Source of the DNA: Candidatus Gastranaerophilales bacterium
Lineage (GTDB): Bacteria; Cyanobacteriota; Vampirovibrionia; Gastranaerophilales; Gastranaerophilaceae
Assembly: GCA_944323875.1 (NCBI GenBank)
Contig: CALUUH010000001.1
Coordinates: forward strand, 62,001 to 126,000
Direction of reading: 5' to 3'
DNA length: 64,000 nucleotides
In this document: positions 1 through 64,000 of the stretch, in pieces
Layout: every line of letters starts with the position of its first letter
Position numbering within the stretch: position 1 is the stretch's first letter
Translations under genes and position numbers: made by a program
The notes under the pieces: model-generated
Told to the model about the DNA's origin: nothing
The model's database searches: none
The model's input: only the letters and a program-made list of their open reading frames with translations

Positions 1-22
1 TATAATCTATTATATAGTTATG

Positions 23-50
23 TTGACTTTTGCAAAAACATAATTAAATA
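23..50 (+). promoter_or_regulatory. Possible promoter of the first gene
   Basis: TTGACT (23-28) is followed after 16 bp by TAAATA (45-50), about 48 bp ahead of the ATG at 98. The -10 is weak, so this is a tentative call. Confidence 0.3.
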
Positions 51-97
51 GATAGATGTAGTAGATATTAAATTAAATATAATCAGGAGAATTGCTT

Positions 98-1363
98 ATG
101 GGTATGGCAGCTTCACAAGCCAGATATCTGGCATTAACCGCGAGAAAAACAAACGTTGAATATGAAGGACAACAGGTAAACCAGGCTCGTACAGCGCTTG
201 CTAACCAGAGTGCCAATACATTTAATGATTTGCTTGCTCTGGAAGTTCCGACAGCACCTAGCACCAGTGATTATACCACTGTACAATATTCTTATGAAGA
301 TGGAACGATAGGTGAAACAATTACCGAAATGACCCCTCTCAATGATGATCCTAATTATAATTATATGGTCACACACTATCATTATTCAGATGTATTCACA
401 GGTGTACAATCAATGAAGACTAACCCGCAGGTCGTCATGAAAATTGACCCTACTGAAAACACCGTTGACAGAGCCAATATTACTCAGGATCCTAATACCA
501 ATGAATATCTGATTAACGGTCAGCCAGTGCAGGATTATGACGCGCTTAATAACGAACAAAGTGATGCATTAAATCAAATTTATGCAAAATATCCGGATTT
601 TCAAGATGTAAATCCGACAGATATCGGTTATTATGTAGATGCCGATGATAACATGCATTTCTTTGACAAAACACAACTTGCCGGTACTGACAATCTTACC
701 GATTACTACATCCAGCAGGATATTCCGACTTATGTCGGTAACTGCGAATTAGAATCTTATACTGATCTAATTAATGATCCGGATGTTAATTATGAAGATT
801 TGCAAGAAGCGGTTAATCAGATAAAAGAAGATTGGCCGGATACAAATTTTGCCAATGCAGCTGATGAGGATATATATACCTGGGAATATCAGGGAACACG
901 TTATTTTGCATGTCGTGAAGATTTATATACTAGCGCAATTTCAGGTACGGATCCGACATTGCCTACAGAAAATCAAGATAAATTAACTTATTACAACGCA
1001 CAGGATGTAAAAACCAAAATTGAACGTACAGAAAAAGCTTTCGTTGATTTTGACGATCAAGGACGTGCAGAAAGTATAAGATTTGAAAATTCATCACTTA
1101 CATATTCTCTTAGCACGGAAACAATAACAGATGAAGCAGCATATCAAGATGCTATGAATCAATATAATTATGAACGTGATGTTTATGAAAAGGCAATACA
1201 AGATATCAATGCCAAAACAGAAAAAATTCAAGAACAGGACAGAACTCTTGAATTACGTCTAAGGCAACTTGACACAGAACAGGACGCGCTTCAAACTGAA
1301 ATGGAAGCCGTTGCCAAAGTTATTGAAAAGAATATCGAATCAACATTCAAAACATTCGAATAG
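98..1363 (+). CDS. Hypothetical protein with helical ends and large central domain
   Basis: I do not recognise a named family. The ATG at 98 is preferred to an upstream in-frame TTG at 92 because AGGAGA (85-90) sits 7 bp before it. The 421-residue protein has a helical N-terminus (MGMAASQARYLALTARK, then VEYEGQQVNQAR), an acidic Asp/Asn/Tyr-rich middle of about 300 residues, and a coiled-coil C-terminus ending IEKNIESTFKTFE. The two ends resemble the whole of the 107-residue protein at 2713-3036, so this looks like the same helical hairpin with a domain inserted. No signal peptide or membrane segment is visible. It is first of four same-strand genes. Function unknown. Confidence 0.8.
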   Translation: MGMAASQARYLALTARKTNVEYEGQQVNQARTALANQSANTFNDLLALEVPTAPSTSDYTTVQYSYEDGTIGETITEMTPLNDDPNYNYMVTHYHYSDVFTGVQSMKTNPQVVMKIDPTENTVDRANITQDPNTNEYLINGQPVQDYDALNNEQSDALNQIYAKYPDFQDVNPTDIGYYVDADDNMHFFDKTQLAGTDNLTDYYIQQDIPTYVGNCELESYTDLINDPDVNYEDLQEAVNQIKEDWPDTNFANAADEDIYTWEYQGTRYFACREDLYTSAISGTDPTLPTENQDKLTYYNAQDVKTKIERTEKAFVDFDDQGRAESIRFENSSLTYSLSTETITDEAAYQDAMNQYNYERDVYEKAIQDINAKTEKIQEQDRTLELRLRQLDTEQDALQTEMEAVAKVIEKNIESTFKTFE

Positions 1364-1384
1364 AGATACATATAAGAGGTACAT

Positions 1385-2200
1385 ATGGCTTACAAAAATG
1401 ATAGTTATCTGGTAATAGCAAACAAATTCGGTTCCGCAAGCGGCGATGCGAAAGCAATGCTTTTTGAAACTTATGATAAACTGCGAGATTTAACCGTATC
1501 CGGCAGCGGGCAGGGAACCGGTTTTGAAGCAACAGGAGGCTTTTTATACAATATAGCAAGTATGTTAGCGCCGTCATCCTTTGCAACCGTATTCGGCGGC
1601 TCTGATTCAATGAATGTACCGGGTACATCATACAACTCAAGTTTTTCAGGCGGCACATCATTCGGGATAGATTCACTATATAACTATTCCGGTTTTCCTA
1701 GCGGTGCAGCGCCTATTTCCTGGGGGTTAAGCGGCACAACAACCGGCGGAGCAGCAAATATATTCGGTTGGGGAACTGATACAGGAGTTGCAACAGGTTA
1801 TGCCTCTAATATGGGCGGCATTGCGGATATTGCAAGTGCTGCGGCGTATGGCGTCGGAGCTGCAAACGGTTACGGTTTTTTCGCTAAAAACATTGTTCTG
1901 CCTGTTGCCGGTATTATTTCCGGATGGGGCGGTATTATGCAGGCGGCGGCTCCATATTTAGGTGAATATGGTTTGCCGGCCCTTGTTATGGGGAACCTGA
2001 TGCAAGGTACAACATCTTCAGCTCTTGCTGCTTATCAACGTGTTACCGGTAATATTACGGCTAATGCCGATACAATTCTTTCAAACAAAGTCCGAAATAT
2101 CGAAACTGTTTGTAAAATGCTCGATACGCAAGGCGATGTCGTTAAAAAGATGCTTAAAGAATCTATTGATGGTGATAGTAAAGCCATTCAAAACTTGTAA
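1385..2200 (+). CDS. Glycine/serine-rich hypothetical protein
   Basis: A 271-residue protein 21 bp after the previous gene and probably co-transcribed with it (GAGGT just before the ATG). Residues about 35-165 are rich in Gly, Ser, Ala and aromatics (GSGQGTGFEATGGF, FSGGTSFGIDS). Around residues 170-210 there is a hydrophobic stretch (NIVLPVAGIISGWGG, then YGLPALVMGNLM) that could insert in a membrane. The last 60 residues are polar and probably helical. There is no cleavable signal peptide. It has the look of a translocated or pore-like protein, but no known family is recognised and the function is not inferred. Confidence 0.75.
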   Translation: MAYKNDSYLVIANKFGSASGDAKAMLFETYDKLRDLTVSGSGQGTGFEATGGFLYNIASMLAPSSFATVFGGSDSMNVPGTSYNSSFSGGTSFGIDSLYNYSGFPSGAAPISWGLSGTTTGGAANIFGWGTDTGVATGYASNMGGIADIASAAAYGVGAANGYGFFAKNIVLPVAGIISGWGGIMQAAAPYLGEYGLPALVMGNLMQGTTSSALAAYQRVTGNITANADTILSNKVRNIETVCKMLDTQGDVVKKMLKESIDGDSKAIQNL

Positions 2201-2233
2201 TATTTTGTGTAAAATTATATTACAAAAAAATAT

Positions 2234-2272
2234 AAAATTGGCTTATTCATTAAAGTTTAAGCCAATTTTTTC
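2234..2272 (+). terminator. Rho-independent terminator
   Basis: AAAATTGGCTTA (2234-2245) pairs with TAAGCCAATTTT (2258-2269) over a 12-nt loop and runs into TTTTT. It ends the two-gene unit 98-2200. Confidence 0.8.
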
Positions 2273-2296
2273 GTAATATTAAATAAAGTAATGTAG

Positions 2297-2302
2297 TATA
2301 AT
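2297..2302 (+). promoter_or_regulatory. Possible -10 box for the 2429 gene
   Basis: TATAAT lies at 2297-2302, about 125 bp before the ATG at 2429, just after the terminator of the upstream unit. No good -35 is visible. Confidence 0.35.
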
Positions 2303-2318
2303 CCCAAACAGGTGATAA

Positions 2319-2412
2319 TTTAGACCCAAAACATGATTAAGACATGTTAAGCAAAAAACGCCAAATCAGGCAATAAAATCCAAATAACTGTTTTATTATA
2401 TGTAGGTCTAAA
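2319..2412 (+). promoter_or_regulatory. Leader bounded by an inverted repeat
   Basis: TTTAGACC (2319-2326) is perfectly complementary to GGTCTAAA (2405-2412), so the 5' untranslated region of the 2429 gene could close into a long stem around about 78 nt. It stops just before the ribosome binding site (AAAGGAG, 2418-2424). It could be a structured leader; it matches no riboswitch class I know. Confidence 0.3.
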
Positions 2413-2428
2413 GTTGTAAAGGAGAAAA

Positions 2429-2701
2429 ATGCTTCGTGAAACTTTAGAGATGAATATAAAAAGGTTGATAGACTTTTTGATATATTCGAGAAACTTCATA
2501 ATAAGAAAAAATCCGATAAAAGCCATGATTAACTCAATAGTTGACGGCTTGAAAGATTTTCTTACGATGAAGAAAAAGTTAAAGATGGCACAGTACAGGT
2601 TAAATTATCACCGTCATCAGTTTCATAAAATGGAGCAGTTGATAGCCGAAAACAACCAGCATAGTTTCCTGAAAGGCAGTCATCTTAACGAAACCAGATA
2701 A
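2429..2701 (+). CDS. Small basic helical hypothetical protein
   Basis: A 90-residue Lys/Arg/His-rich, probably all-helical protein. AAAGGAG stands 4 bp before the ATG. It contains KNPIKAMINSIVDGLKDF and MKKKLKMAQYRLNYHRHQFH. No signal peptide is seen and no family is recognised. It lies 11 bp before the 2713 gene, so the two are likely co-translated; a chaperone- or adaptor-like role for its partner is possible but unsupported. Confidence 0.6.
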   Translation: MLRETLEMNIKRLIDFLIYSRNFIIRKNPIKAMINSIVDGLKDFLTMKKKLKMAQYRLNYHRHQFHKMEQLIAENNQHSFLKGSHLNETR

Positions 2702-2712
2702 AGGGAAAAATT

Positions 2713-3036
2713 ATGGGAATACTCGTTGCGACATTACGATTGCAATATCTTATTCAATCCAAATCATCTTTGGAGTATAAGATACAGTTGATTACGCAAT
2801 CCAAATTGGGATTGATGCAATCAACCAATGAGTTAATGGCTGTCGGCAACGATTATGATTCGGATTCTCCAATAGTTAAAACACTTCAACAGCGGCAAGC
2901 AAAATTAAAAATGCTTGAAGTCCAACTTGATTCACAAATGCAGCAGTACCAGAACCAGTTAAAAGCCGTAGAAACAGAAATAGAATCAGCCAAAGGCATT
3001 ATAGAAAAGAATATTGAACACTCGTTTAAATACTAA
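2713..3036 (+). CDS. Small coiled-coil hypothetical protein
   Basis: A 107-residue, almost entirely helical protein (AGGGAAAA before the ATG). Its N-terminus (MGILVATLRLQYLIQSKSS, LEYKIQLITQ) and C-terminus (VETEIESAKGIIEKNIEHSF) match the two ends of the 421-residue protein at 98-1363, including the closing IEKNIE-x-(S/T)-F-K signature. It is the minimal version of that architecture, lacking the central domain. Gln-rich heptad-like repeats in the second half suggest self-association. Function unknown. Confidence 0.7.
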   Translation: MGILVATLRLQYLIQSKSSLEYKIQLITQSKLGLMQSTNELMAVGNDYDSDSPIVKTLQQRQAKLKMLEVQLDSQMQQYQNQLKAVETEIESAKGIIEKNIEHSFKY

Positions 3037-3067
3037 AGTGAAGCGTTAGGTAGTTAATTTTTAAGTG

Positions 3068-3514
3068 CTATTGAGCATTAAGTTCGTTACGGATATCCTC
3101 GACTGTTACATGCAAAACAGGTGAATTTTCATCTTTACGCAGGACAACATTTTTTATTCCTGATTGCACAATAAATCTTTTACATAATATACAAATAAAA
3201 TTATGTCCCCAGATATACATTGTTGCATTCTGGCATCTGTCTTGACCCGCTTGAATTATTGCGTTTTGTTCTGCATGAATAGAACGGCAGGTTTCGTAAC
3301 ATGTTCCTGACGGAATATTGTTTTTAATACGATAGCATTCGCCACGCTCAAAACATGATTCTACTTTTGATGGCGTTCCATTATATCCGGTTGCCTTAAT
3401 TTTTTTATCTTCTCCGACGATAACCGCACCGACCTGCGCACGTAAGCAGTTTGAACGGCTTGCACAGGTTTTTGCAAGATCTAAAAAATAATCTTCCCAG
3501 GATTTTATTTCCAT
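3068..3514 (-). CDS. dCMP deaminase-like cytidine deaminase
   Basis: A 148-residue zinc-dependent deaminase of the dCMP deaminase (ComEB-like) family, which converts dCMP to dUMP for dTMP supply. Visible landmarks are VGAVIVGEDKKI, the CF-ERGECYR and GTCYETCRS segments of the secondary metal site in this family, HAEQNA (zinc His and catalytic Glu), and a cysteine pair in FICILC. The usual PCxxC reads ICILC, so both Cys ligands remain but the Pro is lost. It is downstream of the purH-like gene with a 17-bp gap and is probably co-transcribed, giving a nucleotide-metabolism pair. Confidence 0.85.
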   Translation of the reverse strand: MEIKSWEDYFLDLAKTCASRSNCLRAQVGAVIVGEDKKIKATGYNGTPSKVESCFERGECYRIKNNIPSGTCYETCRSIHAEQNAIIQAGQDRCQNATMYIWGHNFICILCKRFIVQSGIKNVVLRKDENSPVLHVTVEDIRNELNAQ

Positions 3515-3531
3515 ATTTTCCTCTATTCTTT

Positions 3532-4491
3532 TTATATACGCAGGTTTTTAATACCTGTTGTAATCATAACGATATTGTATTTGTCCGCAAGAGCAATAAT
3601 TTCATTGTCCTTAACTGCTCCTCCGGGCTGGATAATTAAGCCTATTCTACCCTGAGCCGCGGCATAAATACATTCTGCTGTCGGTATAGGTTCATCAAAT
3701 GCCGCAATTGCGGACTTTGATGCATCACAGGCATAATTTAGAGCCTGCTCCAGTACTGTAACAGAATTTACATGCCCCTGTCCTATTGCAACGGTTTTGA
3801 AATCGGTTGCAATTATAACACTGCTGCTGCGGGCATATTTCGCAACTTTCCAGGCAAAAATAGCGTCCTCTATCTGCTCTGTTGTCGGTTTGTTTTTTGT
3901 TACAACTTTGAATAAATCTTTATCCAGTTCGCTTTTGTTTACATCTTGAATAAGCGTGCCTAAAGGGGTAATTTTAATTTCTTCACAGAGTAATTTTTTG
4001 TAATCAGATATCGGAGTATTTAATTTAATAACTTTTGTGTAGTTTGTTTCAGCCAGAAGTTTTAGGGCATCCTGTTCAAAATCCGGCGCAACGACAGCTT
4101 CTACAGCCATGGAACTGATGTGGCCGGCGGTTTCTTTGTCAACTTTTTGCGTAAATGCAATTGTGCCGTAGAATGCGCTCACAGGATCACAGTCAAAAGC
4201 TTTTGTATAAGCATCATAAATTGATTTGCCCAGCGCAACTCCGCAAGGGGCTGCATTTTTTACAATAACGACAGCATTTACATCAAAAAATTCAGAAGCA
4301 ATATTCAAGGCTTCTGATATATTAACTATATTCAAATAAGTTAACTCGCCGCCCGTAAGAATTTCAAAATCCGCATTTTTTTCACGTTTATATAATCCTG
4401 CATTCTGGTGTGGATTTTCTCCGAAATTTAAACATTTTACATGGCGAAATTCGTATGTTCTGTCGTTTTCCTGATAATCAAATTCTGTCAT
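3532..4491 (-). CDS. Stand-alone AICAR transformylase-like domain (PurH C-terminal half)
   Basis: A 319-residue protein resembling only the AICAR formyltransferase half of bifunctional PurH (about 510-530 residues). The IMP cyclohydrolase half is absent and nothing upstream encodes it. Recognisable landmarks are FGENPHQNA, APCGVALG, CDPVSAF, AAQGRIGLIIQPGG and the C-terminal ITTGIKNLRI. The catalytic Lys-His pair, KHANPCG in the E. coli enzyme, reads KNAAPCG here, and the usual His-Phe-Arg-His tail reads N-L-R-I, so both functionally important histidines are replaced. It may be a paralogue with a different role rather than the pathway enzyme. It overlaps no neighbour and lies 17 bp upstream of the dCMP deaminase. 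Confidence 0.75.
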   Translation of the reverse strand: MTEFDYQENDRTYEFRHVKCLNFGENPHQNAGLYKREKNADFEILTGGELTYLNIVNISEALNIASEFFDVNAVVIVKNAAPCGVALGKSIYDAYTKAFDCDPVSAFYGTIAFTQKVDKETAGHISSMAVEAVVAPDFEQDALKLLAETNYTKVIKLNTPISDYKKLLCEEIKITPLGTLIQDVNKSELDKDLFKVVTKNKPTTEQIEDAIFAWKVAKYARSSSVIIATDFKTVAIGQGHVNSVTVLEQALNYACDASKSAIAAFDEPIPTAECIYAAAQGRIGLIIQPGGAVKDNEIIALADKYNIVMITTGIKNLRI

Positions 4492-4577
4492 TTTACCCTA
4501 ATCCTGTTTTACAAATCGAGTTTATCATAAAAAATTATTATTAGCAATTTAATACGTATCATTTTGTAACTATTATG

Positions 4578-4606
4578 TTGAAATAATTTTTTCACTAATT
4601 TATAAT
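4578..4606 (+). promoter_or_regulatory. Sigma-70-type promoter
   Basis: TTGAAA (4578-4583), 17-bp spacer, TATAAT (4601-4606), 43 bp before the ATG at 4649. A strong consensus match driving the 4649 gene. Confidence 0.75.
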
Positions 4607-4648
4607 ACAGCTATGCGAAATATAAATTAATTTGTAAGAAGAGGAACA

Positions 4649-5350
4649 ATGATAAATAACAGATTAAATGAAGGCGTTGGCAAGAAAATTGTAGAAGCGC
4701 TAAAAAAACAAAATGACATTGAAATTATCCCTGTAAGCGAAAATACCCCGGAGATAAACGAATTCGGTGAAACATCTGAAGCTAATAATTCATTAGAACA
4801 AGAAGCATTTGATATGAGTTTTGATGAAGAAAACGCGATTGTGGAAGAACCTGTTTATGAGCAGCCGGCATACGAACAACATCTGACTCAAAATGTTCAG
4901 CCGCAAACTCAGGCTGCTTATACAACACCGGTTTATGAAGAACCAAAACCTGCAATGAATTTCACTAAACCGCAGATTAATCTGCAGCCAGGCAGTGTAA
5001 CTGTTAATTCAACACAAAATTTTGCAAAAGATCTGGACGATTTTGAAGTTCCGACAAATGTTGCAGTGTTGAAGCAGTTGATTTCACAGTTGCCGACCGG
5101 CGTAACAAAACAAACAGGCGCTCAGATTATCAGACAAACCATGGAAGCACTTGGAATTTCAATGAAAAGTGTTTTGCAGGAAGCACAACAGGTACAGGAA
5201 AGCATAAATACATCTTCCCGTGACTGTCAGGCTAATATTATGGAATACAAAAGACAAATCGTTCTTTTGGAAAATCAGGTTCAAAAATATACAAGACAAT
5301 CAGCAGCCTTGAATGATATTATCAGTCTTTTTATTCAAACCGGTAACTAA
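4649..5350 (+). CDS. Hypothetical protein, acidic/Pro-Gln-rich linker plus coiled coil
   Basis: A 233-residue monocistronic protein with its own promoter and terminator. It begins MINNRLNEGVGKKIVEALKK, followed by an acidic, Gln/Pro-rich low-complexity stretch (about residues 35-125, with repeats such as EEPVYEQPAYEQ). The conserved-looking C-terminus (about 135-230) has VLKQLISQLPTGVTKQTGAQ then a long coiled coil (LENQVQKYTRQSAALNDII). The shape suggests an adaptor or scaffold with a flexible N-terminus. No signal peptide and no named family. Confidence 0.75.
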   Translation: MINNRLNEGVGKKIVEALKKQNDIEIIPVSENTPEINEFGETSEANNSLEQEAFDMSFDEENAIVEEPVYEQPAYEQHLTQNVQPQTQAAYTTPVYEEPKPAMNFTKPQINLQPGSVTVNSTQNFAKDLDDFEVPTNVAVLKQLISQLPTGVTKQTGAQIIRQTMEALGISMKSVLQEAQQVQESINTSSRDCQANIMEYKRQIVLLENQVQKYTRQSAALNDIISLFIQTGN

Positions 5351-5381
5351 GGCTGATGATAAAATTAGTAATTAAGCACAG

Positions 5382-5407
5382 GCGGGTTTTTAAGCCCGCT
5401 TTTGTTT
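5382..5407 (+). terminator. Rho-independent terminator
   Basis: GCGGGT (5382-5387) pairs with GCCCGC (5394-5399), followed by TTTTGTTT; it lies 31 bp after the stop of the 4649 gene. Confidence 0.75.
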
Positions 5408-5425
5408 ATGAAATTTACAAACTCC

Positions 5426-5454
5426 TTGAATTTCATCCATGCCCGTGATATTCT
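5426..5454 (+). promoter_or_regulatory. gltX promoter
   Basis: TTGAAT (5426-5431), 17 bp, TATTCT (5449-5454), about 40 bp ahead of the gltX start. Confidence 0.6.
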
Positions 5455-5493
5455 TTTTATGCACTATTGCCATATAAAGAAAGAAGGATATTT

Positions 5494-6957
5494 ATGTCAG
5501 AAGTTAGAGTTAGAATAGCACCGTCTCCAAGCGGTAATTTACACATCGGTACAGCAAGAACAGCACTTTTTAACTACCTGTTCGCAAAGAAAAACAACGG
5601 AAAATTTATCCTGAGAATAGAAGATACAGATGCTGAACGTACAAGTCAGGCTTATATAGATAATATCTTTGACAGCTTGAAAGCATTAGGTTTAAACTGG
5701 GATGAAGGCCCTGATGTAGGCGGTGATTACGGCCCTTACACCCAATCAGAAAGATTTGATATTTACCCTATATACGCACAAAAACTTCTGGAAAGCGGCT
5801 ATGCTTATGAATGTTTTTGTACTCCGGAAGAACTGGAAGCGGAAAAAGAAGAAGCAACTAAAAATAAAAAACCTTACGTGTATACTAAAAAATGTGAAAA
5901 TTTAACAGAAGAACAAAAAGAAAAGTTGCGCGCAGAAGGTCGAAAACCGGCTATAAGATTTAATATTGCAAAAGCTCAGAAAGCTTTCCACGATTCTTTT
6001 ATTTTGAAATTTGACGACCTTGTAAAAGGCGAATTACACATGGATACGTCTTTACTTGGTGATTTCGTTATTATGAAATCAAACGGCACTCCGACTTACA
6101 ACTTTGCGGTTGTAATTGATGACATGCTTATGAAAATATCACACATCATCCGTGGAGAAGATCATATTTCAAATACATTTAAACAAATTCTTATCTATGA
6201 AGCACTTGGCGCAGAAGTTCCTCGTTTCGGCCACTTGGGCATGATACTGGCACCTGACAGAAGTAAACTTTCAAAACGCCACGGCGCAACTGCAGTTTCC
6301 GAATTCGTTGAAAAAGGCTATTTAACAGAAGCTTTAATCAACTTTGTTGCACTTCTCGGCTGGTCACCTTCTGACGGACAGGAAATTAAAACTGTTGATG
6401 AAATTGCGCAGGATTTCAGAATTGGTGATGTTTCTTCTTCAAATTCAATATTTGAATATGATAAGTTAAACTGGATGAACGGACATTATATCAAAATGCT
6501 TGATATTGAAGATTTGAAAGAAAGACTTAAACCGTATTTGACAAAATATGATTTGAGCGAAATGACTGATGCTCAATATACAAGAATGGTAGAAGTTACA
6601 CGCGAACCGTTAACAATACTTTCCGATATCACTGACGCAGTTCCGTATTTCTTTGGTGAAGATGTTGAAATTGAGCCTAAAGCGCAAACCGAAGTTCTGG
6701 ATACGGAAGTTTCACAGAATGTATTAAAAGAGTTTGTTAAACAGGCTGAGGGCTGGAGCTTTGATGAAGAAACCCTGCATGAAAAACTGGAAGCTTTTCG
6801 TGCACAATTTAAAGAACTCGGTATCAAACCAAAAGTTACAATGTGGGCAATAAGAGCTGCAGTTACAGGCCGAACATGCGGTGCTGACATGACAGCAATT
6901 CTTGCAATATTAGGCAAGGATAGAGTTATGAAACGTGTAAAACGTGTTATGAAATAA
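5494..6957 (+). CDS. gltX: Glutamate--tRNA ligase
   Basis: Class I aminoacyl-tRNA synthetase charging tRNA-Glu (and often tRNA-Gln in bacteria that use the amidotransferase route). The ATG at 5494 follows AAGAAGGA (5481-5488); an upstream in-frame start at 5467 has no binding site. The 488-residue length is normal. APSPSGNLHIGTARTALFNY holds the HIGH-type signature, and SKLSKRHG is the KMSKS-type loop. The zinc-binding insert is reduced. The C-terminal anticodon-binding helical domain is complete (FKELGIKPKVTMWAIRAAVT). Single gene between a promoter and a strong terminator. Confidence 0.97.
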   Translation: MSEVRVRIAPSPSGNLHIGTARTALFNYLFAKKNNGKFILRIEDTDAERTSQAYIDNIFDSLKALGLNWDEGPDVGGDYGPYTQSERFDIYPIYAQKLLESGYAYECFCTPEELEAEKEEATKNKKPYVYTKKCENLTEEQKEKLRAEGRKPAIRFNIAKAQKAFHDSFILKFDDLVKGELHMDTSLLGDFVIMKSNGTPTYNFAVVIDDMLMKISHIIRGEDHISNTFKQILIYEALGAEVPRFGHLGMILAPDRSKLSKRHGATAVSEFVEKGYLTEALINFVALLGWSPSDGQEIKTVDEIAQDFRIGDVSSSNSIFEYDKLNWMNGHYIKMLDIEDLKERLKPYLTKYDLSEMTDAQYTRMVEVTREPLTILSDITDAVPYFFGEDVEIEPKAQTEVLDTEVSQNVLKEFVKQAEGWSFDEETLHEKLEAFRAQFKELGIKPKVTMWAIRAAVTGRTCGADMTAILAILGKDRVMKRVKRVMK

Positions 6958-6980
6958 TTTAAAATGTAAAAATATCTTAA

Positions 6981-7020
6981 CAAAATCCCGAAAATTTTTA
7001 AATTTTTTTCGGGATTTTGT
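6981..7020 (+). terminator. Strong terminator after gltX
   Basis: CAAAATCCCGAAAA pairs with TTTTCGGGATTTTG around an AT-only loop, directly after gltX. It would also work on the minus strand. Confidence 0.8.
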
Positions 7021-7081
7021 CGTATATAGCAACAGGAAAATATTACTTCACTCTATTGGTCTTTTGAGGATATTTAGGAAT

Positions 7082-7327
7082 ATGGAATTCAGAAAAAATA
7101 TACTTTTAATACTCATGCAGTGTATTGATGACAGTTCTGTCAAATTCCGGCAAACTGATGAGGATTGGAATGCAATACTGAAAAGAATATCCAATACCCG
7201 AATGGAAGAATTGAATGAAATAGTCCGAGTTATAGACTCCGCAAATAACGCGATAGAAGGTCTCTACAGCTGCAAAAAATTTATTGAAATATTGGATAAT
7301 AAGGGCTTTGGAGGCTTAGTAAAGTAA
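7082..7327 (+). CDS. Small hypothetical protein
   Basis: An 81-residue protein. The ATG at 7082 is preferred over an in-frame TTG at 7064, as both GAGGA and AGGA precede it, although spacing is not ideal. It is mostly helical with no signal peptide (RKNILLILMQCIDDSSVK, LNEIVRVIDSANNAIEGLY). It converges on the XRE regulator at 7334-7609, with 6 bp between their ends. No known family. Confidence 0.5.
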   Translation: MEFRKNILLILMQCIDDSSVKFRQTDEDWNAILKRISNTRMEELNEIVRVIDSANNAIEGLYSCKKFIEILDNKGFGGLVK

Positions 7328-7333
7328 TTGATA

Positions 7334-7609
7334 TTAATGTTCTATTAGAGAAAACTCGGATGGCAGATTTTCTTCAACACGTCTTAACAGTTCAGACGGT
7401 TTTAAATTTAATGCTTCACACAATGTCCAAATAGAGATTAATTTGGGTTCATTAATTCCGTTTTCAAGCCTGCTTATTAACGATTTTTGAATATCAAATT
7501 CATCGGCAAGCAAGCGTATTGATTTTTTTTGGCTTTCTCTTTCTTGTTTCAATTGTTGCGCCAGTATGGTGAATATTATTTCTGATTTTTTAGTATTTGC
7601 GTGTTGCAT
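7334..7609 (-). CDS. XRE-family helix-turn-helix regulator
   Basis: A 91-residue single-domain HTH_3/XRE protein. The helix-turn-helix runs through QKKSIRLLADEFDIQKSLIS and RLENGINEPKLISIWTLCEALN, with the usual RLE-G-N pattern. It is divergent from the pseudopilin at 7676; the 66-bp gap holds the pilin promoter and an inverted repeat, and the -35 box overlaps the regulator's own start codon. That makes it the likely local and self-regulator. Two other pseudopilins in the window have the same arrangement. Confidence 0.85.
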   Translation of the reverse strand: MQHANTKKSEIIFTILAQQLKQERESQKKSIRLLADEFDIQKSLISRLENGINEPKLISIWTLCEALNLKPSELLRRVEENLPSEFSLIEH

Positions 7610-7632
7610 ATATAGAAATCTTAGTATATAAT
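7604..7632 (+). promoter_or_regulatory. Pseudopilin promoter
   Basis: TTGCAT (7604-7609), 17 bp, TATAAT (7627-7632), 43 bp ahead of the ATG at 7676. It overlaps the start codon of the divergent XRE gene and one arm of the candidate operator. Confidence 0.7.
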
Positions 7633-7651
7633 TCTGCTATAGGTTTCTATA
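7611..7651. promoter_or_regulatory. Candidate XRE operator
   Basis: TATAGAAATC (7611-7620) and GGTTTCTATA (7642-7651) are inverted with 9 of 10 positions matched. One arm lies in the promoter spacer and the other just after the transcription start, the placement expected for repression by the adjacent XRE protein. Confidence 0.5.
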
Positions 7652-7675
7652 CATAGAACAGCGAAGGAGAATTTT

Positions 7676-9187
7676 ATGACGGATTTTAAAAACTATTTAT
7701 CAGGTAACGCGTTTACACTCACCAAGGGCAGGCAAGCCTGGCAGACGAAGTCTGGCGGACAAGTCCGCTCTTACACATCAAAGGTGAGTAAAGTGAGTAG
7801 AGTGAGTGAGGTGAGTAAGATGTCGAAACAAGGCGAACAGCAATCGCTACATTTCCTTCTACCTATGGGAGAAGGTGGCCGCAGGCCGGATGAGGGTGCG
7901 GACTACGTCCGCTCTTACATGGAGACCTCTAAAGAAGTACGGTCAACATTTGAACATACCCTCGCCCCTTGCGGGAGAGGGCAGAATTTGTTAGCGAACG
8001 AATGTGAGCTTAGAAATTCGGGTGAGGGGTCAGGCAAAAGCAACATGACCGAAACAACCCCTCACCAAGTTAGGACTAAACTCGCTAGACGCTCGTTAAG
8101 TCCAACTATCCTCTCCCGCAAGGGGCGAGGAATGCGCGCCGCTTTCACCTTGGCTGAAGTATTAATCACTCTCGCGGTCATCGGGATAGTAGCAGTTCTG
8201 ACGCTGCCTAACTTAATCCAAAACCACAATGAGAAGGCATGGTCAACGGCTCAGGATGTGTTTACAAAACGATTGGAGGTCGCAACACGTCAGATGAATA
8301 CAGAAGAAAAACTTGCAGGTTACGACAACACCATGGATTTTGTAAACGAACTAAAGAAATACATCAAAATCACCAGAGTGTGTGACAACAGCGAGATTAC
8401 AAAGTGTTTCAATAAACAAGTAATCTGGAACGAAGGTGATGAACCTGTTGACATGTCTGCAATCAAGAATGCGCAAAACTTTGGACTTGACTGGGAAAGC
8501 GATACAGTAGCGGTACAGTTTGCAAATGGAGTTAATGCGGTTATTGCATATAATCCTAATGCTACACAGGATCCGTTTAATAATCAGTTTAACGCAACTT
8601 CAAACAGCATGGCGATTCTTTACGATGTATCAGGTAACAAGAACCCTAATACGAATGGCAAAGATATTAATCACATCAACGTAACAGAATTAGCAGGCAC
8701 AACCGGTTGTATGATACCTGAATTAGCTGATATAATGTGTATTACTCGCATATTACCTGCTTATCAATATAATCCACTTAATAAAAACGATTGTAATGAT
8801 GACATTTTAAATAAATATGGTATGCAATATTGTTTTGACAGCAGATGGGGCTACCAAAATGATTATTGGGCAGGAGCCGTCATTGCATGCGAAGGAGTAA
8901 ATAATATGCCGACTCGAGAGCAACTAGGTAAATTGGCTATGTACATTTATAATACAGATAGAGAAATTGGGGCAGGAACAAATATAGGCAGCGGATTAAG
9001 CAAAGATCCTGAAAGAGTTGCTCCTTTTGGAACAGGTGACTTTTTTATCTGGTCTAATGAAGAAATCAATGAAGAGAAGGCGTATCAAAGATATTACAGC
9101 TTTAAAGGAACCTATGGGTATTCTAGCAATCTGAACTATGAACGAAATACATCATCATATATGGCTATATGTGTAACACAAAATTAG
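7676..9187 (+). CDS. Type IV pseudopilin with long repeat-derived leader
   Basis: A 503-residue protein with a GAAGGAGA ribosome binding site. The prepilin motif RAAFTLAEVLITLAVIGIVA is at residues 154-173, where leaders are normally 5-30 residues. Residues 12-15 already read AFTL, and the roughly 140 residues between are translated repeats: GRQAWQTKSGGQVRS, KVSKVSRVSEVSKMS (9-bp tandem repeat), GEGGRRPDEG, VRSYMETSKEVRSTF and LAPCGRGQN. The C-terminal domain (WAGAVIACEG-VNNMPTREQLGKLA ... FFIWSNEEI ... MAICVTQN) resembles that of the pilin at 62125 and recalls C-type-lectin-like folds. Sec export and a prepilin peptidase would be required. Whether the long leader is really translated from this start is uncertain. 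Confidence 0.8.
   Translation: MTDFKNYLSGNAFTLTKGRQAWQTKSGGQVRSYTSKVSKVSRVSEVSKMSKQGEQQSLHFLLPMGEGGRRPDEGADYVRSYMETSKEVRSTFEHTLAPCGRGQNLLANECELRNSGEGSGKSNMTETTPHQVRTKLARRSLSPTILSRKGRGMRAAFTLAEVLITLAVIGIVAVLTLPNLIQNHNEKAWSTAQDVFTKRLEVATRQMNTEEKLAGYDNTMDFVNELKKYIKITRVCDNSEITKCFNKQVIWNEGDEPVDMSAIKNAQNFGLDWESDTVAVQFANGVNAVIAYNPNATQDPFNNQFNATSNSMAILYDVSGNKNPNTNGKDINHINVTELAGTTGCMIPELADIMCITRILPAYQYNPLNKNDCNDDILNKYGMQYCFDSRWGYQNDYWAGAVIACEGVNNMPTREQLGKLAMYIYNTDREIGAGTNIGSGLSKDPERVAPFGTGDFFIWSNEEINEEKAYQRYYSFKGTYGYSSNLNYERNTSSYMAICVTQN
7709..8140 (+). repeat. REP-like repeat modules inside the pilin leader
   Basis: This coding stretch is made of short hairpins (CAGGC-AA-GCCTG, AGAC-GAA-GTCT, CGGAC-AA-GTCCG, GCGGAC-TAC-GTCCGC), a 9-bp GTGAGTnnn tandem repeat (five copies) and longer palindromic pieces with GGGAGAAGGTGGCCGCAGG and CCCCTTGCGGGAGAGGG. 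Matching pieces occur in the leaders at 48026-48256 and 62280-62496. Its base composition is far richer in GC than the rest of the gene. Confidence 0.7.
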
Positions 9188-9304
9188 CACAGGCTATACA
9201 TTGCCCTAACGCAATGTTTTGGTGCTATCGAAAAACGCAAGCTAAGCATTTGTATCGTCCAAAAGTTACGTAGGTACTGCAATTGAGACTAAGTTGTTAT
9301 ATGC

Positions 9305-9338
9305 ATAAGTCAATGAGATTATTTTCTCGTTGACTTAT
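9305..9338 (+). terminator. Hairpin downstream of the pseudopilin
   Basis: ATAAGTCAATGAG (9305-9317) pairs with CTCGTTGACTTAT (9326-9338) with one G-T pair. It is followed by CAGTCAACTTTTTG and probably ends the pilin transcript. The rest of 9188-9453 holds a small CATTGC...GCAATG hairpin and no gene. Confidence 0.5.
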
Positions 9339-9453
9339 CAGTCAACTTTTTGAGGAATACTCCAATTTAAAATGTGATGATTTGAGCTGGGGTGTGAAAA
9401 CAAAGTGCTGATAGATGCTTTTTCTAAACCTCTTTTTATGCTAAATTATTGTT

Positions 9454-10389
9454 ATGGAAGAATTTAAGCATTACACGGTGATGAAGAATGAAGCTGTTGA
9501 CGCGCTTGAATGCAGTGACGGCAAGATTTATGTTGACTGCACACTCGGCGGCGGAGGCCACAGCGGGCTTATATTAAGCAGAATACAGCCCAATGGAAGA
9601 CTTATTGCGTTTGATGTTGATGAAGATGCTATAAAAGCATCTTCCGAACGCTTAAAAGATTACAAAAACTTAACAATTGTACAGGACTCCTATACTAATA
9701 TTAAGAAAGTTTTACAAAATTTAGGTATAGAAAAAATAACGGGCGGAGTGCTGTTCGACCTTGGCGCATCTTATCATCAATTCAACAAAGCCGAGCGCGG
9801 ATTTTCCTTTTCAAAAGACGCTCCGCTGGATATGAGATTTAATCAGGATGCGGATTTTTCCGCGTATGATGTTGTAAATTCTTATTCTGAAAACGATCTT
9901 GTGCGTATTTTTTCAGAATATGGAGAAGAAAGATTTTCCAAAAGAATAGCAAAAAAAATAGTAGAGCAAAGAAAGCTGAAAAAGCTTGAAACGACTTGTG
10001 AACTGGCTGATTTAATCGTTAACTGCACCCCGCACATAAAATCCTCCATTCACCCTGCAACACGTGTGTTTCAGGCCATAAGAATAGAAGTTAATCAAGA
10101 GTTAACAAATGTAAAAAATACATTGAAGGATGTGTTGGATTTATTGGACTTTGGTGCTATAATAAGTGTGATAAGTTTTCACTCATTAGAGGATAGGTTG
10201 GTGAAACACTTATTCAAATATCACTCGCAAAAGTGCCACTGCGGCAAAAACGAAATGATTTGCCACTGTCCGCCGCCAATACTGGAGTTGGTTAATAAAA
10301 AACCAATAGTTGCAAGTGATGAGGAGATAAAAGAAAATCCGCCTTCAAGAAGCGCTAAACTGAGAGTAGCAAGGTGTATAAGACGGTAA
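9454..10389 (+). CDS. rsmH: 16S rRNA (cytosine-1402-N4)-methyltransferase
   Basis: RsmH (MraW) methylates C1402 of 16S rRNA using SAM. The 311-residue length is standard. It begins HYTVMKNEAVDAL, then VDCTLGGGGHSGLIL (SAM-binding glycine motif), FDLGASYHQF and ERGFSFSKDAPLDMRF, with FHSLEDRLVKHLF and PPSRSAKLRVA at the C-terminus. As in dcw clusters, an ftsL-like gene follows immediately, but no ftsI or mur gene follows in the window, so the division cluster is broken up. Confidence 0.97.
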   Translation: MEEFKHYTVMKNEAVDALECSDGKIYVDCTLGGGGHSGLILSRIQPNGRLIAFDVDEDAIKASSERLKDYKNLTIVQDSYTNIKKVLQNLGIEKITGGVLFDLGASYHQFNKAERGFSFSKDAPLDMRFNQDADFSAYDVVNSYSENDLVRIFSEYGEERFSKRIAKKIVEQRKLKKLETTCELADLIVNCTPHIKSSIHPATRVFQAIRIEVNQELTNVKNTLKDVLDLLDFGAIISVISFHSLEDRLVKHLFKYHSQKCHCGKNEMICHCPPPILELVNKKPIVASDEEIKENPPSRSAKLRVARCIRR

Positions 10390-10434
10390 ACACAATTAAA
10401 TAGTTAACTTTTGAACAAAATTGGGGTAGGAATT

Positions 10435-10896
10435 TTGAACACAGCAAGAGTAAGAACAGAAGAAGCTTATGCTTACAGATACCAGCAGCAATACGGCACT
10501 AATCCGGTACAGCAAAAAGCGTCTGTTATTGAAGGGTATTTTCAACAAGAAGATTTGGTTAAAGCTATGGCAATAAGAAAAGTCAATAAAACTTTGTGCG
10601 GTTTGTTAGGTATACTTGTCGTGACGGCATTTGTAAGTTATTATTTTGCAATGAACTGCGAATTAACTTTGAACACACTTTCACGTCAAATCACGACTTT
10701 AAACGATGAAAACGCTGAATTACAAAATAATTTAGACCGATTAAAATCATTCAACAATGTTGATACCAAAATGATCCAACAAAACTTGCTTCAAAAAGCG
10801 GAAAAGGTCATGGAAGTACCGGCGGTTAAATCTGTTGAGAGCGTTGAAAAACAGCCTGCAAAATCCGCTCCGTTTAACTGGCTTATCGGTTATTAA
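10435..10896 (+). CDS. FtsL-like cell division protein
   Basis: A bitopic membrane protein with a polar N-terminus, one transmembrane helix (about TLCGLLGILVVTAFVSYYFA), then a coiled coil (LNTLSRQITTLNDENAELQ) on the periplasmic side. That topology and the position after rsmH fit FtsL, which forms the FtsQLB complex. Two in-frame TTG starts exist (10411 and 10435). The second has GGTAGGA just upstream but spacing is tight, so the start is uncertain and the first would add 8 residues. Sequence similarity alone would not identify it. Confidence 0.7.
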   Translation: MNTARVRTEEAYAYRYQQQYGTNPVQQKASVIEGYFQQEDLVKAMAIRKVNKTLCGLLGILVVTAFVSYYFAMNCELTLNTLSRQITTLNDENAELQNNLDRLKSFNNVDTKMIQQNLLQKAEKVMEVPAVKSVESVEKQPAKSAPFNWLIGY

Positions 10897-10984
10897 ACCA
10901 GAGTGAACAAAAAACAGCAAAAAGAGTCTAAGATTTATATTTATTTGTATAAATCCAAATTTTATTCTATTCTTGTTCAAATTT

Positions 10985-11791
10985 TTACAAATAGCATTTG
11001 CTTTCCTGACCTGTAACACCGGCATAAAGCTCTACATATTGCTTTGCCGGGCTGGATTCAATCTTTGTCAGAAGAACTTCTTCTATCTGGAAAAATCCCA
11101 CATCACCGGACATTTCTATATCAATCCTAATCGGTTTTCTTTCTCCGTGGTGAATGCCGATACGATTTATTGCATTGGCTGAATATTTATGGATATCTCC
11201 GACTTTAGGTGTTGTATTTATGGCAAGCGGTATTCTGGCACGGCCTTTTGTCATATCACAGCCATCGGCAATTAACAAAATACCTGCTTCTATAGAATGT
11301 ATTTTTTTAGAGGACATGTGCCCGATTATCGCTTCTATTGCCAGCGCTCTTATTACAACCCTTCTGTTTAAATCTTCAGGGAAAATATGCATCAAAGCAC
11401 GCTCAATCATTGGTTTTGCAAAAATAACAGACATATCTTCGTGCCCCTGACGGCCGATGGTCATTCCTAAATCATGCATCATGCCGGCAAGAATAACAGC
11501 ACACATGCTGTCCTCAAATGTTCCTATCTCCTCTTTTTCCAGTGAAGTCGGAATATTTGCTTCATGCAGCAGGTTAAGCATTTTTATTGCGTTACTGACT
11601 ACCTGACGCATATGCACAGGCCCGTGGTCATTGTACCCTAATCTTTTTATTGAAACATTGTTTGCATATTCCTGCATTTCCTGCAATTCTTCGTCTGCAA
11701 ACAGATAATTAACCAATTCCAGACAAACAGGATTGTTCTTTAATCTTGATAATATTTTTGTTTCTATTGCTACTTCTTTAACTGATTTCAT
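10985..11791 (-). CDS. HD-domain phosphohydrolase
   Basis: A 268-residue cytoplasmic protein with an HD domain. GYNDHGPVHMRQVVSNAI supplies the first metal-binding His, MMHDLGMTIGRQGHED the central His-Asp, and IADGCDMTKGRARIP the distal Asp. Such proteins hydrolyse nucleotides or cyclic nucleotides; substrate cannot be told from sequence. It stands alone on the minus strand, convergent with the ftsL-like gene. The 89-bp gap to the radical SAM gene holds nothing obvious. Confidence 0.85.
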   Translation of the reverse strand: MKSVKEVAIETKILSRLKNNPVCLELVNYLFADEELQEMQEYANNVSIKRLGYNDHGPVHMRQVVSNAIKMLNLLHEANIPTSLEKEEIGTFEDSMCAVILAGMMHDLGMTIGRQGHEDMSVIFAKPMIERALMHIFPEDLNRRVVIRALAIEAIIGHMSSKKIHSIEAGILLIADGCDMTKGRARIPLAINTTPKVGDIHKYSANAINRIGIHHGERKPIRIDIEMSGDVGFFQIEEVLLTKIESSPAKQYVELYAGVTGQESKCYL

Positions 11792-11880
11792 TATTACTCC
11801 GTTTTAATCTGTAAATACTCCCTAATAATATAATACCCTGAAAAATAGAGAATTAACAAATTTTTATTCCGTGATATTTT

Positions 11881-12879
11881 TTATTCAAACTCTCCGCTGC
11901 ATTTTGTACCGCAAAAGATACAGTATCCGTCTTTGAGATTATATTCGGGAAGCCTGTATCCTTCTCTTTTAATAAGTATTTTACCACAGTTTTTACAATA
12001 TGTGGCCGCGGTTTCCGTTACCGCAGAATTACCAGTATAAACATAATTGAGCCCCATGCCGGAGGCGATTTTGTATGCATTTAAAAGCGTCTTATATTCT
12101 GTAGGTTTGCGGTCAGAAAATTTATAATTAGGGAAAAATGCACTAAAATGCAGGGGTACATCTGACCCGAGATTATCCAAAATCCATTGGCATTCTGATT
12201 TTATTTCTTCATCAGAAGTATTTTCGCCTTCTATCAGTAGTGTTGTCAACTCAAGCCAGCAATTTGTCTGATTTTTAACGTATTTTATGGTCTCAAGTAC
12301 AGGGGCGAGATGCGCCAGACAGTTTTTGCGATAAAATCTTTCGCTAAATCCTTTAAGGTCAATATTTGCGGCATCCATATATTTAAAAAACTCTTTTGCG
12401 GGTTCCGGATTAATATATCCGGAAGTCACAGCAACTGTCTTAATCCCGTTTTCTCTGCAAAGTTTTGCCGTATCAAGAGCATATTCAAAAAAGGCAATCG
12501 GATCGTTGTAGGTAAAAGCAACACTTTTGCAATTATGAGCTTTTGCGATATCGACAATTTCTGCGGGCGTTGTCGGATTAAGCAACATGGCATCTGCTTT
12601 ACCTCTTGAGATATGCCAGTTCTGACAAAAGCGGCAGCCCATAATACAGCCTAAAGTCCCGAAGGAAAGCACAGAACTCGCCGGATAAAAATGAAAAAGC
12701 GGTTTTTTCTCAATCGGATCTATTGCAAGCCCTGTATTATACCCGTAACTTGTCAGAACTATTTTGCCTTCAATATTTTTTCTTATGTGGCAAAAGCCTT
12801 CCTGACCGTTTTGCAAAACACAGTTACGCGGGCATATTGTACATTGGACTCTGTCATTTAGCACATTCTGAAAACACAT
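11881..12879 (-). CDS. AmmeMemoRadiSam-type radical SAM protein
   Basis: A 332-residue radical SAM enzyme of the pyruvate-formate-lyase-activating-like COG1180 group. LGCIMGCRFCQNWHIS carries the CxxxCxxC [4Fe-4S]/SAM motif. CTICPRNCVLQNGQEGFCHIR at the N-terminus and two C-terminal cysteine pairs (CKNCG, CIFCGTKC) fit the AmmeMemoRadiSam radical SAM member. Partner AMMECR1 and Memo genes are not adjacent. The actual substrate of this family is not established. The 63-bp gap after it holds no gene. Confidence 0.85.
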   Translation of the reverse strand: MCFQNVLNDRVQCTICPRNCVLQNGQEGFCHIRKNIEGKIVLTSYGYNTGLAIDPIEKKPLFHFYPASSVLSFGTLGCIMGCRFCQNWHISRGKADAMLLNPTTPAEIVDIAKAHNCKSVAFTYNDPIAFFEYALDTAKLCRENGIKTVAVTSGYINPEPAKEFFKYMDAANIDLKGFSERFYRKNCLAHLAPVLETIKYVKNQTNCWLELTTLLIEGENTSDEEIKSECQWILDNLGSDVPLHFSAFFPNYKFSDRKPTEYKTLLNAYKIASGMGLNYVYTGNSAVTETAATYCKNCGKILIKREGYRLPEYNLKDGYCIFCGTKCSGEFE

Positions 12880-12942
12880 AAATATATATTAGCATAATTA
12901 ACAATGTATATACAAGTATGTTAAAAGACACTCGTATATACT

Positions 12943-13947
12943 TTAAACCTGATTAATTAAACGTTTTTTACCGCCATCATAAGGAAGTATTCCCTCAGTT
13001 GCTGTATCCCACATTGTTCCCGGTTTATTTATACTATAGGTAATATTTTCACGTATTACTTGCTGATTTATTTCTTGAAATCGTCCAACTGCACCTTGTA
13101 AATATTCTTCTATCAATTCACAACATATCCATTTACGATTTAAACGTTCACAAACTTCACCTGTAACACAACTTCCGGCAAACGGGTCCAGTACTATATC
13201 ACCTTCATCTGTTAACATTCTGACAAAATATTCTGGTAACTCGCTTGGATATCTCGCCGGATGTGGAGCTATTCCATTATTTCTACAATAGCGAATATAT
13301 GAACTATTACTTTCAGTATTAGGTATTGCTATCAAATTTGGAGGAATAGAACCACCATTGTTATGAGAAAATTTATCACTAATATCATGTCCACTTGGAC
13401 GTTTTTTAGCTATATACCCGTTCTTCAAAAGTTCTTCCATGCTCGCACTATAAGGTTGAAGCACACGTTTATTGCTCGCTTTGGGATATGGAGATTTTGA
13501 TAACCACCAAATGTTATTAATGGCATCTTTTACTCTAATTCTACGTACATTTACCCATTCTGCAGGTGTTGGTAGTTTTGAAGGATTCCACCAATAATAA
13601 TCTTGAGCCAAATTAAAATTGAATTCTTCACAAAGCATAATGAGAAGTTTGAAATTATATAAATTCTTGGTGGGTAAACCTTTATTCCAAGTACCACCTA
13701 TATCTATTACTAAACTTCCATTATCAGAAAGTATTCTGTAAAATTCTTTAGCAAAATCTTTAAACCAATTTAGATATTCATTTGCTTCTACATTACCATA
13801 TTCCTTTTTTCGAACAAGCCCGAAAGGAGGACTTGTCATTATGAGATTAATACTGCCGGAAGTAATATCCTTCATAATTTCAAGAGAATTAGCGCATAGC
13901 ATTATACCATGTTCAGTTTTATAATAAGATTTAATATTATCTAACAT
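12943..13947 (-). CDS. DNA methyltransferase, probably N4-cytosine type II
   Basis: A 334-residue beta-class methyltransferase: the catalytic motif IV (IMTSPPFGLVRKKEYGN) is N-terminal and the SAM-binding motif I (VLDPFAGSCVTGEVCERL) is C-terminal. SPPF favours N4-cytosine over N6-adenine (DPPY) and, from memory, the motif context is like that of PvuII-type enzymes. It lies 7 bp downstream of the endonuclease gene, giving an R-then-M operon. Recognition sequence cannot be read from the protein. Confidence 0.9.
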   Translation of the reverse strand: MLDNIKSYYKTEHGIMLCANSLEIMKDITSGSINLIMTSPPFGLVRKKEYGNVEANEYLNWFKDFAKEFYRILSDNGSLVIDIGGTWNKGLPTKNLYNFKLLIMLCEEFNFNLAQDYYWWNPSKLPTPAEWVNVRRIRVKDAINNIWWLSKSPYPKASNKRVLQPYSASMEELLKNGYIAKKRPSGHDISDKFSHNNGGSIPPNLIAIPNTESNSSYIRYCRNNGIAPHPARYPSELPEYFVRMLTDEGDIVLDPFAGSCVTGEVCERLNRKWICCELIEEYLQGAVGRFQEINQQVIRENITYSINKPGTMWDTATEGILPYDGGKKRLINQV

Positions 13948-13954
13948 AATTTCC

Positions 13955-15322
13955 TCATATTTTCAATTTTTTTAGTATTTGTGTAGATTTAGCTTCACGC
14001 ATAAATACATTAATAATTTGGGCCGGATCTTTTGCTATTTTCAAAATATCTTCTCCATCGATCATAACAATACTTAAATTAGTATCTTTCATGACAATAT
14101 TTGCATATCTTCTTGCATCCGCACTAATTTTTCCTGTACTTATAATGACTATAACGTTACTTTTCAGAAGCTGTATTAAACCAATTTCTTTCGCAATATC
14201 CTCAAGCGTTACATGTGATGTATTCTTGCATTGAACCTGCCATCTTGAAAACACTAAACGGGAGGCTTCAAAAATCAAATCAACTTCTGCGCCACCAGTG
14301 TTTTCACTTCTAACTCTGGTTGCTATATAATCTAACCCGATTATTCTCATTAATTTAAAAGCTAAAGCCTCAAGTGAGAGTCCTGCTATATATTTGTTTG
14401 AAGATTTTAAATCATGTAAAATTTCTGGCATTGGTTTGCAAAGAAGATCAACCAACTTAGGATCTGTCTGCTTTCTTAGCTGGTCGAGAAAAGCAGATAC
14501 TATTTCTTTATTTAGTTTATCAGTCGGTGACACCAAGAAAGGTTTTGCACCTCTGCCTGTAGTTGTTTTTTGTATACTAATAAACCCCTTCTCAACCAAA
14601 TTATTTAAGACCTCTTTTGGTAATGATTTTTCCGGAAAATTAACACTATATGTAGCCTCTGCTATTTTTTTTATTCTATTTGCAGGTTGAGGCTCTGTAA
14701 TACCTGTATTTATCAGAGTCTGTAAAAATATCCTTTGTAATAAAGTAAGAGAACGTAAAGCCTCCATATTATCATTTAATCCTAATATCTTATCAACTTG
14801 ATGGTTATTAATATTCCAACTTTTTTTAGCAAAAATTCCTGCTTTTTCTAACCATAAACGCATTATACTAGGGTGTTTACCACCTGATGGATAATAAATT
14901 TGTCTTTCAGCACAGGATTTTCTTAATGTAGTCAATGTAATATGTTCCATTGCTAATGTCATATCACGAATACATTGTATAAAAGCCATGCCGTTTAGTT
15001 CTAGGAGGATATGTTTAGCAAATCTACTATATAATTTATTTGTATCCAATCGTAAATTATACAGTTCTATCCCCAAGTCTGTCATTTTAGATTTATCATC
15101 TATAATCCCATACGCTTTCAATCCGAGTCTACAATTCATCGCAAGCTTATTTTTATTATCTTGATTACCTCTTCCATGACTTTTAAAAAAAGTTTTTTGA
15201 ATATAATCCTCAATAGCTGCCTTATTACCCGAATATTTCATACAAACTTCAAGTAATACAGGTAACTCAATCTGTGAAGGTGAAAATTCACTTCCAAAAG
15301 GTAAATTTGTATCTGACACCAT
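13955..15322 (-). CDS. Type II restriction endonuclease (Mrr-like PD-(D/E)XK)
   Basis: A 455-residue protein. The C-terminal catalytic region reads GLSLEALAFKLMRIIGL, NTGGAEVDLIF and WQVQCKNTS, giving the E...D...QxK pattern of Mrr-cat nucleases. The first 330 residues probably form winged-helix DNA-recognition domains (IKTTTGRGAKPF-like wing near residue 260). It is transcribed from TTGACA-17-TTATAT upstream and precedes the methyltransferase by 7 bp. The pair is more AT-rich than the flanking housekeeping genes, as expected of a mobile restriction-modification unit. Confidence 0.85.
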   Translation of the reverse strand: MVSDTNLPFGSEFSPSQIELPVLLEVCMKYSGNKAAIEDYIQKTFFKSHGRGNQDNKNKLAMNCRLGLKAYGIIDDKSKMTDLGIELYNLRLDTNKLYSRFAKHILLELNGMAFIQCIRDMTLAMEHITLTTLRKSCAERQIYYPSGGKHPSIMRLWLEKAGIFAKKSWNINNHQVDKILGLNDNMEALRSLTLLQRIFLQTLINTGITEPQPANRIKKIAEATYSVNFPEKSLPKEVLNNLVEKGFISIQKTTTGRGAKPFLVSPTDKLNKEIVSAFLDQLRKQTDPKLVDLLCKPMPEILHDLKSSNKYIAGLSLEALAFKLMRIIGLDYIATRVRSENTGGAEVDLIFEASRLVFSRWQVQCKNTSHVTLEDIAKEIGLIQLLKSNVIVIISTGKISADARRYANIVMKDTNLSIVMIDGEDILKIAKDPAQIINVFMREAKSTQILKKLKI

Positions 15323-15352
15323 ATCTCCAATAGTATTTATTATATGTTTTTA

Positions 15353-15381
15353 ATATAATTCAATTTTATCGTATTTGTCAA
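15353..15381 (-). promoter_or_regulatory. Promoter of the restriction-modification operon
   Basis: Read on the minus strand: TTGACA (complement of 15376-15381), 17 bp, TTATAT (complement of 15353-15358), about 30 bp before the endonuclease ATG. Confidence 0.65.
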
Positions 15382-15403
15382 TACAAATAACAAAATGTAA
15401 ACG

Positions 15404-16699
15404 TTACTTCTTCTCCTCCAATTCTGCGAATTTTGCGGCCATGGTCGGATTATTCTTCGTAAGCCGTTTTATGCTCAAGTCCTCTGCCTTTTTATTGGCC
15501 AGTCGAAGATGATCCTCTGACGAAATTAAGGCCGCCTTGGTCTTTTGCAAGTGATCTATGGTTTTATCAATTTCTTCAATTGCTTTTTGAAATTTTTCGC
15601 TTGCCAGTCTATAATCTCTCGAAAATTTATCTTTAAATTCATTCATTTTTGCTTCAAAGTTAGAGATATCAATGTTCTGGTTTTTGACAAAAGCAAGTTC
15701 CTGCCTGTATTGCAGTGAATTGCTTGCAGCATTGCGCAAAAGTGTTATCATCGGGATAAAAAACTGCGGTCTTATCACATACATTTTAGGATACCTGTGT
15801 GATACATCCACTATGCCGGAGTTATACAGATCGCTTTCCGGTTCCAGAAGCGACACAAGAACTGCATATTCACATTTTTTCTCGTTACGGTCTTTATCCA
15901 GTTCTTTGAAAAAGTCCTCATTCTTTTTCTTTGTTGAAGTTGTATCCATTTCGTTTTTCATCTCAAACATAATCGAAATGTATTCTGTTCCGTCAATGCC
16001 GTAATCTCTATAAATGTAATCCCCTTTGCTTCCTGTTTTGGCATCGTTATCTTTTTCAAAATAAGAATTTTGAAACGCGGTCGGTCTGAGTTTATTAAAC
16101 TCAATCTCGCAATGCTGTTCAAGACTCTCACCAATCATTTTGGTTGATTGTTTTGCTTTCAAATCTTTGTAATACGCGATTGTTTCATCTTTATCTTTCA
16201 GTTTTTCTTCATACTTGTCTCTAAGCAGTTGCTCTTTCAATTCACTTTCTTTTTCACCGGTTTTAATTTGTCCGTTGAGTTCGGCAATTTGCTTTTCTTT
16301 TTCTGCGAGTTCTTTTTCTTTTTCGCTGACGGCTTTGTTGACAGCCAGTTCTTTGTCTTTTTCAGCGGAGTCGATTTGCGACTTCAATTGTGCTATTTCT
16401 TTATCTTTTTCATTAGTGACTTCTGTTATCGCGAGTTTTTTCGCGTTTGCTTCGGTATCAATTTTAGATTGCAATTCAGCTATCAGCAAATCTTTCTTGT
16501 TAAGTTCATCATTAAATCTGCTTTCAGTTTCAGCTTTAGCGAGTTGAATTGCGGTTTCTTTTTCTGAGATAAACTGATTTTCGCGGGCAGAAATTTCTTT
16601 ATCAAACTCCTTATCCCGAACCTGTTTTACTATAGCGGCGTATCCTGATTCATCAACCTGAAAAACTTCTCCGCACTTAGGACATTTTATTTCCTGCAT
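15404..16699 (-). CDS. DUF2130 family coiled-coil protein
   Basis: A 431-residue protein of the COG4487/DUF2130 family. It starts with a zinc-knuckle-like [12 protein letters not shown] (only one CxxC), then about 170 residues of charged coiled coil. The conserved C-terminal domain holds [35 protein letters not shown] and [17 protein letters not shown], an arrangement compatible with a nuclease-like fold. Family function is unknown, but members often sit in accessory regions. It is between the restriction-modification pair and RhuM. Confidence 0.85.
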
Positions 16700-16788
16700 A
16701 ATCTTACTCCATTAATTAATAAAAGATATTCATAGTGTAATATATTATGTTCAATTTGTAAAGTTTGTGTTTTTGCCGACTTTTTAGG

Positions 16789-17790
16789 TCACTTATGTGC
16801 GGTTTTCTTTTCCAGTTGTTTTTGCGTTTGTTTAACCGATTCTAAGAAATGTTTTTCGACTTCGGATAATTCGTCTTTTATCGTTTCTTTGTATTTTGCA
16901 TATTCTGCAAGAGCCTTGTTTTCAGCTTCTAATTTTGAGATTTTCCCGGGATTTTCAAGAAGTTCACTTCCTGTCATTTTTATAAAATCATCGAGTTTTG
17001 CTATCCAATCTTTCATGGTCATCGGAATATGTCTGATTGCCTGCAATTCGGCAAATTCAAGATAGGCCGATGTAATTCTGTTCAAAATATTCAGTTCTTT
17101 TTCATCAAGATAATTCTTCGCAACAGTAACTTCATCTTTCTTTGGATGTTTGCCTTTGAAAACAGTTAAACCCATATTATCTTTTGTGCTATCGGCTCGT
17201 AAATATATAACTTCAGCTGCAGTATGACCGTGTGCCGCAAAATGCATTTTGTTCTGGACAACTTTGAAGAATAATTTTGTTTCTTCAGCATTAGGATTGT
17301 AATCCGTACTTGTTGCATAAATATCCAAAATCTGGCGGTAAAAAACTTTTTCAGAAGAACGAATATCTCTTATACGTTCTAAAAGTTCCTTCCAGTACCC
17401 GCCGCCTCCGGCTTGTTTTAATAAATCATCATTAAGAGCAAAACCTTTTTTCATGTATTCTTTTAAAACTTGTGTTGCCCAAATTCTGAATTGGGTACCG
17501 CGTAAAGATTTAACACGATAACCCACAGAGATGATTACATCAAGATTATAATGCTTGGTATTATAATTTTTTCCGTCTGAGGCAGTTGTTCGGAAATTCC
17601 GAACAACTGAATTTTCATCCAGTTCCCCTTCTTCAAAAATATGAGAAATATGTTCACTAATATTGGCTTTACTTGATTGAAACAATTCAACCATTTGATT
17701 TTGCGTAAGCCAGACTGTTTCGTTTTCTATTCTTACATCAATTTTTGTTTGCCCGTCTTGAGTCTGATAAATTATAATTTCATTTTCCAT
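16789..17790 (-). CDS. RhuM family protein
   Basis: A 333-residue protein of the virulence-associated RhuM family named from a Salmonella pathogenicity island. The ATG at 17790 has AAGGAT 7 bp upstream; an earlier in-frame TTG at 17814 does not. Typical features are VWLTQNQMVELFQSSKANIS (a helix-turn-helix-like start), LDVIISVGYRVKS, GTQFRIWATQVLKEYMKKGF and the long helical C-terminus. Biochemical role unknown; homologues frequently neighbour restriction-modification and toxin-antitoxin genes, as here. Confidence 0.88.
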   Translation of the reverse strand: MENEIIIYQTQDGQTKIDVRIENETVWLTQNQMVELFQSSKANISEHISHIFEEGELDENSVVRNFRTTASDGKNYNTKHYNLDVIISVGYRVKSLRGTQFRIWATQVLKEYMKKGFALNDDLLKQAGGGGYWKELLERIRDIRSSEKVFYRQILDIYATSTDYNPNAEETKLFFKVVQNKMHFAAHGHTAAEVIYLRADSTKDNMGLTVFKGKHPKKDEVTVAKNYLDEKELNILNRITSAYLEFAELQAIRHIPMTMKDWIAKLDDFIKMTGSELLENPGKISKLEAENKALAEYAKYKETIKDELSEVEKHFLESVKQTQKQLEKKTAHK

Positions 17791-18087
17791 GCTATAATCC
17801 TTTATTTTAAGCAATTATAACATATATAACCATAATTAGTAAACAATCCCTCATTTTAGATAAACAGGGGATCGCACACTAAATTATTCATTTTCCGTCT
17901 GATTTAAAGTATCATGAAGGGTACTCAAACTCTTGAATTGAATGTAATAAAATAAATCCAGTAAAAAATTAAACAAAGAGTTTTTATTTGCCCAAAGAAA
18001 ATTTTGATGCAGCCTGTTTTCTTTTCGGGTAAACCTTATGTCTGATTTTCTTTTTTGCCTACTTTTTTCTTTGTAAAGAAAAAAGTA

Positions 18088-18493
18088 TGGTGGAGACGGT
18101 GGGAATTGCACCCACGTCCAAAATGGATTCCCATAAACCTCTACGTGTGTAGATATTTATTCGCTCAATTAACTCAGGTAAATATCACAACCCTTATGAG
18201 TTAATCCAAGGTTTTATTTCGGGGAAACTCTAAACCCTTGACGGTTCTCTTGATACGCCTACCGTCATCAACGTACTGCCGCTTGCATAATGGACTAATA
18301 TAACCGGCAAGCTGGGCTATATCAGTAGCTATTCATCGGAAAGACTACGCTGCTAAAGCATAAGCTCTAGAGAAGTCTGCTTCGATTACATTGTTTTTAG
18401 CATTTAATTTGTTTTGCTCGTTGATAACCGTGAACAGCGCACGGACACGCAGCTTATGACAACCAATCATCCTGTCAAATCTAAAACGTCCCC
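18088..18493 (-). ncRNA. ssrA: tmRNA
   Basis: Minus-strand RNA of about 406 nt rescuing stalled ribosomes. The 5' end GGGGACG pairs with CGTCTCC ahead of the encoded 3' CCA (complement of 18088-18090). GACAGGATGATTGGTTGTC lies near the 5' end, and a T-loop (GGTGCAATTCCCACC) near the 3' end. The reading frame for the tag runs GCT AAA AAC AAT ... TTA GCA GCG TAG, giving AKNNVIEADFSRAYALAA. The ALAA ending is a normal protease-recognition tail. It is one-piece, not permuted. Confidence 0.95.
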
Positions 18494-18560
18494 ACGTTTG
18501 CTTTTCTTTAATAACTAACGTGAAACTTGCTATTTGTTAGTTTTCAATGTGCTTAATCCC

Positions 18561-18589
18561 ATTATAACTCATTGCGTTGTAAATTTCAA
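18561..18589 (-). promoter_or_regulatory. tmRNA promoter
   Basis: On the minus strand TTGAAA (complement of 18584-18589), 17 bp, TATAAT (complement of 18561-18566). Transcription would start about 60 nt before the mature tmRNA 5' end, so a 5' leader has to be processed off. Confidence 0.75.
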
Positions 18590-18617
18590 CCCCCTCTGCA
18601 ATAAAGAATGAACGCCT

Positions 18618-19019
18618 TTAATGGATTTGAAATACGCATTTTGAACAATGTGCCTTTGGCTCAACAACCAGATTGTCCTCTAAATCGTACATCTGCACAA
18701 TCTTTGTCACAAGCGGAGCACCGCATTTCGGACATTTTAAACCGCCGGATCCCTTTAATATCAATTCTTTCAAACTTTCAATAATCTGAGGGGATACAAG
18801 ATCCGTACTTATATCTTTTTCATAAACCCGTATTTCTTCCGGATGACAACGTAAACCCTTTGCCAGATTCTGACGCACTGTAACCGCCAGAAACAATTCC
18901 TTGCCGGCTTCTATCTCCTCAATCGTATTTAAGTCGAGGTTGCAGCGTTTTGCAAGTCCTGACGGTGACAAGCCGAGTTTATCTCTTTTCTTTTGAACAA
19001 ATTGCGCTAAGGTTTCCAT
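18618..19019 (-). CDS. XRE-type regulator with zinc ribbon
   Basis: A 133-residue protein with an N-terminal helix-turn-helix (MKRDKLGLSPSGLAKRC-like, then NLDLNTIEEIEAGKELF) and a C-terminal zinc ribbon (LKCPKCGAPLVTK ... HCSKCVF). The combination suggests a DNA-binding regulator with a metal-stabilised or protein-contact tail. It is downstream of the FTG protein gene 19095-20012 but separated from it by a terminator. Target unknown. Confidence 0.75.
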   Translation of the reverse strand: METLAQFVQKKRDKLGLSPSGLAKRCNLDLNTIEEIEAGKELFLAVTVRQNLAKGLRCHPEEIRVYEKDISTDLVSPQIIESLKELILKGSGGLKCPKCGAPLVTKIVQMYDLEDNLVVEPKAHCSKCVFQIH

Positions 19020-19044
19020 AATTTTTATTATACAGCAAATATAA

Positions 19045-19079
19045 TAAAAAGTCCCCTTTATTCAAGAGGACTCTTTTTA
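19045..19079 (-). terminator. Terminator after the 19095 gene
   Basis: On the minus strand AGTCCTC pairs with GGGGACT, followed by TTTTATTATA. It separates the FTG gene from the XRE/zinc-ribbon gene. Confidence 0.6.
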
Positions 19080-19094
19080 TATTTATTCTCGTAT

Positions 19095-20012
19095 TTATTT
19101 TTCAGGGTTTGCTAATACCATTTTTGCTTCTGACCAAGCGTATGAATCTTCATATCCGCTGTCAGTAAACAGATTCTCATAGAAACTGATACCTTCATCA
19201 GTACTTCTTTCAAGATATCCGATCGGTGTCAGGTTAAGATTTTCATCATATTCGGAAATCAAGTTTTCACCGTTTTGCATGTTTGTTGAACATACTTTTG
19301 CAACTTCCTGCCATTCAATCGGGCTGCTCGGTTTCACACCTACAACAGGTGCTTTGGAAATTTCTCCGGCAACACCTCTGCCATAATCAACAGAATATTC
19401 AACACGATTGTATTTTACCTGCGGGTTGTTTGGATCTTCAGAATAATCTTGTGCTCTATCAATAAACACCATTTTTTCTTCTGATGATGCTTTACCGTCG
19501 AACACTAAATCGTGTGCTGTTGAATTCCACTGATCAAATGCAGTGATACGAACAGGAATATTACCTTCACCTTCAAATTCAAAACCTAAATTTTCACCGT
19601 GCGCTTTAAGGGAATCTGCAACTTCTGATTTATAGTTAGGTTTCAAATAAGTTGTATCTCCAGGTAATACAACGATAATAGAATCTCTAACGGTATCACC
19701 CGGTATTGGTTTTTCTATAACTATTGTATCCGGATCAACAGGACATGGTCGTAAATTTACATTTACTTCAGTATCTGATTCGTGATTAAAAACAAAATCA
19801 GGGTCATCATCACAGCTAACTGCCATTGAGCTTGCGCCTAACGCTGCCAGCATACCTAATGCCAAATTTCTCATTGCACGTGCACCGTCTTTTGAGATTA
19901 CAACATTTTGTTGCGGTAAGTTTTGTTGAGGCTTTTTAAGAGGTAAATTGTTTTCCGGTTTTGATACCGGTCTGTTACCTGTAAAGTTTACGCCGTTTAA
20001 TTTTTCAATCAT
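19095..20012 (-). CDS. FTG-motif lipoprotein-like envelope protein
   Basis: A 305-residue protein, paralogous to its neighbour at 20209. The N-terminus MIEKLNGVNFTGNRP is followed by a Pro/Gln/Lys-rich linker, VISKDGARAMRN, and only then a signal-like hydrophobic stretch (LALGMLAALGASSMAVSC) with a lipobox-type Cys before DDDPDF. So about 50 residues precede an apparent lipoprotein signal peptide. A PGDT proline-rich stalk follows, then a C-terminal domain with ITAFDQWNS, DLVFDGKASS and DSYAWSEAKM. Good AGGTCT-type binding site before the ATG. Probably surface or periplasmic; function unknown. Confidence 0.75.
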   Translation of the reverse strand: MIEKLNGVNFTGNRPVSKPENNLPLKKPQQNLPQQNVVISKDGARAMRNLALGMLAALGASSMAVSCDDDPDFVFNHESDTEVNVNLRPCPVDPDTIVIEKPIPGDTVRDSIIVVLPGDTTYLKPNYKSEVADSLKAHGENLGFEFEGEGNIPVRITAFDQWNSTAHDLVFDGKASSEEKMVFIDRAQDYSEDPNNPQVKYNRVEYSVDYGRGVAGEISKAPVVGVKPSSPIEWQEVAKVCSTNMQNGENLISEYDENLNLTPIGYLERSTDEGISFYENLFTDSGYEDSYAWSEAKMVLANPEK

Positions 20013-20138
20013 TTTATTTTAGACCTCCAATTGTGTGTATGAGCTTTTAAAATTCTAAAATTTATAAATTTGCTAGTTGCCGGAACTAAATTATAACACA
20101 AATGCAAAAAACCTTGTAGTAATAAGCTTTTGCAGCAA

Positions 20139-20182
20139 AAGTCGCCTTTACAAAAATTAATATATTTTCATAAAGGCGACTT
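20139..20182 (-). terminator. Terminator after the 20209 gene
   Basis: A perfect 12-bp stem (AAGTCGCCTTTA / TAAAGGCGACTT) followed on the minus strand by TTTTGC. The gap 20013-20208 holds nothing else. Confidence 0.7.
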
Positions 20183-20208
20183 GTTTCGGCTATATTTCGT
20201 GTAGAAAA

Positions 20209-21252
20209 TTATTTTTCAGGGTTGCTTCTGTACATTTTAGCTTCAGACCATGCGTAAGAGTCAGTGTAACCGCTCGGGCTGATTAAGTTTTCGTAGAAGC
20301 TTACTTCTGAATCACCTTTTTCAAATGAACCGGTATTTACAAGATTGCCGTTTTCATCATATACAGAACGTTGAATAAATCCGTTACGCAGGTTAGTCAA
20401 ACAAACCTTTCCTGTAGGAATCCAGTCATTTTTACTTGAAGGTTTAGAGCCTGGATAACGTGAGTCAAAGTATTCAAATGTAACACCTTTGCCGTAATCA
20501 ACGGAGAATTCAGCTTTGCTGTAGTTTAATGTAGGATTTTTAGAATCTTTTGAGTAATCCAGTTTTCTGTCTGTGAATACCATTGTTTCGTAAGAAGATG
20601 CTTTGCCGTCAAATACTAAGTCGTGGTCAACAGAATTCCATTGATCAAATGCGTGGATACGGGTAGGGATTTTGCCGTCACCGTCCATATCAAGCCCTAA
20701 GTTATGACCGTGCTGAATAAGTGAATCGGCCACTTCTGATTCATAATCAGGTTTTACATAAACAATTTCACCAGGAATTTCTACTTTTATGGTATCGCGG
20801 ATAGTATCACCAGGTAAATAAATCGGAACTTTCTGAATTATTGTGTCAGTTTTGTAAATAGTATCCCCCGGCAGATAGACTGGTTTCTCTTTATAAATTG
20901 TATCGGTTTTGTAGATAGTATCTGTAACATATTTTGGTACTTCTACGATGAATGTATCAGGATCTTGCGGGATAGGGTGATAATCCACATTTACAACCAA
21001 ACTGTCTTTGTGATTAAATTCCATATCCGGAGCAAAATCATCATCACAACTTGTTAAGGTCGGAGCCGCAATTGTTGTTCCTAATGCAGCAAGAATACCC
21101 ATTGCATAGTTTCGTAACGCTCTTGCGCCATCTTTAGAAACAACCACAACTTGTTCCGGCTGCTGTGATTTATTTTCTTTTTCAGGTTTTTGAGCAGGCA
21201 AATTTTTACCTGTTTTACCTGTAAATTGTACACCATTTAATTTGTCGATCAT
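20209..21252 (-). CDS. FTG-motif lipoprotein-like protein with PGDT/KTDTIY stalk
   Basis: A 347-residue paralogue of the previous gene. The ATG at 21252 has AGGAGG 7 bp upstream; an upstream in-frame start at 21279 is poorer. MIDKLNGVQFTGKTGK, a polar linker, VVVSKDGARALRN, then a hydrophobic segment ending LTSCDDDF (lipobox-like). The stalk at about residues 105-165 repeats YKTDTIYKEKPVYLPGDTI units. The C-terminal domain matches its paralogue (IHAFDQWNSVDHDLVFDGKA, SVSFYENLISPSGYTDSYAW). SCDDD and KTDTIYK repeats are reminiscent of Bacteroidetes surface lipoproteins, hinting at acquisition or convergence. Confidence 0.78.
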   Translation of the reverse strand: MIDKLNGVQFTGKTGKNLPAQKPEKENKSQQPEQVVVVSKDGARALRNYAMGILAALGTTIAAPTLTSCDDDFAPDMEFNHKDSLVVNVDYHPIPQDPDTFIVEVPKYVTDTIYKTDTIYKEKPVYLPGDTIYKTDTIIQKVPIYLPGDTIRDTIKVEIPGEIVYVKPDYESEVADSLIQHGHNLGLDMDGDGKIPTRIHAFDQWNSVDHDLVFDGKASSYETMVFTDRKLDYSKDSKNPTLNYSKAEFSVDYGKGVTFEYFDSRYPGSKPSSKNDWIPTGKVCLTNLRNGFIQRSVYDENGNLVNTGSFEKGDSEVSFYENLISPSGYTDSYAWSEAKMYRSNPEK

Positions 21253-21536
21253 TGAAAACCTCCTAAATTTTCTACACACATTACACTTTGTATTGCATGT
21301 AAGTTTGCTGATGATTTTAAATTGCCCTAATTTTTAATTAATTAAATAACAAAAATAAAAAAGCTTGATAAATCAGCTTTTTCAGCCATCATTTTTGCTT
21401 AACAAAAATTAACATTTAATTTTAAACATTTTTTTGAATTGGATGCCCTAAAAACACAGCAAAAATCTGCGCTTTTTCATCAAAAACGAAACCGCCGAAA
21501 AGCAAGCGGCACAAGGATTGGGCCAGTTGGCTATCC

Positions 21537-21560
21537 ATGAAAACACCTAGGTGTTTTCAT
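21537..21560. promoter_or_regulatory. Perfect 24-bp palindrome
   Basis: Twelve bases ATGAAAACACCT followed immediately by their exact reverse complement. It has no loop, so an operator or recombination site is more likely than a terminator. No matching copy was noticed elsewhere in the window. Confidence 0.5.
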
Positions 21561-21612
21561 CTACATGTTTTCGTGGACTTTTATTTTTAAAAATATACGT
21601 TATACTGAATAT

Positions 21613-21740
21613 GTAAGTTAAGGCTCAAGCCCGCGGGAATAGAAACCCGCCTTAGTAGATGGTAAAGTTGTTTGCTTACCGACTCTCAGGAGATATCGTA
21701 TCTTTATGCAAAATTGCCTGATATCCTCTTGGGTTTTTGA
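21613..21740 (+). ncRNA. Possible structured RNA
   Basis: Consecutive hairpins GCGGG-AATAGAAA-CCCGC, GGTAA-AGTTGTTTGC-TTACC and a longer GAGATATC...GATATCCTC stem precede GGGTTTTTGAAATTTTT. A TATACT box at 21601-21606 lies just ahead. No class is recognised. It could be the leader of the 21764 gene or a small RNA ending before it. Confidence 0.3.
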
Positions 21741-21763
21741 AATTTTTAGTATATGATATAAAT

Positions 21764-22231
21764 ATGAAAAAATTATTAATATTATTACTGATTATTTTAT
21801 TAACACCAAAGATCGGATTTAGCGAGGAACTGCTTCCGCGAGGAACAGGTAAAAGTGAAACCAAAGAGACGCATCCTATATATTTCGGATATATGGAGGA
21901 TTATGCAAAAGAACTCCGTAAAGCTTTTGAAAAGAAAAGGATGTTTGCTCTGTGCCATTGGGGTACTGCATATTACTTTACCGTAACGCGGGACGGCCAG
22001 ATAAAAGATATGAGAGTGTCTGTATATCAGAATAATTACTTTGACAAAAAGGTTAAGGAAGTCATTATGTCTGTTAAACCTTTACCTTTTAGAGACGGCA
22101 TGAATTTGGATTATATGAGATTCTCTGTCTTTTTATCGTATGATAATTTTGAAGAAGTAAATATGTCTATAGGTGCCGCACCGCGCTCACCTGACAAACG
22201 CTTTAGGATACAAATTACCCTGAAAAAATAG
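21764..22231 (+). CDS. Secreted protein with TonB-C-terminal-like domain (copy 1)
   Basis: A 155-residue protein starting MKKLLILLLIILLTPKIGFS, a Sec signal peptide probably cut before EELLPRG. The mature part resembles a TonB C-terminal fold: YAKELRKAFEKKRMF, then VTRDGQIKDMRVSVYQ and VIMSVKPLPFRDGMN. It lacks a TonB proline-rich spanner and anchor, so it is unlikely to be an energy transducer. A nearly identical gene lies at 23233-23700, on the other side of a lipase-like gene. An in-frame start at 21737 is less likely, since the duplication begins exactly at 21764. Confidence 0.75.
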   Translation: MKKLLILLLIILLTPKIGFSEELLPRGTGKSETKETHPIYFGYMEDYAKELRKAFEKKRMFALCHWGTAYYFTVTRDGQIKDMRVSVYQNNYFDKKVKEVIMSVKPLPFRDGMNLDYMRFSVFLSYDNFEEVNMSIGAAPRSPDKRFRIQITLKK

Positions 22232-22260
22232 CTTTAGTCTCAACTGGTGTTAGATTACTT

Positions 22261-22296
22261 GCAAAATCGACTGCTTTTTAAAGCAGTCGATTTTGC
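22261..22296. terminator. Strong bidirectional hairpin terminator
   Basis: A 17-bp perfect stem (GCAAAATCGACTGCTTT and its complement) with a 2-nt loop, between TonB-like copy 1 and the lipase-like gene. Confidence 0.75.
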
Positions 22297-22324
22297 AATA
22301 CAAAAAATGAAAGGATAAATTAAA

Positions 22325-23218
22325 ATGGAGAACATTTTTGAAAAAGCTGATGAGTACAAAGAATTATGTGCTCAAGCCAATGACATGTGTAAAAACAGCG
22401 TACCGGAAGGTACTGATGCCGGTAACGGCTGGGTAAAAGTAACCCACAGATATGAACAAAACAGCAACTGTAAAGTAGTGCTTTACAAAAAAGGAGAACA
22501 ATATGCCGTATGTTTTGTTGGTACAGATAAAAGAGAAAAACGTAAAGATTGGGGCGCCAATCTAAAAATGGCGTTTACAGGCTCTAGCAGACAGATTGAA
22601 AAGGCTAAAGAATTCACTGATAATTTGATAAATAAATACGACTTAAACAATGGAAACACTGTTTCGATTGGACATTCAGAAGGCGGAACAGAGGCAACTC
22701 ATGTAGGAATTGAGTATGGTTTTAAAACATTTACATACAATGCGTTTGGTATTAAAAAGCGTTCAGCTGACAAAGATGTTGATTATTCTGATTGGGTTTT
22801 CAATTTCAGAGACAGGAATGACCCTGTATCAAAAATGCGAAAAAATATCGGATCAACATACATATTAAGAGAAACACAGGCTGATACATGGTTACCTTTC
22901 GGGACACTAAAGGCCCATGGTATTGATAATATGCCAAGTTGTAAAAATGCTATTCCTATTGACGAATATAAGAAGTACAAACGCAGCTTTGTTGATAGTA
23001 TTGATGATTTAGCTATTACCGGTGAGAATGTAGATTTAATGGCAAAAGAAGGACTGTTTGATTTGTTTGAACCTGTATTAATGGAAAGCTTATCTAAAGG
23101 AGAAATTTATAGAGAAAGGGATATAAGATCAGGTAGAATATGGGTATCCGCGTACACCCGCGATGATGGAACACCTGTTGATGGATATTACAGACGCTTG
23201 CCACAAAGAACTGCTTGA
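22325..23218 (+). CDS. Lipase-like alpha/beta hydrolase
   Basis: A 297-residue protein with a class-3-lipase-like pattern. VVLYKKGEQYAVCFVGTDKR is the entry strand region, TVSIGHSEGGTEATHV carries the GxSxG nucleophile (Ser about 118), FRDRNDPVSKM a likely catalytic Asp, and LKAHGIDNM a likely His. No signal peptide. Homologous folds occur in phospholipases, including antibacterial effectors. AAGGATAAATT precedes the ATG. Its end is 14 bp before TonB-like copy 2, which has no strong binding site of its own and is likely translationally coupled. Confidence 0.75.
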   Translation: MENIFEKADEYKELCAQANDMCKNSVPEGTDAGNGWVKVTHRYEQNSNCKVVLYKKGEQYAVCFVGTDKREKRKDWGANLKMAFTGSSRQIEKAKEFTDNLINKYDLNNGNTVSIGHSEGGTEATHVGIEYGFKTFTYNAFGIKKRSADKDVDYSDWVFNFRDRNDPVSKMRKNIGSTYILRETQADTWLPFGTLKAHGIDNMPSCKNAIPIDEYKKYKRSFVDSIDDLAITGENVDLMAKEGLFDLFEPVLMESLSKGEIYRERDIRSGRIWVSAYTRDDGTPVDGYYRRLPQRTA

Positions 23219-23232
23219 AGTATAATCAGTGT

Positions 23233-23700
23233 ATGAAAAAAATATTAATATTATTACTGATTATTTTGTTAACGCCCAAGATCGGATTTAGCGAGGAACT
23301 GCTTCCGCGAGGAACAGGTATCCGAAAAACTAAAGAAACTAATCCTATATACTTTGGGTATATGGAGGATTATGCAAAAGAACTCCGTAAAGCCTTCGAA
23401 AAGAAAAGGATGTTTGCCCTATGTCATTGGGGAGCAGAATATGATCTTATAATAACCCGTGAGGGTGAAATAAAAGACATGAAAATATCAATATACCAGA
23501 ATAAATATTTTGACAAAAAGGTTAAAGAAATCATTATGTCTGTTAAACCTTTACCTTTTAGAGACGGTATGAATCTGGATTATATGAGATTTTCAATATA
23601 CCTTGGGTATGAAAATTACGAAGAATTGGGCGTATCAATAGGCGCAGCAGCGCGTTCACCTGATAATTGTTTTATGATAGATGTCACCCTGAAAAAATAG
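23233..23700 (+). CDS. Secreted protein with TonB-C-terminal-like domain (copy 2)
   Basis: A 155-residue near-duplicate of 21764-22231. The signal peptide and first about 30 residues are practically identical at DNA level, as are segments around YMEDYAKELRKAFEKKRMF and MSVKPLPFRDGMNLDYM, whereas VTRDGQIK/ITREGEIK and the last 40 residues diverge. The start at 23233 is fixed by the point where the duplication begins. Two divergent copies next to a lipase-like gene recall duplicated periplasmic immunity genes, but nothing here proves that. Confidence 0.75.
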   Translation: MKKILILLLIILLTPKIGFSEELLPRGTGIRKTKETNPIYFGYMEDYAKELRKAFEKKRMFALCHWGAEYDLIITREGEIKDMKISIYQNKYFDKKVKEIIMSVKPLPFRDGMNLDYMRFSIYLGYENYEELGVSIGAAARSPDNCFMIDVTLKK

Positions 23701-23737
23701 AATAAATTTTATCAGGTCTCTGTTGCAAAATATCACA

Positions 23738-23767
23738 AGCAAAGCCGCTGTAAACAGCGGCTTTGCT
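23738..23767. terminator. Bidirectional terminator
   Basis: AGCAAAGCCGCTGT-AA-ACAGCGGCTTTGCT lies between TonB-like copy 2 (plus) and recA (minus) and serves both. Confidence 0.8.
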
Positions 23768-23787
23768 CATCTTCTTAATACCCGATG

Positions 23788-24816
23788 TTATTTGTTTGCT
23801 AATTTTTCTCTTACAAGTGATTCAACCTGATTGAGGATATCAGGGTTTTCGTTTAAGAAGTCGCGTGCTTTATCTCGTCCCTGGCCAAGTTTTTCTTCAT
23901 TAAAGCTGAACCATGAACCTGCTTTTTTTACAATATCAAGGTTAACCGCAACATCAAGTATATTACCTGTTTTACAGATACCTTTACCAAATATAATATC
24001 AAATTCAGCAGTTCGGAAAGGCGGCGCTACCTTGTTTTTAACAACTCTTACTCTTACGTGGTTTCCGACATCGCCATCATCGCCTTTAACACCATCCGTA
24101 CGTTTAATTTCCATACGAACAGAAGCATAGTATTTAAGAGCGTTACCGCCGGTTGTTGTTTCCGGATTACCATACATAACCCCGATTTTCATTCTCAACT
24201 GGTTGATAAATATTACAGTAGTATTGGTTTTACCGATAATACCTGTTAATTTTCTCAAAGCTTTACTCATCAAACGTGCTTGCAAGCCCATTTGCTGATC
24301 TTCCATTGAGCCTTCAATTTCGGCTTTCGGAACAAGTGCCGCAACAGAGTCGACAACAACAACATCCACAGCCCCTGAGCGAACCAGTTCTTCTGTAATA
24401 TCAAGTGCCTGTTCTCCTGTATCCGGCTGGGATATAAGCAAATCGTCAACCTGAACACCTAAATTTCTTGCATATTCAGGATCAAGAGCATGTTCGGCGT
24501 CAACAAAAGCCGCAATACCGCCGCGTTTTTGGCATTCTGCGACTATGTGCTGTGCAAGTGTTGTTTTACCGGAACTTTCAGGGCCATATATCTCAATAAT
24601 ACGGCCGCGCGGAACGCCGCCTATGCCCAGTGCAACATCAAGCGCTAAAGAACCCGTCGGAATAGCTTCAACATTAACTGATGCTTTATCACCAAGTTTC
24701 ATAATTGAGCCCTTACCAAAGTCCTTTTCTATTTTTTCTATAGCAAGTTTAAGCGCCTTGCTTCTTTCATCAGCAGGGTTTACTGCTGTTTCTGTTTCTT
24801 TATCTTTTACAGCCAT
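23788..24816 (-). CDS. recA: Recombinase A
   Basis: RecA promotes homologous strand exchange and SOS activation. The 342-residue length is normal. [13 protein letters not shown] is Walker A (about residue 67), [20 protein letters not shown] carries Walker B, and [18 protein letters not shown] and [15 protein letters not shown] cover the L2/DNA-binding and subunit regions. Start ATG with GAGGAATT upstream. It is 34 bp downstream of the MerR-like gene on the same strand. I saw no clear LexA box upstream. Confidence 0.98.
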
Positions 24817-24850
24817 TATTAATTCCTCTTAAATATCAACGGACAGACCG

Positions 24851-25333
24851 TTATTCCCACATGTGTTTGTCTTTTTTTCTGTACAAGCCTAAGCCTACCG
24901 GTTTGTAGCAGTTTAAACTGTTTTTAAGCTGGTAAATTTCTTTATTCAAATCAATAACTTTCTGGCGCAGAGTTTCATTATCTGTTTTGCAGCGAATAAG
25001 TTCAACAACAACTTCGTCCATGCCTTCTAGTTTTTCGTCAATAACTTTAGAAATTCTATCGCTCAAATTTTGTTCCATTTCTTTTAGCGAATGCAAAATA
25101 TTTTTAACAGCAGAAGGGTATTTTTCCTGAGTTGCAGGGTATTTCAGCGCCTGTACTTTTCTCAAATTTTTAACTTCTTCATAAGAAAAATAAGTTTGGC
25201 CTTTGTCATTTTTCTTCGGCAAAATAGAAGCACGTTTGCAAAGTTCCAAAATTTCTCTGTTGTCCGCTTTCAAAATGTTTCTTACTTCTTGCGGTGTTAA
25301 TGTTCTTTCTTTAAGGTTTTGTTCTAACATCAT
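24851..25333 (-). CDS. MerR-like helix-turn-helix coiled-coil protein
   Basis: A 160-residue protein whose N-terminus (LTPQEVRNILKADNREILELCKRA, then FSYEEVKNLRKVQ) looks like a MerR-type winged helix-turn-helix. It is followed by a coiled coil (MEQNLSDRISKVIDEKLEGM and LRQKVIDLNKEIYQLKNSLN). No effector domain is visible. It lies directly upstream of recA and is probably co-transcribed. It may be a structural DNA-binding rather than a metal-sensing protein. Confidence 0.7.
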   Translation of the reverse strand: MMLEQNLKERTLTPQEVRNILKADNREILELCKRASILPKKNDKGQTYFSYEEVKNLRKVQALKYPATQEKYPSAVKNILHSLKEMEQNLSDRISKVIDEKLEGMDEVVVELIRCKTDNETLRQKVIDLNKEIYQLKNSLNCYKPVGLGLYRKKDKHMWE

Positions 25334-25490
25334 CTATACCCTCTAAATTTCCCCACCTCTATTTTATTTTATTAAAACAAAAAAGACAAATGATTTAAAC
25401 ACTGTTGTAACATGACTTAATAATAAATAGCCAGGGTGGGTAATAAAAATGTCTAAATATTGATTTTCTTAACTAAAATTAACACGCCTC

Positions 25491-25519
25491 TTGAAAATTT
25501 ATATTTTTAATATTATTAT
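25491..25519 (+). promoter_or_regulatory. rpmB promoter
   Basis: TTGAAA (25491-25496), 17 bp, TATTAT (25514-25519), 34 bp before rpmB. Confidence 0.65.
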
Positions 25520-25553
25520 ATTCTCATACAACTAGCTAGAAAAGGAAATAACT

Positions 25554-25742
25554 ATGTCAAAAAAATGTGAAATATGTGGAAAAGAAGCACTTAAAGCTGC
25601 AAAATTAACTTTCTCTCATAAACAAATTGTAAAACGCCAACAGCCAAATTTACAAGAAGTTAAAGCTGTTGTTAACGGTCAAACTAAAAAAATCAGAGTT
25701 TGTACATCTTGTTTAAGAGCAGGAAAAGTTACTAAAGCTTAA
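25554..25742 (+). CDS. rpmB: 50S ribosomal protein L28
   Basis: A 62-residue large-subunit protein. CEICGK at the start and CTSCLRAG near the end form the four-cysteine zinc site of the C+ L28 type. FSHKQIVKRQQPNLQ is the conserved RNA-contacting segment. AAAGGAAATAACT precedes the ATG. Monocistronic, with its own promoter and strong terminator. Confidence 0.97.
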   Translation: MSKKCEICGKEALKAAKLTFSHKQIVKRQQPNLQEVKAVVNGQTKKIRVCTSCLRAGKVTKA

Positions 25743-25764
25743 ATTTTATTCTAAAAATAAGTGT

Positions 25765-25800
25765 AGCGGCGAAGTTTTTTCAAAACTTCGCCGCTTCCTT
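25765..25800 (+). terminator. rpmB terminator
   Basis: GCGGCGAAGTTTT pairs with AAAACTTCGCCGC (25765-25795), followed by TTCCTTTT. Confidence 0.85.
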
Positions 25801-25814
25801 TTACACCTACATAA

Positions 25815-28388
25815 CTAGATATTAAAGAATACTTGTCCTTCTCTGTTCATTTGTCTAAGCAGACTGTTACCGCCAAATGGGGATGTAATATTATTCTGAA
25901 CAGAGTTTTGTTTGTCCTCTGCAAAATATTTTACGTATAATTCTTCGTAATGATCAGGATGCTTACGAACGATTTCGCGAACTTCTGACTGGCCTTTGTA
26001 ATCCATTAATTGAACAACCTTGATAGCCAGATCTGATGTTTCACCGATAATTTTAATTATTTCAGGTCCATAACCCATATCTATAAAGGAATTAATCAAT
26101 GTCGGAGCATACTTAACCAGCGCTTTAATAGCTTCCTTTTTCTGGCTTGGTTCTAATTGACCGATTAATGCGAATTTGTTAGATGTCGGATCTTTAAATT
26201 TTGCTATATATTCTTCAATAGCGGATTTAGTTTCTTCAGGCTCAATCAATCCTGTACGGAAATCCTGCTCTGCTGAGTATTCCGCATAATCTTGAGCGAC
26301 TTGCTGAGTATATTTTTGTTCAATTTGTGTAGTGTAAGTTCTAATTTCTCTTGCCAGATCTCTGTCGTAACTTTCACTATTAGAAGGAGCCGCGGCGGTT
26401 TCGTTTTTCAATCCTTCACATCTGTCGGCATTAGAAATTGCCGCTTCAATAGCTTTTTCGTTGCCTGTTTCAAGCGTATATTTCATCGCATCTTTTTGCG
26501 CAGACTCGTCGTATTTGTAAATATTTTCTGCTGCATGCTCAATAACACTCTCAAATTTTGATTGAGAAACGATTCTGTGTGCTTCTGCTTGAACAGACGC
26601 ATCTAAGGTTTCAACCTGATCTGCCATTTTCATACTATACTGTTCAGCAACTTTTGCATCCTGCGTATATTCTTCGTTTCGCTTCAACATCATTTCGTAT
26701 GCGGCTTTTTGGTTTTCAACAGCCATTCTGGAATATACGTTACTATCAATTGCAGCATGCGTTGCAGCTTCATTTTCATAGGTTAAAGTATCTAATGCAT
26801 CTTTTTCAACATCATCATTATATTTATCAGCCGTTGCAGCTGCCAGTTCTATAGCTTCCTGATTGCCGTTTTCGACAATTATATTTACTAATTCTTTCTG
26901 AACTTCAGATGTTGCCGCTCTCTGGCTCATATAGACGTTGCCACTATGTACTGACTGTAACTTAGATTCTTTCGTTGCTTTAGCAACACCTGTCATAAAT
27001 TTTTCTTCAACTGTATTTTGAACAGCACGAATATTCTGTTCACTTAGTTTGTCACCGCGTCCAACTTCTTTTTTAATGTAATCAACGACTTCTGCATCCA
27101 AATTGTGATTATTAACAGCGTTGATTTGTCTGGTAGACTCTTTGTCACTATCTGTTAATTGTTTCCGAAATTTTTTGTCTGTTTTAGCTAATGAGTGTAT
27201 AAGGTCTGCGAGTTCTAAACTACCGCATTCCATTGCATCAGTCATTAAATCTTCAACAATCTGTGTATATTTAGGATCATTTTTATCATAAGTTTTTTCT
27301 AAGTAATCTTTTAGAATAATCACCTTGTCATCTACAGAAGCTTTTTCAAATGATTCTGCATAGGTAGACGACATAATTTCATCAAAAATTTTAGGAGTTG
27401 AACCGGCTTTTGTACCTATTTTGCTAAAATCAACGCCAGATTCCACCCATTTACTCAAAGATTCAAACCTATTTTTTTCGGCTCTGCTTAACTTTTCGCC
27501 ATTTTCTGTTTTATTTTGCAAATATTCATATTCAGCTTGAACATAATTAATATTCTTCTCTTTCAAGATTTTTCTTGCCTCAGCAGGACAAGGTTTTTCA
27601 TCAGAACCGGTTACATATTGTACAGCCTCACATAATAGATTATTCTCACTTAATATTCTTCGATTAGCTTTGGATAAATCCTTAATATCCTGATTATAAA
27701 GATAATCATAAAGAGTCATTTCCTGATATTCCGCAGGTTTCTTTTTAAAATCAGCAAGACTCATTTGGGCATTTTCACTTGCGGCTAATAACAAAGTCAT
27801 TGATTTATCTAGCCATGCATGTCCATTTTTTCTACTTAGAGCACCTTTTTTCGCAGCTAATGTTGCTTTTTGCTGATCAATTAATTTTTGCTGTTCTTCT
27901 TTACTTAAACTATTCCAATCTTCAATAGTTTTTTTATTCTCTTTATCTCCGTAAAGAAATTCGTTCTTTGCCAATTCGGTAGAATAAACCTCAAACTTTT
28001 TCATAATTGACATTCTTGAAAAAGCAAGCGTTGTAATAGGCTTTTCCTTATCGTTTTGGATTTGTGAACGATTATCGTTTTCTGTATCAACTGTATTTTC
28101 TACCGTAGTTTCTGTTAATGATGACGTTTGCGCAGCTTGTTTTATGTTTTTTATAAATTTTAACTGTTCTTCAAAACTTAATGTTGCAAATTGCGCGTTC
28201 TCGCTACATAATTTAACATATTGTTCCTGAGTAATGCCTAATTTTGAGCATAAATCAGTATTCGCTGTTTCTGTTTTGCCAATAGGAACATTTACAGATG
28301 CAGACGTAGATTTAACTTCTACAGGAGTATTTGTTTGTATCTCCTGCTGCGATGTTTTCATTTTATTAAAATCTACATTTAAGCTCAT
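25815..28388 (-). CDS. Large helical hypothetical protein
   Basis: An 857-residue protein starting MSLNVDFNKMKTSQQ (ATG 28388 after AAGAGAA; an earlier in-frame ATG at 28415 has no binding site). Residues 1-110 are Thr/Ser/Val-rich and disordered-looking. The rest is helical, Ala/Glu/Lys-rich, with many short imperfect helices such as VEYEYLQNKTENGEKL-like and AYEMMLKRNEEYTQDAKVAEQ, reminiscent of helical repeats. No signal peptide or membrane segment. No named family. It could be a structural or secreted effector-like protein; no function is claimed. Confidence 0.75.
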   Translation of the reverse strand: MSLNVDFNKMKTSQQEIQTNTPVEVKSTSASVNVPIGKTETANTDLCSKLGITQEQYVKLCSENAQFATLSFEEQLKFIKNIKQAAQTSSLTETTVENTVDTENDNRSQIQNDKEKPITTLAFSRMSIMKKFEVYSTELAKNEFLYGDKENKKTIEDWNSLSKEEQQKLIDQQKATLAAKKGALSRKNGHAWLDKSMTLLLAASENAQMSLADFKKKPAEYQEMTLYDYLYNQDIKDLSKANRRILSENNLLCEAVQYVTGSDEKPCPAEARKILKEKNINYVQAEYEYLQNKTENGEKLSRAEKNRFESLSKWVESGVDFSKIGTKAGSTPKIFDEIMSSTYAESFEKASVDDKVIILKDYLEKTYDKNDPKYTQIVEDLMTDAMECGSLELADLIHSLAKTDKKFRKQLTDSDKESTRQINAVNNHNLDAEVVDYIKKEVGRGDKLSEQNIRAVQNTVEEKFMTGVAKATKESKLQSVHSGNVYMSQRAATSEVQKELVNIIVENGNQEAIELAAATADKYNDDVEKDALDTLTYENEAATHAAIDSNVYSRMAVENQKAAYEMMLKRNEEYTQDAKVAEQYSMKMADQVETLDASVQAEAHRIVSQSKFESVIEHAAENIYKYDESAQKDAMKYTLETGNEKAIEAAISNADRCEGLKNETAAAPSNSESYDRDLAREIRTYTTQIEQKYTQQVAQDYAEYSAEQDFRTGLIEPEETKSAIEEYIAKFKDPTSNKFALIGQLEPSQKKEAIKALVKYAPTLINSFIDMGYGPEIIKIIGETSDLAIKVVQLMDYKGQSEVREIVRKHPDHYEELYVKYFAEDKQNSVQNNITSPFGGNSLLRQMNREGQVFFNI

Positions 28389-28422
28389 AGGTATTCTCTT
28401 ATTTTTTATACTCATATATAAA

Positions 28423-28455
28423 AAAACATGCTGAAACGTTGAATTTCAGCATGTT
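28423..28455 (-). terminator. Terminator of the FxGK operon
   Basis: AAACATGCTGAAA pairs with TTTCAGCATGTTT over a 7-nt loop; on the minus strand it runs into a T-rich tail. It separates the three-gene operon from the 857-residue gene. Confidence 0.75.
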
Positions 28456-28481
28456 TCAACATGTTTACAAAAATTTACACA

Positions 28482-29588
28482 TTAATCTTGAGCAAATACT
28501 GCCCCTTTTGTTGTTACACCATAATTATTTGCCAGAGATAATACTGCATACGCGTTATTAAATGCATTACCTTGCTCGGTAAGTGACTGTTTAACAAAAT
28601 CCATAGCCTGAGTTAATGCATTATCAACAATATTATATTTTTTGTTTTTTGCATCAACTAATATTACCTGACCGTAGTTTAGCTGTGTTGCATTATTATA
28701 ATCGCTAAAGAAAGTATCTTTATGATACACAGCCAGACTTACTTTTAACTCAGGATAACCAGCTTTCTGTACGGTTACTACTTCAGCATTATTTTCATTG
28801 CCGTCAGTAGAATAATATCTTATTGTATATTTGCCATTATCACCGTCAAAATCATTACTGCCTATATTCTTACCGTAGCTAGCCTTAGGTGTTGCTGTTT
28901 TCATCGAATTACCGCCGGCATTGTTTTCCAGATAACCGGTTGCAGAAGGACCGACCACACGATTATACTGAACAACTTCCACTGCTCCCGGATACTGTCT
29001 ATTCAGAGTTTCCATATAGGAAGTAACTCTTTTGTCATTAGGAACAATAGGAATAGGCGCCATGCGGCTGTTGAAATCTTTTTGCAGTTCCTTGTCTGTA
29101 TAGGAATGTACATTTTTTATTGTAAATTTCTTACTTGTCCCATCATCAGAACGTAATGAGAAATTATATTTTACTAACTGATTTTTACGGGTTTTGGTTA
29201 TTTTATTGTCATATCCGGTATAAAGAAACTGTACATTTTTCTTATTATTCTGTTGAACTAACTGAATTTCCAGATTTTTTGAGGCTCTTACTTTTCCAAA
29301 TGTTTTTGATGCCAACACCCTGCCGGATTGCTGTGCTTCATCAATTTCATCAATTTCATTAACTTCCGGTGCATCAACCAATTCAATAGTATTTGCTTCC
29401 GGTTCAATGCGATAATTTGATGCCGCATCACTTGACAACGGACTCATTGCAATTAGAACAGCCAGCGGGACAGCTTTAACCATTGGTGTTGTATGCGGCT
29501 GTGGTGTGTTTTTTTCCTTTTTCTTTCCTTCAAATTGAATTACATTTGTTTGATTTGGCATTATTTGTGATATTGGTCTGATTGCCAT
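28482..29588 (-). CDS. FxGK-motif envelope protein (third gene of operon)
   Basis: A 368-residue protein. The N-terminus MAIRPISQI...NVIQFEGKKKEK carries an F-x-G-K motif, then a polar linker and a signal-like segment AVPLAVLIAMSPLSSDAAS around residues 39-57. The body holds VRASKNLEIQLVQQN, YNFSLRSDDGTSKKF, GDNGKYTIRYYSTDGNE and VQKAGYPELKVSL, all matched in the two upstream paralogues. Probably exported; function unknown. It is last of three genes spaced 17-19 bp apart. Confidence 0.75.
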   Translation of the reverse strand: MAIRPISQIMPNQTNVIQFEGKKKEKNTPQPHTTPMVKAVPLAVLIAMSPLSSDAASNYRIEPEANTIELVDAPEVNEIDEIDEAQQSGRVLASKTFGKVRASKNLEIQLVQQNNKKNVQFLYTGYDNKITKTRKNQLVKYNFSLRSDDGTSKKFTIKNVHSYTDKELQKDFNSRMAPIPIVPNDKRVTSYMETLNRQYPGAVEVVQYNRVVGPSATGYLENNAGGNSMKTATPKASYGKNIGSNDFDGDNGKYTIRYYSTDGNENNAEVVTVQKAGYPELKVSLAVYHKDTFFSDYNNATQLNYGQVILVDAKNKKYNIVDNALTQAMDFVKQSLTEQGNAFNNAYAVLSLANNYGVTTKGAVFAQD

Positions 29589-29605
29589 AATTCATTCTCC
29601 TGTTT

Positions 29606-30688
29606 TTATTTTTTATCATCAATATAAATGTTTTCGGTACTTGCAGAAATTTTATAATCCTTTGCTACTTCCGCTTTATCAAACGGAACATTATTTTTGT
29701 TATACAAGGCGCTTTTTGCGACTTTTTCCATATATTCGCCTAGTGTTTTGTCATAAATTATTGTAGTTACACCATCATTGTCTTTCAGGTTAAACTGATA
29801 TGTTTCAAAACTTACCGGCTCCATATTGTTTGTCGCAAAGCTGGATTTCACTTTAATCATTTTGTCAATTTTTAATTCCGGATAGCCTTCTTTTTTCAGC
29901 GTAAATTCTTCTGCTGTAAGAGTTTGCTTGTCAGAATTGTAAATTGAAATATCATAAATTCCGTTGTCGCCCTCAAGGATTTTGTGCCCCATAAATTCAC
30001 CTTCCGGTACGTATTGATGAGCATCTTTCCATAAATTTCCGTCCTCATAAGAGATTACCACACGGCCGGACGGCAGAGGAACAAGATTTTCATTATGATT
30101 TACAACTTCTATAGCGCCGTTGTTTTCCGGCGATTGCGCCAATTTGTCAAAATATTCCAGAAATTCATCATTTGCGATTAATACTTTCTGGGTATCGACA
30201 ATATCCTGCGCTTTTACACCTTTTACCGTAAAAAATCCATTGTTTGCCTCATCATCAGCTAATGGTGCAAAATTATATTTTGATATTTCTTCTGCTTCAT
30301 AACGGCTGCCTATAGAATTCGGGGTTGCCTGAGAGATTAAAATACTTTCAAAATTTGTACTGTCATTATCTAAATCTTTTGTTCTGACTATGTAGTTTTC
30401 ACCATTTACATTAAAAAATGTTTTTACGGCAAGCGTTTTACCGGCCAAACGATTTTGCGGGCTGTTATTGTCTACAACAACTTTTTCAGGCTGCGCCGGT
30501 AGAGGCAGTTTGTCCTGTGCTGTAACTGTATTTGGAGCAAGCGGACTCATTGCAATGAATGTTGCTAAAGGAATTTTTACATACATTGGAGTTGATGATT
30601 TTGCTCCTTCCGGCTTTTTGTCCGGTTTTCCTGCAAAACCTGTCTGATTAGTATTTATATGAATGTTATTTATTGACTTTATATTCAT
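29606..30688 (-). CDS. FxGK-motif envelope protein (second gene of operon)
   Basis: A 360-residue paralogue of its neighbours. N-terminus MNIKSINNIHINTNQTGFAG then KPDKKPEG linker and the signal-like KIPLATFIAMSPLAPNTVTA. The body has ISKYNFAPLADDEANNGFFT, EGDNGIYDISIYNSDKQT and LKKEGYPELKIDK at the same places as the other two. The repeated 'DNG-Y-I-x-x-Y-S/N' and 'GYPELK' elements define a family restricted, as far as I can tell, to this organism group. Confidence 0.75.
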   Translation of the reverse strand: MNIKSINNIHINTNQTGFAGKPDKKPEGAKSSTPMYVKIPLATFIAMSPLAPNTVTAQDKLPLPAQPEKVVVDNNSPQNRLAGKTLAVKTFFNVNGENYIVRTKDLDNDSTNFESILISQATPNSIGSRYEAEEISKYNFAPLADDEANNGFFTVKGVKAQDIVDTQKVLIANDEFLEYFDKLAQSPENNGAIEVVNHNENLVPLPSGRVVISYEDGNLWKDAHQYVPEGEFMGHKILEGDNGIYDISIYNSDKQTLTAEEFTLKKEGYPELKIDKMIKVKSSFATNNMEPVSFETYQFNLKDNDGVTTIIYDKTLGEYMEKVAKSALYNKNNVPFDKAEVAKDYKISASTENIYIDDKK

Positions 30689-30707
30689 TTATTTTCTCCA
30701 AACAGCC

Positions 30708-31739
30708 TTACTCTACATCATAAATATTGCCTTTGTGATCTACAATCTGGGTTTCTTCAACATCTTCCAGTTTAAAAGCCTTATTAGCAGGGTCATTTGT
30801 CAACTCTTTCAAATCAGCAAATAATGCATCATTAAAAATTCTGGCGGTCTCAGTACCTTTGTTTTTCAACAAAGTTATCTGGTTGTAACTAAAATCTCCA
30901 ATTGGCGCGCCTGCATCAATTAATGATGAAGTTACATTTTTCAAATTAGCAACCCTGAATTCAGGTTCACCTGCACGCTTTATTGTAACTACTTCATAAT
31001 CCTTTTTGTTTCTGTCAGTAGTGTACGCATTGATTGTATAAGTTTCACCGTCTACCTGTCTTGTCCAGCCTGCAACAGGGTGTCCGAAAGAGCCTTCCGG
31101 CTTAACTTTTGTCCAGCCTGTATTTTGAGAATTAACATTTTCAAGTCCGTATCTTCCGGCTTTCACAGTTTTGGTTATATTTTTGGTTTTGATGCCTGTT
31201 TTGTTCTCATCAGAAAGCAGGAATTTAGCAAGCTGAGCAGAAATATTAGGTTCAGTATAACCGTAAACACTATTTGCATCATCTGTAGCTTGAACTGTCA
31301 ATTGCGGAAATTTAAAGGTTTTGGCTTCAACGCCGTCATCTCCGACGAGTTTTAAGGTAACATTTTTATATTCTGTAATTCTTTTACCGTCTAAATCACC
31401 GTCATTTATATATATATCATTTACTTTATTAGAAGCTTCTTTGTTATTTACATAATATAATTTTCTTACAATGCCGTCATTACCGCGATATCTTTCCGTT
31501 TTTAAAAGATTGGTATTCTCCGGAAGCTTGTCTTTCATTGTGCTTTCAAGGATTACAGTATTCACATCCGGTATATTTGCAGTTCCGACTGTTGTCATCG
31601 GACTCATTGCAATCAATGTCGCAAGCGGTACTGCCATACCGAGTCTTGTAGTTGATTTTGTACTGTCTGTATTATTTTTGTTTTTGCCTGTAAACTGCAA
31701 CGTTGTAAAAGATATGTTGTTAATAGGGCTAATATTCAT
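30708..31739 (-). CDS. FxGK-motif envelope protein (first gene of operon)
   Basis: A 343-residue first gene of the operon (AGGAGAATT before the ATG). N-terminus MNISPINNISFTTLQFTGKN, polar linker, then AVPLATLIAMSPMTTVGTA as a delayed signal-like helix. The body shows YKNVTLKLVGDDGVEAKTFK, VDGETYTINAYTTDRNKKD and IKRAGEPEFRVANL, aligned with its paralogues. Same N-terminal logic as the lipobox proteins at 19095-21252 though the mature domains differ. Confidence 0.75.
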   Translation of the reverse strand: MNISPINNISFTTLQFTGKNKNNTDSTKSTTRLGMAVPLATLIAMSPMTTVGTANIPDVNTVILESTMKDKLPENTNLLKTERYRGNDGIVRKLYYVNNKEASNKVNDIYINDGDLDGKRITEYKNVTLKLVGDDGVEAKTFKFPQLTVQATDDANSVYGYTEPNISAQLAKFLLSDENKTGIKTKNITKTVKAGRYGLENVNSQNTGWTKVKPEGSFGHPVAGWTRQVDGETYTINAYTTDRNKKDYEVVTIKRAGEPEFRVANLKNVTSSLIDAGAPIGDFSYNQITLLKNKGTETARIFNDALFADLKELTNDPANKAFKLEDVEETQIVDHKGNIYDVE

Positions 31740-31983
31740 GCCAATTCTCCTATAAAGTCATAAAACATCACTATTATAACCACCCTAAAAATTTTTTTTG
31801 CTACCCCAATTTTCTTTTATTTCCAATTAAGCCTATTATATCAACGTTTCCGGTATTTGTAAAATAGTATATACGAAATTAATATATCTTAATAATGTTC
31901 ATTTTCTAACCCGCTTGAGTAATAAATATGTTTGTCATAGTATTAAGAAACGGACAATATTTATATAAATTAAGGGGAAAGAT

Positions 31984-32934
31984 ATGAAAAACAGAATAGG
32001 AATTGATGTTGGCGGAACAAACGTAAAAATCGCGTTAGTAGACGATAAAGGCAAAATTGTTTACTCTAATTCAGTACCGACACGCGCGGAAATGGGTTAT
32101 GAATACACAGTAAACAATATAAAACAAGCTATTTATGATCTGATGAAAGAAACAAAACTTTCAACAAAAGATATAGAAGGTATCGGCTTTGGTTTTCCTG
32201 GACAGGTTGACTATAAAGCAGGTATCGTAAGAAACGCTCCGAATATTCCGGGCTGGGTGGAAGTTCCTATTGCAAAACTTATTGAGGACGAATTTAAAAT
32301 CCCGACCCGTGTTGATAATGACGTAAGATGCGCTGCATTAGGCGAATTAAACTACGGCGCCGGCAAAGGATGTGAAAACCTGATTTGTATCACTGTCGGC
32401 ACAGGCATTGGTTCAGGCTTAATCGTAAACGGAAAACTTGTCCGCGGTGCTTCAAATGCGGCAGGCGAAATCGGCCATATAAAATTACAAATCCATGACG
32501 GCCCTCTTTGCGGCTGCGGCGATACCGGCTGTTTGGAAGCGTTTGCCTCAGGCCCTTCAATTGTCGCAATGGCCGAAGATTACATCAGAGGCGGAAAATC
32601 AACCAAATTCCGCGAACTGGCAAGCGGCGGTGATATTTCCCCGTATATCGTATGTGAAGCCGCTAAGGCAGGCGATCCTGTTGCAAAAAGAATTTTCACC
32701 ATTATGGGTGAATACATCGGCGTAGGGCTGGCAAGTGTAGTTAACCTTCTTAACCCTGAAAAAATCATTATCGGCGGCGGTGTTGCTGATGCCGGTGAAA
32801 TTCTGCTTGACCCGTTAAAAGAAACGCTTAAAAAACGCGCAATGAAGATTGCAGGTTCTGCTGTCGAAGTGGTACCGGCCCAACTGGGTAATACAGCGGG
32901 AGTTATAGGCGCCAGCTTATTAATTGAAAGTTAA
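31984..32934 (+). CDS. ROK-family sugar kinase, probable glucokinase
   Basis: A 316-residue cytoplasmic kinase (AAGGGGAAAG before the ATG). RIGIDVGGTNVKIALVD is the phosphate-binding N-terminus, GFPGQVDYKAGIVRNAPNIPGW is typical of glucokinases, and the ROK zinc motif reads GHIKLQIHDGPLCGCGDTG with CGCGDTGCLEAF. VDNDVRCAALGE includes the catalytic Asp. Expected to make glucose-6-phosphate, though other hexoses or N-acetylated sugars are possible. The M29 peptidase gene follows 71 bp later. Confidence 0.9.
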   Translation: MKNRIGIDVGGTNVKIALVDDKGKIVYSNSVPTRAEMGYEYTVNNIKQAIYDLMKETKLSTKDIEGIGFGFPGQVDYKAGIVRNAPNIPGWVEVPIAKLIEDEFKIPTRVDNDVRCAALGELNYGAGKGCENLICITVGTGIGSGLIVNGKLVRGASNAAGEIGHIKLQIHDGPLCGCGDTGCLEAFASGPSIVAMAEDYIRGGKSTKFRELASGGDISPYIVCEAAKAGDPVAKRIFTIMGEYIGVGLASVVNLLNPEKIIIGGGVADAGEILLDPLKETLKKRAMKIAGSAVEVVPAQLGNTAGVIGASLLIES

Positions 32935-33005
32935 TCTTTAATTATTTATAATACCCTAAAATCGCGATACACGCCGGTTTTAGGGTAATTAAAAAGGAGA
33001 GCAAA

Positions 33006-34109
33006 ATGAATACTGTTTGGGATAAATACGCACAAGTTCTGGTTGACTATTCAACAGATGTTCAAAAAGGAGACACTGTTCAAATCCGTGCAACAAGTGC
33101 AGAAGCAAAAGACCTTGTTAAAGCAATTTATAAACGGGTGCTTGAAAAAGGCGGTCATCCGATTGTAAGAACATCCATTGTTGATTTAGCAGATACATTC
33201 ATCAAATACGCATCAGACGAACAGCTTGATTATGTTGACCCTATTACCAAAATGGAATACGAAACCATTGACAAATTTATCTCAATCGGAGCGCCGCTGA
33301 ACACAAAAAGTATGGCACGCGCTGATTTAAACAAGCTTTCCCGCCGCGGCAAAGCAACCAAACAATTATCCGAAATATTAATGTCACGTGCCGCAAAAGG
33401 TGAAGCAAGCTGGGTTATCGGGGATTTTCCGACAAACGCTCTTGCTCAGGAAGCAAAAATGTCCCTGGATGAATACACCGAATTTCTGATAAACTCCTGC
33501 TATCTGAATTGCGAAGATCCGGTTGCAAAACTTAAGGAGCTTGACGCAAAACAGACAAAATGGGCGGAATATCTTAACAATGTAAAACAAATCCACATAA
33601 CCGGCGAAAAAACCGACATTACGTTTAATGTTGAAGGCCGCCGCTGGATAAGCTGTTCCGGCAAAAACAATTACCCTGACGGCGAAGTATTTACATCACC
33701 AGTCGAGGATGGAATTAACGGTGAAATATATTTTGATTTTCCGCAAAACTACCGCGGCAACGAAGCGCACGGTGTACATCTGTGGATAGAAAACGGATTA
33801 ATCGTTAAGGCACAGGCTGAAAAAGGTCAGGACTTTTTGCAGGCCATGCTTGATATGGATGAAGGCTCAAAAGGTATCGGAGAAATAGCAATAGGTACAA
33901 ATGAGGAAATACAGGAAGTAACCGGCAATATTTTGTTTGACGAAAAAATCGGCGGTTCTATCCACATGGCAGTAGGCGCGTCTTATCCGGAAACCGGCGG
34001 TAAAAATGTATCAGGCCTGCATTGGGATTTGATTAAAAACATGAAAAACGGCGGCAAAATCTATGCAGACGGAACGTTGATATACGAAAACGGAAAAATG
34101 CTGATTTAA
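33006..34109 (+). CDS. M29-family aminopeptidase
   Basis: A 367-residue metallopeptidase of family M29 (aminopeptidase T/AmpS type), which trims N-terminal residues from peptides. Landmarks are VQKGDTVQIRATSAEAKDLV, GRRWISCSGKNNYPDGEVFT (a metal-binding Glu in PDGEVFTSP), KGIGEIAIGTNEEI and IGGSIHMAVGASYPETGGKN with the metal-binding Glu/His set, then LHWDLIKNM. AAAAAGGAGAG precedes the ATG. Confidence 0.93.
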   Translation: MNTVWDKYAQVLVDYSTDVQKGDTVQIRATSAEAKDLVKAIYKRVLEKGGHPIVRTSIVDLADTFIKYASDEQLDYVDPITKMEYETIDKFISIGAPLNTKSMARADLNKLSRRGKATKQLSEILMSRAAKGEASWVIGDFPTNALAQEAKMSLDEYTEFLINSCYLNCEDPVAKLKELDAKQTKWAEYLNNVKQIHITGEKTDITFNVEGRRWISCSGKNNYPDGEVFTSPVEDGINGEIYFDFPQNYRGNEAHGVHLWIENGLIVKAQAEKGQDFLQAMLDMDEGSKGIGEIAIGTNEEIQEVTGNILFDEKIGGSIHMAVGASYPETGGKNVSGLHWDLIKNMKNGGKIYADGTLIYENGKMLI

Positions 34110-34135
34110 TTTTCGTAAAAGCTGTATTTACTATG

Positions 34136-34163
34136 ATTTATTGCGCAGCTTGCGTCAATAAAT
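34136..34163. terminator. Hairpin between convergent genes
   Basis: ATTTATTG pairs with CAATAAAT around a GCGCAGCTTGCG-containing core. It lies between the M29 peptidase and the diguanylate cyclase; poly-T is weak. Confidence 0.4.
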
Positions 34164-34166
34164 AGG

Positions 34167-35954
34167 TTAACCTACCTGATTACGTCCGTTATTTTTTGCC
34201 GCGTACAGCCTTTTATCAGCACTTTCAATAATTGCTGCTGCATCAGACCCGTCATAAGGATAAGTAGCCACACCAAGACTTATTGTAACATTGCTTTCTC
34301 TGTTGCCGCTTAATCTATATGTCTTTTCCGCTACGCGTTTACAGATTTTTTCCGCTGTAGAATACGCTTCATCTTTTCCGATATTCGGGAGAATAATGCT
34401 CATCTCCTCTCCGCCGTAACGGCAGACTATATCTGTTGCACGCACACTGCGTTTAAGAGTTAACGCAACCTGTCTGAGCACTGCATCACCTGACTGGTGG
34501 CCGAATGTGTCGTTAAAGTTTTTGAAATGGTCTATATCTATTATTATCAATGAAAAATCCGATTCATAACGCTTAGCCTGTTCAACCTGTCTGAGCATCT
34601 GTTCCTGAAAATATCTGTGATTATACAATTCTGTCAATCCGTCTGTCGTTGCAAGTTTGTATTGATATTCAAAGTCGCGGGATTTAATCAAATATTTTAC
34701 TATTAACGTACCGATAAACGCCAGCATTGAAAAGATTAGAGGATAAATAACCTCAAACCAAACATTGCCAAAGCGCATGACGTAATATGCGCTCAGAACA
34801 TAAATAAAATATATTCCAAGTGAAACAAGTGCCGCATATACCGCTGATTTGGAGCGTAAAACAATTGTCCCGATTATAAAAGCGAGAATAAGGCTTATCA
34901 CAATCGTACTAAAACGCTCGACCTTGCTGATAAAATTGTTATCAATAAGGTTATTAACGTAAGTTGCCTGAATTTCCACTCCCGGATAAATCTTGTCAGT
35001 CGGAACTGATTTTATATCAAAAAGGCTTGCGGCCGTTGTACCGAAATAAACAATTTTGTTATGGAAATTGTAATCTAAATCTGTTTGTTCATGATTAACT
35101 GCTTTAATCAATTTGTACAGAGGAATCTGTGTATAAGTCCCTGCCGGTCCGTACCAGTTAAGAATTGCAGAGCCGTCTTTTTGCAAAAGAATATTTCGTC
35201 CGCCAAAACTCAATACTGAATTGGCATCTATTTCAAAATTATCAACATTAATCCCTTCAACCTGTCTTAAATATTCCATTCCGACTTTGAGTGCAAGTTG
35301 AGGATAGAATTTATCCTGATATTTTACAAATACAGGCATGGTGCGTAAAATTCCGTCGTCAGATCTTGATACATTTATAAATCCGATATTTGAGGAATAG
35401 TTTAAGATATCGTCAATTATTGCACGGCAGTTGGTGAAAGTTAAGGCATCAAAATTCACGTCATTTGAATAGTTTTTTACGTTGACGGCCAGAGCTTCAG
35501 GAAGTTTTGGCGGAGTTCGCAAATCTTCTGACTGATTATCGAGATTCATAGCGGTATAAACATTACCGTATTTTTTGAACAAATCAGCAAGCGCTTTATC
35601 AGCCTGATTAGCACTTTTCAAAGATTTAACAAACATCAGGTCAAATGCCACAATACGCGGGGATTGTGTTTCAATATAATCAACAATTTTTGCATAAATA
35701 TCACGCGGAAGAGGCCATTCTCCGTAATTATCCAGAATATATTCATAACTTGCGTCATCCACAACAACTATTACGATATCCTCGGAAGCTTTTTTTACTC
35801 CGGAATTAACCATAATTGTCTGTCTCAAATCAAAGGTTTTATTTTCAACCATATCAATAAAACCGCTGAGATTTGCATTTTTTATACTTAATACTACAAG
35901 TAGAAAAAATACCGCAAGTCCTAATGTATAACAAATCTTTTTAAACATATCCAA
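34167..35954 (-). CDS. CHASE2-domain diguanylate cyclase
   Basis: A 595-residue membrane sensor making cyclic di-GMP. An N-terminal TM helix (LGLAVFFLLVVLSIKN) leads into an extracytoplasmic CHASE2 domain (IVIVVVDDASYEYILDNYGEWP, VAFDLMFVKS). Three more TM helices occur at about residues 345-425, and a GGDEF domain follows with DGLTELYNHRYF, IDIDHFKNFNDTFGHQSGD and CRYGGEEM as active site. RATD five residues before GGEEM is an intact inhibitory I-site. Cyclic di-GMP often controls type IV pili and matrix, fitting a pilin-rich genome. Confidence 0.93.
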   Translation of the reverse strand: MDMFKKICYTLGLAVFFLLVVLSIKNANLSGFIDMVENKTFDLRQTIMVNSGVKKASEDIVIVVVDDASYEYILDNYGEWPLPRDIYAKIVDYIETQSPRIVAFDLMFVKSLKSANQADKALADLFKKYGNVYTAMNLDNQSEDLRTPPKLPEALAVNVKNYSNDVNFDALTFTNCRAIIDDILNYSSNIGFINVSRSDDGILRTMPVFVKYQDKFYPQLALKVGMEYLRQVEGINVDNFEIDANSVLSFGGRNILLQKDGSAILNWYGPAGTYTQIPLYKLIKAVNHEQTDLDYNFHNKIVYFGTTAASLFDIKSVPTDKIYPGVEIQATYVNNLIDNNFISKVERFSTIVISLILAFIIGTIVLRSKSAVYAALVSLGIYFIYVLSAYYVMRFGNVWFEVIYPLIFSMLAFIGTLIVKYLIKSRDFEYQYKLATTDGLTELYNHRYFQEQMLRQVEQAKRYESDFSLIIIDIDHFKNFNDTFGHQSGDAVLRQVALTLKRSVRATDIVCRYGGEEMSIILPNIGKDEAYSTAEKICKRVAEKTYRLSGNRESNVTISLGVATYPYDGSDAAAIIESADKRLYAAKNNGRNQVG

Positions 35955-35988
35955 TCCTCAAAAATCCTTGTCCTATACGGAAAAGACG

Positions 35989-36156
35989 TTATTTAACATG
36001 TTCAGTATAATTGATTAATGATGATTTGGCAACAAAATTTTTCAGGACAAACTGTTTTTCCAGAATAAAATTATTCAGCTTTAACACCTGAGTGGAATAT
36101 AAAAGTTCATCAGGATTTTGTAGATATCTAAGTAAACATTTTTCGTGCAAATTCAT
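35989..36156 (-). CDS. Doubtful small ORF
   Basis: A 55-codon ORF (MNLHEKCLLRYLQNPDELLY...) upstream of the diguanylate cyclase. Composition is protein-like but there is no good ribosome binding site and no family. Listed so the gap is not left unexplained; it may be spurious. The rest of 36157-36305 shows nothing. Confidence 0.25.
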   Translation of the reverse strand: MNLHEKCLLRYLQNPDELLYSTQVLKLNNFILEKQFVLKNFVAKSSLINYTEHVK

Positions 36157-36305
36157 CACAATATAACCTATAACCAATTTCGGAACGATAAAAAGATTAT
36201 TGCAGATAAAATTAAATTCTACATCAACCTTTTAAATAATATACGTTCTAATATCTAATTCAAATGCACGAAATAATAAATATGACATTCAAAATTGCGA
36301 GCGTC

Positions 36306-37655
36306 TTAGAGTTCGCTTTTAACATATTTTACCAATTTTTTAATATCTTTATTCCATGTACCGTTCCAGTTCCTGATAATTATATCAGCCGGAGTTACGC
36401 CGTACATGGTAAGTTCTTTTAAACCGTCAAGATATTTTTCTTCGCCGTTATTTTCCTCAATAAGCGCTTTTTCTGCAATATAAAGTATTTCTTTTGCAAT
36501 ATCAGCCGCTGAATAATTGGATATTTTAGCACTTAGTGCATTTTTAGGAACATTATAGCGAAGTTCTGCAAAATCTCTGTATGAAAATTCTTTAAATAAT
36601 TCTTCAATTTCATTGCATGCAGAAGCGTTATACAAAATACCTTTGTATATAGCAAGCATTGCGTACTGAAAACCTTTATTTACGCAGTCATGGTTACGTA
36701 TTTCCACAAAATTGCGCAGTCTGACCTCAGGGAAATAGAGATTAGCCTGTAACTCAAAATCCTCTATTGTCGGTTCAAAACCTTCAAAGCCATGCGCCAT
36801 AAATTCTTCAAAATTAATTTTACCGTTAATATCAACCGGTCTGCCGTCACGATTAATAAAAATCATTGGAGTTTGTAATACGTAATCAATGTAGTCCTCA
36901 AACGAAAAATTGTCATCAATCTGGCCGACAAATCCGCAGCGATCATTATCCGTATTCAGCCAGCTAAGGGCACGGAAACTTTTATATCCTGTTTCCACTC
37001 CGCCTCTGATAGGTGAATTTGCAAATATTGCGGTCATAAAAGGAACAAGTTTGTTCGCAATACGGAATTTTCTTATTGCATCTTCTTCGCTCGAAAAATC
37101 AAAGCATGCCTGAATACCTGCAGTTTCCCGCATCATAACATCAGACAAAATTCCCCATAAATATTTTGCCATTAATTTATAGCGTTTTTTCGGAATAAGA
37201 TTTATGGATTTATGCGTAGACAGCGGAGAAACACCGTAATTTAGCAATGCAATACCTGATTTTTTAAGTATCGGCTCCATTTTCGCATTTAATGAATTTA
37301 TTTTCTTTTCTAAATCCGCAATTCTCAATTGCGGTTCAATACTCAATTCAATCTGACATCCGGGTTCAAGAGTGATTGTATCATGCCCCTGTTTAAGACC
37401 GATAATATTATAATCATCAGTTATATAATCCCAGTTTTCTTCTCTTGCAAAAGCACGCAAAAAGTTACAGATACCAAATTCCGACCCGTAATCCGCTGCT
37501 TTTGAGGTCACTTCAAATACCGGCAGTCGTTCATATTCTATACCCGTTTTATGCAGGCTCTGCGGTTTACAGCCGTGTGTAAACAGTTTGATTATATCCC
37601 TTTTTTCCAGTCTTTCTTCGGTTTTTACGTTACTCACTTTTACCCCCGTTCGCAT
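36306..37655 (-). CDS. gshA: Glutamate--cysteine ligase, GCS2 (plant/cyanobacterial) type
   Basis: A 449-residue enzyme for the first step of glutathione synthesis, ATP-dependent gamma-glutamylcysteine formation. HKTGIEYERLPV, LEPGCQIELSIEPQ, RETAGIQACFDFSSEEDA, FANSPIRGG and RLRNFVEIRNHDC match the GCS2 family found in cyanobacteria and plants. gshB is not in the window. The ATG at 37655 lacks a binding site; a GTG at 37637 with GGGGGT just upstream could be the real start. Confidence 0.85.
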   Translation of the reverse strand: MRTGVKVSNVKTEERLEKRDIIKLFTHGCKPQSLHKTGIEYERLPVFEVTSKAADYGSEFGICNFLRAFAREENWDYITDDYNIIGLKQGHDTITLEPGCQIELSIEPQLRIADLEKKINSLNAKMEPILKKSGIALLNYGVSPLSTHKSINLIPKKRYKLMAKYLWGILSDVMMRETAGIQACFDFSSEEDAIRKFRIANKLVPFMTAIFANSPIRGGVETGYKSFRALSWLNTDNDRCGFVGQIDDNFSFEDYIDYVLQTPMIFINRDGRPVDINGKINFEEFMAHGFEGFEPTIEDFELQANLYFPEVRLRNFVEIRNHDCVNKGFQYAMLAIYKGILYNASACNEIEELFKEFSYRDFAELRYNVPKNALSAKISNYSAADIAKEILYIAEKALIEENNGEEKYLDGLKELTMYGVTPADIIIRNWNGTWNKDIKKLVKYVKSEL

Positions 37656-37727
37656 TAATTATAACAAATAAAAATTAACAAAGAAAATTATTTAAAACAT
37701 TTACCTGTGTGTGTTATTATAATTAGT

Positions 37728-38570
37728 ATGATGAACTACTTCGAACGGGCAAGATACTTTAGAACAAAAAAAAGATTAGGCCAGAATTTTCTGATTAACG
37801 GTGATGTAATTCAGGCTATCATAGATTTTGCGGACATACATCCTGATGATACTGTTGTCGAAATAGGGCCGGGTGTCGGCTTTGTAACCGAACAGTTAGT
37901 CAAGCATGCCGGAAAAGTTATTGCAATAGAACTGGATGAAGAAGCTGTTAAGGAATTAGAAAAGCTTAATGCGCCAAATCTTGAAATAATTCATAAAGAT
38001 ATTCTGAAAACCGATTTATCCGAACTTTGCGAAGGGAAAATAAAAATTGTAGCGAATATACCGTATTACATAACAAGTCCTATTATTGCGCACCTGTTGG
38101 GTGAAGTCGATGATTTAAACAACAAAAACAGAAACAAAATCACCGATATAATTCTTATGGTTCAGGAAGAAGTTGCGCGCAGAATGACGGCCGACGAAAA
38201 TTCACCGGCAAAACAATACGGCCTGTTGACAATCCTGTCACAATTTTGGGCTCAGGTTGAACTGTTAAAACTTGTGGGACGCAAATCATTTTATCCGGCG
38301 CCAAAGGTTAATTCCGCTCTTGTAAAACTTACGGTAAGAGAAAAACCGCTTCTGGAACTGAATGACTACAGCCACTTTAGAAAAACCGTTAAAGCAGGAT
38401 TTTCGCAACGACGCAAAAATATTAAAAACTGTCTTGTAAGCAATGGATTTTCAAAAGAAAATGTCAAAAATGCGCTTGAAAAATTAGGGCTGGATGAAAA
38501 TATCCGCGGCGAAAAGCTTTCTATTGAAATGTTTGGCAAACTTTCAGAGGAATTGAAAAATGGACAATAA
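37728..38570 (+). CDS. rsmA: 16S rRNA dimethyladenosine transferase
   Basis: RsmA (KsgA) dimethylates A1518/A1519 of 16S rRNA. The start is ATG 37728 or the next codon; further upstream codons look non-coding. RTKKRLGQNFLIN, VVEIGPGVGFVTEQL (SAM motif I), VANIPYYITSPIIAHLL (motif IV, NIPY) and VQEEVARRMTA are diagnostic. SFYPAPKVNSALVKL is the usual C-terminal signature. It overlaps ispE by 11 bp, implying translational coupling. Confidence 0.97.
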   Translation: MMNYFERARYFRTKKRLGQNFLINGDVIQAIIDFADIHPDDTVVEIGPGVGFVTEQLVKHAGKVIAIELDEEAVKELEKLNAPNLEIIHKDILKTDLSELCEGKIKIVANIPYYITSPIIAHLLGEVDDLNNKNRNKITDIILMVQEEVARRMTADENSPAKQYGLLTILSQFWAQVELLKLVGRKSFYPAPKVNSALVKLTVREKPLLELNDYSHFRKTVKAGFSQRRKNIKNCLVSNGFSKENVKNALEKLGLDENIRGEKLSIEMFGKLSEELKNGQ

Positions 38571-39369
38571 AAGCATAAAAATTCAATGTCCTGCAAAAAT
38601 AAATCTTTCACTGAAAATCCTGAACAAACGCGAGGACGGTTTCCATAACATAGACAGTATTATGCAGACAATAAATTTGTTTGACTACCTGACTATTACG
38701 GTACAAAAAAGTCCTAAATTTGAAATAAATCTATCCGGTAACAGTACAGAAATTCCTTATGATGAAAAAAATATTGTATACAAAGCATGCTTGCTGTTTG
38801 CGGAACACACAAATTTATTGCCGCATAAAATAGATATTTATATAGAAAAACATATTCCTGTTGCCGCTGGCCTTGCAGGCGGAAGCACAGATGCAGCCGG
38901 CACTTTATACGGGCTGAACAAATTGTTCAACACTCCTTTAACAAGAGAAGAATTGCATGATTTATGCGCCCGCTTAGGCTCTGACCTGAATTTTTGTCTT
39001 GAAGGCGGCCGCCAAAGGACGACAGGACGCGGCGAAGTTTTGCAAACGATGCCTTTTAAGGAGTTTCAAGTGTCGCTTATTAAACCTCTTAATCTTGGCA
39101 TCAGCGCTAAAGAAGCCTATACTAAATTCAGCCGCAAACACTCTGTGACCGATGAATTGCGTACAGAATTTCTAAATGATCTGGAATGGGCGCTTATAGA
39201 TGACTACAAAGAACTGCAAACAATAAAATCACAGTATCCGGCATCAATAATGTCCGGTTCGGGCTCAACATATTTTGGCATAGGAATGGAGTTTGAAAAA
39301 CATGATGGCTTCTGGGTAAAAAATAATCTTTGTGCCATTCCTTACGGCGTAAAAGAAATACAAGGGTAA
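38560..39369 (+). CDS. ispE: 4-diphosphocytidyl-2-C-methyl-D-erythritol kinase
   Basis: A GHMP kinase of the MEP isoprenoid pathway. The 269-residue length is slightly short. CPAKINLSLKILNKREDGFHNIDS is the N-terminal signature, VAAGLAGGSTDAAGTLYGLN the GHMP ATP-binding loop, and ASIMSGSGSTYFGI motif 3. The rsmA-ispE order is common in bacteria. A weak GAGGAATTG inside the end of rsmA is the ribosome binding site. Confidence 0.95.
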   Translation: MDNKSIKIQCPAKINLSLKILNKREDGFHNIDSIMQTINLFDYLTITVQKSPKFEINLSGNSTEIPYDEKNIVYKACLLFAEHTNLLPHKIDIYIEKHIPVAAGLAGGSTDAAGTLYGLNKLFNTPLTREELHDLCARLGSDLNFCLEGGRQRTTGRGEVLQTMPFKEFQVSLIKPLNLGISAKEAYTKFSRKHSVTDELRTEFLNDLEWALIDDYKELQTIKSQYPASIMSGSGSTYFGIGMEFEKHDGFWVKNNLCAIPYGVKEIQG

Positions 39370-39662
39370 AAATAGCCGGCTATACTCTACTCATTTAAAA
39401 TATTCCTCCATTTAAAATGGCAAAAAAAAGCCTCAACTTTCGTTGGGCTGTAAATCTTTTTCTTTAATTCTCGTGTAGTAGGTAGTAGAAGGTAGTAGTA
39501 GTATTTAAAGTCTCTTTATATCGTCCTCGTATATATATAAAGTATTTTCCGTATATAAAAATGACATATTTGCTTCTTTTTGTTACAAAAGTTAATATTT
39601 AATTAAAATAAGACAATTTCCCTGCTCTTACACGTTTTTTATTATATATACGGGGAATTTGT
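39370..39662. other. Intergenic region with short repeats
   Basis: No gene. It contains a GTAGTAGGTAGTAGAAGGTAG microsatellite-like run near 39476-39502 and paired CGTATATATATAAAG/CGTATATAAAA pieces near 39529-39560. A GCCTCAACTTTCGTTGGGC hairpin near 39431-39450 may end ispE. Confidence 0.4.
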
Positions 39663-41450
39663 ATGATTGGGAAATTGGGGAAATACATTTCAACAGGCAT
39701 ATCCTATGCCGCAAAAAAATCATCAAAGTATGCTGCTGAATTATCTAAAAAAACACAGCTTGCGGAAGATTTACTGATTGATAAAACCCCCATATTCAAA
39801 CGAGTGAAAACAGGTTTTGACAAAGCGCAGGATGCACTGTTTACACCTTTTGAGTCAAATCAAAGCAGCAATATTTTAACATCGCTTAAAGGCCACATTA
39901 AAAACAATTTAAAGACTTGTAATTTTCTTGAAGATGAAAAATTATATAAATTGATATTACAGTATTTTGACGGCTCTAATTTTAGTAAGATAGATTTAAA
40001 AAAATTGGATAGCATTCAGCTTCTGCAAACTATAATTGAAAAATCCGGAGTCGGTACAACCAAACTTGCCCAGATTATTGCCGACAACTCTCAAATCATG
40101 AAAGGGTTAAAGTCTAAAATTTTTGAGAACAAGAATATTCCGGAAGAAATGCGCCAAAAAATGTGGGACACTTTGTCTGAATCCTTAAAACGATGCTAAT
40201 CCAAGGGGACTCCTTCAAGAACAATAAAAGAAACCGAGGATTATATTGCCAAAACTTTCGGCAGCGGGTATAAACTCCGCTCTGACAAAATCGAGGTAGG
40301 CAGTATTGGAGAAACTTGTTTTGTGACACGTCCTGACGGGTCCAAAGCAGTTATAAAAATGCTTAAAAAAGATGTGGATGCCAATAAACTTAATAATGAA
40401 GAAAAACTTTACACATATTTATTAAGAAAACTGGGCGGACAAAATGACGAAACCGACAAACTCGTCGGAACAATCAAAAATTATTACAAGAACTGGAAAA
40501 AAGAACTTGATTTTAACCATGAATTTAAAAATAATAAACTCTTGCAAGCGGGCGCGCAGAGGTTTAAAGTCGCGAATGTAACCGAAGTTTCAAAAGACGG
40601 CAAAGCTCTGGTAATGGATAATGCAAACGGTATTCAAATGGAAAAACTATTTGAAATTTTGCAAGATTATAAAGCAAATCCGTTAGCATTCAATTCAAAA
40701 TATGCTAAATTGATTGAAGAAAATCCATGGCTTGACAATCCGGAACAGGTTCTGAAAGATTTGCCGGCAAGTATTTTAAAATCGTTTGATGAACAGTTTT
40801 TATTTTTAAAAAAGGGCTCCAAAAGTATAATGCACGGTGATCCGCACATGGGTAATTATTTTATTACAACAGATAGTAAAGGGAAATTGATACCTGAATT
40901 TATTGATACAGGGAATTGCGTATTGCGTTCACCTAAAGATATACAAAATGATATAAAATTTTTCTCAAATTATTTTGTTGGTAATTCACGTGCAATTGCC
41001 GAATACTATGTAAATGCATGTAATTACACAAAATCCAATAAGGAACTTGTTACCAGAAATATTGCAAAAGAAATACAAAAAGAAATTTTTGGAAAAAATC
41101 AAAATATAACAGAATTCGGTAAAGTGCAGAGTGCAATAAACGGAATACTGGAAAAACACGGTTTGCACCTGCCTGAAGAATCAGCTACGGCTATGAAAGC
41201 ACAAATACAGTTCATTTTAAATGTTTCCAAGGTTTCAAAACTTTCAGGCGGAGGTATGGATATTTCCGTGATAATGAAAGATATTCCATCCGCAGCATTA
41301 AAGCTTTATAAAAGCGGAACAAACCCGATTAGCGGGCTTAAAGATGCTCTGCATTTTGCATATTACAATCAGGAACACAGTTCTTCAATGATTTTCCAAT
41401 TTCTTCTGAATAAAGACGCGCTGATGAACAGGAGGCCGATTTGCGCATAA
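39663..41450 (+). pseudogene. ABC1/UbiB-family kinase-like gene with in-frame stop
   Basis: One frame runs from ATG 39663 to 41450 and is interrupted only by TAA at 40197-40199 (codon 179), between LSESLKRC and SKGTPSRTIKETEDYIAK. The part after the stop has the ABC1-kinase features: SIGETCFVTRPDGSKAVIKML (nucleotide-binding lysine), IMHGDPHMGNYFI (catalytic loop) and PEFIDTGN in place of DFG. The first part has GVGTTKLAQIIADNSQIMK, matching the KxGQ region. The downstream part has a GTG at 40323 but no good binding site. It is either a fresh nonsense mutation, a sequencing error or a readthrough site. Confidence 0.8.
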
Positions 41451-41490
41451 TAATTTTACAAAAATTAATGTAAAGATATTTTTTTTGCAT

Positions 41491-41496
41491 TATAAT
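41491..41496 (+). promoter_or_regulatory. coaD -10 box
   Basis: TATAAT (41491-41496) lies 31 bp before coaD; no clear -35. Confidence 0.4.
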
Positions 41497-41526
41497 AACT
41501 TATGCTCAAAATAAGAGGTAGAAATA

Positions 41527-42006
41527 ATGAAAACAGCAATATATCCCGGCAGTTTTGATCCGATAACCAAAGGACATCTGGATGTGCTGCACACAGGATG
41601 CGAAATTTTTGACAAAGTAATTATCGCCGTGGCTAAAAATTCCGAAAAAAAAGGATTTTTGACGGTTGAAGAACGCGTCAATTTGATAAGGGAAAGCATA
41701 AAAGATTTGCCTAATGCCGAAGTCGATTGTTTTGAAGGTCTAACCATTGAATACGCAAAACAAAGAGGGGCACAAATTCTATTGAGAGGATTACGCGCCG
41801 TATCTGATTTTGAATACGAAATGCAGCTTTCACAGGCAAACAGCGCACTTTCGTCAGAAATAAAAACCGTATTTTTGATCACCAAACCAAAATACAACTT
41901 TATTTCTTCAAGTACAATAAAAGAAATTTTTCTCAATGGCGGTGACGTATCAAAATTTGTGCCGGAAGCTGTCAACAAATATTTACTGGCGCGCAATAAA
42001 TTTTAA
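41527..42006 (+). CDS. coaD: Phosphopantetheine adenylyltransferase
   Basis: CoaD adenylylates 4'-phosphopantetheine in coenzyme A synthesis. The 159-residue length is typical. AIYPGSFDPITKGHLDVL holds the TxGH nucleotidyltransferase motif, ILLRGLRAVSDFEYEMQLSQ the substrate loop, and NFISSSTIKEI the ISSS(T)-type motif. ATAAGAGGTAG precedes the ATG. Confidence 0.97.
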   Translation: MKTAIYPGSFDPITKGHLDVLHTGCEIFDKVIIAVAKNSEKKGFLTVEERVNLIRESIKDLPNAEVDCFEGLTIEYAKQRGAQILLRGLRAVSDFEYEMQLSQANSALSSEIKTVFLITKPKYNFISSSTIKEIFLNGGDVSKFVPEAVNKYLLARNKF

Positions 42007-42034
42007 TATATTTTGAGTTTCGGCCTTCATGTAT

Positions 42035-42063
42035 TTGACAATTTTTTTTTGCTTTTGTAGAAT
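42035..42063 (+). promoter_or_regulatory. Promoter of the DivIVA-like gene
   Basis: TTGACA (42035-42040), 17 bp of mostly T, TAGAAT (42058-42063), 30 bp before the ATG. Confidence 0.75.
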
Positions 42064-42093
42064 GTAATTATATGAAAGGGATATATAGAAACA

Positions 42094-42693
42094 ATGCAAC
42101 AAAATGGCGTATATGATTTACTAAAAATGCTTGAAATATCTTTGGAGGAAGGATTTCCGATTATTCCGAGAAAATTTACCGTGGTAAAAACCAAAGAAAT
42201 TGAAGCTTTAATTGATAGAATTTATGCGACTTTGCCTGTAGAGGTACAAGAAGCAAGAGCGTTTTTAAGACGCAGAGAAGAATTACAGATAGAAGCACAA
42301 CAAAAAGCTGAAAAAATAATAAGCGATGCTCAGATGGAAGCTGACAGAAAATTGAGCGAAGCTGACTTTATCAAAGCTTTGGAACGTGAAGGTATCAGAA
42401 TAAGAACACAGGTTCAGCAGGAATGTGAAGAAATTAAGCGCAAAGCATCAGAAGAAGCAGAAAATATCAGACTTCAGGCAACCGAAGATGCTATGAAAAC
42501 CCGTGAAGGCGCTGAATTATACGCTGAACAGGTTTTAACAAATCTGGAACAGGATTTGACTCAATTACAACAAGTCGTTAAAAACGGTCAAATCTACATG
42601 GAAAAACTTCGTTCTGAATCACTAAATGCCGGATTTGATACCGGATATTCAGACAGAAGCAGATCCCGCGCAGGAGATTTTGTGATTAAGTAA
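42094..42693 (+). CDS. DivIVA-like coiled-coil protein
   Basis: A 199-residue cytoplasmic coiled-coil protein. The N-terminus (VYDLLKMLEISLEEGFPIIP) is globular, and the middle (EEIKRKASEEAENIRLQA) is a charged coiled coil recalling both DivIVA and ATP-synthase b-type subunits. Similar proteins are annotated in cyanobacteria near coaD. A cell-pole or division role is plausible by analogy only. Confidence 0.7.
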   Translation: MQQNGVYDLLKMLEISLEEGFPIIPRKFTVVKTKEIEALIDRIYATLPVEVQEARAFLRRREELQIEAQQKAEKIISDAQMEADRKLSEADFIKALEREGIRIRTQVQQECEEIKRKASEEAENIRLQATEDAMKTREGAELYAEQVLTNLEQDLTQLQQVVKNGQIYMEKLRSESLNAGFDTGYSDRSRSRAGDFVIK

Positions 42694-42730
42694 TAACACA
42701 TATATTCTTTTTAATTTATATTGTATATTT

Positions 42731-42758
42731 AACAGTCCCTCTCGGACTGTTTGTTTTT
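42731..42758 (+). terminator. Rho-independent terminator
   Basis: AACAGTCC-CTCTC-GGACTGTT followed by TGTTTTTA. Confidence 0.85.
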
Positions 42759-42782
42759 ATGTATAGAAAGTTTACAAAACAT

Positions 42783-42810
42783 TTGCATTTTATTTTGTTT
42801 AAGCTATGAT
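42783..42810 (+). promoter_or_regulatory. Promoter of the rpmG-rplA operon
   Basis: TTGCAT (42783-42788), 16 bp, TATGAT (42805-42810). The leader before rpmG holds an AGAATGTG/CACATTCT hairpin (42833-42856), possibly an attenuator. Confidence 0.55.
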
Positions 42811-42922
42811 GATATCATAAGCCGAAAAAGATAGAATGTGTTTCATCTCACATTCTCTTTTAAAAAGCTCTTGGGCAGGCTTAAATACGTACAATAACAA
42901 CTAAAATATAAAGGATAAACCG

Positions 42923-43090
42923 ATGGGAATCAAAGGTAAAAACGACAGAATGGTAGTTCTTGCATGTGAAGATTGCAAAGAAAGAAACTACACAACAGTT
43001 AAAAACAAAAAAAACATTAAAGAAAGATTAGAGTTGAGCAAATACTGCCCGACTTGTAAAAAACACACAAACCACAAAGAAACTAAGTAA
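42923..43090 (+). CDS. rpmG: 50S ribosomal protein L33
   Basis: A 55-residue L33: [20 protein letters not shown], then [20 protein letters not shown]. The two CxxC pairs (CEDC, CPTC) form a zinc ribbon, i.e. the C+ form. AAAGGATAAACCG stands before the ATG. It heads the conserved order rpmG, tRNA-Trp, secE, nusG, rplK, rplA. Confidence 0.95.
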
Positions 43091-43171
43091 GCAGATTTTC
43101 GGCGGGTAAAAGCGCTATAAAAATGAGCCGTATCTCGCCGAAAATAAAGGCCGTGATTATTCACGGTACGG

Positions 43172-43244
43172 GCGTCCTTAGTTCAGTCGGTAGAACGTCG
43201 GTCTCCAAAACCGGATGTCGAGGGTTCGAGTCCTTCAGGGCGCG
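43172..43244 (+). tRNA. tRNA-Trp (CCA)
   Basis: A 73-nt cloverleaf. Acceptor GCGTCCT pairs with AGGGCGC (one G-T), the D-arm is GTTC...GAAC, the anticodon arm is TCGGT-CTCCAAA-ACCGG with anticodon CCA, the T-arm is GAGGG-TTCGAGT-CCTTC, and the discriminator is G. The 3' CCA is not encoded. The tRNA lies between rpmG and secE, as in many bacteria. Confidence 0.97.
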
Positions 43245-43270
43245 ATTTTAAAACATAAAGGAACAGTATT

Positions 43271-43462
43271 ATGAACGAAACAATCAATGCAATTCAAACT
43301 TACCTTAAAGGTGTCAGAGCCGAATGGGGAAAAATTATTTGGCCTGAAAGACGTCAGGTTATCGCTGAAACAATTTTTGTAATCGCAATTGTTTTTGTTT
43401 TCACTGTTTCAGTATATTTAATGGACTTAATATTTAAAGGCTTATTTGGATTAATCAAGTAA
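43271..43462 (+). CDS. secE: Preprotein translocase subunit SecE
   Basis: A 63-residue single-helix SecE. YLKGVRAEWGKIIWPERRQV is the cytoplasmic amphipathic signature, followed by the TM helix FVIAIVFVFTVSVYLMDLIF. Part of the SecYEG channel. It is 26 bp after the tRNA and 42 bp before nusG. Confidence 0.95.
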   Translation: MNETINAIQTYLKGVRAEWGKIIWPERRQVIAETIFVIAIVFVFTVSVYLMDLIFKGLFGLIK

Positions 43463-43504
43463 TACCTCCGTATAGCGCGGAATTGAAAAATATATAGGTG
43501 GCTT

Positions 43505-44131
43505 ATGGCAAAAAAAGAAAAATCAATGGCAGAACAACTGAATGAAGAAAAAGCTTTAGAAGCAGCTCAAGCAGAAGCTGCTGAAGAAGAAAAAAAGGCT
43601 AAAAAAGCACAAAAACGCTGGTACATTGTCCACACATATTCAGGATATGAAAATAAAGTAAAAGTTAACCTTGAAAAGCGTATTGAATATATGAATATGG
43701 GTGACAAAATCTTCAGAATAGAAGTTCCTCAAAAAACCGTTACCCAGATGAAGGGCGGTAAAAAACAGGAAAGAGAAGAAAAAATCTTTCCGGGCTATGT
43801 TCTTGTTGAAATGATTATGGACGAGGACAGCTGGTATGTTGTAAGACACACTTCAGGCGTAACCAAGTTTGTCGGTTCCGCTAAGCGACCTATTCCGGCA
43901 CGTGACAGTGAAATTAAAAAGATCATCAACCGTTCATCTTCTCAAACTCAGAAAATTGAGCTTGATGTTAAACCGGGTGATAAAGTCAGAATTATTTCAG
44001 GACCGTTTGCAGACTTTATCGCAGATATTATTGAAGTTTACCCTGATAAGTCAAAACTTCGTGCAAATGTTTCAATCTTCGGCCGCGAAACTCCGGTAGA
44101 ATTGGAATACAAGCAAATAAACAAATTATAA
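43505..44131 (+). CDS. nusG: Transcription termination/antitermination protein NusG
   Basis: A 208-residue protein with NGN and KOW domains. RWYIVHTYSGYENKVKVNLE starts the NGN domain, KIFPGYVLVEMIMDEDSWYV and RHTSGVTKFVG are conserved, and LDVKPGDKVRIISGPFADF is the KOW motif. It has an unusual 38-residue charged, Lys/Glu/Ala-rich N-terminal extension before the NGN domain. Confidence 0.96.
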   Translation: MAKKEKSMAEQLNEEKALEAAQAEAAEEEKKAKKAQKRWYIVHTYSGYENKVKVNLEKRIEYMNMGDKIFRIEVPQKTVTQMKGGKKQEREEKIFPGYVLVEMIMDEDSWYVVRHTSGVTKFVGSAKRPIPARDSEIKKIINRSSSQTQKIELDVKPGDKVRIISGPFADFIADIIEVYPDKSKLRANVSIFGRETPVELEYKQINKL

Positions 44132-44197
44132 TCAAAAAATCTGCGCAAGCAGAAAAAATAATCAGTGCGCAAGCACAAAGTATGTTAACTAAGTAAT

Positions 44198-44225
44198 GTG
44201 GAAGGGACGCCCCCGTTATAACCAC
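44198..44225 (+). promoter_or_regulatory. rplK leader motif (likely L1-type RNA site)
   Basis: Outer pair GTGG/CCAC encloses AAGG, a GGG-ACG-CCC hairpin and CCGTTATAA. The same layout recurs before rplA at 44675. Its place ahead of rplK fits an autoregulatory L1-binding site; this is inference. Confidence 0.45.
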
Positions 44226-44239
44226 AAAAGGAGAAAAAA

Positions 44240-44668
44240 ATGGCAAAAAAAGTAGTAGGAAAAATTAAGCTTCAAATCGAAGCCGGAAAAGCAAATCCGT
44301 CACCTCCGGTTGGTCCTGCGTTGGGTCAACACGGTGTTAACATCATGGATTTTTGCAAACAATTTAACGCAAAAACAGAATCTCAAGCAGGATATATTAT
44401 CCCGGTTGTTATTGATGTTTACGAAGACAGAAGTTTCTCATTCATCGTAAAATCACCTCCGGCTCCTGTTTTGATTAAAAAAGCACTGAATTTGCCTAAA
44501 GGTTCAGCAGTGCCTAATAAAGACAAAGTAGGTGAAATTACTCAGGCTCAGCTTGAAGAAATCGCTAAAATTAAAATGAATGACTTAAACGCAACAACAT
44601 TGGAAGCTGCTGTGAACATGATTAAAGGTTCATGCAGAGCAATGGGTGTTACAGTAAAAGCAGAGTAA
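44240..44668 (+). CDS. rplK: 50S ribosomal protein L11
   Basis: A 142-residue L11 with the N-terminal [21 protein letters not shown] signature, [13 protein letters not shown], and the C-terminal rRNA-binding domain ([34 protein letters not shown]). AAAGGAGAAAAAA precedes the ATG. Confidence 0.98.
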
Positions 44669-44674
44669 TTAAGT

Positions 44675-44717
44675 ATGGAAGGATAATTTATCAAACGATA
44701 AATTCCGTTACTACCAT
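44675..44717 (+). promoter_or_regulatory. rplA leader motif (likely L1-type RNA site)
   Basis: ATGG/CCAT outer pair, AAGGA, a stem AATTTATC-AAAC-GATAAATT, then CCGTTACTA. Shares TGGAAGG...CCGTTA(Y)(W)ACCA with the element before rplK, while the inner stems differ completely, which supports a conserved internal-loop RNA. Confidence 0.5.
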
Positions 44718-44731
44718 GAAAGGACTAAAAA

Positions 44732-45457
44732 ATGGCTAAATTAACAAAAAAACAACAAAAAATGCAGCAAATGCTGGAAGGATTTACTCAACCGGCTACT
44801 GCTGTTGATACAATTAAAAAATTGAAAGAAATTTCTAAAGAAGTTTCTAAATTTAATGAAACAGTTGAATGCCACATGAGATTAGGTATTGACGTAAGAC
44901 AAGCTGATCAACAAATTCGTTCAACTGTTGTATTACCGGCAGGCTTAGGCAAAACTGTCAGAGTTTGCGTTATAGCAAAAGGCCCTAAGGCAACTGAAGC
45001 AAAAGAAGCAGGTGCTGATTTTGCCGGTGCAGAAGAAATTATTGATAAAATTTCTGACGGCTGGTTTGAATTTGACACTTTGATCGCAACACCTGATTGT
45101 ATGGGTATGCTCGGTAAATTAGGCCGTGTGTTAGGACCTAAAGGCTTAATGCCAAACCCTAAAACAGGTACAGTTACAATGGATATTGCTAAAGCTGTTA
45201 AAGATGCTAAAGCAGGTAAAGTTGAATTCAGAGCCGACAAACAAGGTATGATTCACTGCCCTATCGGTAAAGTTGAATTTTCTGAAGAAGACCTTATCAA
45301 AAACTATGCAACTTTAGCTGATGCAGTTTTGAGAGCAAAACCGGCTTCTGCAAAAGGTACTTTTGTTAAATCAGTTTACCTTGCAACAACAATGGGACCT
45401 GGTTTAAAATTAGACCCTAAAACTTTTGCAGCAGAAGTAAAAGAACTTGTTTCATAG
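44732..45457 (+). CDS. rplA: 50S ribosomal protein L1
   Basis: A 241-residue L1. [45 protein letters not shown] and [19 protein letters not shown] are standard. The operon normally continues with rplJ-rplL-rpoB, but here a terminator and tmk follow, so those genes must be elsewhere. Confidence 0.98.
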
Positions 45458-45471
45458 TGAATAAAAATCAA

Positions 45472-45506
45472 AGAGGCGTGAGGAATTATCCCGCGCCTCT
45501 TTTTTA
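45472..45506 (+). terminator. Terminator after rplA
   Basis: AGAGGCG (45472-45478) pairs with CGCCTCT (45494-45500), followed by TTTTTT. Confidence 0.85.
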
Positions 45507-45535
45507 GTAATTTTGGAGAAAAAGGGAGCTTCACT

Positions 45536-46150
45536 TTGGTTAAAAGAGGTTATTTTATAACATTTGAGGGCGCTGACGGCTGTGGTAAGACAACACAGTT
45601 AGAATTGTTGGCGGACTACTTGAAAGAAAAGAATAAAGAGGTGATTATAACAAGAGAACCCGGAGCCAAAGGATTAGGAGAAAAAATTCGGGAGATCTTA
45701 TTGAATTATGACGGTGAAGTTTCCGACAGATGCGAATCGTTTCTGTTTCTGGCGGACAGGGCACAACACATAGATATGATAGTAAATCCGGCGGTTGAAG
45801 CCGGCAAAATTGTGCTTTGCGACCGTCATATTGACAGTTCCGTGGCATATCAGGGGTATGGCCGCGGATTGGATATTGAGCAAATTGACAGATTAAACAT
45901 GCTTGCAACAAACGGCAGACGCCCTGATTTGACGCTTGTGTTTGATATAGATGTGGAAACATCTATGAAACGTGTAGGTAAAGAAAAAGACCGTATGGAA
46001 AGCGCCGGAGTTGAATTTTTCAACCGCGTGCGTAAAGGATATCTGGAACTGGCAAAACAAGAACCCGAACGCATTCGGGTTCTTGATGCGACAAAATCTA
46101 TTGAAGATATACATAATGAAGTTGTGAAAATAATTTCGGAGTTTGTTTAG
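45536..46150 (+). CDS. tmk: Thymidylate kinase
   Basis: A 204-residue dTMP kinase starting at TTG 45536 with GGGAG about 8 bp upstream; no nearer ATG fits. ITFEGADGCGKTTQLELLADYL is the P-loop, REPGAKGLGEKIREILL the DR(E)P-type motif, and DRHIDSSVAYQGYGRGLD the substrate/lid area. Converges on the pseudopilin at 46197. Confidence 0.96.
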   Translation: MVKRGYFITFEGADGCGKTTQLELLADYLKEKNKEVIITREPGAKGLGEKIREILLNYDGEVSDRCESFLFLADRAQHIDMIVNPAVEAGKIVLCDRHIDSSVAYQGYGRGLDIEQIDRLNMLATNGRRPDLTLVFDIDVETSMKRVGKEKDRMESAGVEFFNRVRKGYLELAKQEPERIRVLDATKSIEDIHNEVVKIISEFV

Positions 46151-46196
46151 TTGAACAGAAAAAAAGTCAGCTTGACACCTTGACAACAATGAAAAA

Positions 46197-46985
46197 TTAA
46201 AATTTTAGCGGGTAATCGTCAGGAATTTTCCAACCGTTCATTTGGATTAACTTTGTACAATATGCTCGTTCGTTAGATACAGCTTCTTTACAGCCTATGG
46301 CATTATCATTTTTAAGGTTTTCAACTGTACCATCCCATCCTTGTAGATATGGTTCAAGTCCTTTTTTATAATGATACTTCCAGTTTACATCATCTTTATA
46401 TTTTTCATACGGCCAGAAGTGAAATGTAAAATATTTTATACCTGAGCTTTCTCGAGGGTTTCTGTAACTATCATTTTCTTCATCATACACAGGAAGTGAA
46501 TAGTCACTGGCATTTGGCCAAAATTGAAAAGAACCGCTGCTCATTTTACATAAACTACCGTCTGAAAAATATACAATAATTGTAGAAGTTGTATCAAATA
46601 TTTTATCGGTTGTTACGTAATTATACTTAAGGTAAGGTTTAAAATATTTCTCAAACCAAATAAGTTGATTTACGCTGCCTTCAGTTGCGACACCGTCAAG
46701 TTCATCCCAATATTCTTTAGGTCCGTTATCTATTTCAGACAACTGTATTGCCTGATTCATTACTGAATAAAATTTTGCGAGTCGTGTTTCTACAATTTTC
46801 TTTTTGTATGATTGAACCAAATTAGGTATAGTTAAAGCCGCAACAATGCCGATAACCGCCAGAGTAATCAAGATCTCGGCTAGAGTAAAGGCGGCCTTCT
46901 GGGAAGTGATTAAGAATTTACATGAGGCTGGCTCTGCGGCTCCGGAACAGGGTTTGTCATTGTAAAAATTCTCATTCTTGTTCAT
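46197..46985 (-). CDS. Type IV pseudopilin with 32-residue leader
   Basis: A 262-residue protein; ATG 46985 follows AAAGGAGA. The prepilin motif QKAAFTLAEILITLAVIGIV puts the cleavage site before Phe-33. The leader ends PASCKFLITSQKA, the same as the leader of the pilin at 47267. The mature part is a typical N-terminal helix (NLVQSYKKKIVETRLAKFYS) and a variable domain with several Trp and two C-terminal cysteines. It is divergent from the XRE gene at 47061 across a 75-bp operator-like gap. Confidence 0.88.
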   Translation of the reverse strand: MNKNENFYNDKPCSGAAEPASCKFLITSQKAAFTLAEILITLAVIGIVAALTIPNLVQSYKKKIVETRLAKFYSVMNQAIQLSEIDNGPKEYWDELDGVATEGSVNQLIWFEKYFKPYLKYNYVTTDKIFDTTSTIIVYFSDGSLCKMSSGSFQFWPNASDYSLPVYDEENDSYRNPRESSGIKYFTFHFWPYEKYKDDVNWKYHYKKGLEPYLQGWDGTVENLKNDNAIGCKEAVSNERAYCTKLIQMNGWKIPDDYPLKF

Positions 46986-47015
46986 ACAATCTCCTTTCAA
47001 ATTCGATGCCGGACA

Positions 47016-47060
47016 AATAGGTCACTGACTTATGCATAAGTTTAAGGCAAAATAGGTCAC
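47016..47060. promoter_or_regulatory. Candidate operator between pilin and XRE gene
   Basis: Two direct copies of AATAGGTCAC (47016-47025 and 47051-47060) flank a perfect palindrome ACTTATGCATAAGT (47028-47041). The second copy abuts the XRE start codon. TATGCATAAGTCA also occurs downstream of the 7676 pilin (about 9300). Confidence 0.5.
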
Positions 47061-47270
47061 ATGTCAAGGCTTAAAAAGTTAGGGAAAAATATAGCATATT
47101 ACAGGCAGCTAAAGGGCTGGTCGCAAGAGTTACTGGCTGAAAAAGTAGACCTCTCACGCGAGTACATAACCCGCGTGGAAAATGGTCAAAAAAATATAAG
47201 CCTGAAAAAATTATTCGCAATTGCCGATGTTCTGGATGCAAAATTCTCCGATTTGACGAATTTTGACTAA
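47061..47270 (+). CDS. XRE-family regulator
   Basis: A 69-residue single-domain helix-turn-helix protein: NIAYYRQLKGWSQELLAEKV, DLSREYITRVENGQKNISLK, then LFAIADVLDAKFSDLTNF. Typical SinR/XRE spacing. It is divergent from the pilin at 46197 and its stop overlaps by 4 bp the end of the convergent pilin at 47267. No ribosome binding site precedes the ATG, so the mRNA may be leaderless. Confidence 0.85.
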   Translation: MSRLKKLGKNIAYYRQLKGWSQELLAEKVDLSREYITRVENGQKNISLKKLFAIADVLDAKFSDLTNFD

Positions 47271-48307
47271 TCACACTTTTGTTTACCGGTCCAGCTCAAA
47301 TCATTACAGTGTAGATAATCCATATTACCCTTTTCTATTACCCAGGCTGTGCAGCCATAGCCGGCATCTTCTGATGTGGATGTTCTATTACAATTATTTT
47401 CAAATGTTCTACTACTACTTGGTTCTGTTTTTCCTCCAATTGGCATTATATTATTGGGGTGTATATAAAAATAAAAAATATCTTGTCCAAAAGCATTAGG
47501 CGGTTGCTTAATTCCATTAATATCAATAGCAAAATCACTACATATATCATTCTTATTGGTACAACTAGCCGAATTAACCCATCCACCAATTAAGACCATG
47601 CCGTTATTTAAGGTTATATTAGGAACATTATTGATATCAGACCTTCGCTCTTCACCGTTCAAATTATAATACGCTTTTATTCTGGTACAATTATTTTGCT
47701 CTGGCATACATTTTTCTGTTATATTCAAATTTTTACCTATTTTTTCCCATAGTAATGACATATCATATATCGCGGTATCATTGAAATGGAGATTTCCGTC
47801 TTCATCAGTTTCTACAATACCTGTTTTGTAAAACCCCCAGTTATCAAAATCGCCATTCTCTAACAGAGCCATTTGATATGCAGAATTAATTATGGAATAA
47901 GCTTTTCTAAGTTTCGTCACAGTAACCTTTTCTTTGTATTTCATGACCAGATTAGGTATAGTCAAAGCCGCAACAATACCGATAACCGCCAGAGTAATCA
48001 AGATCTCGGCTAGAGTAAAGGCGGCCTTCTGGGAAGTGATTAAGTGACTAAGTGATTGAGTGATTAAGAATTTACATGAGGCTGGCTTTGCGGTTTTGTG
48101 ACGGGTTTTGTCATAAATTATTGTTGACCGTACTTCTTTAGCGGTCTCCAAAGTGGTAGAGCGGACCTGTCCGCCTTTAGCGGGCACCTGAGTGGTGGTG
48201 CAGGCTAGCCTGCCTTGTCCACTCACCTTACTCACTCTACTCACTTCACTCACTTTTAGTTGTAATGTATTGTCGTTGCGACGCATAGACTTCTCTTTTT
48301 TATTCAT
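47267..48307 (-). CDS. Type IV pseudopilin with repeat-derived leader
   Basis: A 346-residue protein; ATG 48307 follows GGGAGGA. The prepilin motif QKAAFTLAEILITLAVIG lies at residues 93-110. The leader contains KVSEVSRVSKVSG (9-bp repeat), GRLACTTTQVPAK, GGQVRSTTLETAKEVRST and KFLITQSLSHLITSQ, all matched in other leaders or intergenic repeats. The mature domain has several Cys (CMPEQNNC, CTNKND, HCNDLSW) suggesting disulphides. Transcribed from its own promoter, divergent from the XRE gene at 48438. Confidence 0.85.
   Translation of the reverse strand: MNKKEKSMRRNDNTLQLKVSEVSRVSKVSGQGRLACTTTQVPAKGGQVRSTTLETAKEVRSTIIYDKTRHKTAKPASCKFLITQSLSHLITSQKAAFTLAEILITLAVIGIVAALTIPNLVMKYKEKVTVTKLRKAYSIINSAYQMALLENGDFDNWGFYKTGIVETDEDGNLHFNDTAIYDMSLLWEKIGKNLNITEKCMPEQNNCTRIKAYYNLNGEERRSDINNVPNITLNNGMVLIGGWVNSASCTNKNDICSDFAIDINGIKQPPNAFGQDIFYFYIHPNNIMPIGGKTEPSSSRTFENNCNRTSTSEDAGYGCTAWVIEKGNMDYLHCNDLSWTGKQKCD
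48026..48256 (-). repeat. Repeat modules inside pilin leader
   Basis: Contains the 8-bp tandem GTGATTAA/GTGACTAA run (48037-48070 on the plus strand), the CAGGCTAGCCTG and GCGGACAGGTCCGC palindromes and the GTGAGTnnn 9-bp repeat. The same pieces recur at 7709-8140, 62280-62496 and in non-coding DNA at 61260 and 63558. Confidence 0.7.
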
Positions 48308-48324
48308 ATATCCTCCCAAAATAA

Positions 48325-48369
48325 GATGTTATACATCAGTATATTACATAATAAAATCACTTTTGTCAA
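48325..48369 (-). promoter_or_regulatory. Pseudopilin promoter with operator-like repeat
   Basis: Minus strand TTGACA (complement 48364-48369), 17 bp, TAATAT (complement 48341-48346). GATGT-TAT-ACATC (48325-48337) sits at the expected start of transcription. A second inverted repeat TATGAT...ATCATA lies at 48375-48393. Confidence 0.6.
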
Positions 48370-48437
48370 TTAAATATGATTTTTTATATCATAACGCGTC
48401 GGGCTTGAAAATTGTAATATATTTTAAGGAGATTTTT

Positions 48438-48743
48438 ATGGATAATATTAAAGAATTGTTAGGCAGGCGAATACGTGAGTTAAGAAAAGATAAAAAACTC
48501 ACTCAGGAACAATTTGCCGAACTCATTGGTATTGAGCCGCGCAATCTTATAAAAATAGAAAATGCCCAAACATTTCCACGTATACAAACACTGGAGAAAA
48601 TCCTTGAAGTTCTGGATATCTCACCGCAAACATTATTCCGTGTTGAACATCTTGAAGATGTTTCCAAATTACGCAATAAAATAATCGAAAAACTTGAACG
48701 CAATGACGAATTAGTTAAATTAATATATAAAATGCTTTTTTGA
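48438..48743 (+). CDS. XRE-family regulator
   Basis: A 101-residue helix-turn-helix protein: RRIRELRKDKKLTQEQFAEL and EPRNLIKIENAQTFPRIQTL, then a C-terminal helix (VSKLRNKIIEKLERNDELVK). The start at 48438 is set by TTAAGGAGATTTTT; the long upstream in-frame extension is the antisense of the pilin leader. Third XRE gene divergent from a pseudopilin in this window. Confidence 0.85.
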   Translation: MDNIKELLGRRIRELRKDKKLTQEQFAELIGIEPRNLIKIENAQTFPRIQTLEKILEVLDISPQTLFRVEHLEDVSKLRNKIIEKLERNDELVKLIYKMLF

Positions 48744-48778
48744 ATGTGAGTATTAAAAAAATAAAGCGAGCACGCAAA

Positions 48779-49891
48779 TTAAACTGGTTCTACATCCGAT
48801 TTCTGAATTGAATTAATTAATTTTCGTTTATTATTTATTTTTTGTTTGAATGCATCAAAGAAAAGTTTTTTATAAAAAGGTTTAGGCCATCTGACATAAG
48901 ATAAATCATAATCAAAATCACTTAAATTAAACAACGATTGTAATATTTTAGAAGACAAACTTTTTTGAGCATAAGGATTTTCCATCAAGACAGTTTTTGC
49001 GCTGAATATGAATAATACAGCAGAAATTTTACGATTTTCTTTACGCTGAAACATACCGTCAAACTGTAATTTTGCTATCTTCCCTATTCCCTTATACCCC
49101 TCCAAAACAAGATCTCCATGTTTAGCATAAAGCGCTTGCCATAAGTTTCCGGAAAAAAATCCATACATGCCACCGGCAATAATAGGTGTTGTATGTTCAT
49201 AGTTAACGCACCACATATCATCATTTAAAAAATTTATGACAAGTATATTCATTTCATTTTCCTTTAGCTGCTTTTTACCGAATTTTATATTTGAAATTTT
49301 ACTTATACAATTTTCGGCTGCTGTTGAATATTTAGGGTTGTTTCCCATTGGAGAAATTTCCATAATATAACTTTGAACAGGAACATCAGGAGATAAATTA
49401 TTTTGAAATTTTGTCATCTCATCTTTTTGCCTTTTTGCTTCTTTTTCATTCATACTTGGCGTATTAACTTCAATATTAACTTTTTCTTTTAAATAATTAT
49501 ACATAAAATCTGAGGTCTGCTGATCTTTGACAGTAGCTACAGGTGTAAGCTCAGTTATATTATTAAAAATTGATATCGTATGTATTTCGCCTAAAATAGC
49601 ATATTTTTGTTCCGGCTTATTAGTTTTAACATAATCTTTTATTTTAGAGGTTAACCAGCTATTCCATTTTTTATCTTTTATCATTTTTTTAACAATATTA
49701 TTTAACTTGTAAACGATATGGCTGGTAGAATTATTATTCGCACGTTTTTTTAAAGTCGTAATATTATAATACTCGGTTAATAATTTACCTAGTGGATCAT
49801 TTGAATCCTCAAGTATATTTTTAAGTACATCATCATTAAATAGCTGGCTCAAATCAGAAAGCCTTGTTTGTATTTCATCAACTAAAACCAT
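48779..49891 (-). CDS. Hypothetical protein, possible nuclease-like fold
   Basis: A 370-residue AT-rich gene, second of a pair. I recognise no family. The region YAILGEIHTISIFNN ... QTSDFMYNYL ... VNIEVNTPSM has the spacing of a PD-(D/E)XK core (E, D, then ExN where ExK is usual), a weak hint only. Other notable segments are MWCVNYEHTTPIIAGGMYGF and VRWPKPFYKKLFFDAF. It follows the 49917 gene after 25 bp. Confidence 0.65.
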   Translation of the reverse strand: MVLVDEIQTRLSDLSQLFNDDVLKNILEDSNDPLGKLLTEYYNITTLKKRANNNSTSHIVYKLNNIVKKMIKDKKWNSWLTSKIKDYVKTNKPEQKYAILGEIHTISIFNNITELTPVATVKDQQTSDFMYNYLKEKVNIEVNTPSMNEKEAKRQKDEMTKFQNNLSPDVPVQSYIMEISPMGNNPKYSTAAENCISKISNIKFGKKQLKENEMNILVINFLNDDMWCVNYEHTTPIIAGGMYGFFSGNLWQALYAKHGDLVLEGYKGIGKIAKLQFDGMFQRKENRKISAVLFIFSAKTVLMENPYAQKSLSSKILQSLFNLSDFDYDLSYVRWPKPFYKKLFFDAFKQKINNKRKLINSIQKSDVEPV

Positions 49892-49916
49892 AACTGCTCC
49901 TTTGTCATTTATTTTA

Positions 49917-50549
49917 TTAATAATTTATACCTACTCGATTTTTGACAGGATGGATTACGTCAATAACATTCAAATCTCTAAAATGTGAAATAACTTTGAT
50001 ATTATCAGGATTTACAATGGTTTCTTTGGCTAGCAATGCTCCTACAATTGCCTCCAGCTGTGACATCGGCATCATATTCATAGGAAGTTCCAGTCCCCAT
50101 TCACTTCTTAACGTTTGCTGTAAAAACTTACAATCCGCCGGAGAGCGTTCTTTATAGCACGAATTGAGATGCATACTCTGACGTGTTAAATATAGTTCAA
50201 ACCGATCTATTTCTATACCTTTTTCGGTTAAAGATTTAAAATACTCAGATCCTCTGGTGGTATATCTCTGTGTCCAGTTATCTTGATTTGGTATGTGCGG
50301 ATTTGTCGCAACCATTTGATAAGGTTTAGCCAGCACTCGCCACTTTCCGTTCAGCATAGTTCTGTCCCAGGCTAGTGATACACAGATTTTTGAATACTTT
50401 AATGATGAGTAATTATCAAAAAAGTATATTATATCATTGACTTTGTACAACTTGTCAACAAGAATCAGAGTGTTGTTTTCATCCAGTATTGCAAGCCCTG
50501 AATCCATGCTTGAACCGGATGCCAAAGATAATCCTACATAATATTTCAT
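49917..50549 (-). CDS. Hypothetical protein, RNase H-like/DUF429-like
   Basis: A 210-residue protein beginning MKYYVGLSLASGSSMDSGLA, ILDENNTLILVD, typical of the first strands of an RNase H-like fold (DUF429-type). SKICVSLAWDRTMLNGKWRV and LEAIVGALLAKE fit the later acidic positions. Family assignment is tentative. It pairs with the gene at 48779 and lies next to the toxin-like modules. Confidence 0.6.
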   Translation of the reverse strand: MKYYVGLSLASGSSMDSGLAILDENNTLILVDKLYKVNDIIYFFDNYSSLKYSKICVSLAWDRTMLNGKWRVLAKPYQMVATNPHIPNQDNWTQRYTTRGSEYFKSLTEKGIEIDRFELYLTRQSMHLNSCYKERSPADCKFLQQTLRSEWGLELPMNMMPMSQLEAIVGALLAKETIVNPDNIKVISHFRDLNVIDVIHPVKNRVGINY

Positions 50550-50565
50550 ATTTGCTCCTCAAGGG

Positions 50566-50594
50566 TTGAAATTTATTTTAAATATTGTTATAAT
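50566..50594 (+). promoter_or_regulatory. Antisense promoter, copy 1
   Basis: TTGAAA (50566-50571), 17 bp, TATAAT (50589-50594), reading into the 3' end of the small minus-strand ORF, so its RNA would be antisense to the toxin-like mRNA. Confidence 0.65.
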
Positions 50595-50607
50595 ATAATT
50601 ATAGGGC

Positions 50608-50627
50608 GAGCGAATTGCACTTCGCTC
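50608..50627. terminator. Hairpin between convergent transcripts, copy 1
   Basis: GAGCGAA-TTGCAC-TTCGCTC followed on the plus strand by TTTAAATA. Identical in copy 2 at 50871-50890. Confidence 0.5.
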
Positions 50628-50642
50628 TTTAAATACCCTAGT

Positions 50643-50708
50643 TTATAGTAGTTTTAGCGCTAGTATAATAAGTAATATTATAGCTAGCGCTTTTTCACTT
50701 ACTATCAC
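50643..50708 (-). CDS. Tiny hydrophobic peptide, toxin-like (copy 1)
   Basis: A 21-codon ORF starting at GTG 50708, preceded by AAGGGGGGTGAT, an extended Shine-Dalgarno. The peptide MIVSEKALAIILLIILALKL(L) is a single hydrophobic helix with polar N-terminus and a lysine near the end, like small type I or holin-like toxins of Gram-positive bacteria. Too short for usual gene finding; the conserved layout with copy 2 is the main support. Confidence 0.6.
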   Translation of the reverse strand: MIVSEKALAIILLIILALKLL

Positions 50709-50758
50709 TTTATCACCCCCCTTCATGATAGTGCTTACGCCAATACCACTCGGGGAAA

Positions 50759-50788
50759 TAATCAGGGTATACCCTATTTAATTGTCAA
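50759..50788 (-). promoter_or_regulatory. Toxin-like gene promoter with internal palindrome, copy 1
   Basis: Minus-strand TTGACA (complement 50783-50788) and a poor -10 (TGATTAT) about 18 bp away, with AGGGTATACCCT (50764-50775) between them, where a repressor could bind. Confidence 0.45.
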
Positions 50789-50824
50789 TTTACCAACTAT
50801 ACAATATTTCATATTTACCACGAT

Positions 50825-51055
50825 AAGGGTTGAAATTTTATTCAAATATTGTATAATATAATTATAGGGCGAGCGAATTGCACTTCGCTCTTTAAATACC
50901 CTATATTTGGTTAATTTTTAAGAGTTGCTACGATAAACAAAAGCAGTAGCAGCTCTATTTTATCAATAACCATTCTATCACCTCCCTTCACGATTGTGCT
51001 TACGCCAACATCACTCGGGGAAATAATCAGGGTATACCCTATTTAATTGTCAATT
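50825..51055. repeat. Tandem module copy 2 (type I toxin-antitoxin-like)
   Basis: Second copy of the module described at 50561. It includes a plus-strand promoter TTGAAA (50830-50835), 16 bp, TATAAT (50852-50857), hairpin 50871-50890, palindrome 51029-51040 and TTGACA (complement 51048-51053), which abuts the SMR transporter stop. Confidence 0.75.
50911..50973 (-). CDS. Tiny hydrophobic peptide, toxin-like (copy 2)
   Basis: A 20-codon ORF from ATG 50973 behind AAGGGAGGTGATAGA, close to a perfect complement of the 16S rRNA tail. The peptide MVIDKIELLLLLFIVATLKN is again one hydrophobic helix with a charged end. Sequence differs from copy 1 while the flanks are nearly identical, as expected if the peptide type but not its sequence is selected. 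Confidence 0.6.
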   Translation of the reverse strand: MVIDKIELLLLLFIVATLKN

Positions 51056-51060
51056 TGCAT

Positions 51061-51378
51061 TTATGGAGTGCTCAGTCTCAACGTTACTACTCCTGCAATA
51101 ATAAGAACTGTGCCGGTAATTTTCATCAGGTTTATACTTTCATGAAAAAATAAAATTCCTATTGTTGAAATAGCGATAACTCCAACAGCACTCCATATAG
51201 CATAAGCAACTCCTACCGGAATAGTTTTCAGTGCTACTGACAAAAAGCCCAAGCACACAAAATAACAGACAAACATACCGATTGTCGGCCAAAACTGAGT
51301 CAAACCGTTTGATACTTTTATAAAGACAGTACCAAATGTTTCAAAAAGTATTGCCAGTATCAAATATAGCCAGCCCAT
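51061..51378 (-). CDS. Small multidrug resistance (SMR) family transporter
   Basis: A 105-residue four-helix inner-membrane protein: MGWLYLILAILFETFGTVFI with the conserved Glu of SMR proteins, then VGVAYAIWSAVGVIAIS and FFHESINLMKITGTVLIIAG. Exports cationic drugs or guanidinium depending on subfamily. Last gene of gyrB-adk-map-SMR, 9 bp after map. Confidence 0.93.
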   Translation of the reverse strand: MGWLYLILAILFETFGTVFIKVSNGLTQFWPTIGMFVCYFVCLGFLSVALKTIPVGVAYAIWSAVGVIAISTIGILFFHESINLMKITGTVLIIAGVVTLRLSTP

Positions 51379-51387
51379 AAAATCCTC

Positions 51388-52140
51388 TTATTGCATTAGT
51401 TGTGTAATAATTAGCGGTTCATCTTCGGTTGCAAGAACAGTATGTTCAAAGTGCGCGGAAGGCTTTTTGTCTTGCGTACTTACTGTCCATTCATCATCAG
51501 CCACCTCTACTTCATCACATCCGAGGTTCAACATCGGCTCAATTGCAATAACATAGCCTTGTTTAATCAAGGTATGATCTCCAACCTTATAGTTGAATAA
51601 AAATGGTGCTTCATGCATCTCATGACCTACACCATGCCCGCCATACTGACGGACTATACCCAGTTTTTCGCGATTTGCAACTGCTTCTATTGCGCCTGAT
51701 ATATCGTCAAGCACATTGCCGTCACGCATCTGTGCAATACCGGCAAACAAGGCTTCTTCCGTTGCATTCAGAAGTCTTTGAACTTCTTCTGTTATTTTAC
51801 CGACAGGATAAGTCCATGCTCCGTCGCCGACCATACCTCCATAAGTTGCGCCGACATCAATACTTATGATATCACCCTCTTTAACTTTTACGTTTTCGTT
51901 AGGGATACCATGGACAACCTGTTCATTAATTGAGGCGCATATACTGCCCGGAAATCCGTTGTAACCTAAGAATGTCGGAATTGCACGCTCTTTTTTTATA
52001 ATATCATGTGCTATGCTGTCAAGTTCCAGTGTGCTTATTCCGGGTTCTATTACTTCCTTCATTTTTTTATGCACCAGAGCAACAATATGACCTGCGTGGC
52101 GCATTCGTTTTATTTCGTCACGTGACTTACGATTTATCAT
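51388..52140 (-). CDS. map: Methionine aminopeptidase, type I
   Basis: A 250-residue enzyme removing N-terminal Met. ICASINEQVVHGIP carries the catalytic His, IISIDVGATYGGMVGD two metal-binding Asp (one in VGDGAW), GGHGVGHEMHEAPF a metal His, and IAIEPMLNLG and EHTVLATEDEP metal Glu residues. 14 bp after adk, matching the usual adk-map pairing. Confidence 0.97.
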   Translation of the reverse strand: MINRKSRDEIKRMRHAGHIVALVHKKMKEVIEPGISTLELDSIAHDIIKKERAIPTFLGYNGFPGSICASINEQVVHGIPNENVKVKEGDIISIDVGATYGGMVGDGAWTYPVGKITEEVQRLLNATEEALFAGIAQMRDGNVLDDISGAIEAVANREKLGIVRQYGGHGVGHEMHEAPFLFNYKVGDHTLIKQGYVIAIEPMLNLGCDEVEVADDEWTVSTQDKKPSAHFEHTVLATEDEPLIITQLMQ

Positions 52141-52154
52141 AAGTTCCTTCTTTC

Positions 52155-52814
52155 TTATTTTATTACTTCTAATAATCTTTCCCAGACTTCATCAACAGTA
52201 CCGTCAGCATCGATTGTTTTTAAAACGCCTTTGTTTTTGTAGTAATCAATCAGCGGAGCTGTCTCTTTAAAATATGTGTCAAATCTTGCCTGAGCAACTT
52301 CTCTTGTATCATCTTTTCTCTGTGTCAATTCTGCACCGTCTTTGTCGCAATGGTTTTCTACTTTAGGCGGAATTGACAAAAGATTATATATTGCACCGCA
52401 AACAGGGCATGAACGGCGGTTTACAATTCTTTCAATAAGTAAATTAGTATCTATATCAAAATATATAGCTCTGAAATCTACATTGTTGTTGTCAGAATTA
52501 ATTTCCTGATTTATAATTTCAAGCTTGTCGGCCTGTTCAAGGCTTCTCGGGTAACCGTCAAGGATATATCCGTTTTTACAGTCATCCTGCGCAAGTCTGT
52601 TTTTGATAATTTTAGCTACAAGTTCAGCCGGAACAAGCTGGCCTTTATCAATAAATTTTTTTGCTTCTTTTCCTGCTTCTGTTTCATTTTTAATCTCATT
52701 TCTTAAAAGAGATCCTGTATCAATATGCGGAAAATGTAAATATTCGGCAAGCCGGTTTGTTTGAGTTCCTTTGCCGCATGCCGGAGGTCCTAAAAAAATA
52801 AGTTCTTTTTTCAT
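52155..52814 (-). CDS. adk: Adenylate kinase
   Basis: A 219-residue long-form adenylate kinase. FLGPPACGKGTQTNRLAEYL is the P-loop, HIDTGSLLRNEI the AMP site, and GYILDGYPRSLEQADKL the NMP-lid motif. CPVCGAIYNLLSIPP with CDKDGAELTQRKDD forms the LID, whose ligands read C-x2-C...C...D: a variant zinc site with Asp. In the gyrB-adk-map-SMR unit. Confidence 0.97.
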   Translation of the reverse strand: MKKELIFLGPPACGKGTQTNRLAEYLHFPHIDTGSLLRNEIKNETEAGKEAKKFIDKGQLVPAELVAKIIKNRLAQDDCKNGYILDGYPRSLEQADKLEIINQEINSDNNNVDFRAIYFDIDTNLLIERIVNRRSCPVCGAIYNLLSIPPKVENHCDKDGAELTQRKDDTREVAQARFDTYFKETAPLIDYYKNKGVLKTIDADGTVDEVWERLLEVIK

Positions 52815-52840
52815 AAAATAACTCCTCTCTTATAAACCCA

Positions 52841-52869
52841 ATAAGAGCCCTCAAGACGAGAGCTCTTAT
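52841..52869 (-). terminator. Hairpin between gyrB and adk
   Basis: ATAAGAGC...GCTCTTAT stem in the 63-bp gap. The downstream T-run on the minus strand is poor, so it may attenuate rather than stop transcription. Confidence 0.4.
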
Positions 52870-52877
52870 CCGTATTA

Positions 52878-55463
<2,586 letters not shown>

Positions 55464-55500
55464 CTAATAGCACCGTACATTATAAGCATAAAAAAATAAA

Positions 55501-55841
55501 AAGCAGTTCATAAGCCGTGTTCTGTTTCTAGATAATCATCTGTCTGGAGTTGTAATTACTTACAACTACTAGCGATTTGTCGGAAGTGGGCGGACACCTT
55601 TAAACCTTCCTGCTAATCTTGCATCCGATCGGGGTTTACCTGGCCGATACCTTCCGGTATCGCCGGTGAGGCTCTTAACTCACCGTTGCACCATCGCCTG
55701 TGATTTGTTTAAATCCATCGGCAGTCTTCATTTCTGTGGCACTGTCCACCGGCTCACGCCGTCCGGAGTTTCTCCGGCGATCTGTCCTTGGATGCACGGA
55801 CTTTCCTCACTTTTTACTAAAGCGCGATTATCCGGCTGCTT
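55501..55841 (-). ncRNA. rnpB: RNase P RNA (bacterial type A)
   Basis: Minus-strand RNA of about 341 nt. The universal GAGGAAAGTCCGTGC (P4 5' strand) is near the 5' end and AGAACACGGCTTATGAACTGC at the 3' end. P1 is AAGCAG with CTGCTT, which fixes both ends. The P3 and specificity-domain GC hairpins (CGCCGGAGAAACTCCGGACGG) are clear. A T-rich tail after 55501 serves as terminator. It begins only 9 bp after the stop of the pseudopilin gene, so its promoter is inside that gene or it is co-transcribed. Confidence 0.95.
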
Positions 55842-55849
55842 TTTATTTT

Positions 55850-56491
55850 TTAATGTGCTTTTGTATCCATCATCACGTAATTGACGGCTTTTTCATCATC
55901 TTCATGGATATGCATTCTGCCGTTTGAATAAACCACTATTCTGAAACGGTCAGGGTTTGGGCAATTGCTGTCTGTTTCCAGACAATTTGGTTCTTCTTCA
56001 CCATTTACATCTATAAGAATGTTACGTGTGTTGTTTCTCGGAATAGCACCTTTGGTCCAGACACTCTTGTAAGGGCCTGCCGCGTCTGTGGAAAAGTCAA
56101 ATATCATTCCGTCTGATGTTTTAATTTTATATTCAGATGAACTTTCAGTTGTATCTATTACGTTAACCTGTTCTGCAAACAGTTTAGGGAATTTGCTGTT
56201 ACCGGAATAAGTTTCACCGTTATATGTCACCTGACTGTCATCGTCAAACCCGTAAGTGCAAGTTTCACCGGTAACTGAACCTGTAGGACAATACATAGTA
56301 TTATCAGGATATAATGACGGGTCATTAATAAGGCTGCTTATTACCTGTTCTGTCACGTAATATGCTTTTTTTGTCAGCATACGGCGTTCATCAGGTTTCG
56401 TATTAATAATTGCCGGAATCATTAACGCAAGAAGTATCCCGAGAACGGTCATTGCTATTAATAACTCCGATAAAGTAAAGGCTTTTTTCAT
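55850..56491 (-). CDS. Type IV pseudopilin with standard short leader
   Basis: A 213-residue protein: MKKAFTLSELLIAMTVLGIL gives a normal 4-residue leader and cleavage before Phe, with Ala at -1. The mature protein has PAIINTKPDERRMLTKKAYY and a domain with one CPTG...CTYG cysteine pair and FRIVVYSNGRMHIHEDDEK near the end. AAAGGAAAATC precedes the ATG. In contrast to the other pilins here, it has no XRE neighbour and no repeats. Confidence 0.88.
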   Translation of the reverse strand: MKKAFTLSELLIAMTVLGILLALMIPAIINTKPDERRMLTKKAYYVTEQVISSLINDPSLYPDNTMYCPTGSVTGETCTYGFDDDSQVTYNGETYSGNSKFPKLFAEQVNVIDTTESSSEYKIKTSDGMIFDFSTDAAGPYKSVWTKGAIPRNNTRNILIDVNGEEEPNCLETDSNCPNPDRFRIVVYSNGRMHIHEDDEKAVNYVMMDTKAH

Positions 56492-56769
56492 GATTTTCCT
56501 TTCTTGAGATATAAAAGATTATCTATTTATAATAATAGCATGTTTAATAGAATTTTACAACCTGTTATTAGAAAATAATATGTCAGATTACTACTTTACA
56601 TAACTTTATTAATTGTAAATTTTTATTAATATTGTAGCAAAATAATTTATTTAGATGAGTTAAAATAACATTCCATGCGGTATTCTGATAAACAAGAGGA
56701 TTTCCTTTTTAAAGAATCTTAAAATAGGAAATACACACGTGGAAACCATCAATGTAGAGGGTTAAAAAT
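56492..56769. other. Intergenic region, no gene seen
   Basis: A 278-bp AT-rich gap between divergent genes. It must hold promoters for both sides, but I could not pick a convincing pair. GAGGG (56757-56761) is the ribosome binding site for the 56770 gene. Confidence 0.4.
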
Positions 56770-57141
56770 ATGGTCGATAACAGATCAGCAGGATTTTTCG
56801 GAGTCGGCGGTGCTTTTAACTTCAAGAGCGGAGACATCTCCGGTACAGCAGCCAGAACTCAGGACGACAAAATGGGTCAGGGCGGTGAATACTTTGCTCA
56901 GAAGAAAAAAGAAGCCGAAGAAGAAAATCAGGAAGACAACAAATATATGGACAGGAGTGCAGTACTGCGTGCTACACTAAATTCTCTGGCAATGATGAAT
57001 GTGGCAAATGTTATTAATGCCAAAAAGCGCTCAATTCTTGATGATAAGAACAGAGAGCGGCAAAATAATAAGAAAAATGAACACGAAGATGCTTTAAGTA
57101 AGGAATTTGATATTGAGAATGAAGAAAACGAATATCATTAA
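56770..57141 (+). CDS. Small charged hypothetical protein
   Basis: A 123-residue protein with a Gly-rich N-terminus (SAGFFGVGGAFNFKSGDISG), then a highly charged helical part (AQKKKEAEEENQEDN, KKRSILDDKNRERQNNKKNE). One moderately hydrophobic helix around AVLRATLNSLAMMNVANVI. No signal peptide, no known family. Its stop overlaps the end of the convergent gene at 57138 by 4 bp. Confidence 0.65.
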   Translation: MVDNRSAGFFGVGGAFNFKSGDISGTAARTQDDKMGQGGEYFAQKKKEAEEENQEDNKYMDRSAVLRATLNSLAMMNVANVINAKKRSILDDKNRERQNNKKNEHEDALSKEFDIENEENEYH

Positions 57142-57662
57142 AAGATTCTGTTAAAGATGTTTTCTACTTTCTCATCCTGATTTTTTTCAGATTTTTTAAC
57201 GTGTAATAATTCACCGTGATAAGAAGGGCTTGAGCCGTTTTTATCTTTGCTTGTTGAAAAACTGATGATACTGTTAAATTTAGGAGATTGATTATTTGCT
57301 TTGATATCGGCAGGTGCTTCGTTAACGCCGATTGTCATTTTACCTTCAACGTTTTTTTGAACAGTTTGTGCTGCTTGTGTGTTGAGGTATTTTATTGAAT
57401 TGAGAACATTTTGATTTAATTGGATTTGTAAACCGGAATTGTTCATAGCAATTTGACGTGCGGTATTGTTATCAACAGAACCGTTGTATAAATCAATACC
57501 CATTTCGCGAACCTGAGTGTTGCGAGATACAGTGTGCACATTATATTGCTGATTTTTTTCGGCAGCTCTTTTAAGTATTTCTTGAGAAACTTCTTTCAAA
57601 ACACTTCTGTCGATGCCGTTAGCAGCCAATAATTGTGAATTGTTGTAAACACTGATTGCCAT
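57138..57662 (-). CDS. Hypothetical protein
   Basis: A 174-residue Asn/Gln/Ser-rich cytoplasmic-looking protein (LNQNVLNSIKYLNTQAAQTV, QIAMNNSGLQIQ). It starts MAISVYNNSQLLAANGIDRS after AAGGGATAAT. No signal peptide or membrane segment and no family recognised. The 172-bp gap beyond it shows no gene. Confidence 0.65.
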   Translation of the reverse strand: MAISVYNNSQLLAANGIDRSVLKEVSQEILKRAAEKNQQYNVHTVSRNTQVREMGIDLYNGSVDNNTARQIAMNNSGLQIQLNQNVLNSIKYLNTQAAQTVQKNVEGKMTIGVNEAPADIKANNQSPKFNSIISFSTSKDKNGSSPSYHGELLHVKKSEKNQDEKVENIFNRIF

Positions 57663-57834
57663 TATATTATCCCTTTTTTCCTTACAAATTTATCTACGAC
57701 ATACAGAGCACTAAACTTTAAGGTTTTATGCTATCCCTGTAACATAACTTAACAAACTTCAAAAATCATGGCAATTTTTCCTTAAAAATCATGTTTATAT
57801 ATATAACAAGTATATAAAACCATGAGATGATATT

Positions 57835-58329
57835 ATGAGTCTAGGTAAACTTAATTACGTATTGAGTAATGTCAATGCCGTATTAGGCAGTGGCGTTAGC
57901 TATATTAAGGACAAACAGGACGGTGACAAAAGCGGTGCTGCGGAGGTAAATTTCGGCCTTAATGTAGTTAACGGACTGGCCAGAAACGCGGTAGCCGAAG
58001 GTATCAGGCGTGATACCGGAAGTTATCTCGGTTATGCAGTAAACGGTCTTGCGGGATACGGTGACGCTACATCAAACGCACAAGGTATGGTCGGGTTAAT
58101 GGGCGCATCGCTTCTGACCAATCCTTATATGGGCGGAGGATGTTACGGCCCGTCACTGTTTAGCGGCTATTTTGCCCCGATGCCGATGTATACTCCAATG
58201 CCGATGTATGGCGGCGGGTGCTTTGGCGGAGGATTTTACGGCGGAGGCATGATGTATGGCGGAGGAACGTTCTTTGATGTGAACAGGCCGTTCGGAATGT
58301 TTGGCGGAGGTTTTAACTGCTGTTGTTAG
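57835..58329 (+). CDS. Gly-rich protein with terminal cysteines
   Basis: A 164-residue protein. Residues 1-95 look globular or helical with small residues (LSNVNAVLGSGVSYIKD, VNGLARNAVAEGIRRD), and the last 65 are a Gly/Met/Tyr/Cys-rich low-complexity tail (PMYTPMPMYGGGCFGGGFYG, ending FNCCC). No signal peptide. Possibly membrane-associated through the Gly-zipper-like middle. Unknown family. Its stop overlaps that of the convergent 58326 gene by 4 bp. Confidence 0.65.
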   Translation: MSLGKLNYVLSNVNAVLGSGVSYIKDKQDGDKSGAAEVNFGLNVVNGLARNAVAEGIRRDTGSYLGYAVNGLAGYGDATSNAQGMVGLMGASLLTNPYMGGGCYGPSLFSGYFAPMPMYTPMPMYGGGCFGGGFYGGGMMYGGGTFFDVNRPFGMFGGGFNCCC

Positions 58330-59552
58330 CGGATTAATTCTTCCCAGCTTTTTGCAACACGATCAAGTATTGATTGTGTTGTAGAAGTGTTTAGCAGGGC
58401 TCCTTGAACAGCCGTGTTTATTAGTGTGTTTACATCTTTTTGATTTTTTCCTGTCTTAAATGCCGGACTTATTTTGTTCAATTGCTTTGCGCTGATAACC
58501 CGTGCTTTTGCAGGCAGATCGTCCGCTGAATAGGTATTATAAAATTCATCTTGCAGCGCTTTTTCGTTTGTCGCAAGTATGTTTGTAAGTTTTGCGAGTT
58601 TAAGCTGATTTTCCTGATTAGTAATAAACAGTGCGAATTTTAACGCTTCTGCTTTATGCGAAGCTTTGAGAGGTATTATAAAATTCATCAGCGAAAAATC
58701 ATACTGTCCGAGTTCGCCAGTAATCTGCGGGGCAACATCTGTATTTTCATAAGTTGAGGGCGCATTCTCTTTAATCATATTCAAAAAATTTGCACCGGAT
58801 TGAAAAAATACTGTTTGTTCGGCCATATATTTTTCCAGTGCCTCACGATGTGTTTGTGTTATAGACTCTTTTGGAATTAAATCGTTAATATATAGGTTCT
58901 TAAAAAAATCAAAAACCTCAATAGCTTCCGGAGAATTAATATTATCTGCGGAATTAATTCCGTATTTATTCAAAATCCTCAGCATTGTATCGTTTTCCGT
59001 AATATTAGGGAGAATGGAATACACGCCGGTTTTACGGATTTGAGGAGAAATTGCAGCCAGCTGTTCATAGTTTTGCGGCACTTCGACTCCGGCCTTTTGC
59101 AGCAGCTTTTTATTATAAATTGTAACGGCTGAGGTCGCATACCACGGAATAAGATACAACTTGCCATTGTATTTAACCGCATTAATTATTTCCTGATTAA
59201 AGTCTTTTGTAAGCGTTGTGTCAATCTCATACAACGCTCCTTTTTGTGCCAAAAGTGCGGAAAAATCAGGATTAAGGTTAATCAAATCCGGCGGGTTATC
59301 GCTCAAAACGCTTGCAAGAGTTCTCTTTTCTCCTTCAGAAAACGGTACATCTATCCATTTGATTTTTATTTCCGGATTTTGGGTTTCAAATTCCTTTATA
59401 ACTCCGTTAATATATGAGGAAAAATCCCCCATTTGCAAAGTCCAGAAAGTAACCTCTGTTCTGTTGTCATTTTTTACAGAAGGCTGCATAATTTTAAATC
59501 CCGTAAAAACGACCGCCGCAATAACTATTAAGATCAAGAAAACTTTTTTCAT
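58326..59552 (-). CDS. ABC transporter sugar-binding-type protein
   Basis: A 408-residue family-1 extracellular solute-binding protein. The signal/anchor is VFLILIVIAAVVFTGFKIM without a lipobox Cys. EVTFWTLQMGDFSSYINGVI, FETQNPEIKIKWIDVPF, LPPDLINLNPDF-like and NGKLYLIPWYATSAVTIYNK are typical. No permease or ATPase gene is adjacent, so its partners are elsewhere. Expected ligand is an oligosaccharide or glycerol-phosphate-type compound, not determinable. Confidence 0.88.
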   Translation of the reverse strand: MKKVFLILIVIAAVVFTGFKIMQPSVKNDNRTEVTFWTLQMGDFSSYINGVIKEFETQNPEIKIKWIDVPFSEGEKRTLASVLSDNPPDLINLNPDFSALLAQKGALYEIDTTLTKDFNQEIINAVKYNGKLYLIPWYATSAVTIYNKKLLQKAGVEVPQNYEQLAAISPQIRKTGVYSILPNITENDTMLRILNKYGINSADNINSPEAIEVFDFFKNLYINDLIPKESITQTHREALEKYMAEQTVFFQSGANFLNMIKENAPSTYENTDVAPQITGELGQYDFSLMNFIIPLKASHKAEALKFALFITNQENQLKLAKLTNILATNEKALQDEFYNTYSADDLPAKARVISAKQLNKISPAFKTGKNQKDVNTLINTAVQGALLNTSTTQSILDRVAKSWEELIR

Positions 59553-59587
59553 TCGCCACCTTTTTCTTTTGATGGTATAATTATACT

Positions 59588-60826
59588 ATGAACAATTTGT
59601 TTACGGAACTGGAAAATCAGAATAAACAAATCCCGCTTGCAGAAGTTTTGCGGCCGAAAACGCTTGAGGACTTTCTCGGGCAAAGTAATGTTATATCCGC
59701 GAACAGTCCGCTTTTAAATTTAATGAAAACCCAGAGATTGTTTTCGCTTATATTTTGGGGCACGCCCGGATGCGGCAAAACCACTCTTGCGAGATTAATA
59801 GCAGCCAAGACAAACGCTGCATTTATTGAAATTTCAGCTGTAACCTCAGGTGTTAAAGATATAAAAGATGCCGTGGAAACAGCAAAAATGAATTTGCGCA
59901 GCGGAACAAAAACCATTTTGTTTATAGACGAAATTCACCGGTACTCAAAAACGCAACAGGACGCGCTTTTGCCGCATCTTGAAAATGGCACACTGTTTTT
60001 GATAGGTTCAACCACAGAAAATCCGTCTTTTCAGGTTGTACCGGCCTTGTTGTCGCGTGTTCAGGTCATACGCCTGAATTCAATTGATGATGAGAGCATG
60101 GCAAGAATTATCAAACGCGGGTTTGCATATCTCGCCAAACAGTATATGCCAATGGATTGCGAAAGCGGGGTTATAGATTTTATAATAAATCTTGCGCGCG
60201 GGGATGCAAGATATGCATTGAATGTAGTTGAAAATGCTTATTTTGCCAGTGATTTAAAAGATAACAGACGTAATTTAACAGTAGCCATTATTGAGAGTAT
60301 ATGCCAGAAAAGGAATACAAGATATTCACAACAGGAACATTACGATTGCGCATCAGCGTTCCAAAAGAGTTTGCGCGGAAGTGATGCGGATGCAGCGGTT
60401 TACTATCTGGCGAAAATGATTGCAGCAGGTGAAGATCCGCGATTTATCGCAAGACGACTGATAACCTGCGCCGCGGAGGATGTAGGTAATGCAGACCCCA
60501 ATGCATTGAATGTCGCCTTGAATGCTTATAAAGCTGTTGAGATTTTAGGACTACCGGAAGGCCGAATTCCGCTTGCACAGGCCGTAATATATGTTGCAAG
60601 AGCGAAAAAATCCAATGAAACAGTAATGGCAATAGATGCGGCTCTGGCGGATATTGACAGCGGGAAAGATTTTCCGCCGCCAATGCATTTGCGTGATGCA
60701 CATTATAAAGACGCAACCAAATACGGATTTGGCATCGGATATGTTTATACGCACGATGCCCCTGATGTAAAACAACAGTTTTTGCCGGATGAACTTGTAA
60801 ATAGAAAATATACAACAGCACAGTGA
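59588..60826 (+). CDS. rarA: Replication-associated recombination protein RarA (MgsA)
   Basis: A 412-residue AAA+ ATPase related to clamp loaders that acts at stalled forks. PLAEVLRPKTLEDFLGQSNV opens the protein, IFWGTPGCGKTTLARLIAAK is Walker A, TILFIDEIHRYSKTQQDALL Walker B, and IGSTTENPSFQVVPALLSR sensor 1/arginine finger. SLRGSDADAAVYYLAKMIAA and LITCAAEDVGNADPNAL are the MgsA C-terminal signatures. Confidence 0.96.
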   Translation: MNNLFTELENQNKQIPLAEVLRPKTLEDFLGQSNVISANSPLLNLMKTQRLFSLIFWGTPGCGKTTLARLIAAKTNAAFIEISAVTSGVKDIKDAVETAKMNLRSGTKTILFIDEIHRYSKTQQDALLPHLENGTLFLIGSTTENPSFQVVPALLSRVQVIRLNSIDDESMARIIKRGFAYLAKQYMPMDCESGVIDFIINLARGDARYALNVVENAYFASDLKDNRRNLTVAIIESICQKRNTRYSQQEHYDCASAFQKSLRGSDADAAVYYLAKMIAAGEDPRFIARRLITCAAEDVGNADPNALNVALNAYKAVEILGLPEGRIPLAQAVIYVARAKKSNETVMAIDAALADIDSGKDFPPPMHLRDAHYKDATKYGFGIGYVYTHDAPDVKQQFLPDELVNRKYTTAQ

Positions 60827-60837
60827 ACGGTCGTTAT

Positions 60838-60895
60838 CAAAAGTTACTAAGTTACTAAGGCACTGAGGCACTAAGGAGTTAATAGGTGACGAAGT
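60838..60895. repeat. Short tandem repeat after rarA
   Basis: Imperfect 8-9-bp units (GTTACTAA, GTTACTAAG, GCACTGAG, GCACTAAG, then GTGACGAA, GTGATTAG). Related to the 8-bp units at 61260, 63558 and inside the 47267 pilin leader. Confidence 0.6.
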
Positions 60896-60897
60896 GA

Positions 60898-61259
60898 TTA
60901 GCGGATTTGCGGACGGATGGCGCGAAGCGCGAGCCGGCAGAGGGCGAAACGGCGACGCGGAGGCGGCGGCGTTGCAGACCCGTTTAACGCCGGCGAGCAA
61001 GACAGCGAAGTGAGCAAATCCGGGTAGCGAGCAGATTGAGCAAGCCGAGCAGAGGCACGAGAGTAACGAGAGACGAGCAACAATCAACGGAAACGTTGAG
61101 TTTTCGTTGTTGTTGCGAGCGGTGCCGTTTAATGCGAGGCGCAGTTGTGCGCTAGCACTACAGGCGAAACTCTGCGAGCGTGAAGAGCGAGTGAGCGAAG
61201 AGTTAAAGCGTAAGCGTACTCGTCATTCGCGAACGATGCGACAGGCAAATCCAAGACAA
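60898..61259. repeat. GC-rich REP-like region
   Basis: No real gene despite ORFs on the minus strand. The region is much richer in GC than the genome and full of partial palindromes. An 85-bp piece at 61047-61131 recurs at 61879-61963, with a CAACAATCAACGGAAA/TTTTCGTTGTTGTTG stem at its centre. Confidence 0.65.
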
Positions 61260-61372
61260 GTGATTAAGTGACTAAGTGGTTACAAAATTGTGAACTGTGA
61301 ACAGCAAACAGTGAACTGTTGTTACAAATCAGGCAATGAGAAAATTCCCACATTGCCTTATTCTTATTCCGT
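61260..61372. repeat. Interspersed repeat, copy A
   Basis: An 8-bp GTGATTAA-type run, then GTTACAAAATTGTGAACTG, a GTGAAC-rich quasi-palindrome, TGTTGTTACAAA and an AGGCAATG...CATTGCCT hairpin followed by TTATTCTTATT. Copy B is at 63575-63688. The hairpin (61331-61359) is a likely terminator. Confidence 0.7.
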
Positions 61373-61582
61373 CATCCTGAACTTGCGGATTGCGAGCTGA
61401 GGCTGTAGGAGCTTTCTTTGGAGCAAGCAAAGCTTGCGAAAAGAAAGTCCGGAATGCCGTTACACGCGAGCAACCAAGCTGTTTCAGGATCTCAGCCAGA
61501 ATACGCCTCGCTAACGCCGTTCCGTCATCCCGCAGCGGTTTGAGTGCAATATGCCAGAGTTGACACCTTGCGGGATCTCAAA
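61371..61582. repeat. Two GTCATCC...GGATCTCA elements
   Basis: Element 1 (61371-61494) opens GTCATCCTGAA and closes TTCAGGATCTCA. Element 2 (61523-61582) opens GTCATCCCGCA and closes TTGCGGGATCTCAAA. Two more lie at 61859-62018 and 63682-63740. Ends pair, so each can fold into a long hairpin; inserts differ in length. Confidence 0.65.
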
Positions 61583-61642
61583 GAAAAGCACTAAGTCGTT
61601 ACAGTTTGAGCGAACCATTGTTATATTTTTTTTAAATTGCAC

Positions 61643-61671
61643 TTGCAATTTTGCAGAAGATACGGTATAAT
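61643..61671 (+). promoter_or_regulatory. Promoter for a leaderless transcript
   Basis: TTGCAA (61643-61648), 17 bp, TATAAT (61666-61671), 6 bp ahead of an ATG at 61678, so transcription would start at or next to the start codon. Confidence 0.55.
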
Positions 61672-61677
61672 ACTTGT

Positions 61678-61803
61678 ATGAATAAACATTTGGCGAGAAT
61701 AGTTATGGATATTGAGGATTTAGCGGGCTCTAACCTAAAACTTGACAAGGCTGCAAACCATTGTGCCGCAAGGCTTTCAGGCGATGGGGGGGGGGTCCGC
61801 TAA
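61678..61803 (+). CDS. Short ORF ending in a G10 tract
   Basis: A 41-codon ORF, MNKHLARIVMDIEDLAGSNL then KLDKAANHCAARLSGDGGG, from a strong leaderless promoter. It runs through ten consecutive G (61786-61795) and stops 5 bases later. A change of one or two G would extend it into other frames through the repeat region. It may be a truncated gene or a phase-variable one. No family recognised. Confidence 0.35.
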   Translation: MNKHLARIVMDIEDLAGSNLKLDKAANHCAARLSGDGGGVR

Positions 61804-61858
61804 TTGTAAACTTTTCGCAATATTTCTATTGTTGCGCCGTGACGCATCTTCGTTCTCA

Positions 61859-62018
61859 GTCATCCCGCAACGAATTGCGAGCAGAGGCACGAGCGAAGCG
61901 AGAGACGAACAACAATCAACGGAAACGGTCAGTTTTCGTTGTTGTTGTGAGCGGTGCCGTTTATCGCGAGCAATTTTTGAACGCAATACGCCACAGTCGT
62001 TGCCTTGCGGGATCTCAA
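61859..62018. repeat. GTCATCC...GGATCTCA element 3
   Basis: Opens GTCATCCCGCAA, closes TTGCGGGATCTCAAA, and carries the 85-bp insert also found at 61047-61131. Its last 28 bases are identical to those of element 4 (63682-63740). ORFs across it on both strands are not credible genes. Confidence 0.65.
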
Positions 62019-62124
62019 AAAATAAAAACGCAAGGGATTTTCCTTGTGCCAAAGTGTATAAATTTAACAAAGGATACCTATTGAATAGAAATATGTTAAA
62101 ATATAGATTATTAAGGAGAATTGT

Positions 62125-63534
62125 ATGAATAATAAAAAGCTAAACAAAGTAATACAACAAGAAAAAAGAAAGGAAAACTGTATGACTAAATCAAAAAACT
62201 TAAATGAATTAGCGCTCATCTTCTCCGAGGGGGAAGACAAGAATTTGTTAGTGAATGAAATGAGCTTACAAATTCTAGATGGGGGTTGGACAAGTCCAAT
62301 TTTACACACAGGAGACCGCTTACGAAAACCAGAAACCGAGCCAAGCGTCGAACCCCCACCCGAATTTCTAAGTTCGCCAGGCTCACTAAGAAATTCTACC
62401 CTCCCCTTTGGAGAGGGCAAAAACCACCGCAAAGCAGCTTTTACCTTAGCCGAAGGCAGGCCAGCCTGCACCACTACTCAGGTGGCCGCTAAAGCAGCTT
62501 TCACTTTGGCTGAGGTATTAATCACCCTCGCAGTTATCGGCATCGTGGCAGCACTGACACTTCCTGGTCTCATCCAGAACCATAACGAGAAGGCATGGTC
62601 TACGGCTAAAGATCTCTGGGAAAAGAAACTCACTGAAACAGTTCGCCGCATGAACACAGACGGCGTCATGACAGGACATGACTCTACAGAGGATTTTATG
62701 GATACTTTCAAACAATATATGAAAGTCATTAAGACCTGTGACAACACAGATATTAATAAATGTTACTCTCCTAAAGTAGTTACAACAGGAAGCAACGAAG
62801 AACCTATGGAAATTGAAACAGATTCTTTAACATCTGCTTCAAGTATGGGACTTAAGGACTGGCAAACTAATACAAATACAATGTCATTTGTTGTTGCAGA
62901 CGGAACAACAGTTATTATGGCATATCAGCCGGAATGCCCTTATGCTGATCCAATTGAAGATACAGGTTCACAGGTATCTTGTATGGCATATATGGTAGAT
63001 GTTAACGGAAAGAAAGGGCCTAATAGAGTAGGCAAAGATATTCAATTATCTTCCGGCGTAGCTTTCTCTACTTGCGATAACCCGATAGGCGACATGTGCT
63101 GGAGCACAGAGTTTCGTGCGAATAGAGCAATAAACACATGTGAAGGCAGTGAATATGATGATCTGGAAGAATACCAGAGTCCTTACTGTGATAACAATTA
63201 TTGGGCAGGTGCAAAACTAACTTGTCAAGAGAAGAACATGGAACTACCAACGAGAGCGCAACTTGCACAATTAGCAAGTAATTTATACGTGGATAGTAAC
63301 GGAGCTGCCGTAACAATAGGTGCAAATGAGAACAGATCAAGCCTAAAAGTGAAGGACGAATATAGCCAAAATCCTCCAATCAAATACAATGGCTACGCCT
63401 ACTTGTCCAGTGAGGAGTACAATGCTAACTTCGCGTACGTCCGGGGCTTCAACACTACCGGCACGAACGGCAGTGACAATTACTGGGGCGGCAAGAACGG
63501 CGGCGGCGGCTTTGCTGTTTGTATTTCCAACTAA
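62125..63534 (+). CDS. Large pseudopilin with repeat leader and DGR-like variable C-terminus
   Basis: A 469-residue protein with AAGGAGA 6 bp before the ATG. AAFTLAE occurs twice, at residues 104-110 and 124-130; only the second continues VLITLAVIGIVAALTLPG as a real prepilin helix. The first about 120 residues are repeat-derived. The mature part (NHNEKAWSTAKDLWEKKLTE, TREQ-like LPTRAQLAQLASNLYV, NNYWAGAKLTCQEK) is clearly related to the pilin at 7676. Residues 423-462 (YAYLSSEEYNANFAYVRGF, GGKNGGGGFAVCISN at the end) resemble the C-type-lectin-like variable segment of DGR targets and have a sharply different codon pattern. Confidence 0.85.
   Translation: MNNKKLNKVIQQEKRKENCMTKSKNLNELALIFSEGEDKNLLVNEMSLQILDGGWTSPILHTGDRLRKPETEPSVEPPPEFLSSPGSLRNSTLPFGEGKNHRKAAFTLAEGRPACTTTQVAAKAAFTLAEVLITLAVIGIVAALTLPGLIQNHNEKAWSTAKDLWEKKLTETVRRMNTDGVMTGHDSTEDFMDTFKQYMKVIKTCDNTDINKCYSPKVVTTGSNEEPMEIETDSLTSASSMGLKDWQTNTNTMSFVVADGTTVIMAYQPECPYADPIEDTGSQVSCMAYMVDVNGKKGPNRVGKDIQLSSGVAFSTCDNPIGDMCWSTEFRANRAINTCEGSEYDDLEEYQSPYCDNNYWAGAKLTCQEKNMELPTRAQLAQLASNLYVDSNGAAVTIGANENRSSLKVKDEYSQNPPIKYNGYAYLSSEEYNANFAYVRGFNTTGTNGSDNYWGGKNGGGGFAVCISN
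62280..62496 (+). repeat. Repeat modules inside pilin leader
   Basis: Contains CCCGAATTTCTAAGTTCGCC and CCCTCCCCTTTGGAGAGGGC pieces (inverted relative to those in the 7676 leader) and GGCAGGCCAGCCTGCACCAC, shared with the 47267 leader in the same reading frame (GR-ACTTTQV-AK). Confidence 0.65.
63391..63510 (+). repeat. Candidate DGR variable repeat (VR)
   Basis: Forty codons: 73 of 120 bases are G/C and 26 codons end in C, against 45 of 120 and 9 of 40 in the 40 codons before. NNC-rich codons are what adenine-directed mutagenesis of AAC codons in a template would leave. The region ends in CGGCGGCGGCGGC (63498-63510), a 13-bp G/C-only run like the initiation site of mutagenic homing. Confidence 0.6.
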
Positions 63535-63554
63535 GAGGCTTGACTCTTAGTTGG
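63527..63554 (+). other. Hairpin over the pilin stop codon
   Basis: CCAACTAAGAG-GCTTGA-CTCTTAGTTGG, 11-bp perfect stem. It has no T-run after it, so it is a poor terminator. DGR target genes commonly carry such a hairpin just after the variable repeat. Confidence 0.65.
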
Positions 63555-63557
63555 ACG

Positions 63558-63688
63558 TGACTAGGTGACTAGGTGATTAAGTGACTAAGTGGTTACAAAA
63601 TTGTGAACTGTGAACAGTGAACGGTAAACTGTTGTTACAAAATAAGGCAATGTGGAACTTTTTCACGTTGCCTTTTATTCAGTCATCC
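63558..63688. repeat. 8-bp tandem run and interspersed repeat, copy B
   Basis: GTGACTAG, GTGACTAG, GTGATTAA, GTGACTAA, GTGGTTAC (63558-63597), followed by the second copy (63575-63688) of the repeat at 61260. It ends in an AAGGCAATGTGG...CACGTTGCCTTTTA hairpin (63643-63676) that likely terminates the pilin mRNA. Confidence 0.7.
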
Positions 63689-63740
63689 CGCAACAGTCTG
63701 AATGCGGCTTGCCACAGTCGTTGCCTTGCGGGATCTCAAA
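63682..63740. repeat. GTCATCC...GGATCTCA element 4
   Basis: Shortest form of the element, opening GTCATCCCGCAA and closing TTGCGGGATCTCAAA. The rest of 63741-64000 has no credible gene. Confidence 0.65.
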
Positions 63741-63916
63741 TTTTTTTGTTGGGCAAGAATGCACCAACCTACATCAATCCGACCGTTAGCCGGAAGCGCC
63801 AGAGGATGTTAATGAAACAACAGCAATGCGCGCGTTGTCTGAGCGTAGCGAGTTCGCGCGCTATAGTTGAATTTACATACTCTGTGCGCTGTAGGTGAAG
63901 GTCGGGAGCTTCTTTG

Positions 63917-63946
63917 CTTACTTTCTTGTCGGTACAAGAAAGTAAG
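63917..63946. repeat. Perfect hairpin near the window end
   Basis: CTTACTTTCTTGT-CGGT-ACAAGAAAGTAAG, 13-bp stem. A similar but different hairpin (ACTTTTTTCTTTGTAAAG...) lies beside the tmRNA 3' end at about 18060-18086. Confidence 0.55.
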
Positions 63947-64000
63947 ATTATACGTCAGCTTAGTAAATCTGACCTACCTCTGTAACTGGCAAGACGCGTT

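Follow-up and report, generated by a model that had tools for sequence, protein, structure and literature searches.

Two paralogous genes, P1 and P2, lie on the minus strand of the window, the 64,000-nucleotide stretch of DNA analysed here, in the genome of a Candidatus Gastranaerophilales bacterium (Melainabacteria; 1.94 Mb in 49 contigs); every relative that carries a name falls in the same order. The features assigned to the pair, each with its basis in parentheses, are as follows.

19095..20012, minus strand: P1, predicted stalked lipoprotein paralogue 1, 305 aa, starting MIEKLNGVNFTG (open reading frame with ribosome binding site; P1/P2 orthologue pair kept in four same-genus genomes)
20209..21252, minus strand: P2, predicted stalked lipoprotein paralogue 2, 347 aa, starting MIDKLNGVQFTG (open reading frame with ribosome binding site; pairing with P1 conserved)
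19974..20012, minus strand: P1 tag, residues 1–13, MIEKLNGVNFTGN, with FTG at 19977-19985 (pN/pS and invariant residues)
21214..21252, minus strand: P2 tag, residues 1–13, MIDKLNGVQFTGK, with FTG at 21217-21225 (pN/pS)
20023..20028, minus strand: Shine-Dalgarno GGAGGT of P1, 10 nt before the ATG (sequence)
21259..21264, minus strand: Shine-Dalgarno AGGAGG of P2, 6 nt before the ATG (sequence)
19812..19895, minus strand: predicted lipoprotein signal peptide of P1, S40 to Cys67, with SKDGARAMRN n-region, h-region and AVSC lipobox (sequence, S-C conservation, Lgt and LspA encoded)
21046..21138, minus strand: predicted lipoprotein signal peptide of P2, S39 to Cys69, with SKDGARALRN n-region, h-region and LTSC lipobox (as for P1, plus a model helix at 40–61)
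20755..21045, minus strand: polar PGDTI/KTDTIYK stalk of P2 (alignment; low-confidence and unstructured in the model)
19644..19811, minus strand: short PGDT stalk of P1 (alignment)
20209..20754, minus strand: C-terminal beta-rich domain of P2, residues 167–347 (eight strands within 198–311 plus flanking helices in the model)
19095..19643, minus strand: C-terminal domain of P1, a homologue of the P2 domain (58% identical to P2 residues 146–347)
19046..19076, minus strand: intrinsic-terminator-like hairpin after P1 (such sites are no commoner than in shuffled sequence)

Both proteins open with MI(E/D)KLNGV(N/Q)FTG, and an ordinary lipoprotein signal peptide appears only at residues 39–69. From the N-terminus, the layout is the tag (residues 1–13), about 25 polar residues, SKDGARA(M/L)RN, a hydrophobic core, (AV/LT)SC, an acidic and PGDT-repeat stalk, and the C-terminal domain. 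The n-regions are basic and of the KALRN type, and the S-C of the lipobox is the same in 10 of 10 aligned P1/P2 proteins and is retained in distant homologues. The genome encodes both Lgt (G000:C3:92932-93666) and LspA (G000:C22:10631-11002). Judged from the signal peptide, the lipobox and these two host enzymes, P1 and P2 are predicted to be lipoproteins. Of four genomes representing other families of the order, three (G036, G037 and G038) gave no Lgt (PF01790) match, although LspA was mostly found; loss, divergence or incompleteness are possible reasons. The original prediction had the coordinates, the shared opening, SKDGARA, the hydrophobic segment and SCDDD right in both genes, and its description of a KTDTIYK/PGDTI stalk holds in part, with PGDT repeats in both proteins and KTDTIYK in P2 only. 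The number of PGDTIY/KTDTIY repeats in the P2 stalk differs among orthologues (347- versus 384-aa proteins; L034:6001-7155), while the P1 stalk stays short.

The placement of the signal peptide is exceptional for this genome. In a survey of 44% of the genome, sampled in stretches, the Cys falls at residues 19–24 in nearly all clear lipoproteins, and P1 and P2 were the only real late-Cys lipoproteins in that sample. Since the lipoprotein Cys typically lies at about 19–24, the extension of P1 and P2 is not the house style of the host genome, and the original prediction was right to call an extension before the signal peptide unusual.

We compared pN/pS by protein segment across five same-genus genomes. 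In P2, pN/pS was 0.06 for the tag, 0.34 for the linker, 0.23 for the stalk and 0.21 for the C domain; the corresponding values for P1 were 0.22, 0.58, 0.20 and 0.17. The tag (0.45–0.56) matches the other segments in synonymous divergence, so the constraint acts on the amino acids, and a DNA or RNA element in place of a protein motif is ruled out. Constraint on the tag is comparable to or stronger than that on the mature domain while the linker drifts, which identifies the extension as real protein. Across the five genomes, M1, I2, K4, N6, V8, F10 and G12 are invariant in both paralogues (10 sequences). Some P1 orthologues carry two or three residues inserted ahead of the Phe (MIGKVNNVKVTNFAGN) and retain F-x-G.

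The tail is not confined to P1 and P2, a restriction that the original prediction had named as evidence against itself. The same kind of two-part tail occurs on three tandem genes at 28482-31739, 7 kb from P1/P2, that encode a family unrelated to P1/P2 and without the Cys, named MSP after its AMSP core.

28482..29588, minus strand: MSP family protein 1, tail MAIRPISQIMPNQTNVIQFEGKKK, h-region without Cys (motif and alignment)
29606..30688, minus strand: MSP family protein 2, tail MNIKSINNIHINTNQTGFAGKPDK (motif and alignment)
30708..31739, minus strand: MSP family protein 3, tail MNISPINNISFTTLQFTGKNKN (motif and alignment; tag is the best-scoring match to P2)

When P2 was compared with one MSP protein by BLASTP, the tag was the best-scoring piece and no further similarity was found. 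The tag Phe is among 14 invariant columns in an alignment of eight MSP proteins that share 20–30% identity, and F.G is present in 6 of 10 MSP members against 0.5 in shuffled sequences (P < 0.0005, for homologues that are not independent by descent). A search for known domains in the MSP proteins found none. The apparent export signal of the three tandem paralogues is an unusually conserved hydrophobic segment, AVPLATLIAMSPM.

A comparable pattern was found in lipoprotein homologues beyond the genus, which come from eight other genomes and share 27–37% identity. Their linkers are unalignable; most have a short M-x-[IV]-x-x-[IV] start, many have F-x-G (for example MQVNAVNNFSNINSTSFQGRKK, MRINSINAYNSTPLNFQGKDKK, MQVNAIQSSLGFTGRF and MEIKAINALSFNGTNN), and all finish in S-C after a hydrophobic core. 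The exceptions are two homologues with FES and one in which the motif is absent. Of the 13 divergent extensions, 8 contain F.G, where shuffled sequences give 1.6 (P < 0.0005, again with homologues not independent by descent). The analysis shows that the tag is translated, kept by amino-acid selection and common to two unrelated exported families.

To describe a wider class of F-x-G tails, we propose an M-x-[IV]-x-x-[IV] prefix, a short polar linker and [hydrophobic]-x-F-x-G, an arrangement that P1 and P2 both have. A position model trained on the P1/P2 and MSP families (threshold 8 bits or more, the five window proteins excluded) matched 12 other sampled proteins in the same genome versus 1.15 in shuffled sequences (∼10-fold), and, among sampled genes, 9 versus 1.45 in the same family and 4 versus 1.65 elsewhere in the order; the other families in the class showed no excess (1 versus 0.6). 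The proteome-wide power of the model comes mostly from the M-x-I prefix, and the association between prefix and F-block has p = 0.02. Cruder proteome-wide tests were weak. Plain F.G[KNR] counts across the samples gave no convincing enrichment outside this genome, an unbiased homologue-pair test was not significant (17 F.G pairs versus 10.4±4.2 shuffled), and the enrichment among proteins with a late hydrophobic segment has p = 0.0003 with the five window proteins and 0.27 without them. Given these results, and gene calls made by a simple script, we hold the wider spread of the motif across the proteome lightly.

The model's matches include proteins without export signals, among them soluble ones such as a HicA-domain protein (L038:5662-6006; Pfam match) and a 1403-aa protein that 52 of the 60 family genomes contain. 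Similar tails are also found on small domain proteins (L179:17310, L183:15026) and on membrane proteins (L054:15941). A conserved two-gene cassette of membrane proteins (L171:11825-13539, L060:7819-9284, L099:6314-7782, L079:3420-4624) has members that are otherwise unrelated in sequence and mostly carry F-x-G tails. The window also contains, at 98-1363, a member of a separate family opening MGMAASQAR-(F/Y)-L-x-L-TARKTN-EYEGQQ, which occurs in several copies (also L182:8009-9775 and L111:10621-11655), has no Pfam match and is possibly an axial or secreted component.

Taken as a whole, the tail is probably a previously undescribed address tag, recognised inside the cell and lost by cleavage on export. 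The reading we favour, with a probability of about 0.45, is that a complete, ordinary lipoprotein signal peptide is preceded here by an accessory N-terminal tag of ∼13 residues that serves in targeting or docking. Starts with good ribosome binding sites and the predicted disorder of the tail in the structural model count in its favour; tails on proteins without export signals count against it, as a purely Sec-linked role leaves them unexplained. In this mechanism, the tag would stay in the cytoplasm on its flexible polar linker during or just after synthesis, where a putative host factor (a chaperone, a translocase partner or a positional cue) would read M-x-[IV]-x-x-[IV]...F-x-G-[KNR]. Sec would then take up the normal signal peptide, Lgt would lipidate the Cys, and LspA, by analogy with lipoprotein biology in general, would remove the tag and signal peptide together by cutting before the Cys. 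The mature product would be a lipid-anchored protein whose small beta-rich head sits on an extended PGDT stalk. Signal peptidase II is expected to cut behind the tag, so the tag would act only before or during export and on the cytoplasmic side; being cleaved with the signal, it would affect the precursor (its targeting, timing, chaperoning, or place or efficiency of export) and not the later location of the mature protein. The sorting or timing tag of the original prediction is supported in part: the extension is translated, conserved and recurrent on other proteins, but since it should leave together with the signal peptide, it could bear on targeting or timing before cleavage and not on sorting of the mature protein. 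With its 13 residues and two anchor positions open to testing, the tag offers a concrete handle for a receptor search.

The tails on soluble proteins could be accounted for by a broader cytoplasmic tag, that is, a general Gastranaerophilales interaction or localisation peptide that is not tied to Sec and occurs on soluble and membrane proteins as well as exported ones, its place ahead of these signal peptides being one of many uses. The HicA-domain, 1403-aa, small domain and membrane proteins all speak for such a tag, which we regard as unlikely but worth serious weight: the wider set was picked by a short motif with modest statistical support, and some of its members may have arisen by chance or mark the edge of a domain, where F.G immediately precedes a strand. 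Distinctly unlikely is a more ambitious version, in which one two-part tag, M-x-[IV]-x-x-[IV]...F-x-G, would mark lipoproteins, Sec-exported, membrane and soluble proteins of Gastranaerophilales, perhaps of much of Vampirovibrionia, and be read by a dedicated cytoplasmic receptor, with a possible link to a flagellin-independent flagellar-type export apparatus.

The extension might alternatively be an inherited 5′ module of little function, in which a duplicated start region (promoter, ribosome binding site and first codons) has spread between genes and Sec simply tolerates a long n-region. The tandem arrangement of the paralogues and the freely evolving linker would fit this account. We judge it improbable, because amino-acid constraint on the P2 tag exceeds that on the mature domain, with synonymous sites in the tag free to vary, and because the motif persists both with shifted spacing and in deep homologues.

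The tail could instead be a type III secretion-type signal, serving a second flagellar-type export apparatus that works independently of flagellin. Among Gastranaerophilales genomes, an FlhA-like protein was found in 39 of 39, an FliF-like protein in 38 of 39 and flagellin in 21, and the host genome itself encodes the FlhA-like and FliF-like proteins. The tails are I/N/S-rich and disordered, and their hydrophobic element at the N-terminus, with a Phe motif behind it, loosely recalls the dual signal that early flagellar subunits carry (PMC8983047). In that dual signal, however, at least 19 residues separate the two elements (PMC8983047), whereas the Phe of these tails is at residue 10–22 (residue 10 in both P1 and P2), with a polar T or R at +4. 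The lipoprotein signal peptide with its lipobox moreover indicates Sec export, and f14 has the apparatus, yet tails were not seen there in a small sample. We consider a type III signal very improbable. With respect to the apparatus itself, the FlhA-like (about 703 aa) and FliF-like genes lie ∼3 kb apart outside the window (G000:C19:23283-28498); about half of the Gastranaerophilales examined lack flagellin, among them this genome and its genus. The set appears to make up a second flagellar-type export apparatus that is conserved and does not depend on flagellin. A separate protein of ∼500 aa whose match to FlhA is limited to the C-terminal half (PF00771; G000:C25:17279-18298) occurs beside the full-length copy in most genomes of the family (f1) that were searched.

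For the mature domain, a Bacteroidetes origin is not supported. In the AlphaFold model of P2, the first 39 residues are disordered, a helix spans 40–61, the stalk is disordered and the head is beta-rich (pLDDT about 50–81 in the head, low elsewhere). Fold searches returned nothing significant; the sub-threshold matches included VtrA/VtrC and GID4, both small beta-barrels, so a barrel-like binding head is a guess. Pfam, NCBIfam, PHROG and PDB yielded no relative, and all relatives detected in whole genomes and GTDB contigs belong to Gastranaerophilaceae. The original prediction had proposed that a Bacteroidetes surface lipoprotein domain was captured behind a native N-terminus. As in the Bacteroidetes export signal, which is K-(D/E)2 after the Cys (PMC5080379), acidic residues directly follow the presumptively lipidated Cys of P1 and P2; that signal sits in the mature protein, however, whereas the P1/P2 tag is a pre-signal tail. 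The CDDD of the window proteins matches neither K-(D/E)2 nor Q-A-(D/E)2, differs from the Capnocytophaga consensus and is not conserved, with orthologues having CSKED, CEKG or CDDGE, of which only CSKED would fit. With relatives confined to one family, none in plasmids, phages or IMG/VR, and a normal GC content (z = −0.02), the proposed transfer is hardly credible and we reject it; the homology search suggested as a check found no relatives of the mature domain outside Gastranaerophilaceae. Least credible, and likewise rejected, is a mis-annotated start just before the hydrophobic segment, for which internal Met codons exist (P1 M47, P2 M51): no ribosome binding site precedes P1 M47, strong ones precede M1, and codon-level purifying selection extends over the tag, so that this weakness foreseen by the original prediction did not materialise.

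An accessory tag ahead of a signal peptide has few counterparts. Conserved tags in front of signal peptides are, to our knowledge, rare, and those known indicate additional levels of export control; the export biology of the non-photosynthetic gut relatives of cyanobacteria is almost unstudied; a literature search found no description of a Melainabacteria N-terminal motif. In arrangement the tag appears analogous to the ESPR and YSIRK extensions, and since motif, host and cargo differ it would be a member of neither. ESPR is the extended signal peptide region of autotransporters and two-partner secretion proteins, which gives autotransporters their long signals. It has n and h parts of its own and belongs to large type V proteins, whereas the P1/P2 extension is polar and disordered with F-x-G, and searches of Pfam, NCBIfam and PHROG found no beta-barrel translocator, autotransporter or two-partner secretion domain in P1 or P2. 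Early flagellar type III signals share with the tag a hydrophobic extreme N-terminus and a downstream Phe-containing motif, but the spacing in the tag is too short, its motif is different and a Sec/lipoprotein signal follows it. The YSIRK-GxxS motif is absent from the P1 and P2 sequences. YSIRK/GXXS is a conserved signal-peptide motif of Gram-positive surface proteins that is lost on processing and directs the site of secretion to the septum (PMC5962339), and to that extent it resembles the role suggested here for the tag, as a conserved motif that is lost with processing and may direct where the precursor is secreted. YSIRK/GXXS, however, serves cell-wall-anchored proteins of Gram-positive bacteria, whereas P1 and P2 present a different motif on a ∼40-residue disordered tail ahead of the complete signal peptide of what are predicted to be diderm lipoproteins.

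Follow-up and report, generated by a model that had tools for sequence, protein, structure and literature searches.

Two small XRE regulator genes, each divergent from a pilin gene, lie side by side at positions 46197 to 48743 of the window (the 64,000-nucleotide stretch of DNA that was analyzed, G000:C1:62001-126000, from a 1.94-Mb genome in 49 contigs that belongs to a Gastranaerophilales gut bacterium, a relative of cyanobacteria). The order and strands of the four genes in the ORF layout match the initial annotation, which read them as two interlocked pairs with unlike operators, implying specific rather than shared control. Do the two pairs form a single unit, and does each XRE protein act on its own pilin?

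Two modules at one locus

The locus is delimited by flanks that we take to be tmk and map-adk-gyrB, named by the appearance of their ORFs and not by family search. At this position, G004 has one pilin with XRE2, G023 and G026 have one pilin with XRE1, and G002 carries XRE2 close to a contig end. The window locus holds both modules, and relatives have one or the other but not both; on this synteny we rejected the idea that the two pairs interlock as a single unit. The 4-bp overlap (CTAA) of XRE1 with the end of pilin 2 at 47267 was confirmed, and in G004 XRE2 shares 4 bp with the following gene in the same manner; since the modules occur singly at this locus in relatives, the overlap is a junction rather than a shared design. 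Positions 48779-50549 contain two ORFs, of 370 and 210 aa, that match no Pfam or NCBIfam family; the second is retained at the locus in other genera.

Pilin 1 (46197..46985, minus strand) is a 262-aa protein with a DUF6613 head (PF20318, 97 bits, over the cut-off of 24.3) and a 32-residue leader before the prepilin site. Pilin 2 (47267..48307, minus strand, 346 aa) did not match PF20318 and has a 96-residue leader (48020..48307, minus strand) assembled from repeat segments that occur in other pilin leaders. The starts with a ribosome-binding site are ATG 46985 and ATG 48307, respectively, and not the TTG starts. Both proteins exceed the 16.3-bit cut-off for the prepilin cleavage/methylation motif TIGR02532 (20.8 bits for pilin 1 and 20.5 for pilin 2) and fall just under that of PF07963 (21.1 and 20.8 bits; cut-off, 21.2). 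Relatives of pilin 1 that bear names come mostly from Candidatus Gastranaerophilales and other Melainabacteria assemblies. Its structure model (mean pLDDT of 86.8) gave no Foldseek match at E<=0.001; the top VIA-align match was Thermus PilA5 (Z=5.2, rmsd of 3.3, 87 aligned), and other pilins were found at Z values of 3 to 4, mixed with unrelated entries. In many pilins of this genome, the prepilin site is preceded by a leader of 60 to 240 residues, built as an in-frame mosaic of repeat segments (e.g., L065:1873-2613). Of the 117 matches to one such leader, 85 fall within pilin leaders, which make up 1.4% of the genome, and 76 of the 85 are on the same strand. Long leaders are not general, since the gaps of G023 are short.

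Gap 1 (46986..47060, 75 bp), between the divergent pilin 1 and XRE1, contains direct repeats AAATAGGTCAC of at least 11 bp with a spacing of 35 bp, both on the plus strand: copy 1 (47015..47025) is a candidate XRE1 site, and copy 2 (47050..47060) ends at the XRE1 start codon. Relatives of XRE1 (55 to 78% identity) were found in 11 other genomes with an identical gap layout, and the 10-bp repeat core shows a mean identity in these ortholog gaps of 85% (copy 1) and 93% (copy 2), figures lowered by 2 of the 11 gaps, in which the alignment is shifted by one or two bases. The repeats are thus conserved in other genera. The initial annotation had described a palindrome between the direct repeats as an operator-like signal. 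Both elements are present and the repeats are conserved, but the palindrome, ACTTATGCATAAGT (47028..47041), has a mean identity of 51% across ortholog gaps, where its arms pair at 2 to 5 of 7 positions. As none of the 11 keeps it exactly, we rejected it as an operator and consider that it probably arose by chance. The pattern AATAGGTCAC occurs twice in the window (the mean in shuffles was 0.13, and 3 of 100 reached two), and these two occurrences, both in gap 1, are the only ones in the genome; the backwards control pattern has seven. GATGTNNNACATC occurs once in the window (shuffle mean of 0.01).

XRE1 (47061..47270, plus strand) has 69 aa (PF01381, 60.3 bits), and the nearest solved sequences are C.AhdI (E=1.9e-7) and C.BclI (E=2.7e-7). 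It lacks an upstream ribosome-binding site, and a -10-like box lies 7 nt before its ATG. The predicted XRE1 promoter, CTGACT-17-CAAAAT (47025..47053, plus strand), is leaderless-like, a weak match to the consensus, and flanked by the repeats on both sides, while a good pilin promoter is absent from gap 1 (z=0.2). Because only 7 of the 12 module 1 gaps have a nearby pilin and 4 have no pilin motif (the remaining one has a remoter pilin-like motif), the module 1 switch is not tied to pilins. In seven module 1 relatives, XRE identity is 67 to 91%, against 20 to 39% (of the shorter protein) for the pilins after their first 30 residues. The same contrast between conserved XREs and variable heads is seen in several other clusters, cluster 6 being an exception (heads at 26 to 92%), and may reflect either fast divergence or replacement.

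Gap 2 (48308..48437, 130 bp) separates pilin 2 from the divergent XRE2 (48438..48743, plus strand), a 101-aa protein (PF12844, 55.5 bits; PF01381, 51.1 bits) with a ribosome-binding site before ATG 48438. The predicted pilin 2 promoter, TTGACA-17-TAATAT (48341..48369, minus strand), has its -10 (TAATAT) at 48341-48346 and TTGACA 17 bp upstream, and its -35 is kept in all four ortholog gaps. GATGT-TAT-ACATC (48325..48337), previously placed at a -10 box, falls just past this -10, where transcription of pilin 2 is predicted to begin, and GATGT-n3-ACATC is intact in one of the four ortholog gaps. The best-conserved site of gap 2, and our best candidate for an XRE2 site, is TGATTTTTTATATCAT (48377..48392), an inverted repeat adjoining the pilin -35. 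It is exact in two of the four ortholog gaps, with the arms mostly retained in the other two, and has one copy in the window and none in 100 shuffles. XREs of the XRE2 family often adjoin other genes, a pilin motif being present at 10 of 30 loci with the stricter of the patterns used.

Divergent pairing across the genome

Domain matches in the 1.94-Mb genome amount to 64 for HTH_3 (XRE) and 87 for N_methyl (pilin), i.e., one pilin gene per ~22 kb in a small genome; four PF00437 matches further show type IV filament-type assembly ATPases. Counting solely PF01381 and PF07963 matches, 38 of the 64 XREs are divergent to a pilin, with 130 to 655 bp between the domains, and only three XRE-pilin neighbors within 1.5 kb have other orientations. 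Random placement (2,000 trials) gave a mean of 1.2 divergent pairs and a maximum of 6. Among the named pilin loci, 29 of 71 have an upstream divergent XRE, compared with a total of three XREs at the other three positions (8 of 79 loci, with <600 bp upstream, were left out). The figure of 38 is a minimum, since some unpaired pilins (L057, L060, L062, L052, L053, L070, L075, L078, and L085) are divergent from a small gene that encodes a different type of DNA-binding protein: two of these genes are HTH_26 over the cut-off, and the others are DUF6471-like, weakly or by eye. A third divergent XRE-pilin pair within the window is located at 7388-8203 (C1:69388-70203). Two leader-like ORFs, L249 (G000:C4, about 10272-10555), which is divergent from an XRE, and L250 (G000:C5, about 37686-38097), end before any pilin motif and are perhaps decayed modules.

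The pairing is unevenly spread. G023, from another genus of the same family, has 111 pilins and 66 XREs, 43 of them divergent to a pilin, whereas G007, of the same family, has 26 pilins, 10 XREs, and a single divergent XRE. For genomes of three further families of the order, the counts are 17, 15, and 11 pilins, 16, 28, and 14 XREs, and 1, 0, and 1 divergent pairs, respectively, so that with six genomes counted the limits of the module expansion are provisional.

The 38 gaps follow a common anatomy. Of these gaps, 28 contain an exact TTGACA oriented toward the pilin (shuffles, mean of 1.2 and maximum of 6), and none contains one oriented toward the XRE. The XREs fall into two kinds. The first (26 of 38; 68 to 101 aa) has no ribosome-binding site and a -10-like box 4 to 10 nt before the ATG, whose mean score was reached in none of 1,000 shuffles; XRE1 of the window was assigned by hand to this class, its AAGG being too far from the ATG. 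The second (12 of 38; 94 to 135 aa) has a ribosome-binding site and no -10-like box. The messages of the short XREs thus look leaderless. Scored against simple shuffles, palindromes passed z=2 in just 14 of the 38 gaps, which makes palindromes alone a weak guide to operators.

Pilins without an HTH_3 neighbor show near-identical DNA just upstream of the start in 21 of 49 cases (including L054, L063, L068, L073, L088, and L093), and several of these 21 carry a CACAAG-n-CTTGTG inverted repeat upstream. These pilins probably form another class, with control in common. In 15 unpaired-pilin loci, Rfam found no known riboswitch upstream, the sole match being a tRNA.

Private or shared control

The proposal of specific control was first drawn from the unlike operators of the two gaps, one of which is the palindrome that we consider probably due to chance. 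The proposal itself is supported by the restriction of AATAGGTCAC to gap 1 and by the different gap motifs that XRE subfamilies keep across genera. Read by eye, several subfamilies retain distinct motifs adjoining pilins (17 of 175 XRE proteins were dropped as repeats, and clusters of fewer than three members were left out). Examples are a TATCGCG-n2-CGCGATA-like motif in L022 and L172, partly decayed in L176, and TTACTGGA-n5-TCCAGTAA in L031, from which L192 is one base off. XRE similarity and gap similarity are only weakly correlated within the genome (Mantel r=0.19, reached by 39 of 2,000 permutations), which gives modest support to specific control.

In an alternative reading, the XREs cross-bind and the pilins belong to one or a few shared regulons. 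In its favor, some related XREs have similar gaps (L028/L013, L011/L016, and L046/L016, whose gap scores are in the top 1 to 4%), and the DNA common to the 21 unpaired pilins looks like common control of that class. However, similar XREs mostly have unlike gaps, the median identity among the 38 paired XREs is 28%, and the XRE1 site core is found only in gap 1, all of which makes this explanation unlikely. We find it similarly improbable that regulation by the XREs is confined to their own or distant genes and that their position next to pilins reflects joint travel or duplication of the modules. Consensus -35 pilin promoters sit within the same gaps, adjoining the conserved sites, and the XRE1 site has no copy elsewhere in the genome, although module gain and loss at one locus, and the retention of the gap beside non-pilin neighbors by 4 of 12 XRE1 orthologs, would fit such an origin. 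In an antitoxin-like addiction module, the XRE would neutralize or silence a harmful pilin. A weak similarity of both XREs to HipB- and Y4mF-type antitoxins speaks for this, although neither reached the curated cut-off of a type II antitoxin family (XRE1 scored best with TIGR03070, 48.2 of 71.65 bits, and XRE2 39.5). The reading is very improbable, as the genes are divergent and form no operon, the XRE is paired with a prepilin whose predicted fold may be pilin-like, and 49 like pilins have no HTH_3 neighbor.

A proposed switch and its known counterparts

We lean toward private, autoregulated, mostly repressing XRE switches over exchangeable pilin heads, a reading that we consider reasonably probable from the sequence comparisons. 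What the sequence itself shows is the pairing, the gap layout, the conservation, and the private sites. Each XRE-pilin pair would be an independent module, in which the small XRE would bind subfamily-specific sites in the divergent promoter region and control its own gene. In most modules it would repress the strong sigma-70 promoter of one pilin; repression is suggested by the strong pilin promoters adjoining a conserved site. Short XREs would be translated from leaderless messages, and the messages of the longer XREs would carry a ribosome-binding site. We infer autoregulation from the fact that the short XREs look leaderless and resemble C proteins. Module 1 may differ: since gap 1 has no good pilin promoter, XRE1 may activate instead, as restriction-modification controller proteins can.

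Dozens of pilin heads would therefore be on separate switches under this model, with heads changing in evolution behind conserved switches: a regulator and its site persist even as the surface portion of their target varies. That the displayed pilin differs between cells or conditions is a guess, as is the bistability of the switches. A bolder version, in which dozens of private bistable XRE switches randomly select the few pilin heads, out of ~90, that a given cell displays, and in which evolution proceeds by head exchange behind conserved switches, is speculative and, in our opinion, rather doubtful; if true, surface diversity would arise by a purely regulatory route, without DNA rearrangement. 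If many pilins are privately switched, what selects the pilin in use becomes directly askable, and the modules would offer a large natural set of XRE-site pairs from which DNA specificity could be learned.

Lambda cI-cro is a known case of an XRE-type repressor in a divergent promoter region, with a leaderless repressor message. The modules resemble it in these respects, repression and the leaderless message being predicted here, and differ in that there are no phage genes and that many modules have their own site and their own target each. For the Gastranaerophilales lineage, we found no report of XRE-pilin pairs in searches of the open-access full-text literature; passages of one study mention partial pilus gene sets in the group and not such pairs (PMC5877343).

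As in Neisseria, many pilin heads with a conserved N terminus are present in one genome. There, silent copies are reported to recombine into one expressed gene (PMC3547852), whereas here a start and a promoter of its own are found for many a pilin gene, and the N-terminal DNA is not common genome-wide. Same-codon use at pilin N termini is 0.351, versus 0.341 expected (3,385 pilin pairs), and we rejected this DNA as a genome-wide recombination hinge; as an exception, the two window pilins share 91% over 81 nt, a value reached by 12 of 3,741 pairs. Streptomyces genomes also contain numerous XRE genes that each have a dedicated partner gene, 15 XRE-DUF397 pairs being described for S. coelicolor (PMC10364602), but the partner there is a small protein encoded downstream and here a divergent pilin.

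The restriction-modification C proteins are short XREs like XRE1 and include its nearest solved sequences, C.AhdI and C.BclI. The AhdI C protein is reported to be made from a leaderless transcript and the EcoRV system has overlapping divergent promoters (PMC5333194), and a bistable switch is reported for PvuII (PMC3695507). No restriction or modification gene lies beside the window XREs, whose neighbors are the pilins and the two ORFs without family matches. The proposed target here is instead a pilin, and a single genome holds dozens of such modules.
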